64,000 nt of DNA, from assembly GCA_028871815.1 (NCBI GenBank), contig JAGWMJ010000010.1:1-64000 (forward strand). The letters are read 5' to 3'. A program made the translations under genes and the position numbers. The notes beneath the pieces are model-generated. The model was given only the letters and a program-made list of their open reading frames with translations, was not told the origin of the DNA and made no database searches. This document shows, one piece after another, positions 1-64,000 of this stretch (its first letter is position 1; every line of letters starts with the position of its first letter). The stretch comes from Armatimonadota bacterium (lineage in GTDB: Bacteria > Armatimonadota > Chthonomonadetes > Chthonomonadales > Chthonomonadaceae).

Positions 1-147
1 CTCATCATACTTCAGCGCCTTGCTGCCGTTATACTCAGCCAGCACACGCGTCATGGCGGCCGTCAGCGTGGTCTTGCCATGATCCACGTGGCCGATCGTG
101 CCGATGTTCACATGCGGCTTGGTTCGCTCAAACTTCTGCTTGCCCAT
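1..147 (-). CDS. tuf: Elongation factor Tu, N-terminal fragment (cut by window edge)
   Basis: The minus strand encodes 49 codons beginning [20 protein letters not shown] and continuing through the P-loop VDHGKTTLT, which is the start of EF-Tu, the GTPase that delivers aminoacyl-tRNA to the ribosome. The rest of the gene lies beyond base 1. It follows fusA by 53 bases, giving the classical str-operon order rpsL-rpsG-fusA-tuf. The start ATG is at 147-145. The family call is certain from these residues; full length and integrity cannot be judged. Confidence 0.95.
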
Positions 148-200
148 TGGTTTTCGTCCCTGTCAAAGGTCTCTGCGCTGAGTTGATAATCCGAACTTGG

Positions 201-2294
201 TCAGGCTCGTGCCAACTGCTTGCCCTGTGCCCGAGCGAGAAGCTCTTCAGCTACGTTCCGTGGAACCTCGTCATAGTGGGAAGGCTCCATGCTGAACGAG
301 GCACGGCCCTGTGTGGCGCCGCGAATATCGGTTGCATATCCAAACATCTCGGCCAACGGCACCAGGGCACGTATCGTCTGGATGGCGCCTGGGCCGGGTT
401 CCATTCCTTCAACCCGGCCGCGGCGACGGTTCAGGTCTCCGATCACATCGCCCATAAAGCTCTCGGGTGTTACGATCTCCAGAGACATTATCGGCTCCTT
501 AAGGTAAGAGCGTCCCTTGCGAAGCGCCTCCCGCATTGTTTGAGACGCAGCTACCTTGAAGGCTATCTCCGACGAGTCGACATCGTGGTACGAGCCATCG
601 ACCACGGCAACCTGGAGATCTACCACGGGATAGCCGGCAATAACGCCACTTTCGAGCGCCTCGCGAACGCCCTTTTCAATCGCCGGGATAAACTCCTTCG
701 GGATGCTGCCACCGATGACCTTGTTCACGAATACGAAGCCCTGACCACTCTCCAGCGGCGACACTTCCAGCTCGCAATCACCGTATTGGCCGGAACCGCC
801 GGTTTGTCGCTTGAACGGCACACGCGCCAGCGCCTTGGAGTGGATGCTTTCGCGGTATGCCACCTGAGGCGCACCGTAGTTGGCCTCCACGCCATATTCG
901 CGCTTCAGGATGTCGATTTTGATATCCAGCTGCAGCTCGCCCATTCCGCTCAAGATCGTCTGCCCGGTTTCATAGTCGGTATTTACGCGGAAGGTTGGGT
1001 CCTCATTGGCAAGCTTCTGCAGCGCGATGGCAAGCTTATCCTGATCCACCTTCGTCTTCGGCTCGATCGCGATGGATATGACGGGGTCGGGAAATGTGAT
1101 GCTTTCCAGCAGCACAGGGTGCTTCTCGGCACACAGCGTGTCGCCGGTTTGCGAATACTTGAGACCGACGATTGCGGCGATATCTCCGGCGAATACCTCC
1201 TCAACATCCTCCCGGCTGTTGGCATGCATCCGAACGATTCGACCAACGCGCTCCTTGCGCGCCTTCGAGGCGTTCAATACCGTGTTGCCACAGGCCAGCG
1301 TTCCGGAATAGACGCGAAAAAACGTGAGCAGACCGTATTTATCGGTCGCCAGTTTAAATGCAAGCGCGCTGAACGGCTCCTCATCCGATGGCAGTCGTGT
1401 GATCACTTCGCCGTTGTTCGGGTTGGTGCCGGGTATGCCTTCCACATCATTCGGGGCGGGCAGGTAAGCCACGACGGCATCGAGCAGCAGCTGTACGCCC
1501 TTGTTTTTGTAGGCAGAGCCGCACAGAACGGGAACGATTGCGCCAGCCACGGTGCCTTTGCGCAGCGAGTGGCGGATTTCGTCGGCAGAGATCGGCTGAC
1601 CGTCGAGGTACTTCTCGATCAATCCCTCGTCTACATCAGCCACGGCTTCAACCAGGCGCGTGTGGTGCTCGTTTGCCAGTTCCTGCAATTCCGCCGGTAT
1701 TGGGCCGGTCTCCACATTCAGGCCAAGGTCGTCCAGATAGATGTGGGATTCCATGGCGATCAGGTCGATCACACCGGTAAATCCACTTTCCGCGCCAATG
1801 GGCAGCTGGATTGGGATTGCGTTGGCGCCCAGGCGATCGCGCATCTTTTCCACCACGCTGTAGAAGTTAGCGCCCATACGGTCCATCTTGTTGATGAACG
1901 CAATCCGCGGCACCTTGTAGCGGTTTGCCTGCCGCCATACCGTTTCGCTCTGCGGCTGCACGCCACCGACTGCGCAGAATATAGCAACCACGCCATCGAG
2001 AACGCGCAGCGATCGCTCCACTTCCACCGTAAAGTCGACATGACCCGGCGTGTCGATAATGTTGATCCGGTGTTCATCCCAGAAGCAGGTGGTAGCGGCC
2101 GAGGTAATCGTGATACCCCGCTCCTGTTCTTGGACCATCCAGTCCATGGTCGCCGCGCCTTCGTGCACCTCACCGATCTTGTGCGTGCGGCCCGTGTAGA
2201 ACAGAATCCGCTCCGTGCAGGTGGTTTTGCCCGCGTCGATATGAGCGGCGATGCCGATATTCCGTGTTTTTTCCAGCGAATACTGTCGTGCCAT
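201..2294 (-). CDS. fusA: Elongation factor G
   Basis: This 697-residue protein is the translocation GTPase EF-G, which moves tRNA and mRNA through the ribosome after peptide transfer. The G1 loop AHIDAGKTT is at residues 17-25, DTPGHVDF starts at 81 and NKMD is at 135-138. Length is normal for bacterial EF-G and the reading frame is intact. It lies 17 bases after the rpsG stop and upstream of tuf, so it is the third gene of the str operon. A long open frame on the opposite strand is a composition shadow. Confidence 0.98.
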
Positions 2295-2311
2295 ATAGAG
2301 CTGTCAGTTCC

Positions 2312-2782
2312 CTACCATCTGTAGTGTGCAAAGGCCTTGTTGGACTCGGCCATGCGATGAACATCCTCTTTCCGTTTAACCGACGTTCCCGTGTTGTTTG
2401 TTGCGTCCGTAAGCTCCCCAGCGAGCTTGTCGATCATCGTCCGCCCACCGCGGCGCCTTGAATTGTTAACCAGCCACCGGATCGCCAGTGCGATTCGCCG
2501 CTCCTGCCGCACCTCAATGGGCACCTGATAACTCTGTCCGCCAACGCGGCGCGCACGCACTTCCACTGCCGGCATCACGTTACGCACCGCCTGCTCGAAG
2601 GCTTCCAGCGCCGGCTTGCCGGAGCGCTCTTCCAGAATCGTCATCGCGCCGTAGAAGATGTGCTCCGAGATGCTCTTTTTTCCATCGACCATCAGCCGGT
2701 TTATGAACCGCTGCGCGAGCACGCTGTTATAGACCGGGTCCGGTATGATCGTCCGTGGCCGGACGGCGCCTTTTCTTGGCAT
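2312..2782 (-). CDS. rpsG: 30S ribosomal protein S7
   Basis: The 156-residue product begins [18 protein letters not shown] and has the S7 signatures around [16 protein letters not shown] and [12 protein letters not shown]7 is the primary binder of the 3' domain of 16S rRNA and contacts the E-site tRNA. The length equals that of most bacterial S7 proteins. It is the second gene of the str operon, 56 bases downstream of rpsL, and in many bacteria S7 is the autoregulator of this operon. Confidence 0.98.
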
Positions 2783-2838
2783 CGGGTTGCTGTTTCCTCT
2801 GGTCTGCTAGCTGTCCGGGCTCAGTGCCCTGAACGGGA

Positions 2839-3210
2839 TTACTTTGCCTTCTTGGTGCCGTACTTGGACCGGCTGGACATCCGTTCCCGCGTTCCGGAGG
2901 CATCCAGCGTGCCGCGGATCACGTGGTATCGCACGCCGGGTAGATCCTTGACGCGGCCGCCGCGGATCATCACCACGCTGTGCTCCTGCAGGTTGTGGCC
3001 GATGCCAGGAATGTACGCGGTCACTTCCGTTTTGTTGGTAAGCCTCACCCGGGCGATTTTCCGCAGTGCGGAGTTTGGCTTTTTCGGTGGCACCGTACGG
3101 ACGATAAGACACACGCCGCGCAGCTGCGGGTTGCCGCGAAGCGCCGGCGCCTTGGTCTTTTTATTGATCCGTTTGCGTCCATTGCGGACAAGTTGATTAA
3201 TGGTTGGCAT
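2839..3210 (-). CDS. rpsL: 30S ribosomal protein S12
   Basis: The start chosen gives [14 protein letters not shown], 123 residues, the usual S12 length; an upstream in-frame ATG would add 46 unrelated residues. A GAGGAG ribosome-binding site lies 12 bases before the ATG. The decoding-centre segment [11 protein letters not shown] and the loop [13 protein letters not shown] are intact, so the usual streptomycin-contact lysines are present. The segment normally read as [11 protein letters not shown] is [11 protein letters not shown] here. This is the first gene of the operon and is preceded by a leader of about 270 bases that contains an intrinsic terminator. Confidence 0.98.
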
Positions 3211-3332
3211 GTTGCAGCCGTTCTCCTCGCCACGATGCACCGCGGGCGAACACGGGGATCCGTTCCGATTGATTGTCGCCGGCGCGGAACCGCCGGACAT
3301 CACGGCAAGGCCGGAATACCGGCGCTGCCGAC

Positions 3333-3360
3333 AAAAAACCCCTGTCACGTTCGGCAGGGG
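3333..3360 (-). terminator. Intrinsic terminator inside the rpsL leader (candidate attenuator)
   Basis: Read on the minus strand, CCCCTGCC pairs with GACAGGGG across a 6-base loop and is followed by TTTTTT. No minus-strand gene lies upstream that it could terminate, and a strong minus-strand promoter sits about 130 bases upstream. It therefore probably attenuates the str operon. Two further short hairpins lie nearby: ACTAAG/CTTAGT at 3373-3389 on the promoter side and GCCGG/CCGGC at 3310-3323 on the gene side. Confidence 0.7.
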
Positions 3361-3488
3361 CAGAAGGCACGTACTAAGCGGAACTTAGTGCCCGTTTGTC
3401 ACGAGCGAAAGGTGAAACGCCTTTCCCGTAGCCTCCTTTACCGCAACCGAATTGTCTCTGCCCGGATCAGCTCCGTGCAAACCGGGGT

Positions 3489-3518
3489 ATTGTACACCAA
3501 CGGTAAAGTTGTTGTCAA
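3489..3518 (-). promoter_or_regulatory. Promoter of the str operon
   Basis: On the minus strand TTGACA (3518-3513) and TACAAT (3494-3489) are separated by 18 bases, with a TG just before the -10 box. This is a near-consensus housekeeping promoter. Transcription would start near 3482, giving a leader of about 270 bases before rpsL. Confidence 0.8.
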
Positions 3519-3643
3519 CGGCATCGCCTGTGGAATCCGCATCAACGCCCCACCAGTTCCCCGTGACCACGGCAGGAACAATGCCCTGGCCCGGTGAAGC
3601 AGATTGAGTCGCGCTACAACCTGGTCTTGAGGAGCAGCTACGG

Positions 3644-4000
3644 ATGCCGGACGGCCCGTCGAATGAGCATACCCTATTGAAGCGCTTCCGGGCTACGGTT
3701 CGCCGCGAGTTCGGCGCGAATCTGGAAAAGGCCACGCCTGCCAATGTCCGGGAATTCCTGGATCGGCATGAGGAAGAGATGCTCCACGGACGGCCAAAGG
3801 CGCCGATTGAGCTTCGCGAGAGCAAAACCACGTACGAAGAGATTCTGAAGGATTTCTTCTCCGATGTCCTCGACCGGCCAACCGATGAGGCCATCATCGC
3901 GCTCTGGACGCTGGCGCTCGAGATGTCGTTCTTCTCGATTGAGCAGCAGGCCGCCGATCGCTTTCGACCGCTCTTCGGCGATCGCGACACGCCACCGTAG
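3644..4000 (+). CDS. Hypothetical protein, 118 aa
   Basis: A GAGGAG site lies 9 bases before the ATG. The product is a soluble, charged, predominantly helical protein (MPDGPSNEHTLLKRFRATVR...) without signal peptide, membrane segment or motif that I recognise. It is transcribed divergently from the str operon and is followed about 50 bases later by a possible promoter for the next mini-gene. Codon use resembles its neighbours and the ribosome-binding site is convincing, so it is probably a real gene of unknown function. Confidence 0.7.
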   Translation: MPDGPSNEHTLLKRFRATVRREFGANLEKATPANVREFLDRHEEEMLHGRPKAPIELRESKTTYEEILKDFFSDVLDRPTDEAIIALWTLALEMSFFSIEQQAADRFRPLFGDRDTPP

Positions 4001-4053
4001 CCTGCACGGCGACCGGACGCATCCAGCAGCGACTGAACGGTGACGGATTGTGG

Positions 4054-4059
4054 TACACT
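4054..4059 (+). promoter_or_regulatory. Possible -10 box for the 43-codon mini-gene
   Basis: TACACT stands 35 bases before the mini-gene ATG; a poor -35 (ACTGAA) is about 16 bases upstream. The match is weak, and read-through from the upstream gene is equally possible. Confidence 0.35.
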
Positions 4060-4094
4060 GGTGAACCTCCGCACAGGCAGGAGTGCGCGACCTT

Positions 4095-4226
4095 ATGAAA
4101 CAGCTGAGATACCAAACCCAGGTGCCCGTCTTTTCCTCGACTGACGGCCGGATTCTGCCTGGCAGATTCGGCGGTCGGTACGGCAAGCGGTACGGTCGTG
4201 TGGTTGGAGGGAATACTTCGAGTTAG
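4095..4226 (+). CDS. Small basic Arg/Gly-rich protein, 43 aa
   Basis: The open frame starts MKQLRYQTQVPVFSS and ends in a run of Arg, Gly and Tyr (GRFGGRYGKRYGRVVGG). An AGGAG site lies 11 bases before the ATG and a 14-bp intrinsic terminator starts 26 bases after the stop, so it is framed like a real, independently terminated transcription unit. No signal peptide or membrane segment is visible. The positive charge suggests nucleic-acid or membrane binding, but that is inference. A non-coding small RNA ending at the same terminator is the alternative. Confidence 0.55.
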   Translation: MKQLRYQTQVPVFSSTDGRILPGRFGGRYGKRYGRVVGGNTSS

Positions 4227-4251
4227 GCAATTCTCTTTACCTTTTGCGTTT

Positions 4252-4298
4252 ACGCCACGGCCCCGCCGCACACCGCGACGGGGCCGTGGCGTTTTTTT
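4252..4298 (+). terminator. Very strong intrinsic terminator
   Basis: ACGCCACGGCCCCG (4252-4265) pairs perfectly over 14 bp with CGGGGCCGTGGCGT (4279-4292), with a 13-base loop, and is followed by seven T residues. It ends the unit containing the mini-gene and isolates the ABC exporter gene downstream. Confidence 0.9.
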
Positions 4299-4381
4299 GC
4301 TGCCGCCCCGTGAATCACCCGAAACGGTTGCATCGAAAAGCCCTGGCGCAGCGCGCCGGCAGCGTGAGAAGCTACTATCCG

Positions 4382-6604
4382 ATGAAACTAGAGATCGAAA
4401 CGATCGAACGTAACCTTTCCGCTACGGAGCCGGTTCTGATGCGCCTGCAGGCGGATATCACCGCTTCGGGCGCGTTTGGCGCCAGCGTTGTGGAGGTCAC
4501 CGCAGACGAGGTGCGCACGCGCAACGCGCATCGCGAGATCCTGATGCGTGTACCCATTGCAGCAATCCGCTCAGTTCGATGCGAGCCATTGATCGGCGGC
4601 GCCAGGTTGGTGCTGGTTGACTCTGGTGGCCGCGCCCACATCTGCGCTGCTTACACGAAAACCAGAGCGGATCAATTCGCGGAGATGGCCCGCGGCATCC
4701 TGCAGATCGTCCGCGGAGAGAGTCTGAGCGTGGAGCTCCACGACGCGGCGACACGCTGCCCGCGCTGCTCGCGCCTGCTGCCCGAAAAAGAGGGAGTATG
4801 CCCGGCGTGCGTGAGGCGCGGACGCACGCTGCTGCGGATTGTGTCGTACATGCGCCCGTATATGGCGCTCTCAATCGGCCTCGCGGCACTGTCGGTAACA
4901 GCCACCGCCATCGGCCTGGCACCGCCCTGGATTCAGGGCGAGCTTATCGACAAGGTCCTGCTCGTACACCGCAACTTGCCGCTCATGTACCGGCTTGCCG
5001 CCATCTGGTTGGCGGTGATTCTGATGACCACCGCCATTCAGACGGCTATGGGCGCCTTGGTGGCCCGCCTCAGCGCCTGCATCGCCGCTGACTTGCGAGC
5101 CCGCCTCTACACCTCCATCCAGTATCTGCAGCTGCAGTTCTTCGACAAGAAGCAGGTCGGCGCCATTACCAGCCGCGTGACGCAGGATACGGACCGGGTT
5201 TGGGAGTTTCTGGTTGAAGGCGCACCCTACTTTATCACCAACCTGTTGATGCTGGTCGGCGTCGTGCTGTTTCTGGTGCGGATCAGTTTGCCACTCACGC
5301 TCTGGATACTTTCGCCGGTACCTGTGGTTGTGGCGATCAGCGGAGTCTGCTGGAAGCCCGTGTCGCAGCTCTACCACCGGCTCGGGCAAAAATGGGCAAG
5401 ATTCCACACGCATCTCAACGAGTCGCTCTCCGGCATTCGCGTGGTCAAGGCGTTTGCGCAAGAGCCCGGCGAAAACGAGAAGTTCATGCGACACAATGCC
5501 GCGCTGCGAATGGCCGGGATCGCCGCTGATACACGGTGGCAAACGATGTTTGGCTGCCTGTCGGTCTTCACCGGCCTCGGCGTCATCATCAACTGGGTTG
5601 TCGGCGGCCGTATGGTCTTCAGTCACCAGCTCAGCCTCGGTGACTTCTGGAAGGTGAACGCCTACCTGATACTGGTCTATGGGCCGCTTCAGTGGTTCGC
5701 CATGATCAACAACTGGTTCACGCGGGCAATGGCGGGCGCCGAGCGGATCTTTGAGATTATGGACATGGAGCGCGAGCCAACTACCGATGAGGGAGAGTGG
5801 CGCACCTTGCAAGGTGATGTGGAGTTTTGTAATGTGCAGTTTGGCTACGACAAGGCGAATCCGGTGCTGAAAGGGCTCTCATTCACCGCGCGCAAGGGTG
5901 AGATGATTGGCCTCGTCGGCAAATCAGGCGCCGGCAAATCGACGACCATCAACCTGATCTCACGGTTCTACGAGCCAGATTCCGGCACGATCAAGTTCGA
6001 TGGTGATGACTACCGCACAATGCCTCTCCGCTCACTCCGCCGCCAGATCGGCGTGGTGCTGCAAGACCCGTTCCTGTTCAACGGAACCATTGCGGAGAAC
6101 ATTCGATACGGCAAGCCGGGCGCTTCGCTGGCCGAGGTGGTTGCTGCCGCGCGCACGGCAAATGCCCATGCATTCATTCTGACCAAGCCTGAGGGTTACG
6201 ATTCGATGATCGGCGAGAAGGGAGTTACGCTCTCCGGGGGTGAGCGACAGCGAATCTCGATCGCGCGCGCAATCCTGCACGACCCGCGCATTCTGATCCT
6301 GGATGAAGCAACATCCTCGGTGGATGTTGAGACCGAGCGGCAGATTCAGGAAGCGCTTGCCCGGTTGGTGCATGGAAGAACCACCTTCGCCATCGCCCAC
6401 CGGCTTTCGACACTGCGAAATGCCACGCGACTTATTGTGCTGGACCGCGGCGAGCTCGCCGAAATGGGCACGCATGCCGAACTGATGGAGAAAGGTGGCT
6501 CGTTCAGCCGCATGGTCGCTGCGCAGAGCCGCCTCAATGAGATTCTAAGCGCCGAGTCCGGCGCAATGCCAACCGCCGTCGAATGGAGTGTTCAGGATGC
6601 TTGA
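4382..6604 (+). CDS. ABC exporter (fused TMD-NBD) with N-terminal sensor-like domain and zinc ribbon
   Basis: The chosen ATG gives 740 residues and avoids starting inside the upstream terminator. Residues 1-120 form a soluble domain, followed by a four-Cys ribbon (Cys126, 129, 140, 143), a six-helix exporter domain (about 155-450) and an ATPase domain with Walker A GKSGAGKST (about 514), signature LSGGERQ (about 617) and Walker B ILILDEATS (about 637). Half-transporters of this type dimerise in the inner membrane. It overlaps the next gene, a DUF1854 protein; this pair is known in other bacteria as the 'cyanophycin metabolism-associated' ABC set. No cyanophycin gene is in the window and the substrate is unknown. 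Confidence 0.9.
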   Translation: MKLEIETIERNLSATEPVLMRLQADITASGAFGASVVEVTADEVRTRNAHREILMRVPIAAIRSVRCEPLIGGARLVLVDSGGRAHICAAYTKTRADQFAEMARGILQIVRGESLSVELHDAATRCPRCSRLLPEKEGVCPACVRRGRTLLRIVSYMRPYMALSIGLAALSVTATAIGLAPPWIQGELIDKVLLVHRNLPLMYRLAAIWLAVILMTTAIQTAMGALVARLSACIAADLRARLYTSIQYLQLQFFDKKQVGAITSRVTQDTDRVWEFLVEGAPYFITNLLMLVGVVLFLVRISLPLTLWILSPVPVVVAISGVCWKPVSQLYHRLGQKWARFHTHLNESLSGIRVVKAFAQEPGENEKFMRHNAALRMAGIAADTRWQTMFGCLSVFTGLGVIINWVVGGRMVFSHQLSLGDFWKVNAYLILVYGPLQWFAMINNWFTRAMAGAERIFEIMDMEREPTTDEGEWRTLQGDVEFCNVQFGYDKANPVLKGLSFTARKGEMIGLVGKSGAGKSTTINLISRFYEPDSGTIKFDGDDYRTMPLRSLRRQIGVVLQDPFLFNGTIAENIRYGKPGASLAEVVAAARTANAHAFILTKPEGYDSMIGEKGVTLSGGERQRISIARAILHDPRILILDEATSSVDVETERQIQEALARLVHGRTTFAIAHRLSTLRNATRLIVLDRGELAEMGTHAELMEKGGSFSRMVAAQSRLNEILSAESGAMPTAVEWSVQDA

Positions 6605-7097
6605 ATCCACCAATGTCACGGTCTTGCAGCCGGCAGACTGCCGATTCTACTTCCAACCCGAAGGCCACCTCAGGCTGACAATTCGCGACCAGATCACCTG
6701 GCTGACCGTGCGCCCTACCTGGTTTGCGCCAGTCACGGAACCCGGTCGGCAACTGGCTCTTCTGGATGGGAGCGACACCGAGATTGGCGTTCTGGATCGG
6801 TTGGAGCTGCTGGCGCCGGAGGATCTCAAATGCCTGCAAACGGAGATCCGGCGGCGGTATCTGTCCGCTCGCGTGGAGCGCATCCTATCGGTTCGGGTGG
6901 CATTCGGCACCGGCTACTGGTCGGTAACCACCGACCGTGGAGATCGTGAGTTCGTAACGGAGAGTCTGCACGAGAACGTGCTCTGGTACTCCGAGACACG
7001 GTTGATGCTCGTTGATGTAGACGGCAATCGGTTTGAGATTCCCGATGTTGACCGGTTGGACGCGCTCAGCCGCAGCAGGCTCAACCGGATGGTATAG
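6597..7097 (+). CDS. DUF1854 domain protein
   Basis: The start ATG at 6597 has GGAG 8 bases upstream and overlaps the exporter stop by 8 bases, so translation is coupled. The 166-residue product shows the DUF1854 pattern: a YFQPEGHLRL start, an RRRYLSARVERILSV core, a W-x-V-x-TDRGDREF strand and a C-terminal DVDRLDALSRSRL. The family occurs next to ABC exporters of the same architecture and probably works with the transporter, but no reaction is established. Confidence 0.8.
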   Translation: MLESTNVTVLQPADCRFYFQPEGHLRLTIRDQITWLTVRPTWFAPVTEPGRQLALLDGSDTEIGVLDRLELLAPEDLKCLQTEIRRRYLSARVERILSVRVAFGTGYWSVTTDRGDREFVTESLHENVLWYSETRLMLVDVDGNRFEIPDVDRLDALSRSRLNRMV

Positions 7098-7246
7098 CGT
7101 CGAGCGGCGCCCCCAGCTGACCGGGCCTCAAGACGTGGCCACCAGGCAAGCGCACGCCGCTCCGCAGGCCGGCGCGAACCGGGAATACGTGTGCCGACTG
7201 GGATTCTGCCCGGCTGAAATCGGAGAGCGCTTCGGCCTACCGGCGG

Positions 7247-7275
7247 TTGACGGTCACGCATGCCTGGCATATAAT
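7247..7275 (+). promoter_or_regulatory. Promoter of xseA, placing the start of transcription at the ATG
   Basis: TTGACG (7247-7252) and TATAAT (7270-7275) are separated by exactly 17 bases. The expected transcription start, about 7 bases past the -10 box, coincides with the xseA ATG at 7282, which suggests a leaderless mRNA. Confidence 0.75.
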
Positions 7276-7281
7276 GGAGCG

Positions 7282-8661
7282 ATGGAGTCGTGGTTAAAGC
7301 TCTCAGAAATCGCGGCGCGAACCGGCGCCGTTGTTGTGTCGGCGTTTCCAGAGCCTGTCTGGTTTGTTGCCGAAATTGCAGCGCTCAATGTGGCCGGCGT
7401 TGGTCACTGTTACCTGGACCTTATTGAAACGCAAAACGGGCAGGTCGCCGCGCAATTTCGCGCCACGATCTGGAAGACCACCTGGTGGCAAGTGAGGCAG
7501 GAGTTCACGGCCGCCACTGGCGCGGAGCTGCGCAAGGGGCTCACGGTTCTCGCACAGGGAACGGTACAGTTTCACGCGCGGTACGGCCTCAGCATCAACA
7601 TTCTCAGGGTTGACCCGGCGTTCACCCTGGGCGATGCCGCGCGTCGACGGCAAGAGACGATCACGCGCCTTCAAACCGAGGGCCTCATCGAGGTAAACGG
7701 CCGGATTGCAATGCCTTTGGTGATGCAGCGGATCGCGGTCATCTCGTCGGCACAGGCGGCCGGCTACGGCGATTTTTGTCACCAGCTCGAAGCCAACTCG
7801 CAGGGATTCCGGTATAAGGTAACGCTGTTTCCCGCGCTGATGCAAGGCGCCGAAGCGGAGCGCTCCATCGTGTCCGCGCTGGACGGTATCCGTGGCATGG
7901 CGGCGAAGTTCGATGTCGCCGTGATTGTCCGTGGCGGCGGATCTACCGTTGACCTGGACGCATTCGACGGTTACGACCTGGCTTCCGCGATTGCCAGCAT
8001 GCCGATTCCGGTGATCACCGGGATTGGCCACCAGCGTGACGACAGCGTGGCCGATATGGTGGCGCACACACGGGTAAAGACGCCGACCGGCGCAGCCGAT
8101 GCCATCATCGAGCTGGCCGCTGAATTTGACAGCCACCTACTGGAGGCCGGAATCCGCGCGGCACGCGCGGCACGAGGCATACTTCGAGAGGAGCGCGCGG
8201 CGTGCGTTCAGTACGCAATGCGACTCGCGCGCAGATCGCAAAGCGAGATCGCAGTGCAGCGCGAAGCGTGTCGCGTGCTTCTGCGGCGGATCCCTGGCGC
8301 GGCGCAACTGCGACTGGCGGGGCAAAAGAGCATGCTGCGCCGGTCGGCCGGCCTCATAGGGCGCAGCTTTGCAGAGCGCGCACGCGGAATGGACGTACGG
8401 TTGTCGCTCTTGCAGGAACGGATACTCAGAAGTTCCGGAAGCCTTCTGGAGCGCTCCTCCGCGCTGGTTCTGGCGGTGGAGACGGGCGTTGATCGGCTTC
8501 AGCCGGAGGCCACGCTGCGACGTGGATACTCGATTTCGCGCATTGATGGCCGCGCCATTCGGAGTATCGATGCGGCGGTGACCCACGCCCTCATGGAGAC
8601 GCAGCTGGCGGACGGCGCCATTATGAGCCGCGTAGAAACGGAACAAGAGAATGACGGATAG
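7282..8661 (+). CDS. xseA: Exodeoxyribonuclease VII large subunit
   Basis: The 459-residue protein begins MESWLKLSEIAARTG, with an OB-fold domain (PVWFVAEIAAL... ATIWKTTWW), then the catalytic core AVISSAQAAGYGDF ... VIVRGGGSTVDLDAFDGYDLA and ITGIGHQRDDSVADMVAHTRVKTPTGAAD, then a long coiled coil. ExoVII degrades single-stranded DNA from both ends in repair. The ATG is at 7282 because homology begins there and a consensus -10 box ends 6 bases before it; longer in-frame starts run through the promoter. It overlaps xseB by 11 bases. Confidence 0.96.
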   Translation: MESWLKLSEIAARTGAVVVSAFPEPVWFVAEIAALNVAGVGHCYLDLIETQNGQVAAQFRATIWKTTWWQVRQEFTAATGAELRKGLTVLAQGTVQFHARYGLSINILRVDPAFTLGDAARRRQETITRLQTEGLIEVNGRIAMPLVMQRIAVISSAQAAGYGDFCHQLEANSQGFRYKVTLFPALMQGAEAERSIVSALDGIRGMAAKFDVAVIVRGGGSTVDLDAFDGYDLASAIASMPIPVITGIGHQRDDSVADMVAHTRVKTPTGAADAIIELAAEFDSHLLEAGIRAARAARGILREERAACVQYAMRLARRSQSEIAVQREACRVLLRRIPGAAQLRLAGQKSMLRRSAGLIGRSFAERARGMDVRLSLLQERILRSSGSLLERSSALVLAVETGVDRLQPEATLRRGYSISRIDGRAIRSIDAAVTHALMETQLADGAIMSRVETEQENDG

Positions 8662-8905
8662 TCGGCCTATCAAATACACGGAAGCAATGGCGGAACTTCA
8701 GGAGATCCTACGGAAGCTCGAGACGGGCGAGGAAGAGATTGATACCGTCGCCGACTCCGTCAAGCGAGCGGCCATGCTCATTCGCACCTGCCGGGAGCGC
8801 CTGCGCTCTGCCGAACAGGAGGTGGATGGTGCACTGCGGGAACTGGAGGAGGACGAAGGCACTGCCGGCAGCTCCGGTCCGACCAGTCTGGTGGCCCTGG
8901 AGTAG
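8651..8905 (+). CDS. xseB: Exodeoxyribonuclease VII small subunit
   Basis: The 84-residue protein contains the XseB pattern (KYTEAMAELQEILRKLETGEEEID ... RTCRERLRSAEQEVD), two helices that coat the coiled coil of XseA. Its ATG lies inside the end of xseA, with an 11-base overlap, so the subunits are translationally coupled. Length is typical of the family. The C-terminal tail (after about residue 70) is variable. Confidence 0.93.
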   Translation: MTDSRPIKYTEAMAELQEILRKLETGEEEIDTVADSVKRAAMLIRTCRERLRSAEQEVDGALRELEEDEGTAGSSGPTSLVALE

Positions 8906-9374
8906 GCGGCCGCGCGTCGCGTGCGGAGCAATATGGAGATAGCTGTTTCTCTGCCTCCGCGTAGAGGTATGTGGCGGCTGTCGGTTTGAACACGAAGTGC
9001 GGCCGCTGGCCATCGTGGAAGAATCTCACCGGGGTGGTCCCGGTTCTGGCTCGGCCGTAGGTCTTACACGTCCCGGAGTCCCATTTCGCGGCTCGGTGGA
9101 GGCCGCCAGCGACTGCGGCGACAAGGTCGGCATGCGCCAGATGGGACGAATACGCCATATGCGCTGTACGCTGCAGTTGGCCTAACGCATTGGTGGCTTT
9201 CAAGCTGAGCACGGATGTTTTCCTCGCTAAACCGACCACTCCCGGTCCGCGCGCCTAGCTGATAGTCGTCGTACGGACCGAGGTGCAGGGATAGGCAGTT
9301 GATGGTTCCGGCTCGTCCGCCGGCTCCTGCCAGACCGCCTGCAGAGAAGGTTTCAACTGTGGCATTGCGTCACC
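8906..9374. other. Non-coding stretch before the thrS promoter
   Basis: About 470 bases without a gene I can support. The frames present lack ribosome-binding sites and recognisable protein sequence. The right half (about 9263-9335) holds one copy of a dispersed repeat shared with 34.9 kb. Confidence 0.6.
9287..9311 (-). repeat. Dispersed intergenic repeat, copy A
   Basis: The reverse complement of these 25 bases matches 34948-34972 at 24 of 25 positions (core CCGGAACCATCAAC, one mismatch, then GCCTATCCCT), and weaker similarity extends on both sides to about 75 bases. Both copies lie in non-coding DNA. Confidence 0.7.
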
Positions 9375-9403
9375 TTGACAGCCGCCTACGCAACGCGTAT
9401 AAT
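9375..9403 (+). promoter_or_regulatory. Consensus promoter of the thrS leader
   Basis: TTGACA (9375-9380) and TATAAT (9398-9403) are perfect consensus hexamers 17 bases apart. Transcription should start near 9410, giving a leader of about 235 bases before thrS. Confidence 0.9.
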
Positions 9404-9431
9404 GTACGTAATCAGGCGCACGACGCAGATC

Positions 9432-9536
9432 ATGCAGAACTACCAGCCATACCGATTTGGGGGCCGACCCGGCCCGGAGCAAACTACCACACCCGAGGCG
9501 CCACTGCGCTTGGGGTCTGGCAGCTTGCATACTTGA
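9432..9536 (+). CDS. Putative thrS leader peptide, 34 aa, with three consecutive Thr codons
   Basis: An ATG frame in the thrS leader encodes MQNYQPYRFGGRPGPEQ, then ACT ACC ACA (Thr-Thr-Thr, 9483-9491), and ends in Thr-stop. The Thr codons lie just upstream of the first arm of an alternative RNA hairpin that competes with the thrS terminator. This is the logic of ribosome-mediated attenuation. Against it, no good ribosome-binding site precedes the ATG. It may instead be a chance frame in a structured leader. Confidence 0.4.
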   Translation: MQNYQPYRFGGRPGPEQTTTPEAPLRLGSGSLHT

Positions 9537-9570
9537 TCCCAAACCGCAATTTAGACCGATTCGCAGTGGC
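9501..9570 (+). promoter_or_regulatory. Candidate antiterminator of thrS
   Basis: CCACTGCG (9501-9508) is the perfect complement of CGCAGTGG (9562-9569), and a second hairpin (TTGGGGTC with GATCCCAA, about 9510-9544) is nested between them. The right arm overlaps the first bases of the terminator stem at 9568, so the two structures are mutually exclusive at their base. Confidence 0.5.
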
Positions 9571-9615
9571 CGCCGCTTCTCAGAACATCTGAAAGCGACG
9601 GTCCTTTCTTTTTCT
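9568..9615 (+). terminator. Intrinsic terminator in the thrS leader
   Basis: GGCCG pairs with CGGTC (one G-T pair) below a stem in which CGCTT(C)TCAGA pairs with TCTGAAAGCG around an ACA loop; the stem is followed by CTTTCTTTTT. It lies 30 bases before the thrS start and 165 bases after the transcription start, so it can only act as an attenuator of thrS. Confidence 0.75.
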
Positions 9616-9644
9616 GATACAGAATAGACGAGAGGATGACGATA

Positions 9645-11390
9645 ATGCCGGAACTGGAAAAAGACGAACTCTACCGCCTGCGCCACAGCGCAGCCCACCT
9701 GATGGCGGAAGCCGTAGGCGAGCTCCATCCGGAGGTGAGATATGCGATCGGGCCTCCGATTGAAGATGGCTTCTATTATGATTTCGATCTGGCCGAACCG
9801 CTGAAAGATGAAGACCTGCCCGCCATCGAGCAGAAGATGGCGGAGATCGCCGCGCGTAACCTACCGATCGAGCGTCTGGAGGTGTCGCGCGACCAGGCAC
9901 GCTCGTTGGCTGAGCAGCAGAACCAGCCATACAAGCTGGAGCTGATCGACGCGATTCCCGCTGGCGAGGCTTTGTCGTTCTACCGGCAGGGCAACTGGTC
10001 CGATCTGTGCCGCGGCCCGCACGTGCCCAGCACGGGTCACATCCGCCACTTCAAGCTGCTGCATACGGCCGGCGCCTATTGGCGGGGCAGCGAAAAGAAC
10101 AAGATGCTGACGCGCGTATATGGCACGGCGTGGCTCACGCAGGCGGACCTGGATGAGTACCTGAATCGATTGGAAGAAGCGCGGAAGCGCGACCACCGCG
10201 TACTCGGGCGCGAGTTGGGCCTCTTCATGTTCTCGCATGATGTCGGTCCGGGCCTGCCACTGTGGCTGCCAAAGGGCGCTACGCTGCGCGACACGCTGAT
10301 CGACTTTATGAAGGTGGAGCAGCTGAAGCGGGGATACCAGGGGGTGGTGACGCCCAACATCGGTAACGCCCGCCTCTACGCCAGGAGCGGACATCTGCAG
10401 TCGTTCCGCGCCAAGATGTTTCCCTTGATGGTGGGTGATGAAGAAGGCGAGACGTACGTTCTGAAGCCGATGAACTGTCCGCACCACATCATGATCTATG
10501 CCAGTGACCTGCGCTCGTACCGCGATCTGCCGATCCGTTACGCCGAGTTCGGCACGGTATACCGGTACGAACAGAGCGGAGAACTGGCCGGTATGCTGCG
10601 GGTGCGCGGGTTTACGCAAGACGACTCGCACCTGTTTGTCACGCCGGACCAGCTTCGCGGTGAATTCGCCGGCGTCGTAGACCTGATGCTGTTCACGCTC
10701 AGACGGCTGGGCCTTACGGAGTACCGGGTGCGGATCGGCACGCGAGATCCATCGGATGACAAGTACATCGGCTCACAGGAAAACTGGGAGGTGGCCGAGC
10801 ACGCGATCATCGACGCCGTGAGGCATATCGGTCTGGAGTACGAGGTATCGCCGGGCGATGCCGCCTTTTACGGACCCAAGCTGGACCTCATGGTCCGTGA
10901 CGCCCTGCGTCGCGAATGGCAAATGGGTACGGTACAGGTGGATTACAACCTGCCGGAGCGATTCGGGCTGGAGTATATCGGTGAGGACGGTCAAAAACAC
11001 CGTCCCGTCATGATTCACCGCGCGCCGTTCGGCTCTCTCGACAGGATGATCGGCCTTCTGGTGGAACACTATGCCGGCGCATTTCCGTTCTGGCTTGCTC
11101 CACAGCAAGTGGCGCTCATACCGATCGCGGATCGGCATCATGCCTACTGCGTGCAGGTTCAGGATCAGCTTCGCGAAGCGGGGATCCGTTCGGCGATCGA
11201 TTCCCGCAACGAGAAGATGGGCAAGCGCATCCGCGAAAGTGAATTGCAAAAAGTACCGGTAATGCTGATCGCCGGTGACCGGGATGTGGAGGCCGGCAGC
11301 GTCAGCATCCGCAGGCATGGCGAAGGCGACCTGGGCGCCCAGACTGTGGCAAACGCGATCGCGATGATGCGGGCCTGGGCCGTCGAATAG
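9645..11390 (+). CDS. thrS: Threonyl-tRNA synthetase without TGS domain
   Basis: ThrRS charges tRNA-Thr. AGAGG stands 9 bases before the ATG at 9645, which I prefer over an ATG at 9636 that would abut the site. The 581-residue product begins almost directly with the editing domain (HSAAH at 14-18, then LCRGPHVPSTGHI), and has the class II core with the zinc-binding MNCPHH motif and the anticodon-binding end. Family members usually have about 640 residues and an N-terminal TGS domain, which is absent here; no open frame upstream could supply it. Editing and catalytic residues appear intact. Confidence 0.96.
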   Translation: MPELEKDELYRLRHSAAHLMAEAVGELHPEVRYAIGPPIEDGFYYDFDLAEPLKDEDLPAIEQKMAEIAARNLPIERLEVSRDQARSLAEQQNQPYKLELIDAIPAGEALSFYRQGNWSDLCRGPHVPSTGHIRHFKLLHTAGAYWRGSEKNKMLTRVYGTAWLTQADLDEYLNRLEEARKRDHRVLGRELGLFMFSHDVGPGLPLWLPKGATLRDTLIDFMKVEQLKRGYQGVVTPNIGNARLYARSGHLQSFRAKMFPLMVGDEEGETYVLKPMNCPHHIMIYASDLRSYRDLPIRYAEFGTVYRYEQSGELAGMLRVRGFTQDDSHLFVTPDQLRGEFAGVVDLMLFTLRRLGLTEYRVRIGTRDPSDDKYIGSQENWEVAEHAIIDAVRHIGLEYEVSPGDAAFYGPKLDLMVRDALRREWQMGTVQVDYNLPERFGLEYIGEDGQKHRPVMIHRAPFGSLDRMIGLLVEHYAGAFPFWLAPQQVALIPIADRHHAYCVQVQDQLREAGIRSAIDSRNEKMGKRIRESELQKVPVMLIAGDRDVEAGSVSIRRHGEGDLGAQTVANAIAMMRAWAVE

Positions 11391-11420
11391 CTCGCCGAGG
11401 CCGGGGAAGCGCGGATTGAG

Positions 11421-13835
11421 ATGACGGCCATTCGAAATCGGAACGTCGCAGCAGACAGGCCCGGTTACAGTCCCGCTCACCGGCTGACCGTACGTGCGAG
11501 TGGACGCGTCATCGACCTGTCGACCGAGCCGGTACTCGGCCAGGGCGGCGAGGCCCGCGTGTACGCCCTGCCGGCCGACCGCCGCCGCGTGGTCAAGATC
11601 TTTCACACGCCATCCGAAGAACGGGCGCACAAGCTGCTCGCCATGCTGGCGAACCCGCCGTCCGACCCATCGGCATCTTCCGGCCACATCTCCATCGCGT
11701 GGCCCCAGGAGTTGGTGTTGGACGGCGCCGGCGCCGTGGTTGGTTATGTGATGCCGCGCGCTCCTGCCTCGCGACCGCTGTTCGAAATCTACAATCCCTG
11801 GATACGGCGGCGAGCCACCCCGCTGTTCAACACGTTTTACCTTCACCGTGCCGCGCGAAACCTGGCCGGCGCCGTTCGCGCAGTTCACGCGGCCGGATAT
11901 GTAATCGGCGACCTTAACGAGTCGAACGTGCTTGTGGCCGATACCGCGCTGATCACCCTGGTGGATACCGACTCGTTTCAGGTTCCCGGTGCTGGGCCGG
12001 CCCGGATCCACCGGTGCCGGGTTGCCAAGCCGGAGTTCACGGCGCCGGAGCTTCAGCACCATGACCTGGGCCGCGTGGTGCGCCGCGACGACCAGGACCT
12101 GTTTGGGCTGGCGGTTCTGATTTTCATGCTCCTCATGGAGGGCGTTCACCCGTTCGCCGGCGTCTATCGCGGTGCGGGCGAAGCGCCCGACGTGGCGCAG
12201 CGAATCGCCGGCGGCCTCTATCCCTACTCCGCCACACGACGCGACCTGGCGCCAATGCCGTGGGCGCCGGAGTTCGAGACGCTGCATCCCGTGCTGCGCC
12301 ACCTGTTCGTGCGATGTTTCGAGGAGGGCTTGCAGCGCCCTCGGGTAAGGCCATCCGCCGCGACGTGGATACACGCTCTGGAGGCCGCTGAAGCAGACCT
12401 GACGACTTGCGCAGTGAACAGCAATCACCGGTTTGCCAGCCATGTGGGCCGTTGCCCGTGGTGCAAGCGACTGCTCGAAACCGGCGGCCTCGATCCCTTT
12501 CCGGCACAAGGCAACAACATCGTTGCAGCCGCCCGCCGCCCGCGAATCCGCCACGAGACCGTGATTTCAGCCGCTTCGCCTACCCCGCGCGTACGGCGGC
12601 CAGCGCCGGCGCCGCCGCCACAAAGCCGTCCGGCGCCGCTCATTCACCCGCCGCATCTTCCGGCACACCGCGTCGAGAATCACTGGTCGCTTATCGGAGC
12701 AACCCTCGCCATTGTTGGAGCTATAACACCGTTCCATCTGGCGGCGGGCGTGTTGGCAGCCGGCACCGGCGCCTTCGGGTACGGGTATTCGAGACGGCTC
12801 TCCGGCGCCGGTCGTCGAACTGCGAATGCTTCCATTGCGGCAGGCGCGGCGCTGTGCGCCATCGCTCCGGCCACGACCGCACTGGCACGATACCGCCATA
12901 CCAGCATCCTGGCGCTTGCTGGGTCTGGCGCGGCAGTTCACAGCGTAGCCTGGTCGCCGGACGGCAAACGGATTGCGGCGGCGTCCGGAGTGTCCGATGC
13001 CGATCGCACGGGCGGCGATGTGCAGATATGGAACGCAGAAACCGGCGACGAACAGGGCAGCCTGTCGTATGGATATGCCGGAGACGTGAACGCCGTTACA
13101 TGGTCACCCGACGGACGAACGCTGGCAGTTGGCAGTGGTGGCCAGTTGGAACCCGGGGCAGTGAAACTATGGGACACATCCGCACAAGTGGTGCGACAGG
13201 AGTTGCGCTTCGGTCGCTCGGCAGTGCGCGCCGTCTGCCTCTCGCCCAACGGCATGCTGGCGGCGGCCGGCTGTGACGACGGTGAAATCCTCGTCTGGAC
13301 GGTTACCTCTCGCCGAACGGAGACAGCACTCCAGATCAAAAGCTCGGCCGATGCGCTGGCATTCAGCCCCGATTCACGGTTGCTGGCGATTGGCGAGGAT
13401 GCTGGAGATCGCTCCGGGCGCGCAGGCGCGATTGGCGTGTTCAGCCTCACCGCGCACCGCTGGCTGTGGCGCGACCATGCAAACAGCACCGGCGTTTATA
13501 CCGTAGCCTGGGCTGCCAATGGCTCGGTGCTTGCCACTGCGGGCGCCGATACCTCGATCAGCTTGTGGAACCCGCGCAACGGCCGCTCGTTGGGCACGCT
13601 GGATGGTGGCGCGCTGGCCACGTGGTCATTGGCATTCGACCCCAGGAGCGACATACTCGCGGCCGGTGGTCAGGATGGCATGTTGCGCTTTTATCACATT
13701 AGAACACACTCGCCTCTCGCTCCAGTCCGCGTTTGCGCGAATGTGGTACAATGCATAGCATACTCACCCAGTGGTCGTCAAATTGCTTGTGGAGGTGGTG
13801 ACGGGCTGGTGCGAATACTCTCGCCGTCGGAGTAG
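11421..13835 (+). CDS. Kinase-like membrane protein with C-terminal WD40 propeller
   Basis: This 804-residue protein has a kinase-fold domain: glycine loop LGQGGEARVY (39-48), VVKIF lysine, catalytic loop GDLNESN (from 163) replacing HRDxxxxN, and VDTDSF replacing DFG. Next come a CPWC zinc-ribbon remnant (about 346), Pro-rich linker, two hydrophobic segments (about 415-475) and WD40 repeats (WSPDGKRIAAASG..., about 500-804). The kinase type resembles the YegI/TerY-associated group, where Asp and Asn remain in variant motifs, so activity is possible but unproven. It starts 30 bases after thrS and may be co-transcribed. Target unknown. Confidence 0.85.
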   Translation: MTAIRNRNVAADRPGYSPAHRLTVRASGRVIDLSTEPVLGQGGEARVYALPADRRRVVKIFHTPSEERAHKLLAMLANPPSDPSASSGHISIAWPQELVLDGAGAVVGYVMPRAPASRPLFEIYNPWIRRRATPLFNTFYLHRAARNLAGAVRAVHAAGYVIGDLNESNVLVADTALITLVDTDSFQVPGAGPARIHRCRVAKPEFTAPELQHHDLGRVVRRDDQDLFGLAVLIFMLLMEGVHPFAGVYRGAGEAPDVAQRIAGGLYPYSATRRDLAPMPWAPEFETLHPVLRHLFVRCFEEGLQRPRVRPSAATWIHALEAAEADLTTCAVNSNHRFASHVGRCPWCKRLLETGGLDPFPAQGNNIVAAARRPRIRHETVISAASPTPRVRRPAPAPPPQSRPAPLIHPPHLPAHRVENHWSLIGATLAIVGAITPFHLAAGVLAAGTGAFGYGYSRRLSGAGRRTANASIAAGAALCAIAPATTALARYRHTSILALAGSGAAVHSVAWSPDGKRIAAASGVSDADRTGGDVQIWNAETGDEQGSLSYGYAGDVNAVTWSPDGRTLAVGSGGQLEPGAVKLWDTSAQVVRQELRFGRSAVRAVCLSPNGMLAAAGCDDGEILVWTVTSRRTETALQIKSSADALAFSPDSRLLAIGEDAGDRSGRAGAIGVFSLTAHRWLWRDHANSTGVYTVAWAANGSVLATAGADTSISLWNPRNGRSLGTLDGGALATWSLAFDPRSDILAAGGQDGMLRFYHIRTHSPLAPVRVCANVVQCIAYSPSGRQIACGGGDGLVRILSPSE

Positions 13836-14051
13836 TTGTTGAGCACTGATGCCCCGCCGAAGAGAGAGCCTGGCGTGGTACCAGCAGAACGGCGCCGTAC
13901 CAGTTCGCTGTCGAATCGCCGAGGTCGGAACCAGGCACTAACGGTGGTGCACCCCTCGGCTGTGTGGCTTCCGTCTCTTCGAAACAATCGAACGCACGGA
14001 CCAGTCTAACAGGGGCCATCAGACTGTGATTCAAGCGGCCACGACGCCGCA

Positions 14052-15179
14052 GTGAACTGGGAGCAATCGTTGAGCGATTTGGCACGGATAGCGCCTCGAG
14101 AACCACTGCGTGGTCGCAGCCCGGAAGCCGCCACCGTCAGTATCGACCTGGTCGATCTGCGCGATACGCCTGCCGATGCCGACGCGTCCGCGTCGCTCGC
14201 CGAGAGCCTTCACAACGGCACGGCGATGCTAAGCGTGGTGATTGCTTTGCTGAACGAGGAAGAGAATCTGGACGATTTGTATGCGCGTCTCAAGGCCGTG
14301 CTGTGCCACATGGCGCCCGTTCACGAGATACTGTTTGTTGACGACGGTAGCCGCGATCAGTCGCACTGCCGGTTGATGCGGATTTGGCGGTCCGACCCGA
14401 CGGTGACGGTCATCCGGTTCCGAAGGAACTTCGGAAAAGCCGCCGCCCTCTCAGCTGGCTTCGACCGGGTTCGTGGCGATGTGGTCGCCATGATCGATGC
14501 CGACCTTCAAGATCAACCTGAAGAGCTGCCCAAGTTGGTGGCGAAACTTGACGAGGGATACGACCTGGTGACGGGTTGGAAGAAGAACCGGAAGGACCCT
14601 CTGAGCAAAAGGGTTCCGTCGCGCGTCTTCAACCGCACGGTGTCGGCATACTTCAAAATCCGCATCCACGACTTTAACTGCGGGCTAAAGGTGATGCGGG
14701 GTGATGTTGCCCGCAGCCTCCGTCTCTATGGGGAGATGCACCGGTTCATTCCGGTAATGGCCGCTACCAGCGGGTTCACGGTTGGTGAGTGCGAGGTCGT
14801 CCACAAACCGCGACTGCATGGCGCATCGAAATACGGCGCCCGGCGCCTCCTCACCGGCGGTTACGACTTTCTTGCCAGCATCCTGCTCACACGATTCTAT
14901 CAAAAGCCTCTGCATTTCTTCGGCACGCTCGGGCTCATGATGTTGCTGGCCGGCACCGCGCTCGGCGGCTATACGGTGATCCAGATGATGCTGGGTGTAA
15001 GCCACCACGTTCTAGGCGCGCTAAGCAGCATCCTGCTGGTAGCCGGTGTACAGGTCATCTGCACCGGCCTAATCGGAGAGATGGTAGCTCACGCCTCGTA
15101 CCACAACACTCCGAGATACGTGCTATCGGAACTGCACCGGGCGCGCTCGACCACACAAGACGAAGTTGTTGGCGTTTGA
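14052..15179 (+). CDS. Family 2 glycosyltransferase, polyprenyl-phosphate sugar type
   Basis: The GT-A domain (LSVVIALLNEEENL ... VDDGSRDQS ... MIDADLQDQPEEL) matches DPM1/ArnC/GtrB-like enzymes that move a sugar from a nucleotide onto undecaprenyl phosphate. Two membrane helices follow at the C-terminus (about 295-320 and 330-352), as in that group. The frame opens at a GTG at 14052 with a 58-residue N-terminal stretch of no obvious homology; a later start such as the Met just before LSVVIALL is possible because no start has a clear ribosome-binding site. First gene of an envelope-glycan block. Confidence 0.9.
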   Translation: MNWEQSLSDLARIAPREPLRGRSPEAATVSIDLVDLRDTPADADASASLAESLHNGTAMLSVVIALLNEEENLDDLYARLKAVLCHMAPVHEILFVDDGSRDQSHCRLMRIWRSDPTVTVIRFRRNFGKAAALSAGFDRVRGDVVAMIDADLQDQPEELPKLVAKLDEGYDLVTGWKKNRKDPLSKRVPSRVFNRTVSAYFKIRIHDFNCGLKVMRGDVARSLRLYGEMHRFIPVMAATSGFTVGECEVVHKPRLHGASKYGARRLLTGGYDFLASILLTRFYQKPLHFFGTLGLMMLLAGTALGGYTVIQMMLGVSHHVLGALSSILLVAGVQVICTGLIGEMVAHASYHNTPRYVLSELHRARSTTQDEVVGV

Positions 15180-15277
15180 CGGCCGCCTATCCTCAAGTGG
15201 CCGCGACGTGAGACCGACCTGCACGGTTCCAAGCCATTGGTGGGCTGTCGTCCCGATGCCTGTACGGAACCTGCGCC

Positions 15278-16321
15278 GTGAGAGCTGAACTGGTCCTACG
15301 CCGGCTACTTTTCTGGTTGGCGGCGGCCCTGGTGGTCTTCTTTCTGGCCGCAGCGATCACCCGCAGCGCGCACGACGCCGCAGCGCTGCCGCGCCCCAAC
15401 TTTATGTGGTTGACGGTGGCGTTTGTGATGTTTTTGCTGCACTACTTTGTTCAGGCGATCGGCGCGCACTTTATCCTACGGGCACTTGGTCAACGGGTGC
15501 CAATGCGGCTTAGTATCCGTGCCTGGTACCTCAGTGTGATCGCCCGTTGGATGCCGGGCCGCATCTGGTACTTTTCAGCACGCGGCTACTTTGCGCGTGA
15601 GTCGGGCGTAGCCATTCCGGCTTTTACCATTGCGATTTTGTTGGAGCTCACCTACATGCTCATGGGTGGCTTCATTGTTGTCGGCGCCTTTGCCGGAGCT
15701 ACGCTGCGCGGCGTGTTGGCCAACAACATCGGGCGCGCCGGACTCGGCGCAGCCGTACTCGTCCTGGTTTGCGCTGGAGCGGTGGCGATACGCCCCGCCG
15801 TGCTGGTGCGAGCCTGTAGATTCCGGTTGGCCGCGGCTGCATTCCGCAGGATCACGGGCCGCACCGCGAACCTGGACGCGCTTCCAACCATGCCGGCCTG
15901 GCGCAGCATGGCGCTGTTGACCTACTATACGCTCTACTGGGCCTACTCCGGCTTGACATTTGGCGTACTGGCCCGCGCGCTGGGACCGATGACCCGCGCG
16001 CGTTGGTTTGCGTGTGTGCCGGCGTTCGCCGGCTCGTGGCTGGCGGGATACTTCTCTATCATCGCACCGGCCGGCCTGGGTGTCCGCGAAGGAGCGATGT
16101 GGCTGATGCTGCGACCGGTGATGCCGCAGTCACACGCGCTGATGCTCGCTATCGCCAGCCGGGCGATGATGCTACTGGCCGAGACCGTGAGCGTTGCCCT
16201 CACATGGCTGTTCCTGGGAAGTGCAATCCGCAAGCTTGCTCCCGGCGTTCAAGAGGCGACGGCTTCGCCTTTACAATCGGCCGAAAGCGTGGCAAACTCT
16301 GCAGAACCCCTCACATCCTGA
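15278..16321 (+). CDS. Flippase-like integral membrane protein (LPG synthase TM family)
   Basis: A GTG start gives 347 residues with about eight hydrophobic segments and the family pattern LSVIARWMPGRIWYFSARGYF and APAGLGVREGAMWLML. This matches the transmembrane region of lysylphosphatidylglycerol synthase/UPF0104 proteins, often found next to GT2 enzymes and presumed to handle lipid-linked intermediates. It has no C-terminal aminoacyl-transfer domain, so lysyl-PG synthesis is unlikely. It sits 98 bases after the GT2 gene. Confidence 0.8.
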   Translation: MRAELVLRRLLFWLAAALVVFFLAAAITRSAHDAAALPRPNFMWLTVAFVMFLLHYFVQAIGAHFILRALGQRVPMRLSIRAWYLSVIARWMPGRIWYFSARGYFARESGVAIPAFTIAILLELTYMLMGGFIVVGAFAGATLRGVLANNIGRAGLGAAVLVLVCAGAVAIRPAVLVRACRFRLAAAAFRRITGRTANLDALPTMPAWRSMALLTYYTLYWAYSGLTFGVLARALGPMTRARWFACVPAFAGSWLAGYFSIIAPAGLGVREGAMWLMLRPVMPQSHALMLAIASRAMMLLAETVSVALTWLFLGSAIRKLAPGVQEATASPLQSAESVANSAEPLTS

Positions 16322-16337
16322 ATACAGGCGCAAACGG

Positions 16338-17135
16338 ATGCCAGGTCTTCACAAACTTCACAAACCGTTTCGCAAGCTTCGCGCTGCGGCCAAAACCTGG
16401 AAGCCGCCGGCGTGCGATCACACCGTCACGGTCAACGACCTGTTATACAGTGATATCGCCGGAGCGGTACAACTGCCGACATTTGAGCAGAAGTCGCGGT
16501 CGTTGGGCAGGTACGAGGAGGATCTTGAATTCGCGTCGGCGTCGCTGTTGGAGCGGCTTGCTCTCGGCGCGCTCGTCCGGCGCCACGCGCCAATGACGCT
16601 GTTCGAAATCGGAACGTTCCGGGGCGTAACGGCCCTCACCATGGCGCTCAATGCACCGGAGGGATTCACACTCTATACGTTGGACCTGCCACAGGAGCTA
16701 ACGTTTGAGCAGGTTGTGGAGCAGCAGTATGCGCGCGGAGCGGTCGGCGCGTTGCATCGGATGGTAGCCAGAGGCGTGGAGCGACGCCAGGTTGGGCTCG
16801 CGTACCGCAACCGACAGCTTCCGGGAAAGATCGAGCAGTTGTTCGGTGATTCTACAACGATGGACTTTGCTCCATGGGCCGCGCAGATCGACAGCTTCTT
16901 TGTAGATGGCTGTCACGATGCCGAGCCCGCTTATCGCGATACGCAGACCGCGTGGAGCTGCCTGAAACCGGGAGGAATGATCATCTGGCACGATTATCGC
17001 TGGAGGTCGGTACAGGCGGGCGTACAGCGCTGCCGGCTCCCGGCGCCAATCACGTGGGTTCAGGATACTTCAGTGGCGTTTGCATATAAACCGCAACCTG
17101 TCGGCGCGAACGGCACTGGAAGGGACGGATCATGA
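16338..17135 (+). CDS. Class I SAM-dependent methyltransferase
   Basis: The 265-residue protein starts MPGLHKLHKPFRKLR and has the glycine-rich SAM motif FEIGTFRGVTALTMAL and a later acidic motif DSFFVDGCHDAEPAY ... LKPGGMIIWHDY, as in the Methyltransf_24 group. Such enzymes in glycan clusters usually modify sugars, but no acceptor can be assigned. AGG lies about 9 bases before the ATG. Its TGA overlaps the next ATG (ATGA). Confidence 0.85.
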   Translation: MPGLHKLHKPFRKLRAAAKTWKPPACDHTVTVNDLLYSDIAGAVQLPTFEQKSRSLGRYEEDLEFASASLLERLALGALVRRHAPMTLFEIGTFRGVTALTMALNAPEGFTLYTLDLPQELTFEQVVEQQYARGAVGALHRMVARGVERRQVGLAYRNRQLPGKIEQLFGDSTTMDFAPWAAQIDSFFVDGCHDAEPAYRDTQTAWSCLKPGGMIIWHDYRWRSVQAGVQRCRLPAPITWVQDTSVAFAYKPQPVGANGTGRDGS

Positions 17136-18838
17136 TGCGGAATCGACTGTTGCTGCTGCTGGTGGCAGCAAGTGCACTCACCGTTGCGATACCCCTTGCG
17201 CTTCACGAAGCGGCTGGCGTCGTGGCCGGCGCCCGGACGCCGACGGTCGCCATAGTAACCGTTGGAACGGGTTCGGTTACGGACGATGTGATGGCCGAAG
17301 GCCAGATTGTGCCTTTCACGGTGAGCAACGTTGCCGGGCTCCCGTCCTATAGCGCTCAGGTGGACCAGGTTTTCGTGGATCACGGCGACCACGTAAAGAA
17401 GGGCCAGATTTTGGCCACGCTGGATCCGCTTGAGCAGGGGGACCTGGTCAATGAGGCCGACGCCGCTGCCGCCGCATCGCAGGCGGCGTTCCGACTGGTG
17501 CTCAAGCCGCACCGGCCGGAGGAGATCGAGCAGGCACGGGCCAAGATGGTTGAGGCACAGAAAGCCTACGATCTGGTCCTTCACCCACACCGACCACAAG
17601 AGATTCAGGCTCAGGCCGACAAAGTGGAATCGGATCGGCAGGCGATGCTGGCCGCTCAGGCTCAGCTAGAGCTGCTCCAGCATGGCAATCGTCCACAGCA
17701 GATTGTGGAGGCGGAAGCAGCAGTGACCACGGCGAAGGCCCAGGCACGGTACGCGCAGGAGACGTTGAACCGGGATACCATCCTTTACCAGCGCAGTCTC
17801 ATTGCACGGGCAGACCTGGACAAGGATCAGACGGACGCCGCGATCGCGCAGGCGGCTCTTACCTCGGCAAAACAGAGCCTCAGTCTGATGCAGGCAGGCT
17901 TCCGCACGGAGCAGATCGATTCGCAGAAGGCTACCGTGGCGCAGGCGCGCTCCCTGTACGAGTCGGACGAGCAGACACTCACCGTTATGGAGCTGGGCTC
18001 AAGACCTGAGGCGATTCAACAGGCGAAGGCCAATCTTGACTGGGCAGCACTGCAGTATCAGATCACGCTGAAAGGCTCGCGCAAAGAGCAGATCAAGCAG
18101 GCAGCCGCAACCATGGAGAATCTGCAATATGCCGCTGTCCACCAGCAGCACATCTACGGACATCGGTTCGTGCGTGCGCCGATCGATGGCGTTGTCATCG
18201 CACGGAATATCAACCCGGGAGAGATTGCTACCCCCGGCGCCGTCCACACCGATGATATGAATCCCACCAAAGACACCAACAAGGAGCTGTTCGAGATCGC
18301 GGATGACCGCGTTCTGGAGTTTCAGGCCGCCGTCGATCAAAAGTTCTTCGGTAGTGTTCACATCGGCCAGCCGGCAGACGTCGAGGTTGAGGCGTACCCG
18401 GGCCAGAGCTTCCGCGGTATCGTGACGCAGATCAACCCAAACATCGAGTCGGATCGGCTCAATCCGGGCCGCGCGGTGATCAACCCCACATCGCCGCTCA
18501 CGTTCTCCGTGTGGGTGCGGGTTACCAACACAGCCCACAAGCTGGTGCCTGGCCAGATCGGGTTGATCCGGCTGCATCGCGTACGCACGGGTCTGATCAT
18601 CCCGGAAAGCGCGCTTGCCTCGTTCACGCTGGGTGAAGGTATCGTCTACGTGGAGGATAGTGGTGTTATCCACGCCAGAAGCATCACGTACGACGGGAAC
18701 ACCAATGCCAACATCCGCGTGCTGAGCGGTCTTAAGGCGGGGGAGCATGTTGTTGTCTCCAACACGCTGAACCTGCGTGACGGAATGACCGTGAACGCGC
18801 AGCAGGCCACCGGAGCTCCGAATGGCGAAGCGTTTTAG
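17132..18838 (+). CDS. HlyD-type periplasmic adaptor (membrane fusion protein)
   Basis: The 568-residue protein has one N-terminal membrane anchor, a biotinyl/lipoyl half-domain (VDQVFVDHGDHVKKGQILATLDP), a very long coiled-coil hairpin, the second lipoyl half (FVRAPIDGVVIARNINPGE) and a beta-barrel end. Six copies of an R-P-E-E-I-like motif (near residues 127, 153, 185, 256, 288, 314) punctuate the hairpin. GGAAGGG lies 8 bases before the ATG. A TolC-like gene follows, but no inner-membrane pump is encoded alongside, so the partner must be elsewhere. Confidence 0.9.
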   Translation: MMRNRLLLLLVAASALTVAIPLALHEAAGVVAGARTPTVAIVTVGTGSVTDDVMAEGQIVPFTVSNVAGLPSYSAQVDQVFVDHGDHVKKGQILATLDPLEQGDLVNEADAAAAASQAAFRLVLKPHRPEEIEQARAKMVEAQKAYDLVLHPHRPQEIQAQADKVESDRQAMLAAQAQLELLQHGNRPQQIVEAEAAVTTAKAQARYAQETLNRDTILYQRSLIARADLDKDQTDAAIAQAALTSAKQSLSLMQAGFRTEQIDSQKATVAQARSLYESDEQTLTVMELGSRPEAIQQAKANLDWAALQYQITLKGSRKEQIKQAAATMENLQYAAVHQQHIYGHRFVRAPIDGVVIARNINPGEIATPGAVHTDDMNPTKDTNKELFEIADDRVLEFQAAVDQKFFGSVHIGQPADVEVEAYPGQSFRGIVTQINPNIESDRLNPGRAVINPTSPLTFSVWVRVTNTAHKLVPGQIGLIRLHRVRTGLIIPESALASFTLGEGIVYVEDSGVIHARSITYDGNTNANIRVLSGLKAGEHVVVSNTLNLRDGMTVNAQQATGAPNGEAF

Positions 18839-18893
18839 CCGGCGCCTCGCTCGGTTCATCGCCCAGGTCAAGCCGTTTTAGAAAGCCACTCCA

Positions 18894-20297
18894 TTGCCCA
18901 TCGCGCTCTGCCAGTTACAACGTATTCGGCGCGCCGGTTCCCACGCAGTCGCTGTGACCACGGCATGCCTGGTCGGTGGCGCGGCGCTCGCCGCTCAGCA
19001 GCAGCCAAACGGCGCCACAACAGCCCGGCCGTCCAACGCCACCTTTACGCTGACGCAGGCTTTGAGGGCCTCGCTTGCCAATCCTCGTACCTCCACCACG
19101 TGGCAGTTGACCACCGATGCCTCGGCGAGCCATATCAACGTGTCGCGGGCAGCGTTTCTGCCGGTTGTCACAGGCGTATTGGGCGTATCGGCCGTTTCCA
19201 GCGGCAACGTGACGCTCTTCTCGTCGGAGGTCGGAGGGTTTGCAGGATTCGCCCGTGGACACACACGGGCTGGTGTGGATGTGGAGTATCCGGTGTATGA
19301 CGGCGGAAAGCGCCTCGCACAGCTTCACAGCGACACCGCTGCCTACCGCAGCGCAGTGGATGGCGTCCGCACCGATCAGGTTTCCGCGTTAATGAATACG
19401 CTGATCGCATTCTATACGACCCTCCAGAACCAACGCCTGGTTGCTTCCAGTGGCGCTGCGGTGGCGGCAGCCAGGCAGCATCTGGTTGACGCGCAAGCCC
19501 GCCTGCAGGTGGGGCTGGTGGCCAAGGGCGAGGTACTTACAGCCCAGAGCGCCCTATCGCAGGCCATCGCCGTGGAGGAGGCACGCAACGGCCTCCTCAG
19601 CGCATCTCGCGCGCATCTGGCAAACCTGCTCGGCGGCGACCCGGCGACTCTGGTGCCGAAAGTGAGCGATCCGGCCGAGGAGCTCCCGATCACCGACTCG
19701 CGCGACAAGCTGGTTGCCGAGGCGATGGCGTTCGACCCGCAGAAGCAGGCCATTTACGATCAACGAGCCAGTGCACGGTACCAGCTTTCCACGATCCGCG
19801 CCGACCTCTCGCCAGTCGTCTCCATTGGCGCGTCGTTTGGATATCTGTTTGCCACCAACAACAACTTCGGGCCGTATGTGGTGGCCTCGGCCGACCTTGG
19901 CATCCCACTGTTTGAGCAGGAGAATGTGCACGCCCGCGAACGTGAGCAGCTGGATGCGGTTCACAAGCTGTCGGTAGCGGCAGAGCAGGATCAGGCCGAT
20001 CTGAAGGAGCAAGTGGAGACCATCTACTCCAACTATGTTTCAGGCGCGGCAGCGGTCGTGGCGGACCGCGACAGCGTTATGGCCGCGCGCGAAGCGCTCC
20101 GTCTGGCCCAGGAGCAGTATCAGGTTGGCAAAGGCACGCAGACCTCCGTCCTGGATGCCATCCACCTTTTAGCAACTGCACAGGATAACCTTGCTCTGGA
20201 ACTCACGGCGCGCGATATTGCCGAGCAGACGCTTAACACCCTTACCGGCGGTTACGCCGATTTGCTGCCTGCGCCGGTGCTGAAGCCCAAGAAATGA
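18894..20297 (+). CDS. TolC-like outer-membrane efflux protein
   Basis: A TTG start gives 467 residues with a cleavable signal peptide ending near AALAAQ, then two repeats of the TolC helical pattern: ATLTQALRASLANP-like starts, long amphipathic helices with QARLQVGLVAKGEVLTAQSAL and EQYQVGKGTQTSVLDAI. It forms the outer-membrane channel for the adaptor encoded just upstream. The stop overlaps the next start (ATGA). This gene is the clearest evidence that the organism has an outer membrane. Confidence 0.92.
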   Translation: MPIALCQLQRIRRAGSHAVAVTTACLVGGAALAAQQQPNGATTARPSNATFTLTQALRASLANPRTSTTWQLTTDASASHINVSRAAFLPVVTGVLGVSAVSSGNVTLFSSEVGGFAGFARGHTRAGVDVEYPVYDGGKRLAQLHSDTAAYRSAVDGVRTDQVSALMNTLIAFYTTLQNQRLVASSGAAVAAARQHLVDAQARLQVGLVAKGEVLTAQSALSQAIAVEEARNGLLSASRAHLANLLGGDPATLVPKVSDPAEELPITDSRDKLVAEAMAFDPQKQAIYDQRASARYQLSTIRADLSPVVSIGASFGYLFATNNNFGPYVVASADLGIPLFEQENVHAREREQLDAVHKLSVAAEQDQADLKEQVETIYSNYVSGAAAVVADRDSVMAAREALRLAQEQYQVGKGTQTSVLDAIHLLATAQDNLALELTARDIAEQTLNTLTGGYADLLPAPVLKPKK

Positions 20298-21637
20298 CGG
20301 CTTCTGCGGTGACACTGGAGTCGGATTCGCCGGTTGCACGTGAACATATCGGGAGTCCGGCGCCAACGGCAGTAATGCTGCTAACCGTCAGTGGAACAGT
20401 GCTGCTGGCCGCGGCGGTTCTGCTGCCATGGTGGCACCTGACAGGCGCGGCAGAGCCATGGTTCATTTCCGCGGTACGTTTGATAGCGATTTGCCCGCTA
20501 GCGGCGTCCGTCGTGGCCATCGTCCTGCCTCGCTTCCGCGCATCCGGGTTGTTTACGTCCACAGCGATGGCGCTTGCCCTACCTTTGATCCTGGTCGCCG
20601 GCATTGAGCAACTCTACCCGGCCGGCATTGCCGGCGCCGTGGATCAAACCGATCAGGCAGCCAGGCTAATCAGTGGGCTTTCGAACAAGGATCTCTACCC
20701 TGCGCTTTCGTGGAACCACAACTTCGACATCGGCGCCTCACCGCTCGCACGCAATGAGTACACGATTGTAGACGGCTGTGTTGCCGTTGCGATGTTTTGC
20801 AAGGGAGGCTGGTACGCCTCGCTGTTGGCCGGCCTGCTCTTGCTGCCGGCGGCATGGCTCGATAACTCTCGCGCTCAGCGACTGCTTGTGAGGCGGTGGC
20901 GGGGTCTGCTTGCTGTGTGCGGTTTGGCGCCGGTTGCCGCCGTCGCGCTGCGAAGCGGAGTCTCGTTCGCGTACTGGAACGCTGCGCGTAGCGACATGAT
21001 GCGGTCTGACTACGCCGGCGCGCTGCTCATGTACCACCATGCGCGGAGTTGGGATGAGCGCCTCAATTACGATCTGGTCTACCACTTCGAGTTAGGAAGG
21101 CTCTACCAGAAGCTGGGAATGTGGTGGAAGCCGGATTACTGGGCTTCGCGGGGCGATGTGTACATGCGGTCCGGCGAGACGACCGCTGCATACGATCTGT
21201 ACCGGCATCACATCGTTGACATAGATCAAAACCCAACCGTGCGACTCCGGTATGCAAACACACTGTACAAGTACGGGGCCGACTGGTTTGCCGCTTACCG
21301 CACTGGAATGGCGGTCGATGTCTGGCAGGCCGCGCTCCGACTGGAACCAACAAACCTGGAGATCCGTAACGCCCTGGCGACGGCGTACACGATGAATGGA
21401 AACTACCGTGAGGCAGTTGCACAGTGGAAGCAGATCATCCACCTGAACAACAGCGTGGGCCTGTTCTGGATGAAGTACTTCGCCGCTGATGAGTACCGCA
21501 AAGTGATAACCGCTCGCGCCTGGCAGAAAATGGGCTGGTGCTACTACAAGCTGGGCGATGTGCAGCGAGCCATGTCGTGCCGGTACAGGTCGGGGCTGGA
21601 GGGACCCTCGTCCGCCGCCGACGTGGCGAGCCCGTGA
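20294..21637 (+). CDS. Membrane protein with TPR repeats
   Basis: The 447-residue protein has about five hydrophobic segments in residues 25-225, then a soluble C-terminal half rich in Tyr with TPR-like repeats (ARSWDERLNYDLVYHFELGRLYQKL, NLEIRNALATAYTMNGNYREAVAQW). It is translationally coupled on both sides (ATGA with the TolC gene, GTGA with the next). The layout resembles assembly or scaffold proteins in polysaccharide export loci. A smaller protein of the same plan is encoded at 35.3 kb. No catalytic motif is seen. Confidence 0.75.
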   Translation: MTASAVTLESDSPVAREHIGSPAPTAVMLLTVSGTVLLAAAVLLPWWHLTGAAEPWFISAVRLIAICPLAASVVAIVLPRFRASGLFTSTAMALALPLILVAGIEQLYPAGIAGAVDQTDQAARLISGLSNKDLYPALSWNHNFDIGASPLARNEYTIVDGCVAVAMFCKGGWYASLLAGLLLLPAAWLDNSRAQRLLVRRWRGLLAVCGLAPVAAVALRSGVSFAYWNAARSDMMRSDYAGALLMYHHARSWDERLNYDLVYHFELGRLYQKLGMWWKPDYWASRGDVYMRSGETTAAYDLYRHHIVDIDQNPTVRLRYANTLYKYGADWFAAYRTGMAVDVWQAALRLEPTNLEIRNALATAYTMNGNYREAVAQWKQIIHLNNSVGLFWMKYFAADEYRKVITARAWQKMGWCYYKLGDVQRAMSCRYRSGLEGPSSAADVASP

Positions 21638-24600
21638 CCTCACCATCGGCCGGAGGCGCTATCCCGACGCGGCGGCGAAGGCTGCTTGTACGTGGTGCCA
21701 TAGCGGCGATTGCGCTCACACCCGTTCTGTTGTCGGCAGCTGTCGCCTCGCACTTTTACGATCAGGCGCGCTATAACCAGCAGTTCCGATACTATCCGTT
21801 CACGTGGCATGCCGGTTGGATCCAGTCTCCCTACCACTCCGGCAACGTGGCGATGTTCAGGAAGGAGCTATTCGTTAATGGCCAGGTGCGCAATGCCTGG
21901 ATGGTGCTCGCCGCCCACAGCTTCATCGATATCTGGATCAACGGCAAGAGTATGGCGCCGTTCTTCAACGCCGCGGCCGATGAATACCGCCTGAACCCGG
22001 ATCCAATCGGCGGTCAGGCGACCCGATACACAGCGCTGGGCTACCCCGAAACGGCGGAGCTGGGCCACTGCTATAACCTCTCCATGATCCTGCACTCCGG
22101 CATCAATGTGATCACGATGATGGTTCAAACCGATCGTGGCGACCCGGGTTTGGTTGCGGAAGGCAGTGTGGAAACCGCAGGCTGGCACCCGTTCGTGTCG
22201 GATGCCAGCTGGATGTGCTCACCGTACGAGCAGACGCGGAACGGCATTCCGTGGACGTCGCCGCTCTATTTCGACGGCGCGTCGTGGCTCCCGTCCGCCG
22301 TGACCGGACGAATCCCGCACCTGCCCGTCGATGGCGACGTAACCGTCCTCAATACGCCGATGCGGGCGGCATATATCGGCGCCAACAACCTTGATTTGGC
22401 GGGTGGCGCCGAGTTCCGCAGCACCATTCAGGCGCCGGATCGGGTTGTAAGCGGCTGGCTGCGCATTTCCACCACGCGTCCATACGATCTGGTCCTGGAT
22501 GGCACGCTGATCGGCACCGACTCGATGGTAGCGCGGTACCGGCGGCCGCTTGTGGTGCAGGGTGATAATGCAATCGGCCTGCTCAATGCGCGCAAGAGTG
22601 GTTCCGCACGCGACTATCCGGCCGATGAAGTTTCGGCCCGGATGGCGGTCTACATCCTCAAGGATGTGTTGGTTCGTGGGCGGAACTCGATCGAAGTTAC
22701 ACTGCACCCAAAGGAGATCACTGCCGACTCGGCGCTTCCAACGGTTTATGTGGATGGGCTTCTTCGGTTTGCAGATGGCACTACAGGGCGCGTGTTCACT
22801 AACGCGTTATGGCAGGCGCGTGTTCCCGGAGGGCGCGGCGAGTGGTCCGGCGCACGCGTGGCCACGCGGCCGGACCTCATCACCCCGGGAATCGAGCACC
22901 TTTTCGTTGACGCCAAGGTGACTTCCGCCGCCGGCTCCCGTGTTCGGCTGCTCCGTAACGGCGTGGTTCTTGCACTTCTGATGCTGCTCGCCGGCTTCGT
23001 CGTCGCACGTCTGCTTGGGCAACCTGCCCCTCCGTCGGTTTCACCGATGCGCCGAGTTGGAGGCGTATTTATGCCGCCGGCGCTGGTGCTTGCAGTAGCG
23101 TGGATGCTTCAGGTGATCTTTGCCCCATCTACACAGGCGTTCCTCTTCAGCTCGAGCAGATACGCCGAGGCCGTGTTGTGGGTGGCGCTGTGCGCTTGGC
23201 TGGCCGGTGTCGCGGCTTTGGCGCTAAGCCGGAGGTCAGAGCCAGCCCAGTCGGCGGAGGCAGACTTACGCCGCCCGTTCTGGCGGTTAGCCATAAGGCA
23301 CGGGCCGGCCGTCGCGATGTGCCTGATGCTGGTTGCTGCCGCAGTTTTTACTTTCACCGGTCTTCGGCGGAACGGCTTCATTCCCGATGAGTACGTCTCA
23401 CTGCTCGCCGCTCGGGGCATCCTCCGCACGGGGCTGCCACTATATCAAAAAAGCGGCATCCTCTATCCACGCAGCTCGCTCTACCATTATCTGCTTGCTC
23501 CGTTTGAGGCCTGGGGATACCACACCGGCAACCTGGCGTTCACGCGAGTGCTCTCCGGTTTGTGGCACCTTGCCCTGATCGTCGTCACTTACCTCTTTGG
23601 ACGGGAGCTGAAAGACCGCCGTACCGGACTGCTTGCCGCTGCGCTGATCGCTTTCTCTCCCTACGCGCTCTACTATGCCCGAGAAGTGCGCTTCTACAGC
23701 CAGTTTGCCTTCTTCTCCACGCTCACTTTCTATCTGCTGCTCAAGAGCGTTCGCAATCCGGATAATGACCGGTATCGCTTTGCCACACTTCTCGCCTACA
23801 TGGGCGGCTACCTGAGCCAGGAGATCATGTTCACCGCCATACCCGCGATGATGCTGGTGGTGCTGCTGGCCGGCCAGGGCCGGCTGTGGCTGAAGCGCTG
23901 GGTAGCGACTGCAATGGTGGCGGTGGTGGTTGTGATGAGCCTTGACCTCTGGCTCTATTTCCACTATTGCGTTACCGCACTGCCCTGGGTGGATGTAAAC
24001 GCGTATCCGCTCCTCGCATTCCATGTGGATGATCTCGACTTGACAACGTCGATCCTCCTGACCAACAATGAACGCGCGCAGATTGTGATTGGCATTCTGG
24101 TACTTGGCGGCGCACTCTATCTCCTCTATCGCGTGTTCACCAAACCCACCGAGGAGTCGGCGGCAGAACGGCCCTGGCGTTGGTGGAACTATCTTTACGT
24201 GGTAACGCTGGCGCCACTCTTCGTGCTCACCATCATCAGTCCACATCCGGCGAGCCGCTACGCCGTGGGATTTATCGCGCTGACCGGACTCATCGCTGCC
24301 TGCATGGCGCGCGAGATCGGCAGCAGACTTGCCCGATGGTTCGACGGGGGCGCCGCATCGCTTGCTTCACGCTACTCCACACTGCTCTATGCCGTGGGTA
24401 TTGTTTGCGTCGCGGCGGCCGCATACCGGCCGCTCCGGACGCTCCACGCCGACAGCCGTACCTACGACAGCAGCTTTACCTCTGCAGCCCACTTCATCGA
24501 ACAGCACCGAAAACCGGGTGACAAGATAATGGCCTTCAATCCTGAAGTGGCCATGGTTGAACTGGACCAATGCGATTACTTCTGGCGGCCCTACAATCAG

Positions 24601-24906
24601 GCGGAAGACAAGTACATCGCCGACGATGGCAGACTGCGTGAGCGTGACTCCGGCGCGGTCGTGATCGATAATGTGGACAAGCTGCGCTGGGTGATCAGCC
24701 ACTACCCGCGCGTTTGGCTCATCTTCCCACCTAGAAACCTCAGCGCCTCACACTACCTGCCCGTGAACCAGTTGAACAGCGAACTCTCTGCCAACTTCAG
24801 GGTGGTATTTCATTCGCTCAATTGTCAGGTCTGGCTGTGGGATGCATCTCTGAACCACTATCGCGACCGGCTGAACAGCAGTGGAATGGATCAAATCGAC
24901 TTCTAA
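21634..24906 (+). CDS. Large PMT/ArnT-like glycosyltransferase with N-terminal beta-sandwich ectodomain
   Basis: A GTG at 21634 overlapping the previous TGA gives 1090 residues. After one N-terminal helix, residues 35-440 look like one or two periplasmic beta-sandwich domains of the kind found in alpha-rhamnosidases (FRKELFVNGQVRNAWMVLAAHSFIDIWING). Further membrane helices lead to a GT-C core with the acidic first-loop motif FIPDEYVSLLAARGIL, and a soluble C-terminal domain. GT-C enzymes take sugars from polyprenyl phosphate, which the GT2 enzyme of this block could supply. The ectodomain fusion is unusual. Confidence 0.85.
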   Translation: MTSPSAGGAIPTRRRRLLVRGAIAAIALTPVLLSAAVASHFYDQARYNQQFRYYPFTWHAGWIQSPYHSGNVAMFRKELFVNGQVRNAWMVLAAHSFIDIWINGKSMAPFFNAAADEYRLNPDPIGGQATRYTALGYPETAELGHCYNLSMILHSGINVITMMVQTDRGDPGLVAEGSVETAGWHPFVSDASWMCSPYEQTRNGIPWTSPLYFDGASWLPSAVTGRIPHLPVDGDVTVLNTPMRAAYIGANNLDLAGGAEFRSTIQAPDRVVSGWLRISTTRPYDLVLDGTLIGTDSMVARYRRPLVVQGDNAIGLLNARKSGSARDYPADEVSARMAVYILKDVLVRGRNSIEVTLHPKEITADSALPTVYVDGLLRFADGTTGRVFTNALWQARVPGGRGEWSGARVATRPDLITPGIEHLFVDAKVTSAAGSRVRLLRNGVVLALLMLLAGFVVARLLGQPAPPSVSPMRRVGGVFMPPALVLAVAWMLQVIFAPSTQAFLFSSSRYAEAVLWVALCAWLAGVAALALSRRSEPAQSAEADLRRPFWRLAIRHGPAVAMCLMLVAAAVFTFTGLRRNGFIPDEYVSLLAARGILRTGLPLYQKSGILYPRSSLYHYLLAPFEAWGYHTGNLAFTRVLSGLWHLALIVVTYLFGRELKDRRTGLLAAALIAFSPYALYYAREVRFYSQFAFFSTLTFYLLLKSVRNPDNDRYRFATLLAYMGGYLSQEIMFTAIPAMMLVVLLAGQGRLWLKRWVATAMVAVVVVMSLDLWLYFHYCVTALPWVDVNAYPLLAFHVDDLDLTTSILLTNNERAQIVIGILVLGGALYLLYRVFTKPTEESAAERPWRWWNYLYVVTLAPLFVLTIISPHPASRYAVGFIALTGLIAACMAREIGSRLARWFDGGAASLASRYSTLLYAVGIVCVAAAAYRPLRTLHADSRTYDSSFTSAAHFIEQHRKPGDKIMAFNPEVAMVELDQCDYFWRPYNQAEDKYIADDGRLRERDSGAVVIDNVDKLRWVISHYPRVWLIFPPRNLSASHYLPVNQLNSELSANFRVVFHSLNCQVWLWDASLNHYRDRLNSSGMDQIDF

Positions 24907-25058
24907 GTGCCATGATAAGGAACTGGGACCGGTGCATAAACAGTCTGCTCGGCCGCCACAAACCGCTGCAATGTGCGTCCAACGTCACCGGGCGATGGCG
25001 TCACTCCGTAAACCGTACGAGACGGAATCCTGCTGACAGTCGCGGATGGGAGAGTAAT

Positions 25059-26102
25059 ATGGCTTCAAGAACCGTGGCGACGCTGTTTGCCGTGCTGCTT
25101 GCAACGCTTCCTGCCGTGGCTGCCCTGGCTCAGGGACCCACTATGTGGCAGATCGAGTCGTCCAAAACTGCCAGCCACGTGCTGTATTCGAGACCTGGAC
25201 ATCGGTTCTCCACCAAAATGGGTCCCGACGGCGCGTTCCAGGCGAACGCGGATTGGGAAGCCGGCAAACGCCCCACGTGGTACATCGAGTATCAGCAATA
25301 CGGATACATGATGATCCTCGGTGGGCTGCTTCATCACGAGCCGCAGACGGTGGATGACGGCTGGAAGGTCTTCGACTGGGGATTCCAGCACATGGATCGC
25401 GAGGGCAACTTTGAGGGTTCCTGCGCCGGAAGTGTTGCCGGCGAGTTTCACAGCGCCTCATTTTTTATCGAAGCTGTGGCTCACACGATTCTGGCCCTCC
25501 AGCAATCGCCGTATGCCGCGCAGTTCCAGAGTCAGATAGACCGCGATGTACCGCTTCTGCATCGTGCGGCGCTGTGGATGATAAAGCCTTCCGTTTGGGA
25601 TAAATCGATTGGACCGAACGGCAGGTTCACGCACCGGCGATATCTGGAGGCTGCAGCGCTGGGTGAAACAAGCCTGCTCACCGGGGATCAAAGCCTGCTC
25701 GACAAGGCGCACTGGCTCATCTCCGACGCGATTCCACGACAGGACCCCAGTGGCTACAATCCGGAGAAGGGCGGCGCCGACAGCAGCTATCACGCCGTAG
25801 GGCTCTGCTATGCCGAGTATTATATGACTTTTCTTCCGAATGACCCACTCGTGCCGCAAATGGCAGCCATGGCAGACAAAGGCCTCAAGTGGGAGGAGCG
25901 CCGCATGCTGCCATCTGGTGAAATCAGTGCCGCCGGTAACACACGAACGGGCGGTGAGGAGAAGAAGTACACGGGTCAGGTGAAGCACATCGCCTACACA
26001 ATGGTTTTCCGCGCTTACTATTGGCGCGCGATGCAGACCGGCTCCCACCGGTGGATGGACGACGCAACAAAGGTCGCCACATTTGAGCACTGGCTAAAGT
26101 AG
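25059..26102 (+). CDS. Secreted alpha/alpha-barrel-like protein of unknown function
   Basis: GGGAG lies 7 bases before the ATG. The 347-residue protein has a signal peptide (cleavage near ALAQG) and a helical body with repeated aromatic helices (LLHHEPQTVDDGWKVFDWGF, HSASFFIEAVAHTILAL, YHAVGLCYAEYYM), like the toroid folds of polysaccharide lyases and hydrolases. I do not recognise a specific family or active site. Its position after a glycan-assembly block suggests a role on extracellular polysaccharide. Confidence 0.7.
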   Translation: MASRTVATLFAVLLATLPAVAALAQGPTMWQIESSKTASHVLYSRPGHRFSTKMGPDGAFQANADWEAGKRPTWYIEYQQYGYMMILGGLLHHEPQTVDDGWKVFDWGFQHMDREGNFEGSCAGSVAGEFHSASFFIEAVAHTILALQQSPYAAQFQSQIDRDVPLLHRAALWMIKPSVWDKSIGPNGRFTHRRYLEAAALGETSLLTGDQSLLDKAHWLISDAIPRQDPSGYNPEKGGADSSYHAVGLCYAEYYMTFLPNDPLVPQMAAMADKGLKWEERRMLPSGEISAAGNTRTGGEEKKYTGQVKHIAYTMVFRAYYWRAMQTGSHRWMDDATKVATFEHWLK

Positions 26103-26127
26103 TCCGGCGACTATCACCCACCGGCAC

Positions 26128-26331
26128 TCAGTACGAGTTGTCGGATCCCGGCTGGCTCACGTTCGGGGCTGTTGCTCCCGGCCGCGTTCCGGTCGCTTTG
26201 ACTCGCTTGTGAAATCTGCCGGGCTGCGGCGCGCTGCAGTTGGTGATGAGCGCAGCCGATATCGCCAGGAGACAGATCGCTGCGGCGGCCGCCAGCTTAA
26301 ACGGACTGAGACCTTTCACACGCACCACCAT
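26128..26331 (-). CDS. Small membrane-anchored protein, 67 aa
   Basis: The ATG at 26331 has GGAG 8 bases upstream. The product has a short basic start (MVVRVKGLSPFK), a strong hydrophobic helix (LAAAAAICLLAISAALIT) and a polar, Pro/Gly-rich tail. A Cys directly after the helix recalls a lipoprotein, but the preceding residues (ITN) do not fit a lipobox. It lies downstream of the PMT-like gene on the same strand and converges with the secreted-protein gene. A chance frame remains possible. Confidence 0.45.
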   Translation of the reverse strand: MVVRVKGLSPFKLAAAAAICLLAISAALITNCSAPQPGRFHKRVKATGTRPGATAPNVSQPGSDNSY

Positions 26332-26486
26332 CAATCGCTCTCCACATCGACCGGGTTTTGGCGGAAACAGGTCCGCACCGACACCGTTTTGCGCGGCACA
26401 GTGGAATCCCTGCGGGCTTAAAGAACATTTAATCTGCTCGCGGCAGCCATTCGTTTTGGAGTGGTTATCGCGGCGTTATGCGCACG

Positions 26487-28034
26487 TCAATGCCTCGCAG
26501 CCGGACGTAATTCAAGCTGCGCCAGCGTTGGCGCCAGCGGCTGCTCGGTTACACCTGTAAGACGGTGCATAAGCGCCGAGACGGCGTCGGGCGGTGCGTC
26601 ACGCTCCTCAAGGCACACCGGCCTGCCGGAACGCAGCAGTTCCAGAATCTTCTGTGGCGAGCCGGTTGCCGTAAAAGGAATAGCCTCCAGCGCGCCGGAT
26701 GCCAGCAGTGATCGAGCATCCAGCAGAGATTTGGGCGGTGGAAACGGATGCGCGATGCGAACCGGCGTGACGCATTTCGAGGCGTACTCCACCTGGCGTG
26801 ATAGTGGAACGGCAATGCGGTGGGTGCCGCGCAGTGCCCATGGCTCAAGGTAGACCGGGTCCAGCGCCGAGATCACCGCGGCATTGCCCGGAGCAAATTG
26901 GGCGATCTCGCGAAGCGCGGTATAGCGATCGCTTGTTGGCTGCCGCGGCCGAAGGAGGGCGCCTACGATACAAGCGCCAACGCCGAAGAGCATCATGGCC
27001 CGCCGATTTGCACCCAGTGCGGAGTCGACGATGCGCCCCAGCGCAGCGCCGCCGGCGATGAGCAGCAGCGCGTAAAGCGGCAGAAAGAACCGCCAGCCCT
27101 GGTAAGCGTACATCAGGTGCGCTGCCGCGGCAGGTATCACGCCAAGCAGGGCAAACGTTGCGGTCCACGAGTGAACAGGTGTGCGCCGCCGCATAAGCAA
27201 GATGACGCCGGCAAGCCCAATACCAATCGCGTAGAGCGACTGGCGCGCCGCCAACAGATGCAGGTTTGCGCCAATGAAACGAGGTCCGAAGAACATCGCC
27301 GGATAGTCGTACGGCACTCCGCACCAAAACTGATAGCCGGTCCGGAACGCACTGCCGAACACCGTGCGATTATAGGCTGCGGTAGCAGCGAACATCGTGG
27401 CAATGGGCAGTGCGACGCATGCCATCCGCCGCGTACGGTTCTTGCCATCGCTCCATCCCGCAACCAGAAAGGGAATCGCCAGTACCACTCCCTCGGCTCT
27501 CAGCGCGTATCCGATTGCTGCGAGAATTCCGGCTGCCATGTAGAGGCGCATGGAGGGCTGCCGACGGATTTGAAGGTAGATCAGGCACAGCCACAACGCC
27601 ACCGCGGCGAAAGGGACGTCGGTCATAACAAGGCGCGCCATATAGAGCCAGCCTTTGTAGGCGGCCAGAAGCGATGCGGCAAAAAGCCCGCCCCAGGAGG
27701 AACCACTGAGCAGCACGCCGATGCGAAAGGCTGCGGCGATGCCCGCTAACGAAAAGAACAGGACCGCGATAATGCCAACGCCAGGCAGACTCGGCCAGAG
27801 ACGGTATAACGGAGCGAGAACACCACAAGAGAACCAGGGCGGGTAGCGAGACGGCCAGTCACGACCGTTTATGGCGATATCGACCCGGCCGAGCGTTGCG
27901 CTTCGCTGCGCAACCACCGCATACTCCACCGAGTCGGGGACCACCTCCAGGCTGGAGGCGCTGCGCGGTGAGCGATACGCAACAATGCCTGCGAAGAGCA
28001 GCGCGAGCACCACCAGGACAGCACGAGAGCGCAT
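26487..28034 (-). CDS. PMT/ArnT-like membrane glycosyltransferase
   Basis: This 515-residue protein has about ten hydrophobic segments and a GT-C type first loop (VPDSVEYAVVAQRSATLG ... SRYPPWFSCGVLAPLY). Such enzymes use lipid-linked sugars on the periplasmic side. It begins 21 bases after the stop of the SufA/ErpA-like gene, so it appears to be the last gene of the suf operon although it has no obvious link to iron-sulfur biogenesis. Confidence 0.8.
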   Translation of the reverse strand: MRSRAVLVVLALLFAGIVAYRSPRSASSLEVVPDSVEYAVVAQRSATLGRVDIAINGRDWPSRYPPWFSCGVLAPLYRLWPSLPGVGIIAVLFFSLAGIAAAFRIGVLLSGSSWGGLFAASLLAAYKGWLYMARLVMTDVPFAAVALWLCLIYLQIRRQPSMRLYMAAGILAAIGYALRAEGVVLAIPFLVAGWSDGKNRTRRMACVALPIATMFAATAAYNRTVFGSAFRTGYQFWCGVPYDYPAMFFGPRFIGANLHLLAARQSLYAIGIGLAGVILLMRRRTPVHSWTATFALLGVIPAAAAHLMYAYQGWRFFLPLYALLLIAGGAALGRIVDSALGANRRAMMLFGVGACIVGALLRPRQPTSDRYTALREIAQFAPGNAAVISALDPVYLEPWALRGTHRIAVPLSRQVEYASKCVTPVRIAHPFPPPKSLLDARSLLASGALEAIPFTATGSPQKILELLRSGRPVCLEERDAPPDAVSALMHRLTGVTEQPLAPTLAQLELRPAARH

Positions 28035-28055
28035 GGCGTTAGATGCAGGTGGTGT

Positions 28056-28451
28056 TCAGCGCTCGGACGTCTTGTGAGCCGCGGGTGTGAACGAGGTACC
28101 GCATCCGCAACTGCGGGCCGCGTTTGGGTTGGAGAACTTCCAGCCGCCTTCCAGAAGGTTCTTCGTGGAGTAGTCCAGAACGAGGCCGGTAATGTGCTTC
28201 AGACTTTTAGGGTCGACCACAACGGTTATACCGTGTGCATCCAGTTCCGTATCTCCGGCACGGGGCGCCTCGGCAAGCTCCAGATAGTACGAAAGGCCGG
28301 AGCAGCCGCCGCCACGCACACCCACCCGAAGCACCCAGGGCTGCGCGCCCTTCCGGTCCATCAACAGGCGCACACGGTTAGCTGCGGCCGGCGTCAGTGT
28401 TACCGCTGCGCTCCCGGCGGTGGCTGTTTCCATCATTGCGGCGTCATCCAT
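28056..28451 (-). CDS. A-type iron-sulfur carrier (SufA/ErpA/IscA family)
   Basis: The 131-residue protein has the three family cysteines: GGGCSGLSYYLEL and the C-terminal SCGCGTSF. A-type proteins receive clusters from the SufBCD scaffold and hand them to apo-enzymes. I place the start at 28451, where ATG overlaps the stop of the upstream DUF59 gene (TGATG), rather than 22 codons earlier. Whether it is functionally SufA or ErpA cannot be decided from sequence alone. Confidence 0.92.
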   Translation of the reverse strand: MDDAAMMETATAGSAAVTLTPAAANRVRLLMDRKGAQPWVLRVGVRGGGCSGLSYYLELAEAPRAGDTELDAHGITVVVDPKSLKHITGLVLDYSTKNLLEGGWKFSNPNAARSCGCGTSFTPAAHKTSER

Positions 28452-28807
28452 CAAAAGAACCCCAGTTCCAGCTTGGCAGCCTCCGACATCATCATCAGGC
28501 TCCACGGCGGCTCCCAAACCAGTCGCAAATCCACCGCGGTCACGCCGGCTACGTCGCGCACCTTCTGCTCCACCTCCGGCGGCAAAGACTCAGCCACCGG
28601 GCAGGCAGGCGAGGTCAGCGTCATGGTAACTTCCACCGCACCGGTGTCACTCACCTCCAGATTATAGATCAAGCCCATCTCATAGATGTTGACCGGCACT
28701 TCCGGGTCGTAGATGCCCTTCAGAACCTCAACAATCTGATCCTCAATCAGAGAGACCTCCAGCGGAGTCAGCTGTTTCTCCGCGGCATCGGAGCTATCGT
28801 TCCTCAC
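28451..28807 (-). CDS. SufT-like DUF59 (MIP18) protein
   Basis: A GTG at 28807 is preceded by a perfect AGGAGG 6 bases away, which decides the start and gives 118 residues. The DUF59 core is clear: LKGIYDPEVPVNIYEMGLIY, then SPACPVAESLPPEV with the conserved Cys. Proteins of this type in SUF operons take part in cluster maturation or transfer. It overlaps sufU by 14 bases and the next gene by one base. Confidence 0.9.
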   Translation of the reverse strand: MRNDSSDAAEKQLTPLEVSLIEDQIVEVLKGIYDPEVPVNIYEMGLIYNLEVSDTGAVEVTMTLTSPACPVAESLPPEVEQKVRDVAGVTAVDLRLVWEPPWSLMMMSEAAKLELGFF

Positions 28808-29270
28808 GGACGGCCTCCTCATTCTCGGTGCTGACTTCACCGCGTTGATGCAAGGCCGCGTCGAGTGCATGCCAGGCGAGGACGGCGCATTTTATTCTCG
28901 TAGGGAACTGGTGAACTCCGGAGAGTACCGCAAGTTTGCCCATGAGTTCCTCCGCATCGCCTTGCACCATACCTCCCGTGAGCAACACGCGCATTTCGGC
29001 AAACAGCCTGTCTGCCTCCTCCACGGTGCGACCGATCAGTGCTTCGGTCATGAGCGATGCCGACGCACGTGAGATTGCGCAGCCCGTACTTTCGAAGCGC
29101 AGCTCGCGAATGGTGCCGTCCTCCACGCGAGCATACACGTGAATATGGTCGCCACATAGCGGGTTGTACCCTTCGGCCGTGCAGTTGGCGCCCGGCAAGG
29201 CGCCAAAGTTGCGCGGCCGGCGATTGTGATCCAGAATGGTCTCCTGGTACAGATCGTCAAGATCGGCCAT
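28794..29270 (-). CDS. sufU: SufU-type sulfur acceptor/scaffold
   Basis: The 158-residue protein starts MADLDDLYQETILDHNRRPRN and has the three cysteines in PLCGDH, STGCAISRAS and IKCAVLAWHAL. The insertion between the second and third Cys is the hallmark of SufU rather than IscU. SufU takes persulfide sulfur from SufS, encoded just upstream. The start lies 8 bases after the sufS stop. Confidence 0.92.
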   Translation of the reverse strand: MADLDDLYQETILDHNRRPRNFGALPGANCTAEGYNPLCGDHIHVYARVEDGTIRELRFESTGCAISRASASLMTEALIGRTVEEADRLFAEMRVLLTGGMVQGDAEELMGKLAVLSGVHQFPTRIKCAVLAWHALDAALHQRGEVSTENEEAVREER

Positions 29271-29278
29271 CGGAAGCT

Positions 29279-30532
29279 CTAGCCCTCCCCTCCCATTAAC
29301 CGAACAACCTTGTACAAACTCTGGGCCAGGGCGTCGACGTCTGCTCGGGTGTTGTAGCACGCCAGCGACATGCGCGCCGTCGCCGGTATGCCAAACCGCT
29401 GCATCACGGGCTGCGCACAGTGGTGTCCGGTACGGATCGCCACGCCCTCCCGATCTACAATGGTTCCGATATCATGCGGATGGGCGGCCTGCATCACAAA
29501 CGAGTGGACGCTGGCCTTGGCGGCAGCCGTGCCGACGATCCGCAGACCCGGCACTTCCATGAGGCGCTCCTCTGCATACTTGAGCAGATCGTGCTCATGT
29601 TTGCCGACCGCCGCCATTCCCAGTCCGGATAGGAACCGCAGCGCTGCAGCGAGGCCGATCGCGCCGGCGATATGCGGCGTACCGGCTTCAAACTTCCAGG
29701 GCAGGTCGTTCCAGGTACTGCCAGTAAAGGTTACCGAGGCTATCATATCTCCACCGCCCTGCCAGGGTGGCATGGCACGAAGCAGATCTTCACGGCCGTA
29801 CAGAACGCCAATGCCGGTAGGGCCATACACCTTGTGCCCGGAGAATGCGTAGAAATCGCAGCCGAGGTCCGCTACATTCACAGGCACATGATAGGCCGCC
29901 TGTGCGCCATCGACCAATACCGGGACGCCGGCGCGGTGGGCGATCGCCACCAGTTCGCGCACGGGATTCACGGTGCCCAACGCGTTGGACATATGCGTAA
30001 CGGCGGCGATACGCGTTCTTGGTGTTAGCCGCCGCTCCCATTCACCCGGCATCAGTTCACCGCTGACCGAAATCGGCGCCACGCACAGCTTTGCTCCACG
30101 TTCGGTACAGAGCATCTGCCACGGCACGATGTTGGAGTGGTGCTCCATGCCGGTTATGAGCACTTCGTCACCGGCGCCAACGTTGGCGCGGCCGAACGAC
30201 TGCGCCACCAGATTGATCGACTCGGTGGCGCCGCGGGTGAAGATAATCTCCTCAACCTTGTTTGCGCCGAGGAAAGACCGGACCTGGTCGCGAGCACCTT
30301 CGTACGCGTCGGTGGCGCGGGCGCTGAGCTCGTGGACGCCGCGGTGCACGTTGGCGTTGTCGTTGCGGTAGTACCCGCTCAGCGCGTCCAGCACCACATC
30401 GGGCTTTTGAGTGGTTGCTGCGTTGTCGAGGTAGATGAGCGGCTTGCCGTGCACCAACTGATGGAGCGCCGGAAACTGGGCACGCACACTCTCGACGGCG
30501 TACTCCTGCGGTATGACAGCGCGAGTCTCCAT
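29279..30532 (-). CDS. sufS: Cysteine desulfurase SufS
   Basis: The 417-residue PLP enzyme removes sulfur from cysteine for cluster assembly. It contains YLDNAATTQKP, HRGVHELSARAT, the PLP lysine in FSGHKVYGPTGIGVLYG and the catalytic Cys in RTGHHCAQPVM. The ATG at 30532 follows the sufD stop by 5 bases; longer in-frame starts run back into sufD. Length fits the group II (SufS) desulfurases that pair with SufU. Confidence 0.95.
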   Translation of the reverse strand: METRAVIPQEYAVESVRAQFPALHQLVHGKPLIYLDNAATTQKPDVVLDALSGYYRNDNANVHRGVHELSARATDAYEGARDQVRSFLGANKVEEIIFTRGATESINLVAQSFGRANVGAGDEVLITGMEHHSNIVPWQMLCTERGAKLCVAPISVSGELMPGEWERRLTPRTRIAAVTHMSNALGTVNPVRELVAIAHRAGVPVLVDGAQAAYHVPVNVADLGCDFYAFSGHKVYGPTGIGVLYGREDLLRAMPPWQGGGDMIASVTFTGSTWNDLPWKFEAGTPHIAGAIGLAAALRFLSGLGMAAVGKHEHDLLKYAEERLMEVPGLRIVGTAAAKASVHSFVMQAAHPHDIGTIVDREGVAIRTGHHCAQPVMQRFGIPATARMSLACYNTRADVDALAQSLYKVVRLMGGEG

Positions 30533-30537
30533 TTGGG

Positions 30538-31860
30538 CTAGGCCACTCCGTCCGCGCCGCCATGTGGGAGGTGGTGATCGAGTACGGCCATAACCCGGCG
30601 ACGAACCTCCGCCGAAGCGATACGGTCGGCCACTCCGGCCGCGAATGCCCAGGTGAGAAGCCTGCGGGCGTCTTCGTGCCCTATCCCACGCGCCTGCAGA
30701 TAGAAGATGGCGTCCTCGTTCAGTTGGCCAACCGTGGCGCCATGCGTACACCGCACGTCGTCGGCAAAGATCTCCAGCTGCGGCTTCGTGTTGATTCGGG
30801 CGGTATCGCTGAGCAGCAGTGTCTGGTTGGTCTGCTTTGCGTCGGTCTTCTGCGCATCCTGACGGACGAAGATCTTGCCGTTGAAGATGCCGTGAGAACT
30901 GCCGGAGAGAACCGATTTGTACAGTTCATGGGACGAGCAGTCTGGTGCGGCGTGGTCGATCACGGTATGGTTATCTACCACTTGCACGCCATCGGCCAGA
31001 CAGATGCCGTCGAGCGTACATTCGGCACGACGACCCGCGAGAACAGCTCCAATATCGTTCCGCACAAGGCGGCCGCCGCGCGTTAGATTGTGGGAAGTGA
31101 CCACCGCGCCCTCACCAAGGTGAAACTGGGTTGAGGCTACGTGAATGGCCGCTGGTCCCTCGAGCATCATCCTGTGGTGGTGCAGACGCGACCCTGCGTC
31201 GCAGCGAACTTCGGTAACGGCATTCGTGAAGACCGGCCCATCACCAACCGTGAGCCACGTCTCAGTTACCACTCCTTCGGCGCCTGCTTCCACCAGGATG
31301 AGGATTCTCGGCCAGCACGCCGAGGGTACGGCGCCGGCGACGGAGACAAGGACCAGGTCAATCGGCGGCGGCGCGCATCCACGGCCAATTCGGACCACGG
31401 CGCCGTCGTGCAGGAATGCCGTGTTGAGTGCGGCAAACGGTTGATTGTCGATCGGCGCTAGCGAGCCCAGCGTCGTGAGCCACTCGTCGCTCTCCGCTCC
31501 CGAGCGGAGCGTGGTGAGCAACATCCCTGGCAGCGCATCCGGTAGTTGCGACAGCGTGGGCGAACACACGCCGTTGACGAAGACTAGCCGTGCCCCCTGG
31601 CTGCCAACTGCCGCCAACACGGCGGACCTCACCTCCGCCTCATGACCCGGATCGGTCAGCGCCGGCTCGAAGCTGGTCTCCACAATTGGCGCCGTTGGGG
31701 TAAAGCGCCACTCCTCATTGCTGCGGGTGGGAAAGCCAACGGTGTCGAATGCGCGCATGCCGCGTTCGCGCAATTCTGCCAGCCAGGCCGGCGCGCTGCC
31801 GGACCGCAGCCGCTCAAACTGCGTGTAAAGCTCCTGCTGCACCTCGGTTACCTGCGCCAT
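30538..31860 (-). CDS. sufD: SufD, Fe-S assembly scaffold subunit
   Basis: The 440-residue protein has the SufB/SufD beta-helix core, with GRRAECTLDGICLADG, VDNHTVIDHAAPDCSSHELYK and KTDAKQTNQTLLLSD, and the N-terminal helical region (FPTRSNEEWRFT). It forms the SufBC2D complex. The start ATG at 31860 gives MAQVTEVQQELYTQF. It is positioned normally between sufC and sufS. Confidence 0.94.
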   Translation of the reverse strand: MAQVTEVQQELYTQFERLRSGSAPAWLAELRERGMRAFDTVGFPTRSNEEWRFTPTAPIVETSFEPALTDPGHEAEVRSAVLAAVGSQGARLVFVNGVCSPTLSQLPDALPGMLLTTLRSGAESDEWLTTLGSLAPIDNQPFAALNTAFLHDGAVVRIGRGCAPPPIDLVLVSVAGAVPSACWPRILILVEAGAEGVVTETWLTVGDGPVFTNAVTEVRCDAGSRLHHHRMMLEGPAAIHVASTQFHLGEGAVVTSHNLTRGGRLVRNDIGAVLAGRRAECTLDGICLADGVQVVDNHTVIDHAAPDCSSHELYKSVLSGSSHGIFNGKIFVRQDAQKTDAKQTNQTLLLSDTARINTKPQLEIFADDVRCTHGATVGQLNEDAIFYLQARGIGHEDARRLLTWAFAAGVADRIASAEVRRRVMAVLDHHLPHGGADGVA

Positions 31861-31941
31861 CGTTTCGCCCCACCGTGCATCCGCGGCGCGTCGCCGGTAC
31901 ACCGAACATCTAACCCAACAGTCGAAGTCATGATCATCGAG

Positions 31942-32709
31942 TTATGCCGTTACCGCTTCGGTATCCGGCGCTCCGGTGAGCCAGGAATATCCGCGCTGCT
32001 CCAGTTCGAGAGCCAAAGAGCGGTCGCCGCTTCGAACGATCTTGCCCGCGCTGAGCACGTGGACGAAATCCGGAACGATGTAGTTGAGCAGGCGTTGATA
32101 GTGGGTTACCACCACAATGGCGCGGTCCGGCGATCGCAGGGCATTGACCCCCGCCGCAACCGTTTGCAGCGCGTCGATGTCCAGACCAGAGTCGGTCTCA
32201 TCCAGAATCGCCAGCGCCGGCTCCAGTACTGCCATCTGGAAAATCTCGTTCCGCTTCTTTTCGCCGCCCGAGAAGCCTGCATTCACGGGTCGTGTCAGAA
32301 GCTCGGCGTCCATGTTAAGGGCAGCCACCTTTTTGCGCGCCAGTTTGAGAAAATCCATAGCGTCCAACTCAGGCTCGCCACGGTAGGCTCGGATCGCATT
32401 GAGCGCCGCCTTGAGAAAATAGGTGTTGTTGACGCCCGGAATCTCTACCGGATATTGAAACGCCAGGAAGATCCCCTCGCGAGCGCGTACTTCAGGCTCC
32501 ATCTCCAACAGATCGCTACCGCGAAATGTAACCGAGCCGCCAGTCACGTGGTAGCTGTCGCGCCCGGCAAGTACGGCCGCCAGCGTGCTTTTCCCCGATC
32601 CGTTCGGCCCCATTATCGCGTGGACTTCGCCCGCGCCAACGCGCAGGCTGATCCCTTTCAGTATTTCGCGCTCGCCAATGCTTGCGTGCAGATCCTCAAT
32701 TACCAGCAT
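31942..32709 (-). CDS. sufC: SufC, Fe-S assembly ATPase
   Basis: The 255-residue ABC-type ATPase has Walker A GPNGSGKST, the SufC-specific signature FSGGEKKRNE and Walker B LAILDETDSGLD. It powers cluster assembly on SufB/SufD and is soluble, not a transporter. It lies 48 bases after sufB. Length and motifs are canonical. Confidence 0.97.
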   Translation of the reverse strand: MLVIEDLHASIGEREILKGISLRVGAGEVHAIMGPNGSGKSTLAAVLAGRDSYHVTGGSVTFRGSDLLEMEPEVRAREGIFLAFQYPVEIPGVNNTYFLKAALNAIRAYRGEPELDAMDFLKLARKKVAALNMDAELLTRPVNAGFSGGEKKRNEIFQMAVLEPALAILDETDSGLDIDALQTVAAGVNALRSPDRAIVVVTHYQRLLNYIVPDFVHVLSAGKIVRSGDRSLALELEQRGYSWLTGAPDTEAVTA

Positions 32710-32757
32710 CAGAAACAGGTCTCCATTCCCTCTCCACAGTTGCGGCCAATCAGCCGA

Positions 32758-34206
32758 CTAACCGACGCTGCCTTCAAGGCTGATCCCCAGCAGCTTTTGC
32801 GCTTCTACGGCAAACTCCATCGGCAGTTCGCGGAAGACCTCCTTGCAGAATCCATTCACGATCATGTTGACGGCATCTTCCGTTGAGATGCCGCGCTGCC
32901 TCAGATAGAAGATCTGGTCTTCGCCGATTTTAGACGTGGAGGCTTCGTGCTCCACCTGTGCCGTTGGATTGCGAACATCGATGTAGGGAAATGTGTGCGC
33001 GCCACACCGGTCTCCGATCAACAGCGAGTCGCACTGAGAGTAGTTCCGCGCCCCGGCGGCGCCGGGATTCATGCGCACCAAACCGCGATAGGTGTTTTGA
33101 CCACGGCCCGCAGATATTCCCTTCGACACGATGGTGCTGCGCGTATTGCGGCCTATGTGCACCATTTTGGTCCCGGTATCGGCCTGTTGAAGATTGTTGG
33201 TTACGGCGACGGAGTAGAACTCGCCAACCGAGTTGTCGCCCATCAGGATGCAGCCGGGATACTTCCAGGTGATTGCAGAACCCGTCTCGACCTGCGTCCA
33301 GGTGATTTTGGAGTTGACGCCAACGCATTTGCCCCGCTTGGTCACAAGGTTCAGAATGCCGCCACGCCCATCGCGGTCGCCGGGATACCAGTTCTGCACG
33401 GTGGAGTACTTGATTGTGGCGTCGTCGAGCGCCACGAGTTCTACGACGGCAGCATGCAGCTGATTCTCATCGCGCATCGGCGCAGTACAGCCTTCGAGGT
33501 AGCTGACGGTGGCGCCGGCATCCGCGATGATCAGCGTCCGCTCGAACTGCCCGGTATTTGCCGCATTGATGCGGAAATACGTCGAGAGCTCCATGGGGCA
33601 CTGGACGCCCGGCGGAATATAGCAAAAGCTGCCATCGGAGAAGACGGCAGAGTTCAAGGTTGCGTAGAAGTTGTCGGTGTACGGCACCACGCTGCCCAGG
33701 TACTGGCGAACCAGGTCCGGGTGGTTCTGCACCGCATCGGAGAACGATCCAAAGATGATGCCGAGCTTTGAAAGCGTTTCGCGGAAGGTTGTGGCTACAG
33801 AGACGCTGTCGAATACTGCGTCGACGGCTACATTGGTCAGGCGCTTCTGTTCGTCCAGCGAAATACCGAGCTTGTTGAATGCTTCGCGCACCTCCGGATC
33901 GACCTCATCGAGGCTGTTCAACTGCTTCTTTGGCTTTGGGGCTGCGTAGTAGCTTATCGCCTGAAAGTCGATAGCCGGATACCGCAGGTTTGCCCATGTG
34001 GCTCGGTTCTCCATCTTCAGCCATGTGCGAAGCGCCTTCAGGCGCCACTCCAGCAGCCACTCCGGCTCCTGCTTCGTCGCGGAGATCCTGCGCACGGTGT
34101 CCTCGTTCAGGCCGGGCGGCGCGATCTCGGTATCTACGTCCGTTACAAAGCCGTACTTGTACTCGGCGCCGGCAAGCTGTTCTATCGTATCTGGGGCAGT
34201 AGTCAT
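32758..34206 (-). CDS. sufB: SufB, Fe-S assembly scaffold
   Basis: The 482-residue protein is full-length Suf[61 protein letters not shown] (shown here only as landmarks) and a C-terminal [16 protein letters not shown]. It is the cluster-building scaffold of SufBCD. Its ATG overlaps the stop of the rrf2 gene by 4 bases (ATGA), which couples regulator and scaffold. Confidence 0.97.
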
Positions 34207-34679
34207 TGCTTCCTCGCAGTCGGCAGCCAGTCGGTACCGCTCATCGGCATAAGCGCTATCGTCGCTCGCGCCTGGTCACCGGCAATCTCTTCCACGGTGA
34301 GAAGATGCAGCATCTGCACAATCCGCTCGTTGATCCGCGTCATCGGCGTTCGCACTGTGCAGGTGGTGTATTGCTGGCACAGGTTATCCACCGACTTCAG
34401 GCAGTGAACAATCGCCGGCGCGCCGTCAATCGCCTCAATCACGGCGCCAACACTTATCGCGCCGGCGGCGCGGGCCAGGCGGTATCCACCGCTCTTGCCT
34501 GCGCTGGAGGTCACGATGCCGGCGCGTGCCAGCCGCTGCAGTATCTTGGCCATCAGTTCGGCCGGAATCTGGTAGCGCTCGGCAATATCCCGCGCCGGCA
34601 CCGCCTCACTGGGAGGCAGTCCGCGCAAGTCCGACAGGGCGAGAAGCGCATAATCCGTTTTTTTGCTCAGTGTAAGCAT
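34203..34679 (-). CDS. Rrf2-family Fe-S sensing repressor of the suf operon
   Basis: The 158-residue protein has an N-terminal winged helix ([15 protein letters not shown] ... [24 protein letters not shown]) and three cysteines in [16 protein letters not shown], the Rrf2/IscR/SufR arrangement that binds an iron-sulfur cluster. Being the first gene of the suf operon with a palindrome at its transcription start, it is expected to be autoregulatory, repressing suf when clusters are plentiful. Which cluster it binds is not shown by the sequence. Confidence 0.9.
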
Positions 34680-34692
34680 CTTGCCGATCTCC

Positions 34693-34705
34693 GACCAAAA
34701 CGGTC
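34693..34705. promoter_or_regulatory. IscR-type palindromic operator at the suf operon start
   Basis: Read on the minus strand, GACCGTTTTGGTC is a 13-base palindrome with a 5-base centre, matching the core of the IscR type 1 site (GACTRWWWYAGTC) at 11 of 13 positions. It lies directly at the predicted transcription start, between the -10 box and the rrf2 ATG. Confidence 0.5.
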
Positions 34706-34711
34706 GCAGTT

Positions 34712-34741
34712 AATGTACCCGCAATCCGCCGGTCGGGTCAA
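34712..34741 (-). promoter_or_regulatory. Promoter of the rrf2-suf operon
   Basis: On the minus strand TTGACC (34741-34736) and TACATT (34717-34712) are 18 bases apart. Predicted transcription starts near 34705, about 25 bases before the rrf2 ATG. Confidence 0.65.
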
Positions 34742-35316
34742 CACCTGTTAGCCGGAGGTGGACCACGGGCGCTCTTTGGGCCGGATACACGGATCGGTCG
34801 GCTGCTTCGGCCGCACCGAATCACCGTTGATTACGTTCCATCCGCAGCAGACAACGCCACAAGCTGTGATCCTGAGCAATGCGAACGATCTCTCTGCTCC
34901 GACGATCGCGGCATGAAGCGCCGCCCGCGTGGCTGGTTCCGGCTGAACCGGAACCATCAACGGCCTATCCCTCTACGTTGCTTGGGAAGACGACTGGGGG
35001 CCCGGATGAGAACGCGATGAGTGGTGACTCACGCGGCGCAGACGCCGCTGTGGTTGGTCGGTGCAGTCGAAAACAACCCGGAACAGAAGCGCATTACACT
35101 GCTTGTGTCTCACAAGGAGGTAACCGCAGTTAACGCCATCGGTCAGGTCAACTCCATCGGGCCAATCGATCCGATGCTTCGGCCGCACCATACCGCAGGC
35201 GATGACGTTCTATCGCCACCACGAGAATATCCGCGGATACTGCATACGGCGCCATCGCCACTGCCCGTTGATGGCGCGCGCCGGAAAATAGCACGTGTTC
35301 CATCCCGCACTCCGGA
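34742..35316. other. Non-coding stretch with repeat remnants
   Basis: No gene can be supported. It holds copy B of the dispersed repeat, and two further related segments (about 34793-34848 and 35157-35210) that share GCTTCGGCCGCACC followed by a diverged GATTACGTTCCATC / GATGACGTTCTATC. The short frames here lack ribosome-binding sites and family resemblance. Confidence 0.55.
34948..34972 (+). repeat. Dispersed intergenic repeat, copy B
   Basis: This copy matches the reverse complement of 9287-9311 at 24 of 25 bases. Here its left part forms a perfect hairpin, GGTTCCGG-CTGAA-CCGGAACC (34935-34955). Confidence 0.7.
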
Positions 35317-36222
35317 TTACCGCTGAACCTCTTGCAGGTCCTGCTCCGCCATGCCGTGCAGGACCTGGTCGGCGGAGCCTACAGGTGCATCGCGTGTGGC
35401 GCTAATCACCGCGCGAAAGTCGGCCGCTGCATCGTGTTGCCGACCCGCCAATGCCAACGCCTCGCCAAGACCCAGGCGCCGCGAAGCATCCGGCCACATC
35501 TCGTATTCCGCCGCCGCATCCGTAGCCATCGCGCCCATGTCGTCCGCATAGTAATCATCGAGCATCACGCGGCGCCACGCCTCCGGACCGCGCGACCGGA
35601 GATGGGCCATTGAAAGGTCCACCCGGTGAGAAACCTGCAATGCATCGCCGTATCCCCGGTATCGCTGGCCGGCAATCGCGAGAGCCGCAAACAGAATGGC
35701 GGCACCGGCGGCGAGCGCGCGGCGCGCCCACGTCCGTGACTGGAGTATTTCTACCATCGGGCCCGTCGCGCGAAGCCCGACGGCGGCGGCCGTAAGCAAC
35801 ACCAGTGCTGTCCCCCACCACGCCACGTTCCAAACTGTGCGGGCAGCCGCAAATACGATCGCGCCCCAGGTGGCAGCGGCGGTGGCGCCACAGACCCACG
35901 CGAGGCCCGCGCTGATCGGCGCAACGCGCCGCAGAAGGAAGCCGACCCACCAAACGGCCCCTGCGGAGGCGATGGCCGCCCCGCTGAGCGAACCGTACAC
36001 CAGCGCGCTGACTTCCCAACCCGCAACGGATGGCGCTCGGCTTAGGACCAGGAGCGGCGAGCCCAGGTGGGCGGTTGAGAAGAACAGCGCCGAGGCGGCT
36101 GCCACGCCGAACTTTAGAACGATCGCCGACGATAGACCGGCATACACTGCAATGAACCAGAGGGTAGATGACGGGAGTCCGTTCGGCAGCAACCTGGGCA
36201 GTGGTTTACGTGTCCAACCCAT
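35317..36222 (-). CDS. Polytopic membrane protein with soluble C-terminal repeat region
   Basis: The 301-residue protein starts MGWTRKPLPRLLPNG and has about six hydrophobic segments up to residue 185, then a soluble helical end (LGEALALAGRQHDAAADFRAVI) resembling a TPR unit. Its ATG overlaps the stop of the Rhs-tip gene by one base (TGATG). It could be the partner or immunity protein of the Rhs tip because of this coupling, but its membrane-plus-TPR plan also resembles the protein encoded at 20.3 kb. No family is recognised with confidence. Confidence 0.6.
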   Translation of the reverse strand: MGWTRKPLPRLLPNGLPSSTLWFIAVYAGLSSAIVLKFGVAAASALFFSTAHLGSPLLVLSRAPSVAGWEVSALVYGSLSGAAIASAGAVWWVGFLLRRVAPISAGLAWVCGATAAATWGAIVFAAARTVWNVAWWGTALVLLTAAAVGLRATGPMVEILQSRTWARRALAAGAAILFAALAIAGQRYRGYGDALQVSHRVDLSMAHLRSRGPEAWRRVMLDDYYADDMGAMATDAAAEYEMWPDASRRLGLGEALALAGRQHDAAADFRAVISATRDAPVGSADQVLHGMAEQDLQEVQR

Positions 36223-37277
36223 CAGACGGCGCCCGCCGGCCTCGGCGCCAACCCCCCGGCTACGCCGGGCGCTGAACCCGGAGGAATATAGGGTCCCGGC
36301 GGCCGGTCCGACGGCATCTGGATGCCGATTTTGTGGCCGATCCACGAGACCATACCCCCTCCGTCGCGGATGTCGTCGATGGCCCCCCAAATGGCCAGAC
36401 CGGCGGCGATTACTATCAAGCCTAAACCTATCTCCGGCAGAGATACACCGACAAGACCTATCGCAATCACCGTCTCCTCGCCGCCGCCGAGGTAGAGCGA
36501 CGAGCCGAGACCACCCAGGAGAATGCCGCCTATTTCTTGCGGGCCGCCAAAATGCCCGCTCGGATCCACGAAGTCGTTCGGTTCACCGCCGCAGTACGCG
36601 TACGGAATCTGGTCCAGCATGCTGTCGCGGCTGGCGAACCTCCCAACCTGCGGGTCGTAATACCTGGCGCCTACATGCTGTAGCCCCGCGTCGCCGTTGC
36701 TCTGGTAGGCCCAGTCGGCAGCGAAGTTGTACAGGCTGGAAGTTGAGCCACTGCTCGCGATCGTGTTTCCAAACGCATCGAAATCCTGCGTCGCCGTGGC
36801 TGTGCCGGAGCTGTTGGTTGCGGCGCGGGCGGAGCCCAGCCCATCGAAGGCCGGGTACTCGCCGTTACGGCGCAGCAGGTCGTTACCAAGGGTGTAAGCC
36901 GCCGTGGACGTGCTGCCCTGCGTCTCCGTCACCGGCGCGCCGCCTGCGTACTGCGTGGAGGTGGTGGTACCCGAGGCCGTGCGGCTCACGCGCCGGCCCA
37001 GAGCGTCATAGCCGAAACCGGTCGCCGCCGTACCCTGCGTGATCGACTTGAGCTGGCCGTCGTAATCGAAGGCGAGGGTGTACGCCGTGCCGGCCAGCGT
37101 GCGGCCGGTCTGCTCGCCATTGGCGTTGTACGAATAGCTGTTCGCGAATCCCCCGCTGGTGGCCGTAAGCTCATCGTCGTTATCCATCGTGAAGCTCGTA
37201 GAGGTGCTTCCCACCGTCTCGCCGGTGCGGTTTCCTACCGGGTCCAGGGTGTACGAAATCGAAACCAACGTAATCAT
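36222..37277 (-). CDS. Orphan Rhs-repeat C-terminal tip
   Basis: The 351-residue frame holds the last YD-type repeats (YTLDPVGNRTGE, FGYDALGRRVSRT) and the complete RHS core (ARYYDPQVGRFASRDS ... YCGGEPNDFVDPSGHFGG). Full Rhs proteins have well over a thousand residues; only the end is present. After DPSGH comes a variable tail of about 105 residues with hydrophobic segments and a Pro-rich end, the position where polymorphic toxins carry their toxin. A -10 box lies 27 bases upstream, so it may be expressed as it stands. It is either a truncated relic or a mobilisable tip cassette. Confidence 0.7.
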   Translation of the reverse strand: MITLVSISYTLDPVGNRTGETVGSTSTSFTMDNDDELTATSGGFANSYSYNANGEQTGRTLAGTAYTLAFDYDGQLKSITQGTAATGFGYDALGRRVSRTASGTTTSTQYAGGAPVTETQGSTSTAAYTLGNDLLRRNGEYPAFDGLGSARAATNSSGTATATQDFDAFGNTIASSGSTSSLYNFAADWAYQSNGDAGLQHVGARYYDPQVGRFASRDSMLDQIPYAYCGGEPNDFVDPSGHFGGPQEIGGILLGGLGSSLYLGGGEETVIAIGLVGVSLPEIGLGLIVIAAGLAIWGAIDDIRDGGGMVSWIGHKIGIQMPSDRPPGPYIPPGSAPGVAGGLAPRPAGAV

Positions 37278-37303
37278 AATCTAACAGAACAAGCCTGTCA
37301 GGG

Positions 37304-37309
37304 ATTATA
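37304..37309 (-). promoter_or_regulatory. Candidate -10 box for the Rhs tip gene
   Basis: TATAAT on the minus strand (37309-37304) would start transcription near 37297, 20 bases before the Rhs-tip ATG. No clear -35 box is seen; the surrounding DNA is markedly more AT-rich than the rest of the window. Confidence 0.45.
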
Positions 37310-37866
37310 CAAACTTTCTTGGAAAATGTTCGCACGCACCCTGCACTCAAAAGGTAAAGCGAGCTTTTTGGGCCGGAAAGTTCCATTCGGGCGGCTCTTT
37401 TTTGGATTGTTTTTCACGTTTAAGGCTGGAAAGGCATGGCGGCGAGCGCCGGCAGAGACATCGACTGCTGTTCCTTCGGACTCGCTCATGATAACGAGTC
37501 GCTGGTTGGCGGCAGAGCGGAGCGGGGCGACGCCCTCTGCGCGGCACCAACATCGCTGCAGCCGGTTGGACGAGATGGGAACTCCAGCAAGGACCCGCGC
37601 CGCAATGACACTCGACGCAGAACTGGCGGCGGAGCCCGAGCCATCACTTTTTATCCTTCGGCTTCGCTCAGGGCAGGTCCCTCGACTTCACTCAAGATGG
37701 CGACAGGAAGCCGGGATGGCCGAGCGACCTTCGATGTCTTCGCGGCGCGGGCAGCCCTCGCCTTCCGGATTCAACGGTGAATTGCAAGTGATTGGTTGGT
37801 GGCAGGCGGTCACGGCACCGGTGGCCGCTTGTCACCAGACATACCAGCGTACGGGCGGCCGATCCG
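37310..37866. other. Non-coding stretch with AT-rich segment and CTTCGGCTTCGCTCA-type repeat
   Basis: No gene is supported. The left 110 bases are AT-rich and may be the scar of an insertion that truncated the Rhs gene. Further right are two fragments of a dispersed element: CCTTCGGACTCGCTCATGA near 37476 and CCTTCGGCTTCGCTCAGG near 37655, followed by CTCGACTTCACTCAAGATGG. Elements of this wording occur between genes of many bacteria. Confidence 0.5.
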
Positions 37867-38961
37867 TCACGGGATGAGCAGCACCTTTATGCTGGACGCA
37901 CCGGAATGAACCAGTTCAAGGCCTTCCTGAAAGCCATCCAGCGGCAGCTGGTGCGTAACGATACCATCCACGTTCAGCAGGCCGCGCACAAGATAGTCGA
38001 TAACGATCGGATAGCAGCCGGGGCCCAGGTGCGCGCCGTAGATATTCAACTCCTTGCTGTCACCGATAATCGTCCAGTCGGTGGTTGTGGGCTCCTTCAT
38101 TACTGAGAACTCCACAAAGTTGCCACCTTTCCTGATGGCGTACAGCCCCTGGTTGACGGCATCGGGAAAGCCGGTCGCCTCGATGTAGACGTCGCAGCCA
38201 TGTCCGCCGGTCATCGCGCGGATCGCCGCCACCACGTCCTGATCGTCTGGATTGAGCGTCTCATCGGCGCCAAGTTCACGTGCAAGATCGAGCCGGGCGC
38301 TGTTTCGGTCGATCACCACCAGCTTGCCGGGATTCTTCAGCCTTGCGCACGCCACCATGCCCAGGCCTAACGTACCGGCGCCGGCGATTACGGCAACGTC
38401 GCCAAACTGCATCTGGGCGCGCTCGACAGCCCGCATCGAGCAGGCGAGCGGTTCAATGAGCGCCGCTTTCTGCACGGGAAGATCGACCGGCACCCTGTAG
38501 TTCAGTCCGTTTGCGGGAAAGACCATGTACTCGGCCATGCCACCCTGCACGCTCCGGTGAAAGCCGTAGATGTCGTTCACCTCGCAGAGCCAGTACTGGC
38601 CCCGCCGGCAGTAGAAGCAGGCGTTACACGGAACGATCTGCTCCGAAATTGCGCGGTCGCCCAGCGCGAGGCCATACTTTTCGCCGGCGCCATCCCCCAG
38701 GGCCACCACGGTGCCGATGAACTCATGCCCGGGTGTGACCGGCGCCTGCACATAGGCGGGGCGGTTCGCGTCGCCCCAGAAGAGTGGAGCGCCGATCCAG
38801 CACTTGATGTCGGAAGCGCAGATGCCGCAAGCATCCACCCGGATCACCACCTCACCCGGGCCGGCGGCCGGCACCGGGATCCGCTCCTTTCGATAGTCCC
38901 TCGGACCATGGCACCGTATTCCGTCCATCGTTTGCGGCAGGTTTGCCTCTGCGGTCGTCAT
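37867..38961 (-). CDS. Zinc-dependent medium-chain alcohol dehydrogenase
   Basis: The 364-residue oxidoreductase has catalytic zinc ligands (CGICASD, TPGHEFIG), the four-Cys structural zinc lobe (CNACFYCRRGQYWLC) and the NAD-binding motif GAGTLGLG. It resembles erythritol/sorbitol/threonine dehydrogenase-type MDR enzymes; the substrate is unknown. The ATG at 38961 overlaps the stop of the upstream GT4 gene by one base, so it is coupled to a glycan gene. Confidence 0.9.
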   Translation of the reverse strand: MTTAEANLPQTMDGIRCHGPRDYRKERIPVPAAGPGEVVIRVDACGICASDIKCWIGAPLFWGDANRPAYVQAPVTPGHEFIGTVVALGDGAGEKYGLALGDRAISEQIVPCNACFYCRRGQYWLCEVNDIYGFHRSVQGGMAEYMVFPANGLNYRVPVDLPVQKAALIEPLACSMRAVERAQMQFGDVAVIAGAGTLGLGMVACARLKNPGKLVVIDRNSARLDLARELGADETLNPDDQDVVAAIRAMTGGHGCDVYIEATGFPDAVNQGLYAIRKGGNFVEFSVMKEPTTTDWTIIGDSKELNIYGAHLGPGCYPIVIDYLVRGLLNVDGIVTHQLPLDGFQEGLELVHSGASSIKVLLIP

Positions 38962-40145
38962 CACGAGCCCTCCTCGCGGCGCGCCCGGCGCCGTTGGTGC
39001 AATGCCGGTGAGTAAGTGCTTAACGCGCGCCTGTAAACAGCCACGGTTCGCTCGGCTGTTTTTGCCCACGAGTGGTCTGCAGCATAAGCGGCGGCCTCCC
39101 GGCCAAGTTCCGCCCGCCGCGGGCCATCTGCCAGTAACTGCCGAAGGTGAAGCACCAGGTCGCGCCTATCACCATTGCGGAACAGTTGAAGGCATGGCCG
39201 GCGACCAAACGCCTCCTTGAAGCAGTCCAGGTCTGACGCCAGGATCGGCCGGCCATGACTCATAGGCAGCATCACAGAATAGCTGCCGGTCGCTTCGGTA
39301 TGCGGAGCCAGCGCCAGATCGCTGGCCTCCATAGCGGCGGCTACCTCTTCATCGGAGAGGTAACCCGTAATGACTACGCGCTCCGAGAGGCCCAACTCGT
39401 GCATCTGCTGTTCCAGGCGTCGCCGGTATGGCTCCATATCGGCCGTTCGTGCCCCGCCGGCGATGACCAGCACGACCTCCGGTGACAAACTCCCGAGCAC
39501 ATCGAACATAAGCTCATAGCCCTTGTTCGGTGCGATGTAGCCGAACACCGTCAGCGTGGTTTTACCATCCAGACCGAAGCGCCTGCGGAATCCGGCTCCG
39601 CCGTCCGGCACGGGAGTAGCGGCCGGTACCCCGGTTGGAATTGTAATGACATACCGAGGATCGACGCCTCGCCCGATCAGTTCCGTTCTGGCCGCTTCGG
39701 TATGAACAATCGTGACGGCCGTGGCGAACGGCGCGGCATCCACGCTGTCGCGGTAACGCCGCGAAGCGATGAGCAGCCGCTTTACCAGCCACTTGTGCGG
39801 GCGGCGTTCCGTGGGCAAGCGCAGTAGTTGAGCCAGCGAAAAGGTGGTGTGCGCCGTAAGTACGATAGGCTTGGAAATGAGATACCGCAGCTCCCACCAT
39901 GCAGAGGCGCGCGGCATCACTCCGCCCCAAAAGCTGTGTTCGTGCTGAACGTGCACCAGATCAATATCGCCCGCGTTGAGGCTTTTCGCCTGCTCCACGT
40001 AGTGCTCGGTAGGCTGCCGGCCCACCGTGATCGGGATCGTCTCGACCTCGATCCCGGGAAGTCGGTCAAGCGCACGCGTAAGCTCACGCGTGTACGCCGC
40101 GACGCCGCATCGGTCACCGATAGTGGTTAGCATCGCCACTCTCAT
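38961..40145 (-). CDS. Family 4 glycosyltransferase
   Basis: The 394-residue protein has the GT-B plan: an N-terminal half starting MRVAMLTTIGDRCGVAAYTREL, and a C-terminal donor-binding half with VFGYIAPNKGYELMFDVL and a glycosyl-binding stretch (ASDLALAPHTEATGSYSVMLPMSHGRPILAS). In this lineage the usual E-x7-E appears as TEATGSYSVML. It most likely adds a hexose in exopolysaccharide or O-antigen synthesis. It starts 24 bases after the GT2 gene. Confidence 0.88.
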   Translation of the reverse strand: MRVAMLTTIGDRCGVAAYTRELTRALDRLPGIEVETIPITVGRQPTEHYVEQAKSLNAGDIDLVHVQHEHSFWGGVMPRASAWWELRYLISKPIVLTAHTTFSLAQLLRLPTERRPHKWLVKRLLIASRRYRDSVDAAPFATAVTIVHTEAARTELIGRGVDPRYVITIPTGVPAATPVPDGGAGFRRRFGLDGKTTLTVFGYIAPNKGYELMFDVLGSLSPEVVLVIAGGARTADMEPYRRRLEQQMHELGLSERVVITGYLSDEEVAAAMEASDLALAPHTEATGSYSVMLPMSHGRPILASDLDCFKEAFGRRPCLQLFRNGDRRDLVLHLRQLLADGPRRAELGREAAAYAADHSWAKTAERTVAVYRRALSTYSPALHQRRRARREEGS

Positions 40146-40169
40146 TGGACTATTCCAACTCCCACCGAT

Positions 40170-41105
40170 CTACCGGATCATGCGAGCGCGGCGCAACTGC
40201 CGCTTCACCCAGACGCCGAGATGCAACAGACTATTACGTGCGGAGCCGATGAGAATGACGCACTCGATGGCGCATTGCGCGGGCAATCCTCCTGTTTTGC
40301 GCCAATAGGTTCGTGCACTGCGATAAAGAACCTGCGTCATACGGCGGCTGTCGCGCTTTACACTGGCCATCCAGTGGTGCTTCACGCGCGCCGCCGGCAG
40401 GTACTGCACGCGGAAACCGGCTTTTCGTATGCGCCAGCACCACTCCGTCTCTTCATAGAACATGAAGAACTCCTCGCTCATGAACCCAACGCGGTCGGTA
40501 ACGTCGCGCCGGAGCATCAGGCACGCGCCGGATACTTCGTCTACGTCGGCAGGAACGGCAAAGTCCTCCCGACCATATTCCAGCCGCCGATCAAACGCCC
40601 TGCGGCTCAGGGCAGCAAGGCCGGCATGGCCAAGGAATTCACGCCACACGGTTGGGAAACGCCGTCCATTCCGCTGCAGCGATCCATCGGTGTTCAGCAG
40701 CATCGGGCCAACCGCGCCGATAGTGTTATCGGCTCTCAACGCGCTCACCATCAGCGCCAGCGAGCCCGGCTCCGGCTCCGTGTCGGGATTCAGGATCAAT
40801 AGCACCTGGCCCGAGGCTCGGCGTAAAGCCTGGTTGTTGGCCTTTGTAAACCCGGCGTTCTCAGCATTTGCAATGAGATGCACGGCCGGAAACTCCGCGG
40901 CCACCATTTCCTGACTCCCGTCGTGAGACGCATTGTCAACCACCCAGGCATCCCACACGAGAGGCGTGCAGGCAGCCGGCAGCGACGCAAGGCAGGCTCG
41001 GAGCAGGTCGACGGTGTTGTAGCTGACGACCACAATCGACAGATCGAGCTCTATCCCGCCGGCGCGATTCCCGTCTATCTCGTCTCCGAGGTCTGCCAAC
41101 AACAT
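40170..41105 (-). CDS. Family 2 glycosyltransferase (rhamnosyltransferase-like)
   Basis: The 311-residue protein has a GT-A fold: LSIVVVSYNTVDLL, VVDNASHDGS, the metal-binding LNPDTEPE, and the acceptor-side motif GACLMLRRDV ... FFMFYEETEWCWR, the pattern of WbbL-type rhamnosyltransferases. The ATG at 41105 is 4 bases beyond the stop of the acyl-CoA synthetase gene and GAGG lies only 2 bases upstream, so re-initiation is likely. Confidence 0.88.
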   Translation of the reverse strand: MLLADLGDEIDGNRAGGIELDLSIVVVSYNTVDLLRACLASLPAACTPLVWDAWVVDNASHDGSQEMVAAEFPAVHLIANAENAGFTKANNQALRRASGQVLLILNPDTEPEPGSLALMVSALRADNTIGAVGPMLLNTDGSLQRNGRRFPTVWREFLGHAGLAALSRRAFDRRLEYGREDFAVPADVDEVSGACLMLRRDVTDRVGFMSEEFFMFYEETEWCWRIRKAGFRVQYLPAARVKHHWMASVKRDSRRMTQVLYRSARTYWRKTGGLPAQCAIECVILIGSARNSLLHLGVWVKRQLRRARMIR

Positions 41106-41109
41106 CGCC

Positions 41110-42894
41110 TCAGACCGGCGCCGGGTAGCGCGCAAGCACCACCGCGCGGCGCACCTTGAGCGTCGGCGTCAGTTCGCCGGTCTCAATCGAGAAGGGAGCA
41201 TCGGCAACGACGAAGGCACGTACCTTTTCATAGTCGGCCAGCCCGGCGGTAAGACGGTCGATCTCCTGCCGAAGCATCGTGCGCACGGCGACCTCGGCGA
41301 CGAGCTCCGCGGCGCTCTGTGATGACATGCCGTGGCCTGCCGCCCAAAGTGTCAGCTTGTCGAACTCGGGCACTATTACCGCGGAAATCGTGGAGGCACC
41401 GTCACCGATCAAAACCGCCTCTGCAATGAACGGACTGGCCTTAAGCGCGTTTTCGATGGGCTGTGGCGCCACCTTCTTTCCGTTTGACAGGACGATGATG
41501 TCCTTCTTCCGATCCGTGATACGCAGCGCGCCGTCCGCATCCAGTTCGCCAACGTCGCCGGTGCGAAGCCATCCGTCCGCGTCAATCGCCTCATGCGTGG
41601 CTTCCGGGCGACGCCAGTAGCCATCCATTTTGCCCACGCCGCGCATGCAGATTTCACCGTCGTCAGCCAGCTTCAGCTCAACACCCGGCAGTGGTGGACC
41701 TACCGTGCCCGTCCGTTGACGTCCCGGTCGGTTGATGCTGATGATACCGGCTTCCGAAAGGCCATATCCCTCCAGGATTGGCAACCCCATCGAGAGCAGG
41801 AACATTCCCGTGTGTGCGTCCAGCGGCGCGCCGCCCGACACGATGTACCGGATGCGCCCGCCAGTCGCGCGCGCGCGAAGTTTGCGCAGAGCCACACGGT
41901 CGGCTATACGGAACAGGATTCGACGGACTCCGGCCGGTTCATGTCCGTTGCTGCGCACGTTTGCAACCGCCGCTCCCTCGCGCAATGACCAGATCACAAG
42001 TTCCCGTGGCATACGCGGAAGCGCGTCAATCCCGGAGCGCAGTTTGGCGCTCATTGCCTCCAGCAGCCGCGGTACACAGAGCATCACAGTTGGCTGCAAC
42101 GTCTGTATCTCACGCGCCAAGGTGGCGAGCCCCTGGGAGTAGACGATCTGGGCGCCGCTCAGCAGCGGCAAGTAGTGGCCGCCAACGCGCTCGGTTATGT
42201 GGCTGAGCGGCAGGAACGAGAGGAAGAGGTCCCCGGGCCCAATTGTGGCTATTCGCTCCTCCGGCACCGCAAGCGGAGCATGGAGCATCGCGCGTTGGCT
42301 CAGAATAGCTCCCTTGGGCTCTCCGGTGGTTCCGCTGGTGTAGATTAGCGTCGCTGTGTCGGTTGGAGCTACGGCGTGCTGTGCATCGATCAACCTTTCG
42401 GCGACAGCGCTTGTCGCCAGCGCCAGGAACGACTCGAAACTCTGCAGTCCCGGCTTGGCGTCGTCAGCCGTATCCAGGTCGAATGCAATACAGTGCAAGC
42501 GGTCGCCAACCAGGCGGGCTATCTCTCCGAGCTTCTTCCGCTGGCTGGGGTACGAAAGAAACAACAGCCATACGCCTGCGTCGTTCACAATCTCTGCAAT
42601 TTGCTGGGCAGGCAGAGATGCGTAGGGCCCGACGACTATCGCGCCGATAGACTGCGCGGCAAGGTCGATCACGGCCCACTCGACGCGATTCTCTGCAAGT
42701 ATGCCAACGCGATCACCACGCGATATCCCCGCTTCCAGAAGCGCGGAGGCTGCAGTCCGCACGTGGCCGTCCAGATCGCGGTACGTCCATACGGTATAGG
42801 CCGGCGCCTTCGTTTCCTTGAACGATACTGCCGGTTCGGCCGGATACCGAGCTACGATCTGTTGGAAAGTGCTATAGAGAGTTTCGCCGGCCAT
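41110..42894 (-). CDS. Long-chain acyl-CoA synthetase (AMP-binding)
   Basis: The 594-residue enzyme activates fatty acids via acyl-AMP. It contains the AMP-binding signature TLIYTSGTTGEPKGAILS, GYGLSEAG, GWLRTGDVG and DRKKDIIVLSNGKKVAP. A GGAGGTGG site 5 bases before the ATG at 42894 decides the start over the GTG at 42900. Its placement between a kinase gene and glycosyltransferase genes suggests a function in lipid or lipoglycan supply. Confidence 0.93.
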   Translation of the reverse strand: MAGETLYSTFQQIVARYPAEPAVSFKETKAPAYTVWTYRDLDGHVRTAASALLEAGISRGDRVGILAENRVEWAVIDLAAQSIGAIVVGPYASLPAQQIAEIVNDAGVWLLFLSYPSQRKKLGEIARLVGDRLHCIAFDLDTADDAKPGLQSFESFLALATSAVAERLIDAQHAVAPTDTATLIYTSGTTGEPKGAILSQRAMLHAPLAVPEERIATIGPGDLFLSFLPLSHITERVGGHYLPLLSGAQIVYSQGLATLAREIQTLQPTVMLCVPRLLEAMSAKLRSGIDALPRMPRELVIWSLREGAAVANVRSNGHEPAGVRRILFRIADRVALRKLRARATGGRIRYIVSGGAPLDAHTGMFLLSMGLPILEGYGLSEAGIISINRPGRQRTGTVGPPLPGVELKLADDGEICMRGVGKMDGYWRRPEATHEAIDADGWLRTGDVGELDADGALRITDRKKDIIVLSNGKKVAPQPIENALKASPFIAEAVLIGDGASTISAVIVPEFDKLTLWAAGHGMSSQSAAELVAEVAVRTMLRQEIDRLTAGLADYEKVRAFVVADAPFSIETGELTPTLKVRRAVVLARYPAPV

Positions 42895-42993
42895 TGCCAC
42901 CTCCCAGACAGCATGGCGCTGGCAACTCCGACCGAGTTCCCGAGCAGTATGTGGCGCGATACTCGCGCCGGCCGAGCGGAACCGTACGGCCCA

Positions 42994-44784
42994 TCAATTT
43001 GGCGGCTGCACAGCAGTACCGCCGGAGGGGTTGCGCCCGCCTGCAGGTGAACCAACGTCGGCGCCTGGTGAACTGGGCGCCGCCTGACTGCCATCCGGCG
43101 GTGCGTTACCCGACGGCGGCGCTGCGCCGGCGGGTGGCGTCGCGGCGGAGCTGCCCGTCGAACCACTGGCCGACGCCGGGTAGTTGACCGGCATCCGCAG
43201 GCGGTCCGTTGCGGCGATACGGACGCCATCTTTGTAGATGGCGCCTCGTACAAACACGGGACCTGCAACACCCTCGGGCAACCCCGTTACCGGCAGGTCG
43301 AGGGGAATATCGAATGATTCGCGATCCTGCTGTGGCGTATAGGTCTGAAAGACGCAGAGCTGCGGTGTCGGCTGGTTCGGTTGCCCCACGGCGCCAGGCA
43401 CCGGTACGGGTTGACCATCTGCCGTGTAGAACAGCAGCGTAATGCGCACCTGCTTGCCCGTGAGGTTGACAAGAGTGCCGGCACAGCCGAAGCGGAGCCG
43501 CATGCCGCCGTCCCGGCCCGCACCTATTCCGGTAAATGATACGGCCTCCACGGAACTCGCCGCTGTTTGGCCGATGATAGCTCCTGCGGCGGTTCGCTGT
43601 GGGCGGGCGACCGGCGCTGGTGAGGTTGCGCCGGGAGTGGGGAGTTGGTTCGTCGCTGTGCCAGTGGCGGCCCGTGGCGCAGGGTGCTTTCTATCCACCG
43701 TCGTTCGAAGAATGAACGCTCCAAGTCCCAGAATGACGGCGATCGAAACTCCGGCGATGGACCTCTGCACGCTGCGCGGTAAACGGGCTCCGGTCTTCGT
43801 TCCCGCAGAAGAGGGCAGCACAGTCCGAGCGTTGGCCTCGCCTGCAGAGCCTGGCGCGGAGCCGCCCGACGGCGACTGCAATCGCGCAGAAGGACCTGCG
43901 TGTGGCGCAAGCTCCGCCGCCTCCACGCCCAGGCTGGTGAGCTGTTGTGATACGGAACTCGGCGGCAGGATCGACATGACGTAGGCCAGCGCCTGCGAAA
44001 CCTCCGCGGCGGACTGATACCGGGCCTCCGGGCTCGCCTGAACGCATCGCGCCACTACTGCATCCAGTTCCGGCGGCACGGCGCGGTTGGTATCGGAAGC
44101 CGCTGGAAACCGGAATGGCTCCTTTGAGGGATCGCGGCCCGTGAGCATGTTGTGCAGCGTTGCGCCAAGCGAGTAGATATCGGAACGCACGTCGGTTTGC
44201 CGCGAGCCAAACTGTTCCGGCGGCGAATACCCCACGCTGCCAAGCACCGATGTGTCCTGCCTTAGCCCGGGCTGGAATTGCCGCGCGATGCCGAAGTCGA
44301 TGAGGCGGACTGTGCCATCCGCCTGCAGCATCACATTCGCCGGTTTCAGATCGCGGAAGATCACGGGAGGAACCTGCGCATGCAGGTAGCCAAGCACGTC
44401 GGCAAGCTGCACCGAGCACTGCACGGCAGCGGTAACCGGAAAGTGGCCAACCGCGAACGACCGCATCGTGGTTTCAATGGTCGCCCCGACGATCCGCTCC
44501 ATAACCAGATAGAAGCGGCGGCCCTCGGCGAATGCGTCACTCACTCCCGGCAGGTTGGGATGCTGCAGCCGAACCAGCATCCGTGCTTCCTGTTCGCACC
44601 CCGCCAACGCATCGTCCAGGTCCAGGCTGGGCGTATCCGGGATGTTCACTTCCTTGACGGCAACCTGAGCGCCGAGCCTGACGTGCTCGGCCAGATATAC
44701 CGTCCCCATTCCGCCACGACCCAAAACACCCAGGATTTTGTACCGCCCATTGAGCAGTACGCCGGCCTCGAGAGAGTTTGACAA
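42994..44784 (-). CDS. Membrane Ser/Thr protein kinase with extracellular sensor-like domain
   Basis: The kinase domain (residues 15-280) has LGRGGMGTVY (21-30), Lys44 in VAVKEV, FRDLKPAN (143-150; Phe in place of His in HRD, as in many bacterial kinases) and DFG at 163-165, so it should be active. A linker, one membrane helix (about 345-365) and a predicted extracytoplasmic beta domain follow (GMRLRFGCAGTLVNLTGKQVRI...), ending in a Pro/Gly-rich tail. It follows the secreted glycosidase-like gene by 34 bases. Confidence 0.9.
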   Translation of the reverse strand: MSNSLEAGVLLNGRYKILGVLGRGGMGTVYLAEHVRLGAQVAVKEVNIPDTPSLDLDDALAGCEQEARMLVRLQHPNLPGVSDAFAEGRRFYLVMERIVGATIETTMRSFAVGHFPVTAAVQCSVQLADVLGYLHAQVPPVIFRDLKPANVMLQADGTVRLIDFGIARQFQPGLRQDTSVLGSVGYSPPEQFGSRQTDVRSDIYSLGATLHNMLTGRDPSKEPFRFPAASDTNRAVPPELDAVVARCVQASPEARYQSAAEVSQALAYVMSILPPSSVSQQLTSLGVEAAELAPHAGPSARLQSPSGGSAPGSAGEANARTVLPSSAGTKTGARLPRSVQRSIAGVSIAVILGLGAFILRTTVDRKHPAPRAATGTATNQLPTPGATSPAPVARPQRTAAGAIIGQTAASSVEAVSFTGIGAGRDGGMRLRFGCAGTLVNLTGKQVRITLLFYTADGQPVPVPGAVGQPNQPTPQLCVFQTYTPQQDRESFDIPLDLPVTGLPEGVAGPVFVRGAIYKDGVRIAATDRLRMPVNYPASASGSTGSSAATPPAGAAPPSGNAPPDGSQAAPSSPGADVGSPAGGRNPSGGTAVQPPN

Positions 44785-44818
44785 CGTTAAGCGTTCCCGA
44801 CGCCGACGCTATCGCCGG

Positions 44819-47080
44819 CTATTCTCTTACGATATCCACGGCCCAGTCACCACTGCCTGGTGCACGAAATACTTCCGGCCGGCCGCCAGGCACGGTGGTC
44901 TCCAGACCCCAGGTTCCCAGCTGAGGCTGAAACCAACGCACGCGCAGTGTACCCGCCGCCTCCAGCATATCAAGTTCCACGCTGCCGCCAAGCGGTAAAT
45001 ACGCCGCCACCTCCAGCCCGGTGTTCGCCAGAACAACCGGCGGCAGAACCGATGACGGCGCGTGGTCGGCAGTCGCGGGACGTACCAGGAGGTTCGGCTC
45101 GGGCTGCATATGGTTCAGGTCGGTTCCCGCCAGGAATCTGGAGCACGCGCTCGCCATCTCCAGTGCGGCGCTATCTCCGCTCTCCGAAGAGATCACGGGG
45201 AATGGCGCCGCGCCGTGAAAGGCGATAGACCAGTAGAGCGGCCGAATGCCATCCATGGCAGCGCTGTTATCGCCACTCTGGAGCGGCAGCGCTACAAGGG
45301 TCGGGTGCGCCTCCGCACCGGAAGTGAGTTCCGTCACTCGTCCACTATAAACCTCAAATGCCTCGGCGGGCGTGTTCGTAGTAGCTTGAGGGAGCGATGT
45401 GATAGCGAAGGGGTGTGGAAACGCCTGTTGAGAGGCTGCGGTCTCAGCAAGGCTGAGCGCCGTACGGTGGCCGGCGCCGGTTCCATCCGTGCGTAGAACC
45501 CAGCATACGTCGAAGGCGCCGTACCGGCTGACCATGTACAGGAAGCGCCGGCGGAAGTTTGCCAACGTTGTGGCATCCGCATCCGCAGGTACATCAAACG
45601 CCAGCGATATCACCAACCCGTTTGCTGCACAGATTTCCGCCCGACGATCCAGCTCGGCGAAGGCTGCCACGTCGGGTGTCGCACTCTTGTGCCATAGAGG
45701 TGGCAATCCAGCTTCAATCAGATCTGGTTTCGACCCGCCAACTGCCATCAGCCAGTTGAAACCCTCGCCGGCCAGGGAGTGCACCTCGTTTGTAAAGGCG
45801 ACCAAGGTTGACGTCACGGAACCGCCGGATGATTGAACTGCAACGGGCCTCGGCAGCCAGAAGGCGCCATCGGCGGTCTGGAACTGCTGCGGAGAAAATA
45901 CCGGGTTCTGTGGCTCGATATAACCGTGCCGATCTTTGGCCGAGGAGGTACACGGCAGCGTACCCGAGACGCCGTTGAGCCCACTGTCGTAACTGGATGT
46001 TGTGTATGACCAGACGCCGGTTATGGAGGGCACGAATCGAAATGCCCAGGAGTCGCCTCCCTTCCAGAACCCCTGCAGCCGGATCGTGGCGCCGTCCGGG
46101 CGCGTCAGACGTATCCAGAGAAACGGAGTGCTCTCCGCCGTAGGTACATGTGACGATGCAAGGCGAACTTCGCATACTGACCACCGGGATATCTGCTGGT
46201 CGGCAACGCCCGCGCCGGAATCACTGACCGTGTCAAACTGTACGGGTGCGCCGTAGTCGGCGGTGTAGAGCTGCGCATCGCCCAGGTCGATGGCGTACCC
46301 TCGCGTCGAGTTGCTGTACATCACGAGATACCAGGTGCGCCCGTCCGGCGTAGTTGCTATGCAATGCAACTCCATCCAGCCGTTTTGCTGCCAGCCGTTG
46401 GCGCCGCCAACCACCACGTCGGAAAGTGGCGTGATTTTAACCTGGTTGAGCGTGGCTGCGGGAGGACCCGACGGCGTGGATGGGTTTGGCGTGACCTCGT
46501 TCTCCACAGATGTGTAGAGCGGCAGCGCAGCCAGCGTACCGCCGGACGAGGCAATGTTCGCATAGGTGAAGTGATCGCCGAGATACTGTGGAGGCGCCGC
46601 GAGCGCCACCGTCTGACGCGTGTGCTCTCCGTGTGCCGCTGCCGGATCGAACTGGTAGCTGCCCGTGAGAAGCACAGCTGTAACGTCTGCATGTGGGTAG
46701 CGGTAGAGCCAGCACCAGAAGCTGTTGCCGGTTTTGCCAAGATAGAGCCACAATATGACGGCTGACGTAGAGTTGCGTGCCAGGAACCATGCCAAATATG
46801 GCTCGGCGGCAGACGGTCCCTTGTCGACATGCAAGAAGGTAAGGCTGAGCGCGCTCTCTACTTGTCCGTCGGAGTGGAGCAGATCGCACTCCCCCACGCC
46901 TCCGCGCCAAACGATTTTCAGGCCGTCGCCGCTGCCGGCAACGCTGCAGGCGCCAGGCTGAGCTTTGAGGCCGGCCGCCGCGAGCATGCAGACCAGAACC
47001 GCGGCGACGGCCGACGTTGGCCGAACCAAAGCCCGGATGCGCGCCAGCTTTTTCATCATGCACCGAAGTTTACGCCTCAA
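44819..47080 (-). CDS. Secreted glycosidase-like protein with DUF5060-type beta domain
   Basis: I start at a TTG (47080) because AGGAG lies 6 bases upstream; ATG codons at 47059 and 47056 are alternatives. The roughly 750-residue product has an n-region rich in Arg/Lys, a signal helix ending near GLKAQ, an N-terminal beta region, a DUF5060-like module (RLQGFWKGGDSWAFRFVPSITGVWSY) and a TIM-barrel-like part as in DUF4038 apiosidase-type enzymes (RRAEICAANGLVISLAFDVP ... SRYGAFDVCWVLRTD). Catalytic residues cannot be assigned. It shares its 5' end with the divergent M16 gene. Confidence 0.7.
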   Translation of the reverse strand: MRRKLRCMMKKLARIRALVRPTSAVAAVLVCMLAAAGLKAQPGACSVAGSGDGLKIVWRGGVGECDLLHSDGQVESALSLTFLHVDKGPSAAEPYLAWFLARNSTSAVILWLYLGKTGNSFWCWLYRYPHADVTAVLLTGSYQFDPAAAHGEHTRQTVALAAPPQYLGDHFTYANIASSGGTLAALPLYTSVENEVTPNPSTPSGPPAATLNQVKITPLSDVVVGGANGWQQNGWMELHCIATTPDGRTWYLVMYSNSTRGYAIDLGDAQLYTADYGAPVQFDTVSDSGAGVADQQISRWSVCEVRLASSHVPTAESTPFLWIRLTRPDGATIRLQGFWKGGDSWAFRFVPSITGVWSYTTSSYDSGLNGVSGTLPCTSSAKDRHGYIEPQNPVFSPQQFQTADGAFWLPRPVAVQSSGGSVTSTLVAFTNEVHSLAGEGFNWLMAVGGSKPDLIEAGLPPLWHKSATPDVAAFAELDRRAEICAANGLVISLAFDVPADADATTLANFRRRFLYMVSRYGAFDVCWVLRTDGTGAGHRTALSLAETAASQQAFPHPFAITSLPQATTNTPAEAFEVYSGRVTELTSGAEAHPTLVALPLQSGDNSAAMDGIRPLYWSIAFHGAAPFPVISSESGDSAALEMASACSRFLAGTDLNHMQPEPNLLVRPATADHAPSSVLPPVVLANTGLEVAAYLPLGGSVELDMLEAAGTLRVRWFQPQLGTWGLETTVPGGRPEVFRAPGSGDWAVDIVRE

Positions 47081-48365
47081 GCTGTTCTCCTTTTTGGGAC
47101 TTGCCACGTGGATGAGCGTGGCGTTGTGCTGCGCGTGCGCCGGCGGTCAGGGCGCTGCGCCCGAAGTCGTCTCCACCGCATTGTCGAACGGCATGCGGAT
47201 TGATTGTGTCGAGCGCCAGAATGAACCAATAGTGGCTATAGACCTGTGGATCCGCGCAGGCTCGCGGGAGGAAACGCGTTCCGATGCCGGCTCGGCGCAC
47301 TTCGTGGAGCATGTTGTTTTCGACGGAACCGGAGATCGGCCCGGATCCCAGTGCGACTCGCAGGTGGAGGCTGTGGGCTGCTCGCTTACCGGCGCCACAC
47401 TGCCCGACGGAGTTCACTTCTTTGGCGTCGCGCCAGCCGGGTCCGTACCCACGGTTCTGCAGGTGCTCTCCGATATCGTACAACATGCCACCGCTTCCCA
47501 GGAGGCCGTAGACCGGGAACGCCAGGTGATTCTGAACGAACTCGCCCTGAGAGATATCGACCCCGTTCAGCGACTTACTGCCCGGTTGTTCCGCGACGCT
47601 TTTGGCCACCAACCATACAGCCGGTCGCCCGGCGGTGAACCCGCCGATATCCGGCTGCGTGGGCGCGACACAATCGCGGCCTTTTACCATCAGTTTTACC
47701 AGCCGGGACGAGCGGTTCTGGTACTGGTGGGTGATATCCAGCCTGCTGTCGCAGCCGCGGCCGCTGCGCCATTCGCCAGCTGGAAATCCACGGCAGCACC
47801 GGCGGGACCAGGCGTCTCGATTCCACTTCCCGCTCCCGCCGGCTCGCCGGCATTTGACTCCGGCGAGCAGCTTGTAGGTGTCGCCTGGCCGGCGCCCGCC
47901 CAGGCCAGGCTCCGAACCGCTGCCGCAGCACGCGCCAGCGCAGTCTGGCTGGAGCATCGCATCAGGTCGACCCCCGGCGTCACGGCGCGGCACGTGATCG
48001 CGGTTGTTATCCCCCGCGAACAGTCGAGCCTGCTGATCTGCACGGCTATGACAGCCAACTCGACAAGTGCAGCAGCGTTTGTTGCCGCGGCAGAACACGC
48101 TGCGGCCGACCTTGCTGCAACGCCTCCCGAACCAAAGCAGGTGTTGGCCTGCTCGGCGGCCGTACTTGGTAACGACCTCTTCACCGATGAGACGGATGTT
48201 GGGCTGGCGCACACGATCGGCCTCGCCGAGGTTACAGGCGGCGCTTTGCCTCAAGAGGAGACCGGCCTGGAAACCCATGTCGATGGCCCAGCAATGCAGC
48301 AGTTTGCACGCGCCTATTTGTTGCGGAAGCCCTGGGTAGCCACCGCTGAACGGAGCACGCGCTGA
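47058..48365 (+). CDS. M16 family zinc peptidase, active subunit
   Basis: The 435-residue protein begins with a hydrophobic signal (LKLFSFLGLATWMSVALCCACAG) and carries the inverted zinc motif HFVEH at 81-85 and the downstream glutamate region RERQVILNEL, so it should be catalytic. M16 proteins work as pairs of active and inactive halves; the next gene supplies the second. The ATG at 47058 lies within the divergent gene's 5' end and has no clear ribosome-binding site, so a start further in (for example 47112) is possible. Confidence 0.85.
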   Translation: MHRSLRLKLFSFLGLATWMSVALCCACAGGQGAAPEVVSTALSNGMRIDCVERQNEPIVAIDLWIRAGSREETRSDAGSAHFVEHVVFDGTGDRPGSQCDSQVEAVGCSLTGATLPDGVHFFGVAPAGSVPTVLQVLSDIVQHATASQEAVDRERQVILNELALRDIDPVQRLTARLFRDAFGHQPYSRSPGGEPADIRLRGRDTIAAFYHQFYQPGRAVLVLVGDIQPAVAAAAAAPFASWKSTAAPAGPGVSIPLPAPAGSPAFDSGEQLVGVAWPAPAQARLRTAAAARASAVWLEHRIRSTPGVTARHVIAVVIPREQSSLLICTAMTANSTSAAAFVAAAEHAAADLAATPPEPKQVLACSAAVLGNDLFTDETDVGLAHTIGLAEVTGGALPQEETGLETHVDGPAMQQFARAYLLRKPWVATAERSTR

Positions 48366-48394
48366 ACTGTAGGATCCGTGTAGCGACAGTAGCC

Positions 48395-49654
48395 GTGCTA
48401 CTCCTGGCCGCGCGGGCAACCGCGGCGCCGCCAGCCGACCCTTCAGTGCACATGTTCGCACTCCCCGATGGTGTCCGCATACTGCTGCGGCCCGACCCGG
48501 CTGCGTCCGGGGTCGGAATCGCTTTGCTGGTTCGTACCGGCGCTCCGCGCACTGCCGCGCAAGCCGCCACGGCCGCGGTCGTAGCCCGTGGGTTATTGTA
48601 TGGCAGTGTGAATGCATCGTACGATGAGTTTGCGCGCGGAATGCACGAGGTTGGGGGCTCTGTGCGCACTGTAGTTGGTTACGACTTTGCCGGCGTGGAG
48701 CTGCTCACGGGCAAGTCGCAGCTTCCGGACGCCATCTACCTGCTATGCGAAGCGGTGAAGAATGCCCGATTCACCAACAGAACAATCTCTCGAGTTGTGG
48801 CGGCGGAGGGTATGCCGCCGGTTTCGCCCGATCCACTTGGCGACCTGTTCCGCGTGACCACCGACGTACACATAGACCGCACGGCGCTGGCAGCGGTTAC
48901 GCCCGCCGCAGCCGAACTCTGGTTTGAGCGCCGATACGCCGCAGCCCGGACCGTGATCTGCCTCTGCGGCGATTTTGACGAGGCCGTTGTCAAGGGACTG
49001 CTTGCTGACCGCCTGTACGACTTCTTGCGCCCGGCTGCAGCCATACCGGACTCGCCCGCTTCGCCCCAGCAGACTCCGGCCGTCCGCCGGATCGCAGACC
49101 ACTCCAACGCCTCGGGCGCGGCCGCGACGGTAGAGTCCGCAATAACGCCAAACTGCTCGTTTGCGGATCTGCTGGCTCTTGCGGCGCTCCTTGGTGAGGG
49201 CCACACCAGCCGCATGTATGCCGACATAAGAACTGACAAAGGCCTGGCTTACGCGGTGGGCGCGTCCGCTGACCTTCCTTTGGGGCGCCCGCTCACGGTG
49301 TGGGCCATTTCCGGCGTGCCGGGGACGTCAAAGGTCCTCGGCGCAGCACTCCGCGCCGGGGTGAGCGCCGCTGCAGCGGGGAGTTTTACCGATGCCGAGG
49401 TGCGGCGTGCATGCGCGATTGCGATGACCCAGTGGTACGTCGGTCACCAACGGGCGGCCGATCACGCCTGGTGGCTTGCGTGGCTGGAAGCCTTTGGTGG
49501 CGGATACACCATGGATGAGAAGATTCCGCAAGAACTGCGGGCAATAACGCGCCGCGAACTCGAAACGGCGGCTCAGAGCACGCTTGTCCATTGCCGGGTG
49601 GTAGAACTGGAACCCGCGCCGCCCGCTCCGGGCACAGATCCGACGGCCCCGTGA
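48395..49654 (+). CDS. M16 family peptidase, non-catalytic partner
   Basis: The protein of about 420 residues has the M16 fold (DGVRILLRPDP, EVGGSVRTVVGYDFAGVELL, RTDKGLAYAVGASAD) but no HxxEH motif, so it should be the regulatory half of the heterodimer with the gene before. The annotated GTG cuts off the basic part of the signal peptide; in the same frame a CTG at 48362, overlapping the previous TGA, would give a full signal (NCRIRVATVAVLLLAARATA). Start therefore uncertain. Confidence 0.82.
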   Translation: MLLLAARATAAPPADPSVHMFALPDGVRILLRPDPAASGVGIALLVRTGAPRTAAQAATAAVVARGLLYGSVNASYDEFARGMHEVGGSVRTVVGYDFAGVELLTGKSQLPDAIYLLCEAVKNARFTNRTISRVVAAEGMPPVSPDPLGDLFRVTTDVHIDRTALAAVTPAAAELWFERRYAAARTVICLCGDFDEAVVKGLLADRLYDFLRPAAAIPDSPASPQQTPAVRRIADHSNASGAAATVESAITPNCSFADLLALAALLGEGHTSRMYADIRTDKGLAYAVGASADLPLGRPLTVWAISGVPGTSKVLGAALRAGVSAAAAGSFTDAEVRRACAIAMTQWYVGHQRAADHAWWLAWLEAFGGGYTMDEKIPQELRAITRRELETAAQSTLVHCRVVELEPAPPAPGTDPTAP

Positions 49655-49683
49655 TTGCAACTGCAGAATACGTGTAGACTTAT

Positions 49684-49699
49684 GTCGATGTTAATCGAC
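49684..49699. promoter_or_regulatory. Palindrome upstream of uvrA, candidate SOS-type operator
   Basis: GTCGAT-GTTA-ATCGAC has perfect 6-base arms around a 4-base centre. It sits about 90 bases before the uvrA start and overlaps a weak promoter-like arrangement (TTAATC, 17 bases, CATATA at 49714-49719). LexA sites differ between phyla, so the identity of the binding protein is open. Confidence 0.4.
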
Positions 49700-49775
49700 G
49701 TCTCAAGTGGTACCATATAGGCCGCTGGTCTCGCTGCAGGCCATCTTGTCCCTCGCATTGCCACCGGAAACCGCT

Positions 49776-52733
49776 ATGCCGAAATCGCCAGTTAACGCCC
49801 GGCCGCCTCGCCAGGGTGCAAAGGTGCCCGTTAGCGAGCGCACCATTGCACCGGTCCCAGAACTCGCGCCATCGCACAATATGATCCGCGTTCGTGGCGC
49901 CCGCCAGAACAACCTGAAGAACATCGACATTGACATTCCGCGCGACAAAATGGTGGTTATCACCGGCCTGAGCGGATCGGGCAAGTCATCGCTGGCATTC
50001 GATACACTCTATGCCGAAGGCCAGCGGCGGTACGTGGAGAGCCTTTCCGCGTACGCACGGCAGTTCCTCGGCCAGCACGACAAGCCCGACGTCGATCAGA
50101 TCGACGGCCTGAGCCCCGCCGTTTCGATCGACCAGAAATCCACCAGCCGCAATCCCCGTTCGACGGTGGGCACGGTAACCGAGATTTACGACTACCTGAG
50201 GTTACTTTACGCCCGCGTTGGTATTCCGCACGACCCTCGCACGGGCGAGCGACTTACTCGCCAGTCAATTGAGGAGATGGTCGATCGTATCCTGAGCCTA
50301 CCTGAGGAGTCACGCGTGCTCGTGCTGGCGCCGATCGTAGTTGGCCGAAAGGGCGAATACCGCAGCGAGATGGAGGAGCTCCTGCAGGCAGGTTATGTTC
50401 GGGCACGCGTCGACGGCGTGATCATGGATTTGAGTGAGCAGGTTCCGGTGCTTGAGCGCTACAAGCAGCACACCATCGAGTCGGTCATTGATCGGCTGGT
50501 CATCCAAAGCGGCCTGCAAACACGGGTTACCGACGCGATGGAGCAGGCTCTAAAGCTTGGTAAGGGCCGCGCCACCGCGCTCGTGGTGAAGGATGGCAAA
50601 CCCGAGACGGAACTCCGCTTTAACGACAGTTTTTCGACAGAAGATGGTGAGTTCAACCTTGACGATCTTGAACCGCGCCTGTTCTCGTTCAACTCGCCGT
50701 ATGGCGCCTGCCCGGACTGCCACGGTTTGGGAACGCGAGCCGAATTCGACCCGGTGCTGATCGCCCCCGATCGCACGCGGTCTATTGCGAATGGCGCTCT
50801 GCGCCCATTTACGGCAAAATCGGGACCGCAGACGATGCACCGTTATACCGAGGGTATGTTCAACGCGGTGGCTCACCGGCTCGGGTTTACCGTAAACACC
50901 CCGATTGAAGACCTCTCGGAGTTGCAGATGGAGGGCCTGATGCGCGGTGTTGCGGGCACCATCACCATCGAATTCAGGAGCAGCTCCGGCCGTCAGCGCA
51001 GCTTCACGTCACCGTATGTGGGGCTGATCCGCATGCTGGAGAAGCGACTCTCGGATACCGGCAGCGAGATGATCCGCGAGGAGCTACGACAGTATCAAAG
51101 CGAACGCCCCTGCCCCGCCTGCGGCGGCAAACGGCTTAAGCCGGCCGCCGCCGCGGTCACGGTTGGTGACCGCAACATCTCGGACCTTTGCTGCTTGTCG
51201 CTGGACCGGCTTGCTCGATTCTTTGAGGGCCTGGAGCTATCGCCACGCGACCAGTTGGTGGCGCGCCAGGTGATTAAGGAGATCCGAGCACGGCTGGGCT
51301 TTCTGCTGAACGTCGGACTCGGTTACCTAACACTGAACCGCGGCGCCGCCACGCTGGCCGGTGGCGAAGCGCAGAGGATTCGGCTCGCGACCCAGATCGG
51401 TTCCGGATTGATGGGTGTACTCTACATCCTCGATGAACCCAGCATCGGTTTGCACCAGCGCGACAACACCCGGCTTCTTCAGACGCTGGAGCGCCTGCGC
51501 GAGCTCGGCAATACGATCCTGGTGGTGGAGCATGACCAGGAGACGATGGAGCGTGCCGACTGGATCGTGGATATTGGCCCCGGCGCCGGAGAACACGGCG
51601 GATATGTGGTTGCTGAGGGGCATGTTGACGCGATTAAGGCCAACACGGCAAGTATCACCGGTGACTACCTGAGTGGCCGCCGCGCAATCCCGATTCCGTC
51701 CGAACGACGGATGCCGGACGGACGATTCCTCACACTGACCGGCGCCCGGGCGCACAACCTCAAGTCCGTAACCCTGCGCATACCTCTTGGGCTGTTCGTG
51801 TCCGTGACCGGTGTTTCCGGTTCCGGCAAGTCATCGTTAATACAGGAGACGCTCTACCCACTGCTGATGCACCGCCTGTACGGCTCGTACGGCGTATGGG
51901 GCCCGCACGACTCCGTGGAGGGAATCGACGCGATTGACAAGGTGATCGATATTGATCAGTCTCCGATCGGGCGGACACCGCGTTCTAATCCGGCCACGTA
52001 CACAGGAGTCTTCGATCTGATTCGCGACCTGTTTGCGCGTACGCAGGACGCAAGGATCCGGGGCTATTCGCCCGGCCGGTTCTCGTTCAATGTTGCCGGC
52101 GGGCGATGCGAGCAGTGCAAAGGCGATGGCATTATTCGTATCGAGATGCACTTTCTGCCGGACGTGTACGTTCCTTGCGAGGTGTGCCACGGACGGCGAT
52201 ACAACCGGGAAACGCTGGAAGTGAAGTACAACGGCAAGTCGATTGCCGACGTGCTGGAATTGACCGTGAGCGAGGCCGTTTTGTTTTTCGGGGCGGTACC
52301 GAGGATCGCGCGCAAGTTTCAGACGCTTCACGACGTGGGACTGGACTATATCCGTCTCGGACAGCCGGCAACGACACTCTCCGGTGGTGAGGCACAGCGC
52401 GTAAAGCTAGCGAGTGAACTCGCGCGTCGCAGCACCGGCAGCACACTCTACATCCTGGATGAGCCCACCACCGGACTGCATTTTGCCGACGTGGAGAAGC
52501 TGATTGGTGTGCTCAACCGCCTGGTTTCGGCGGGCAATACGGTGCTGGTGATCGAGCACAACCTCGACGTGATCAAGACTGCCGACTGGATCATCGACAT
52601 GGGTCCGGAAGGCGGCGACGCCGGCGGAGAAATCATCGCCCAAGGAACACCCGAAACCGTGGCCGGTGTGGCCGCCAGCCATACCGGACGCTATCTAAAG
52701 GCGTTGCTGTCGGGTGCTAGTCGCGACCGTTGA
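49776..52733 (+). CDS. uvrA: UvrABC excinuclease subunit A
   Basis: The ATG at 49776 ([11 protein letters not shown]) gives 985 residues, including a 35-residue N-terminal extension before [19 protein letters not shown]. Both ATPase halves are intact ([31 protein letters not shown]; signatures [13 protein letters not shown] and [13 protein letters not shown]) and the C-terminal zinc finger CEQC...CEVC is complete. In the first zinc module only the second pair (ACPDCHG) is present; the CxxC that should precede [12 protein letters not shown] is replaced by STEDGEFNL. UvrA recognises DNA damage with UvrB. The 3' end overlaps the convergent DegT gene by 17 bases. Confidence 0.96.
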
Positions 52734-53964
52734 CGATGCGGCGCACTTTGCCGAAAGCCTCGGCGACGTCATCCATGTTTTGCAGGGGACCAAGCAGGTT
52801 ATGCTGCGTGATCCAGATTGTATCACGGCAGACCGTTTCGCACGCGGGTAAGCGCATTGCCGGATAGTCGATTCGACGACCCAGCTTGCACCAAGCTCCG
52901 TCGCGTTCGGCATACCGCCGGAATATCTCCTCGCGGTAGAGCGGCACATAGCTCATGGAGCAAGGAATGCCTTCGGCGCAGAGAGCCTTAACCAGCCAGT
53001 CCAATGGCTTGCCGCCGAACTCCTCAGCCTGGTAACGCAGCGTGATCAGGTGCCGCGCATGCGACGTGATCCGATCGTCCTCGGATGGCAGGAGTATCCC
53101 GGGCACATCTGCGAGCAGCTTGTGCAGGTATTCGCTGCTCAGCGAGCGACAGACCATTTGCTCGGGCAACCGCTGGAGCTGCACGCGAAGCACGGCAGCC
53201 TGCCATTCCGTCATGCGGAAGTTGCTGCCCAGCACGTGGTGCTCGTACCACCGTCCATCGCGTACACGACCAACGTTCATCACCGACCATGCCTTGTCGC
53301 CCAGGCGTGCATCGGTGCTTACGATCATTCCTCCCTCACCGCCGTTCAGGTTTTTGCTTGCCTGAAAACTGAACGTGCCGAGGTCACCCAGGCTGCCGAC
53401 GCCCTTACCGCGCCACGCCGCGCCATGTGCCTGCGCGGCGTCCTCGATGACGGCCAACCCGTGACGCGTTGCGATGGCGCATATTGCATCCATATCCGCG
53501 GGTCGGCCGCCAATGTGGACCGGAATGATCGCACGGGTCTTGGGAGTAACCGCGGCTTCGACGCTTGCGGCGTCGATGTTGAAGGTATCGGGCTGAATGT
53601 CAGCGAAGACCGGTACGGCGCCGGCCGCCAGTACGGCGCTGGCTGTCGCGACGAAGGTGTAGGCCGGTACGATCACCTCATCCTCGCAGCCGATATCGAG
53701 CGCTCGGAGTGCAATCTCGAGGGCGGCGCTGCCGGTTGTGCACGTAACGCCGCAGGTGCAGTTCTGCAGCGCAGCAAACTCCTTTTCGAAGGTGACGCAT
53801 TGGTCGCCTTCCACATACCACCAGCGGCCACTCTTCAGAACCCGCTCCAGCGCCGCCTGCTCGCGTTCGTCGTACACCGGCCACTGCGGCCACGGCCGTT
53901 TCTGAATGTCGCGAACCGGGGTACCGCCGTCTATGGCAAGCCTGCCAACCGAGCTCACGGCCAT
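52717..53964 (-). CDS. DegT/DnrJ/EryC1/StrS-family PLP aminotransferase
   Basis: The 415-residue enzyme has TTGSAALEIALRAL, DEVIVPAYTFVATASAVL, IEDAAQAHGA and the PLP-binding lysine in SFQASKNLNGGEGGM. The family transfers amino groups to keto-sugars or to cyclitols in glycan and antibiotic synthesis. GGGAG lies 6 bases before the ATG. It is the last gene of a leftward group with a lipoprotein and a TIM-barrel protein. Confidence 0.92.
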   Translation of the reverse strand: MAVSSVGRLAIDGGTPVRDIQKRPWPQWPVYDEREQAALERVLKSGRWWYVEGDQCVTFEKEFAALQNCTCGVTCTTGSAALEIALRALDIGCEDEVIVPAYTFVATASAVLAAGAVPVFADIQPDTFNIDAASVEAAVTPKTRAIIPVHIGGRPADMDAICAIATRHGLAVIEDAAQAHGAAWRGKGVGSLGDLGTFSFQASKNLNGGEGGMIVSTDARLGDKAWSVMNVGRVRDGRWYEHHVLGSNFRMTEWQAAVLRVQLQRLPEQMVCRSLSSEYLHKLLADVPGILLPSEDDRITSHARHLITLRYQAEEFGGKPLDWLVKALCAEGIPCSMSYVPLYREEIFRRYAERDGAWCKLGRRIDYPAMRLPACETVCRDTIWITQHNLLGPLQNMDDVAEAFGKVRRIVNGRD

Positions 53965-54048
53965 GGTGTTCTCCCATGCTCGACGCGTCGCGCCGGTGCG
54001 GTCACACTGTCAACTACGCGTGTGGGCGGCGCTATTCCTGCCCGTTCG

Positions 54049-55281
54049 TCACCGGTGCAGTCCTGTATAAAAGAGGCGAAGGGTGGTTGGCCGCAGTGGT
54101 CCGGGGCCCGGGCTGCGCGATGCGTATACGATCCGGCTGCGGTCGGGCGACCATGAGCAGTCGGCACTATCGATACGCCCGAGCTTCCGAACCGTGCGCG
54201 AGCGCAGGTCAATCTCCACTACCGACCAGCCGTGTCCGGAGAGTTGGATCGCTCCGATGTGATTCGAGTCGACCCACACGGGATGCAGACAACCGGACAG
54301 GTTGACGACTGCCGGGCCCGCTTTCCCGCTTTGCAAGTCAAGAGTCCAGATTTCGTAGCGGCTGTAGTCGGTAGCATCGGGCGTTACGGTGAATGCCAAC
54401 TGGAACCCATGGCGCGACCATGCAGGCTGACCGATCCGCGGAACCACAGTATGTCCTGGTTGAGGCTGCATGGCAGCAATGGCCGGCGCTATGGCCAGCC
54501 GCCACAGTTCGCCAGCGGCCGCGACAGATGGATCGCCGGGTGTGAGGTATCGGAGCGTCTCCACCGGCACGACCGCGGCGCTCCGACGGATGCTCTGTCG
54601 GAAGGCAAGACGATGCGGCCTCATCGGCTGCCACGCCGGCCAGTCGCTCTCGGAGTAAAAGTCGTAGCGCGGACGGGCCGCCACCGGTGATGGCGCCGTC
54701 ACGGGGCGGACAAAGAGCGCACGTTCTCCATACATGCCCTCGCCACAGAACGCGATATACCGGCCGTCCGGCGACCACTGCGGATCCCGAAAGTAGTAGA
54801 ACCCGCCGAGGTACTTGCGAGGATGCAGGGCAATCGGCTGAATTGCACCGGTGCGGAGTGAGATTTCCCAGAGAGCCGTACCCGGCAGATTGTCACCGTT
54901 CTCAAATGTGAACCACTCAACGCGCTCAAAGGCGATACTGCCGTCGTCCGGCGACCATGCGAGCGTCTCGGGGCTATCGTAACGCCTCCACGTACTGCTG
55001 TAGCCGCGATCCGGCTCAAGAAGTTCCTTCTCCAGCAGCGGCGATGACCGGACCAGGTCCGCATCGGTGATGCAGAGCTGCTCCTGACCATCTGGCCAGG
55101 TCCGGAGAAAGGCAATCCGATGACCCGAGTGAGAGAAACAGGGATTGACGTCGGCCCAGTTTCCCGGATCCGCTGCAACCGGCGTCTGGGCAAGCGTACG
55201 CTGTACACCGCAGCCGCTGAGGCCAAGAACCGCACCGAGAGCGAGGAGCAGCGCAAAGTCGCGAGCAAGGCGCTCGCTCAC
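54049..55281 (-). CDS. Lipoprotein with TolB/WD40-like beta-propeller
   Basis: A GTG start overlapping the previous TGA (GTGA) gives 410 residues. A signal peptide ends in the lipobox GLSGC, so it should be lipid-anchored. The remainder shows repeated PD40-type blades (HSGHRIAFLRTWPDG, AWSPDDGSIAFERV, QWSPDGRYIAFCG, SWSPDRSRIVYA). Function unknown; such propellers often bind proteins or glycans in the periplasm. Confidence 0.85.
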   Translation of the reverse strand: MSERLARDFALLLALGAVLGLSGCGVQRTLAQTPVAADPGNWADVNPCFSHSGHRIAFLRTWPDGQEQLCITDADLVRSSPLLEKELLEPDRGYSSTWRRYDSPETLAWSPDDGSIAFERVEWFTFENGDNLPGTALWEISLRTGAIQPIALHPRKYLGGFYYFRDPQWSPDGRYIAFCGEGMYGERALFVRPVTAPSPVAARPRYDFYSESDWPAWQPMRPHRLAFRQSIRRSAAVVPVETLRYLTPGDPSVAAAGELWRLAIAPAIAAMQPQPGHTVVPRIGQPAWSRHGFQLAFTVTPDATDYSRYEIWTLDLQSGKAGPAVVNLSGCLHPVWVDSNHIGAIQLSGHGWSVVEIDLRSRTVRKLGRIDSADCSWSPDRSRIVYASRSPGPGPLRPTTLRLFYTGLHR

Positions 55282-56393
55282 ATGAGTACGCGCTTCACAA
55301 CGTCGATAACGTCGGCAGACTCACCGCTATCCTGCGCCTGTCGCAGGCGATCGTTCTGAGCATATATCCGAAGCGCTTTCTTCATGGCGTTGGCGAACAG
55401 CTCCCGACTGAGCCGCATGGCGCGCACGGGATCCATACGATAGGTGAACTGGTCCTCGCCAAACCATCCGTCGTATCCGGTATCGATAGCTGCGTAGCAG
55501 AACTCGGCCAGCCGCCAGATATCATCCGTCCCCGTGACACGGTCTTCGTCGTTGGAGTTGTATTTGGCGGCATTGATATGGAAATTAGCAATCGGCACGC
55601 CGACGCGCCGCAGAAGGTAGAGGCTGTCTGCCGGCTGATTGCCAACCATCTGCTCATGCCCATAGTCGATCACAACGCCCATTACCGTGCTGCCCAATTG
55701 TTCATTGACTGTTTTTGCCACCAGGGCCGCCTTGGCCGTGGTGTTCAGAATCATGTTGCCCTCGCGCGGCTCCTTCTGTTTGGCTTCGGTGCCAAACCGG
55801 AGACCAAGCGACGCGGCCTTCCGCGCGATCTGCACGCAGCCGTCGATGAACCAATCCAGCTGCCGACCATAGTTGACCTCAAAGTGGTAGTCCCATCCGT
55901 CTGAACCGGGCCATAGTTGTACGCTGGGACAGCCGAGCCGGTGCGCAAGTTCGACGGTTTGGAGGCAGTAGTCAATAGCCTCGCGCCGACGTGCCGCGTC
56001 CGGGTTGGTGATCGATCCCATCTTGTAGCGGGCCCGCGTCCAGATGTTCGTGTTCATGTTGGTGGCGACGAGTCCCAGGCGATCGAGCGCATGCGTCACC
56101 TCGCGAATCAGCGCATCGCTGGGCTGTAGCGCTGCATCGAGGAACATCTCGTTATTCAGTTCCACACCGGCGATGCCGGCCTCCGCGACCCGCGTCAGCT
56201 GACCAACCGGGCTTTCGTCAATCGGCTCCTCAAGGTAAGTTCTGCAAAACCGGTCGCTGAAGCCCCCGGCGCACCAGTGGCCGGCGGAAAAGCGAATACC
56301 AAAGCGTGCGAAGAACCGGTCAACATCCTCGTGCTCCAGATAGCCGGGGAATTCGGAATCCAGACTGCTTAAAGCACCTGCGTCCACCTGCAT
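55278..56393 (-). CDS. Xylose-isomerase-like TIM-barrel protein (AP endonuclease family 2 fold)
   Basis: GGAGG lies 6 bases before the ATG at 56393, giving 371 residues. The barrel has FGIRFSAGHWCAGG, GIAGVELNNEMF, LGCPSVQLWPGSDGWDYHFEVN, RFGTEAKQKEPREGNM and VIDYGHEQMVGNQP, with the Glu, His and Asp residues expected for the metal centre of sugar isomerases such as L-rhamnose isomerase-like proteins. The exact sugar is not decidable. It is coupled to the lipoprotein gene by a 4-base overlap. Confidence 0.85.
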   Translation of the reverse strand: MQVDAGALSSLDSEFPGYLEHEDVDRFFARFGIRFSAGHWCAGGFSDRFCRTYLEEPIDESPVGQLTRVAEAGIAGVELNNEMFLDAALQPSDALIREVTHALDRLGLVATNMNTNIWTRARYKMGSITNPDAARRREAIDYCLQTVELAHRLGCPSVQLWPGSDGWDYHFEVNYGRQLDWFIDGCVQIARKAASLGLRFGTEAKQKEPREGNMILNTTAKAALVAKTVNEQLGSTVMGVVIDYGHEQMVGNQPADSLYLLRRVGVPIANFHINAAKYNSNDEDRVTGTDDIWRLAEFCYAAIDTGYDGWFGEDQFTYRMDPVRAMRLSRELFANAMKKALRIYAQNDRLRQAQDSGESADVIDVVKRVLM

Positions 56394-56523
56394 AATTCGC
56401 CTCCGCAAACCCGGGAATTGCCTGAGGCTACTTCGCGGCATGGGTCTCGGCTTCCTCCCGCGAAGGAACCTGCGGCCAGCGAACCGAATAGTGCGGGGCC
56501 CGCGGGAGCGTTTTTGACGTCGC

Positions 56524-58440
56524 GTGCGGGCAGCAGGCACGGAAAACGGCATCATTACCACCCCGGCATCACTCGACCCAAGACGCGGCCGCACTGTGCG
56601 ACGCGTGATTGCATGTGGCGCGCTGCTTGCCGCATGTCTCTTCCTCTTCTTCTGGCGCATCGGCCGCGTGCCGCTTTTCGACCTGGATGAGGCGCTGTAT
56701 GTGACGTGCGCGAAGGAGATGCTGGTCACCGGCAACTTCATTACGCCCCAGATTAACTTCCGGCCGCCATACAATCCGGCTCAGACGCTGGTACCGTTCT
56801 TCGAAAAGCCGATACTGGCATACTGGCTGTGCGCGGCATCTATGAAGCTGTACGGATCCTCCGAAGGCGCAGCTCGACTGCCGAGCGCCCTCGTGGCGCT
56901 TCTGACGGTTGGATTGATCACCGTGATCGGATGGCGCTGGCGGTGCCCGCGGGCTGGCCTTTTTGCCGGGATCTGCTTCGCCGCAGCGCCGATGACGATC
57001 GTGGACGCGCGCCAGATGACGACGGATGGGCTACTGGTGCTTTGCTTCGCAGCCAGTCTTGCGGGCTTCTGGCTGGCTTACGCCACGATTCTGCGAACCG
57101 ACGGCGGCACATGGCTGCACCGTGCCGGCTGGCTGCTGTTCTGGACGTCGTGCGCACTTTCGATATTAACCAAAGGCGCAATCGGCATCGTGCTGCCGGC
57201 GCTCGTAATCGCCGTCTTCATAGCAGGCGGGCAGTGGCGCCTTAGCTGCCGACTTGGCGCCGGTGCGACTTTAAGCCTTGAGCCACAGCCAACGCCGGCG
57301 CCCGGTGCAATACGGGTTCTGCGCGCGCTGCGGCCACTCCCAGGGTGCCTGGTACTGATCGTTATCGCGGGTCCGTGGCACTACCTGATCTGGCGGGCCG
57401 GGGGCGTGGACGGCCTGGGCTTCACCTGGGTGCAGCAGTACATCATCCGGCAGCATATCGGTCGCTTCCAGGGGCTGGATAAGCTTCACAACGAACCGAT
57501 GCTGAGCTATCTGCTGTTCTTCGCACTCGGTTTCTTCCCATGGAGCTGCTTCGCATTTCCTGCGTTGTGCCGGCGATTGCCGAGACTGGATAGTGGAGGT
57601 TCCGGCGCCGAACCACTGGAGCGGTTCTTGCGCGTATGGTTCTGGACGATCTTCATCTTCTTCAGCGCCGGCGCTGCGAAGCTTCCCACATATATCGCCC
57701 CAGCCTACCCCGCCGCCGCCCTGCTGACCGGCGCCTGGCTGGACCGACTACTTACGCTGGCTCCGAATGCGGCCGCGATACGGAGCCTTCGAAAATCGGT
57801 AGCAGTAGCGCTGCTGTTCTCCGGCATTATCGCGATTGCGACCTGGATCGGCCCACTGTTTATGCGGAAAGGCGCCCCGGTTCCAGCCGACGTGATTCAC
57901 GCCGTGCGCTTTGCAACCACCGGCATGCTGATCTTGACAGCGATCGCGGCGTGCATTGCGAGGTGTGGCCGCTCGCGCCAGGCGGTTCTGGGTACGCTTT
58001 CCAGCCTCGTAATCGCCATTTTTGTCTTGATCTCCGTAGCCGTAACGCGCGGCTACGCGGCTGCGCGGAATGACGTGTTGGGGCCGTATCAGCGCATGGC
58101 CGTTGCGGCAAAGGCGGACGCTGCGAGCGGAGTACCGATCATCTACTTCCATATCGTTCCGCGCAGGCCGAGCATGAACTACTACGGCGGCTACTCGCCA
58201 GACGAGCGGCGCGACATACCGCTGCTCCCGTACGCACACCCATTTCTGGATCAATCGAAGGTTGGTGTGGATATTGTAACCACAGACCACAACTCAACCA
58301 CTTATGTCGCCCCGGAGGCGCGGGCCGAAGGCGACACCTGGCGCATCCTCGCCGAGGACAACGGCTGGCTGGTCGGCCGGCTAGAGCGCCCTATTCACCC
58401 TCGGACTTCCGATGCCAACTCGCGAAACCCTGCCAGGTGA
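56524..58440 (+). CDS. ArnT/PMT-like glycosyltransferase (GT-C)
   Basis: A GTG gives 638 residues with more than ten hydrophobic segments. The first loop carries the acidic motif FDLDEALYVTCAKEML, followed by FEKPILAYWLCAASMKLYG and DARQMTTDGLLVLCFA, the standard pattern of ArnT-type enzymes that add a sugar from undecaprenyl phosphate to lipid A or protein. The C-terminal part is a soluble periplasmic domain. The start is not fixed by a ribosome-binding site. It is divergent from the TIM-barrel gene. Confidence 0.9.
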   Translation: MRAAGTENGIITTPASLDPRRGRTVRRVIACGALLAACLFLFFWRIGRVPLFDLDEALYVTCAKEMLVTGNFITPQINFRPPYNPAQTLVPFFEKPILAYWLCAASMKLYGSSEGAARLPSALVALLTVGLITVIGWRWRCPRAGLFAGICFAAAPMTIVDARQMTTDGLLVLCFAASLAGFWLAYATILRTDGGTWLHRAGWLLFWTSCALSILTKGAIGIVLPALVIAVFIAGGQWRLSCRLGAGATLSLEPQPTPAPGAIRVLRALRPLPGCLVLIVIAGPWHYLIWRAGGVDGLGFTWVQQYIIRQHIGRFQGLDKLHNEPMLSYLLFFALGFFPWSCFAFPALCRRLPRLDSGGSGAEPLERFLRVWFWTIFIFFSAGAAKLPTYIAPAYPAAALLTGAWLDRLLTLAPNAAAIRSLRKSVAVALLFSGIIAIATWIGPLFMRKGAPVPADVIHAVRFATTGMLILTAIAACIARCGRSRQAVLGTLSSLVIAIFVLISVAVTRGYAAARNDVLGPYQRMAVAAKADAASGVPIIYFHIVPRRPSMNYYGGYSPDERRDIPLLPYAHPFLDQSKVGVDIVTTDHNSTTYVAPEARAEGDTWRILAEDNGWLVGRLERPIHPRTSDANSRNPAR

Positions 58441-58499
58441 ACGCCGTATTTGATAACGGCGCAGCCTCTGTGCAGCAGGTTTGGGCAAGGAGGACGGCT

Positions 58500-58835
58500 A
58501 TGATTCACCTGGTGGCGGCAGTGATGACGGGCATGCTGTTCATGGTGGCCTCGGTTCCGCTCATTCAAGGGCGTATTCCTCGCAACCGGCTGTACGGATT
58601 CCGCGTGCCGAAGACGATGAGCTCGGATGCAATCTGGTATGCCGCCAACGCATACAGTGGCAAGATGTTCTTTCTGGCAGGCGCCGTGACCACGCTGGCA
58701 GCAATTGCATGCTCGCCCATACTTTTGTTCGGATCAACCGGCGCCGGTATTTACAGTGGCGCGTGGGTGCTGATAATGCTTGCGGCGCTCGCCGTCTGCC
58801 TGTACCGCAGTTTCCGGTACCTTGGTCGGTTGTAG
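58500..58835 (+). CDS. SdpI-family small membrane protein
   Basis: AAGGAGG lies 6 bases before the ATG at 58500 and decides the start over the GTG at 58437 that overlaps the upstream stop. The 111-residue product has three hydrophobic helices and the SdpI signature GRIPRNRLYGFRVPKTMSSD ... IWYAANAYSGKMFFLAG. SdpI of Bacillus gives immunity to a peptide toxin, but most family members are of unknown function and no toxin gene lies nearby. Confidence 0.82.
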   Translation: MIHLVAAVMTGMLFMVASVPLIQGRIPRNRLYGFRVPKTMSSDAIWYAANAYSGKMFFLAGAVTTLAAIACSPILLFGSTGAGIYSGAWVLIMLAALAVCLYRSFRYLGRL

Positions 58836-58875
58836 AGGGCGACGAAACGCTCCGCCGGGCTGGCGCCGCCGCTAT

Positions 58876-60261
58876 TCAGCAATCGATCCCAGGCACCGGA
58901 AACCGCACATCGGAACAGAGGTCGGTGACCTCCTCGCGAACTGCCCGAACAACACCTTCGTCAAAGCGCCACGTCTTACCATCTTTGATGGCGCCGGACG
59001 CAACACGATCCATCCATTCGGCAATCTGGACCATCTGCTCGGCACCAAATCCACGCGTCGTCACTGCCGGCGTGCCGATTCGGAGGCCGCTTGGTGAAAA
59101 CGGCTTTCGCGGGTCGTTCGGTACCGAGTTGAAGTTGGCCTCTATGCCGGCGTCATAGAGAGCTCGCGCATAAGGTTTGCCTGGGACGCCGCGCGACTTG
59201 ACCACGTCGACGAGAATCAGGTGGTTGTCCGTTCCACCGGTCACCAGGTGGAACCCACGGTCCTGCAGAGCTGATGCCAAACTCTGCGCATTCTGCACCA
59301 CCAGGCCAGCATAATCACGGAACGCCTGTGTGGCTGCCTCCTTGAAGCAGACGGCCAGCGCGGCCATCGTATTTCCATGCGGCCCACCCTGCAGCGTTGG
59401 AAACACCGCCTTGTCGATTCTGTCCGGCAGGCGCTGGTTGGGGTCGTCCATCATTGGCCGGTCTTTACAGAGCACGAATCCGCCACGGGGCCCGCGGATA
59501 GCCTTATGACTGGTCGAGGTGACGACATCGGCCCATGGCACAGGATCGGGATGGACGCCACCGACGATAAGCCCGTTGACGTGCGCGATATCGGCTACAA
59601 ACCATGCGCCAACTTCGGCTGCAATCTCGGCAAACTTCTGGTAATTCCAGTGGCGCGGATAGGCTGTGCCACCCGCAAAAATCACATTTGGTCGCGCGCG
59701 GCGCGCAATCCGAAGGATCTCATCGTAATCCAGAACACCGGTCTCGGGATCCATCCCGGTGATACCATGCTCCGGGTCGCAACCATAGAACACCGAACGG
59801 TAGATGATGCCGCTGAAGTTCACGTTCCAGCCGTGCGTCAAGTGTCCGCCGCTGGGCAGGTGCATCCCAAGCACCGTGTCTCCCGGCTTCATCAGCGCAA
59901 AGTACGCAGCCATATTTGCCGGCGAACCACTGTACGTCTGCACGTTGGCGTGGTCGGCGCCAAACAGTTCGGTCGCCCGGTCACGCGCCAGGCTTTCGAG
60001 ATCGTCAATGACCTCGTTTCCTTCGTAATAGCGCCGGGCGGGATAGCCTTCCGAGTACTTGTTGCAGAACACCGTGGCCATAGCCTGCATGACGGCTGCA
60101 GACGTGTAGTTTTCGGAGGGTATCAACCGCACGACCGCACGCTGCCGCGCCGTCTCTCGAACGGCAAGTTCGTAGACCTCCGGATCGACAGCGGCCACAC
60201 GCTCAAGATGCGAAGCTGTGCTGTGGAAAGTAGGTGGTGCTCCCGGAGCGGTAGACGTCAT
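58876..60261 (-). CDS. glyA: Serine hydroxymethyltransferase
   Basis: The enzyme converts serine and tetrahydrofolate to glycine and methylene-tetrahydrofolate. The ATG at 60261 gives 461 residues, with LIPSENYTSAAVMQAM, NKYSEGYPARRYYEG, NVQTYSGSPANMAAY and the PLP lysine in STSHKAIRGPRGGF. Length is some 40 residues above the E. coli enzyme, mainly an N-terminal extension and internal loops. It converges with the SdpI gene and is driven by its own promoter about 40 bases upstream. Confidence 0.96.
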   Translation of the reverse strand: MTSTAPGAPPTFHSTASHLERVAAVDPEVYELAVRETARQRAVVRLIPSENYTSAAVMQAMATVFCNKYSEGYPARRYYEGNEVIDDLESLARDRATELFGADHANVQTYSGSPANMAAYFALMKPGDTVLGMHLPSGGHLTHGWNVNFSGIIYRSVFYGCDPEHGITGMDPETGVLDYDEILRIARRARPNVIFAGGTAYPRHWNYQKFAEIAAEVGAWFVADIAHVNGLIVGGVHPDPVPWADVVTSTSHKAIRGPRGGFVLCKDRPMMDDPNQRLPDRIDKAVFPTLQGGPHGNTMAALAVCFKEAATQAFRDYAGLVVQNAQSLASALQDRGFHLVTGGTDNHLILVDVVKSRGVPGKPYARALYDAGIEANFNSVPNDPRKPFSPSGLRIGTPAVTTRGFGAEQMVQIAEWMDRVASGAIKDGKTWRFDEGVVRAVREEVTDLCSDVRFPVPGIDC

Positions 60262-60307
60262 GGTGCGGTGCTGCTTCCGTGCGACCCAAAGCACGTGGAA
60301 TGGCGCC

Positions 60308-60337
60308 ATTCTACCTGCCACGCCTGAAGACGGTCAA
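60308..60337 (-). promoter_or_regulatory. Promoter of glyA
   Basis: On the minus strand TTGACC (60337-60332) and TAGAAT (60313-60308) are 18 bases apart; transcription should start near 60301, 40 bases before the ATG. A second -10-like TATAAT lies further up (60381-60376) without a good -35 box. Confidence 0.6.
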
Positions 60338-60387
60338 ACCGTGGCTCGTGTATCGCCTCACCACGCCCGAATGGTATTATAGGCGCA

Positions 60388-60663
60388 CTACGCAGCCCGG
60401 CGGAGGACCCGGTGGCGAGGGACTGTTCGTTCGGCAGTCGTGCGCGTATGCTCGTCCAGTTCCATCAATGCAACGCGGAGGCTGGCCCATCCGCTGTTGT
60501 GCGCCAACTCGCGGAGAACCGACGGCGCTCGACTGTATTCGTCTGAGGCCGCGCTCATCCGCGTCTCGAAAGCGCCGAGGCTTCCGGCATCGAGATCGGT
60601 GCGCGCATCGCGAACCAGGTTCGTGATCAGTTCCGCCAGCTCACATACGGTAGTTTCCTGCAT
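60388..60663 (-). CDS. Small hypothetical protein, 91 aa, divergent from the sigma-helicase operon
   Basis: AGGTGG lies 6 bases before the ATG at 60663 and fixes the start (MQETTVCELAELITNLVRDA). The product is soluble, mostly helical and charged, with no motif I recognise. Its 5' side is the AT-rich control region shared with the sigma-like gene, so it may be co-regulated with, or regulate, that operon. glyA lies downstream on the same strand, 127 bases after its stop. Confidence 0.65.
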   Translation of the reverse strand: MQETTVCELAELITNLVRDARTDLDAGSLGAFETRMSAASDEYSRAPSVLRELAHNSGWASLRVALMELDEHTRTTAERTVPRHRVLRRAA

Positions 60664-60714
60664 CCTCATCCACCTTTCACGCGATGCTGAAGATACACTC
60701 TCTCTGCTTTGACG

Positions 60715-60820
60715 AATGCGGAAGCACGCTGTGTTCAAACTGCATGAGAAACAGTTCTCACGGCAATTATTAGTTCCGAAACGGATTCAGAATGTTTTTT
60801 GTTGATACAGCTTCCGCATT
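60715..60820. promoter_or_regulatory. Divergent control region with nested inverted repeats
   Basis: AATGCGGAAGC (60715-60725) is repeated inverted without mismatch as GCTTCCGCATT (60810-60820), framing about 85 AT-rich bases. At its left-centre lies a perfect palindrome TGAGAA-ACAG-TTCTCA (60745-60760). The two outer arms stand 51 and 18 bases before the divergent start codons. This is what binding sites of dedicated regulators look like; no standard promoter is clear, so an alternative sigma factor may read it. Confidence 0.6.
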
Positions 60821-60838
60821 TGCCGATGGTGGCGCAGT

Positions 60839-61609
60839 ATGAACAATGGCGACACCGTAAAAGTGAGTGGTGGCGTGGAGCCGCAGGGCGAATCTGCCCC
60901 GTCACACTTCCATGCACCGGATCCACACATAGCAGCTCAAATCGAGGTCGTCCGGTACTGGTCGGTGGCAACGCTGACGGCAGCGCTCAGAATAACTTCC
61001 TATGGCAATCCGGAACATATTCCCTCTGAAGTTCTCGCGGGCGCAATCGCGAACGGCGTCTGGAATAAGAGCGACCAGCGATTCGAGGCAGCATGTTATG
61101 AGTTGTACCGGCGCGCTACGGCGGGCGCACGCGCATGCTCAAGGAAGGGCACGGATTTGCCGGAGAGCCGACGCGAGGAGGTGGTGGCGGCAACTGTCGA
61201 CGCCGTCGTGGACCAGCTGCTCCAAAGCGGTCCGGGCAGTTTTCTGGCATGCCGGTTCTCCCTCGTGGTTACTCGCGCGTATCTCGCGGCCAGCAGGCGG
61301 TACACGCATGAGAACCAGATGAGAACCGACGATGCGATGATGGGAGCTGATGGCATGGTAACCATGCACACGAATGAAGCCGCGGACGCGACAGCGCTCG
61401 CCGCGTTCGACGCGGTCGAAGATCGTGAACGCGTTCGCGCTGCACTGGCGGGTCTTCCGCAACCGCATCAAGAAGCGCTCCTGCTCACAGCCATGTACGG
61501 CTGTACGCATGCCGAGGCGGCCGAGCGCCTTGGCGTAACCGATAGAACGATTCGAACATGGTGCCGGGCCGCCGCCGAACATGTGCGCGCCGAACTCGGA
61601 GAGGGTTAG
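60839..61609 (+). CDS. Sigma-70/ECF-like protein
   Basis: The 256-residue protein ends in a clear region-4 helix-turn-helix (LAGLPQPHQEALLLTAMYGCTHAEAAERLGVTDRTIRTWCR, seen across residues 203-245, given here as landmarks LAGLPQPHQ and DRTIRTWC). The middle (about 75-165) resembles ECF region 2, but core motifs are weak. It probably directs transcription of its own operon or binds DNA as a regulator. It starts 18 bases after the outer inverted repeat and is followed 1 base later by the next gene. Confidence 0.75.
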   Translation: MNNGDTVKVSGGVEPQGESAPSHFHAPDPHIAAQIEVVRYWSVATLTAALRITSYGNPEHIPSEVLAGAIANGVWNKSDQRFEAACYELYRRATAGARACSRKGTDLPESRREEVVAATVDAVVDQLLQSGPGSFLACRFSLVVTRAYLAASRRYTHENQMRTDDAMMGADGMVTMHTNEAADATALAAFDAVEDRERVRAALAGLPQPHQEALLLTAMYGCTHAEAAERLGVTDRTIRTWCRAAAEHVRAELGEG

Positions 61610-61610
61610 C

Positions 61611-62243
61611 ATGGAACCTGAATTCTCGAAGCAACAACGGCTGGAGCAGGATGACCTTCTCACGGCGATCATGGCAGAGACGCCGCCGATGAACCGCGAA
61701 ACGGTTGAGAGGCTGAGCCGACGATACCCGGGGCGACGGGCTGAGATACTCGACTGGGCGCTTGCCGGCTGGATGGACAGCCGCGAATCCGAGGAGGCGG
61801 AGCGCACACAGGAGCAGGACGCCGCGGCCACCAAACGCGCCGAGCACCGCCTCAGGCAGTATCTGGCAAGCTGTCAGAGTTCGCTGGAGTCGTTGGCCGG
61901 CGCAGCCCGAGAACGCGGGATCGAGCCAGCTCAGGTCACCGCAGATCTCGCTATTGGCAGCTCAGTGTTCTGGAAACTGGAGCGTCGCCTGATCGGCGCC
62001 GCAACCATACCAGCCGCATTCATGGACAAGGTTGCAGCGCTGCTCGCCGTTCCGCGCGCCGCCGTTGAGGGCTATCTCCGGATGCCGCCCACGCTGTCGC
62101 ATGGCGCGAGCTTCTATGCCAACGAGCCACCAAAAGCCGCCCGAACTGAGTCTTGGACCGAAGCCATCGAAGCGGCGCCGGATATGAGTGTTGAACAGAA
62201 GAAGCCGTGGTTGACGGAAGAGATCCTGCCGCAGGATGAATGA
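61611..62243 (+). CDS. Predicted HTH (XRE-like) regulator of the ImmA-UvrD operon
   Basis: The 210-residue soluble protein has an N-terminal motif RETVERLSRRYPGRRAEILDWA, a charged helix and, at about 92-155, a helical segment (AARERGIEPAQVTADLAIGS, then VFWKLERRLIGAATIPAAFM) spaced like an XRE-type helix-turn-helix. It starts 1 base after the sigma-like stop and overlaps the ImmA-UvrD gene by 8 bases. ImmA-type peptidases usually act on an XRE repressor encoded next to them, so this is the expected substrate. The HTH call is by pattern only. Confidence 0.6.
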   Translation: MEPEFSKQQRLEQDDLLTAIMAETPPMNRETVERLSRRYPGRRAEILDWALAGWMDSRESEEAERTQEQDAAATKRAEHRLRQYLASCQSSLESLAGAARERGIEPAQVTADLAIGSSVFWKLERRLIGAATIPAAFMDKVAALLAVPRAAVEGYLRMPPTLSHGASFYANEPPKAARTESWTEAIEAAPDMSVEQKKPWLTEEILPQDE

Positions 62244-64000
62244 TTGGGCGGCAGCGCGCCGCGATGCGGTCACCTGGCGCCGTGAGTTGGGCCTCGACAG
62301 CGCCGGGAACCCAACCTGCATTCCGGGCGCAGCCGCCGTCCATGCTGCACTGACTGCCTCCGGTTTCACAGTGACGCTGCTTCGCCCCGATGACCCGCTG
62401 CTTGGCGGCGCCATCGCCGTACTGGACCGCTGCGCCGGCCAAATCTGGATGCGGAGCGATCTGGATGATGAACGTAGGCTCTTTGTCACGGCGCATGAGC
62501 TGGGCCACTACCGGCTCCATCCGGACTACTCCGGTGGTGAGTCGAGCGCGGTGGCCAATGAAGAGGCATGGGGCGACGACCTCTTCGACGAGGCAGTTGG
62601 GTACAGCCCGGTAGAACGGAACGAGAACGAAGCAAACGTCTTCGCGGCGGAGTTTCTTATGCCGGCGCAAGTACTGCAGCATCTGTTTTATGATCAGGGA
62701 TGGACGGCCACACAGATCGCCGCGCACCTGGGTGTTGGGTACGAGAGACTCCTGCGCCGGATGCCACACGCCCTCCTGCTGCCAGATGTGGAAAAGTCGC
62801 CGGCAGTTGACACGCAGCCAGGCAGCCTGCAACTGGATGCCGAGCAGCAAAGGGCCGCATGGCTTGAGACCGGACCGGCTCTGGTTGACGCCGGCCCAGG
62901 AACCGGCAAAACCAGAGTGCTCACAGCGCGAATAACGTGGCTGATGGAGCACCAACACATCCAGCCGCATGAGATACTCGCGCTCACGTTCACCAACCGC
63001 GCGGCCAACGAAATGCGCACGCGGATCACCCGGGGTACCGGCGCAAAAGGCGAGCGCGTATGGATCGGCACCTTCCACAGCTTTGCGCTCGATCTACTTC
63101 GGAAGGAGGGTGCGGGCGTTGGTGTGGCTGCGCGCCCGGCCATAGCCGATACCGTGGACGCAGTTGCAATGCTGCTGGCGGAGCGGGACCGCCTTCAGCT
63201 AAGGACGTCCTCCGGTGAGCCTGCCTCGGCGCGTTGGCTGGCCGGAGGTCTGCAGGCCATCTCGCGCGCTTGCAACGCCCTCAAGTCGCCCGACAGCATC
63301 ACGGCTGCGGCGATTGGTCGCAGCGATGTAGCCGAAGTAACACGATTGTGGAGCGCGTTGACGACGCTGATGGAGGAGCGATCGATGCTCTTCCTGGGTG
63401 AGCTCGTGGCGCGGGCTGTCCACCTACTGCAGAAGGAGCCGGCCGTTCTACGGCGGCAGCAGGCGATGTACCACCATCTGCTGGTAGACGAATATCAGGA
63501 TGTGAACCAGGCCAGCGCTGAAATGGTTCGATTGATGGCAGGTGGTGGCAGCGGACTCTGGGTAGTCGGCGATGCGCGCCAGACAATCTGCCGATGGAAT
63601 GGCTCCGACCCCCACACGGTCTCCAATTTCCGCGCCGCATGGCCGAACGCAAGCGTGGTTTCGCTTCGCGCCAACTATCGGGCGGCGCCGCCGCTGGTCC
63701 GCCTGGTGAGCGGTGTGGCGTCGCACGAGGCTCTGCCGGGGCTGCGCGGCATGGGTTTTTCAATCGACGCCGCTACCCAACAATCGGGCGACCTCTGGAA
63801 CGCCGTGCGGCAGGAGGCGCCGGGGAACGAGATCACGATTGTTCGCGCTGAGGATGACGAGGCGGAAGCCGACTTTGTGGCTGAGCAGTGCAGTTCATCT
63901 CACCGCAAAGGACGCCCATGGCGCGATCACGCGGTTCTTTGCCGCACTCACGCTCAAGCGGCATCCATGGCCGATCGGCTCCGCCGGCGCGACGTTCCAG
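62236..64000 (+). CDS. ImmA/IrrE metallopeptidase fused to UvrD/Rep-type SF1 helicase (3' end outside window)
   Basis: One uninterrupted frame of 588 codons runs to the window end. Residues 1-190 are an ImmA/IrrE (COG2856) peptidase: zinc motif HELGH at 87-91 and the third-ligand region EANVFAAEFLMP from about 132. From about 205 follows a UvrD/Rep helicase: Walker A AGPGTGKT (219-226), motif Ia LTFTNRAANEM, GTFHSFALDLLR, motif II DEYQD (418), motif III GDARQTICRWNG (445) and LRANYRAAP (about 478). The ATG overlaps the HTH gene by 8 bases. All catalytic residues seen are intact; helicase domain 2A and any C-terminal domain lie outside. Confidence 0.9.
   Translation, partial: MNDWAAARRDAVTWRRELGLDSAGNPTCIPGAAAVHAALTASGFTVTLLRPDDPLLGGAIAVLDRCAGQIWMRSDLDDERRLFVTAHELGHYRLHPDYSGGESSAVANEEAWGDDLFDEAVGYSPVERNENEANVFAAEFLMPAQVLQHLFYDQGWTATQIAAHLGVGYERLLRRMPHALLLPDVEKSPAVDTQPGSLQLDAEQQRAAWLETGPALVDAGPGTGKTRVLTARITWLMEHQHIQPHEILALTFTNRAANEMRTRITRGTGAKGERVWIGTFHSFALDLLRKEGAGVGVAARPAIADTVDAVAMLLAERDRLQLRTSSGEPASARWLAGGLQAISRACNALKSPDSITAAAIGRSDVAEVTRLWSALTTLMEERSMLFLGELVARAVHLLQKEPAVLRRQQAMYHHLLVDEYQDVNQASAEMVRLMAGGGSGLWVVGDARQTICRWNGSDPHTVSNFRAAWPNASVVSLRANYRAAPPLVRLVSGVASHEALPGLRGMGFSIDAATQQSGDLWNAVRQEAPGNEITIVRAEDDEAEADFVAEQCSSSHRKGRPWRDHAVLCRTHAQAASMADRLRRRDVP

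Follow-up and report, generated by a model that had tools for sequence, protein, structure and literature searches.

The leader of the rpsL-rpsG-fusA operon in the analysed DNA of an Armatimonadota bacterium, which groups with the Chthonomonadaceae, is probably a transcription attenuator, as judged by comparing it with related leaders. A predicted antiterminator and an intrinsic terminator share one RNA strand between the promoter and rpsL, and this putative switch in the S12 leader probably matches protein supply to ribosome assembly. The window, i.e., the whole stretch of 64,000 nt under analysis, carries the operon on the minus strand. Transcriptional attenuation of this str operon had been proposed in a sequence-only reading and is well supported by the comparison, since the layout recurs in a large part of the phylum and is absent at two control genes.

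The rpsL leader in the window

The features of the locus are collected in Table 1. The promoter expected ahead of rpsL is present with the sequence and spacing first proposed. The terminator hairpin starts about 123 nt past the expected RNA start, and 122 nt lie between the last T and the ATG of rpsL (3210), both in agreement with the anticipated spacings of about 120 bases. Of the clean terminator with an 8-bp stem and six T, the hairpin and the six T were confirmed; the stem is shorter, with six Watson-Crick pairs, and a seventh pair (G-U) is possible. This hairpin was not listed by the 8-kb scan because the loop limit of the scan was 8 nt. Three promoter-like sites were found in 8 kb, with 2.4 expected from shuffling; by itself the window promoter thus does not exceed chance, and the argument depends on comparison with relatives.

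Table 1. Features of the rpsL leader and the operon behind it
Feature	Position	Strand	Remark
Sigma-70-type promoter, TTGACA-18-TACAAT	3489..3518	-	11/12 consensus matches
Expected RNA 5' end, CGGTTTGC	3473..3484	-	start inferred from the -10 element
5' hairpin (P0)	3457..3482	-	predicted fold
Antiterminator 5' strand, UUCGGUUGCGGUAAAGGAGGCUACG	3427..3451	-	predicted fold of RNA cut before the terminator 3' arm; duplex with bulged A
SD-like motif AAAGGAGGC	3431..3439	-	conserved, without a start codon behind it
Three small hairpins between the antiterminator strands	3425-3407, 3406-3390, 3389-3373	-	predicted fold
Antiterminator 3' strand CGUGCCUUCUGCCCCUGCCGAA	3350..3371	-	predicted fold; overlaps terminator 5' arm and loop
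Intrinsic terminator hairpin CCCCUG-N10-CAGGGG	3339..3360	-	about -9.7 kcal/mol
Terminator T tract TTTTTT	3333..3338	-	six T
rpsL, ribosomal protein S12	2842..3210	-	Pfam PF00164, E 4.6e-37
rpsL-rpsG gap	2783-2841		59 nt
rpsG, ribosomal protein S7	2312..2782	-	Pfam PF00177, E 6.3e-60
fusA, EF-G	201..2294	-	Pfam EF-G domains

The promoter is located within a minus-strand ORF of 229 aa that ends at 3385. No Pfam match was found for the last 71 codons of this ORF, and it was rejected as the owner of the terminator on that ground, which agrees with the claim that no other minus-strand gene could own it. At the gathering score, no Rfam family matched anywhere in the window; four sub-threshold matches were obtained around the leader, the best with an E value of 0.044. 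The three small hairpins enclosed by the antiterminator strands (3373..3425) are a candidate ligand-binding domain in the modelled fold.

On the plus strand, an ORF of 118 aa (3644-4000) without Pfam match diverges from the rpsL promoter. A basic, Gly/Arg-rich ORF of 43 aa (4095-4226) is followed by a terminator-like hairpin at about 4273-4289 and then by an ABC-transporter-like ORF; among 41 genomes searched, the 43-aa ORF is present in the window's genome only.

Conservation of the layout across Armatimonadota

An rpsL match was found in 259 of 291 genomes of the phylum, and 117 sequences 5' of rpsL were collected. The set was hand-chosen among the rpsL matches listed, with families of uneven size, so that the counts are not phylogenetically independent; they overstate independence because the leader sequences are related to each other. 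In all, 113 terminators were assigned, and 12 hairpins were set by hand. Terminators and promoters were counted in 110 leaders; six with a stored end other than the start codon, and a further one 234 nt long, were left out. Of the 102 leaders with a promoter, 88 were used for pairing and motif counts, after removal of ten near-duplicates and of the doubtful assignments L018, L117, L163, and L165. Families are designated by f numbers, the window's own being f1.

A strict terminator, searched for 17-300 nt before the gene, was found in 82 of the 110 leaders, against 9.9 expected from dinucleotide shuffles, and a promoter with at least 10 of 12 consensus matches in 101 of 110, against 2.6 in shuffles. 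Relatives lacking the terminator had been named in advance as the finding that would speak against attenuation. None was seen in the window's own family, where the strict terminator is present in 15/15 leaders; it is missing in some distant families (0/3 in f16, and 0/1 each in f23, f11, and f22). The strict counts in f3 (5/11) and f6 (4/9) are low, since poor T tracts follow several hairpins of these two families.

Within the window's class, the order promoter-terminator-gene was found at 20 of 26 rpsL loci and at none of the 27 loci each of rpsB and rplM. These control loci represent 27 of 30 for S2 and 27 of 29 for L13, the rest being partial matches or having too little upstream DNA, and the L13 regions end at the Pfam match rather than at the start codon. 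For comparison outside the class, 79 of 80 loci were used, mostly of other phyla but including a few from Armatimonadota; the ordered layout was present at seven, one of them from Chthonomonadaceae. A strict terminator was found at 12 of the 79 loci, and two of these 12 also had AGGRGG at the right distance.

A covariance model of 121 positions, built from 26 leaders of the class, detected a single copy in each of 29 genomes among the 61 relatives: 28 of the 31 that belong to the family and order of the window, and one genome of f19. Of the 28 copies in the family and order, 27 adjoin rpsL. The remaining copy, in a genome outside the model (G013), is at the end of contig C143, and rpsL begins contig C476, as expected if a contig break separates the two.

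Shared motifs and predicted antiterminator pairing

Many leaders of the phylum share motifs at fairly constant positions. GGTT occurs within the first 3 nt of 47/88 leaders (1.9 expected), AGGRGG in 62/88 (9.1 expected), and its form AGGAGG in 44/88 (4.1 expected). The motif is followed by the terminator hairpin at a median distance of 75 nt (10-90% range 64-85), and the hairpin's end is reached at a median of 102 nt (88-115). Counted from 12 nt ahead of the motif through the T tract, the length is 114-128 nt in 27/27 leaders of f1-f3.

An alternative pairing of the CCCCTG arm had been suggested in the sequence-only reading, and it is supported over the relatives only. In the window, the strand GUU-CGGU-AGG(A)GGC is able to pair with GCCCCUGCCGAAC, which comprises the terminator 5' arm and part of the loop. 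When the RNA is cut before the terminator 3' arm, the best predicted fold is an antiterminator enclosing the three small hairpins, and the antiterminator fold is within 0.4 kcal/mol of the fold of leader plus terminator (-56.0 vs. -55.6 kcal/mol). In the window alone, the alternative pairing is no better than in shuffled leaders (z +0.58), and the arm pairs upstream with a probability of 0.71 vs. 0.64 in shuffles. Such predicted folds are weak evidence singly, because GC-rich leaders pair easily by chance. Over the 88 leaders, the terminator 5' arm is paired upstream with a mean probability of 0.75 vs. 0.48 in shuffles, and the value is higher than in shuffles in 77 of them. Swapping terminators within families weakened the pairing, as none of 5000 permutations was as good (75 leaders, families of two or more). 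A swap test restricted to f6, with nine near-identical leaders, opposed the pairing (4723 of 5000 swaps as good).

Covariation, for which an alignment of the rpsL leaders of relatives had been proposed as a check, was found in f19/f36/f37 and not in the window's own family. For the 12 leaders from f19/f36/f37, 92.0% pairing was obtained in the helix; a shift of 1-3 columns lowers this to 30-53%, and compensatory changes on both sides were present at 5 of 17 pairs; shuffles reached the four relevant measures in 0, 11, 2, and 1 of 500 cases. In f1 the helix is conserved (94.4% paired) with no both-sided change, and shuffles do equally well. An antiterminator in a fixed register over f1-f3 was tried and rejected, with 62.4% of cells paired vs. 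63.4% in column shuffles; in this register, eight pairs had a both-sided change, the shuffled mean being 5.8 and 18 of 500 shuffles being as high, and this was the one measure that leaned towards it. The single register fails because the strands pair in registers that differ between species. Consensus folding of whole MAFFT alignments of the f1 and f3 leaders gave nothing useful. Cut before the terminator 3' arm, the f1 leaders gave one short helix and those of f19/f36/f37 a long one. Sequence comparison thus supports the antiterminator at the level of the group, with the firmest case in f19/f36/f37, and it is carried over to the window because of the common layout.

Regulation, alternatives, and related leaders

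The antiterminator 3' strand is transcribed ahead of the terminator 3' arm, so the antiterminator would form first and RNA polymerase would read through, which makes read-through the likely default. A ligand in excess would bind an alternative fold and open the antiterminator helix, the terminator would then form, and transcription would stop near 3333. We infer this direction, with the ligand causing termination, from the order of the strands. The regulation is probably product feedback, by analogy with the str operon of E. coli. On the same analogy, the ligand is assigned with moderate confidence to an operon product, S7 or S12, and binding of a ribosomal protein to the leader is plausible. 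The Bacillus L20 leader is a ribosomal-protein leader acting by attenuation, and it likewise involves a choice between terminator and antiterminator, set there by a ribosomal protein; it belongs to a different operon, and no rRNA mimic was recognised in the Armatimonadota leader. By exact k-mers (k of 7, 8, and 9), totals of matches between the leaders and the genome's own 16S were as in shuffles, e.g., 82 vs. 78.8 for 9-mers. The top 16S-matching 7- and 8-mers are the AGGGGGC motif itself. Another match, AGUCGGAAU, which we take to be placed in the S7 region of 16S, recurs in three leaders, and 20 shuffles also reached three.

An unlikely reading is that the leader senses free 30S subunits, the AGGAGG core pairing with the anti-SD of 16S. 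Binding of the anti-SD would take AGGAGG from the antiterminator, the terminator would form, and surplus 30S subunits would shut off synthesis of S12, S7, and EF-G. The excess of AGGAGG without a start codon points this way, and the fourth base of the core is A or G in 59/66, as A-U or G-U pairing with the anti-SD needs; in drawings of the antiterminator, however, this base is often bulged out. The extended match to the anti-SD wants U after the core, whereas C is found there in 48/66; A precedes the core in only 27/66, and the motif is paired in the predicted fold. Feedback by free ribosomes is an old idea, and it would become directly testable if the core docks 30S. The rest of the probability falls to ligands other than S7, S12, or 30S.

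A constitutive partial terminator would lower read-through by a fixed fraction and set operon dosage with no ligand sensed. In its favour, conservation is highest in the terminator and the promoter, and the two folds of the window are nearly equal in computed energy; it is improbable, because it needs neither the long leader with conserved AGGRGGC, nor the fairly constant spacing to the hairpin's end, nor the co-varying antiterminator strands. In attenuation by a leader peptide, ribosomes would bind at AGGAGG to translate a short ORF, and this translation would decide on termination. The motif fits the 3' end (GGATCACCTCCTTTCT) of the 16S gene in the same genome, and most ribosome-binding sites of rpsL are weaker, only 1/88 containing AGGAGG. 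A start codon (ATG, GTG, or TTG) lies 4-11 nt behind AGGRGG in 11 of 62 leaders, fewer than the 16.5 expected, and none lies behind the motif of the window; because of this, AGGRGG is not generally the ribosome-binding site of a leader peptide, and we consider the explanation very improbable.

Also very improbable is a terminator that belongs to an upstream minus-strand gene or to a free small RNA and is unrelated to rpsL control. A promoter and a terminator about 150 nt apart could yield a small RNA, and the 229-aa ORF ends within the leader, at 3385. The element, however, is found directly 5' of rpsL over many families, once per genome, and the promoter separates the terminator from any upstream gene; the lack of a Pfam match in the 3' part of the ORF and of any matching Rfam family also argues against this origin. 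That a hairpin and a T run met by chance in a GC-rich intergenic stretch would fit the number of promoter-like sites in the 8-kb scan, which is not above shuffles, but is refuted by the comparison, both by the excess of strict terminators over shuffles (82/110 vs. 9.9) and by the contrast with the control genes (20/26 vs. 0/27 and 0/27), and it retains a negligible probability.

Little is known of how bacteria other than a few model groups adjust str-operon output to the assembly of ribosomes. A leader whose layout can be recognised in a large part of the phylum offers a defined target, with a promoter, two competing helices, a motif, and a predicted 3' end, and its parts can be tested in vitro with purified S7, S12, or 30S.

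Attenuators ahead of rpsL were predicted earlier in other bacteria (PMC2965389). According to the accessible text of that source, and compared by description rather than by structure, they resemble the present leader in having a terminator 5' of rpsL and a proposed alternative antiterminator, and in being purely predicted; no globally conserved feature is given there for the leaders, whereas here one AGGRGGC layout is found across many families. Of the features by which such attenuators are recognised there, the intrinsic terminator between promoter and rpsL is present here, and an antiterminator overlapping the terminator is seen over relatives, the window alone being no better than shuffles. 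Thus, rpsL attenuators are already known as a prediction, and the phylum-wide AGGRGGC variant was not found described; a literature search, which lay outside most subscription papers, returned no description of an Armatimonadota rpsL leader. A term search of the accessible text of PMC7247131, which deals with 20 leaders, found Armatimonadetes not named and rpsL once, in the table row of the L13 gene, which was taken for a misread rpsI.

In E. coli, repression by S7 is exerted at the rpsL-rpsG junction of the str mRNA and affects translation (PMC10931766, as far as accessible). The operon is the same and S7 is a candidate regulator in both, whereas the Armatimonadota element is 5' of rpsL and would act on transcription. 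Premature 3' ends in rpsL, by termination or processing, are described for stationary E. coli in the available part of PMC10687069. The rpsL motif of Candidatus Pelagibacter ubique, as presented in the accessible text of PMC2704228, consists of a bulged stem attached to a three-stem junction and is described only from that organism and marine metagenomes. It is likewise a structured RNA ahead of rpsL, different as a motif, and according to PMC2965389 it does not show the terminator features used there.

Several rpsL leaders depart from the common layout. L116, L117, L119, and L120 (f15) and L114, L122, and L160 (part of f19) are divergent and lack AGGRGGC, still with hairpins; the rpsL leader is multiform even within Armatimonadota. 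Nine f6 leaders (L030, L126, L129, L133-L135, L142, L143, and L146) have very stable hairpins ahead of rpsL (about -19 to -25 kcal/mol), and their T tract is interrupted, as in UGUGUUUCG. The f29 leaders L178-L180 carry GGAGGTTCAT...ATGAACC-like inverted stretches near the 5' end, unlike the common layout. The rpsL leaders L097 and L103, from uncultured Clostridia and Firmicutes, have terminators that are nearly identical and lie 46 and 50 nt from the gene, with a GGRGGC located after the promoter and ahead of the terminator, possibly a similar leader outside the phylum.
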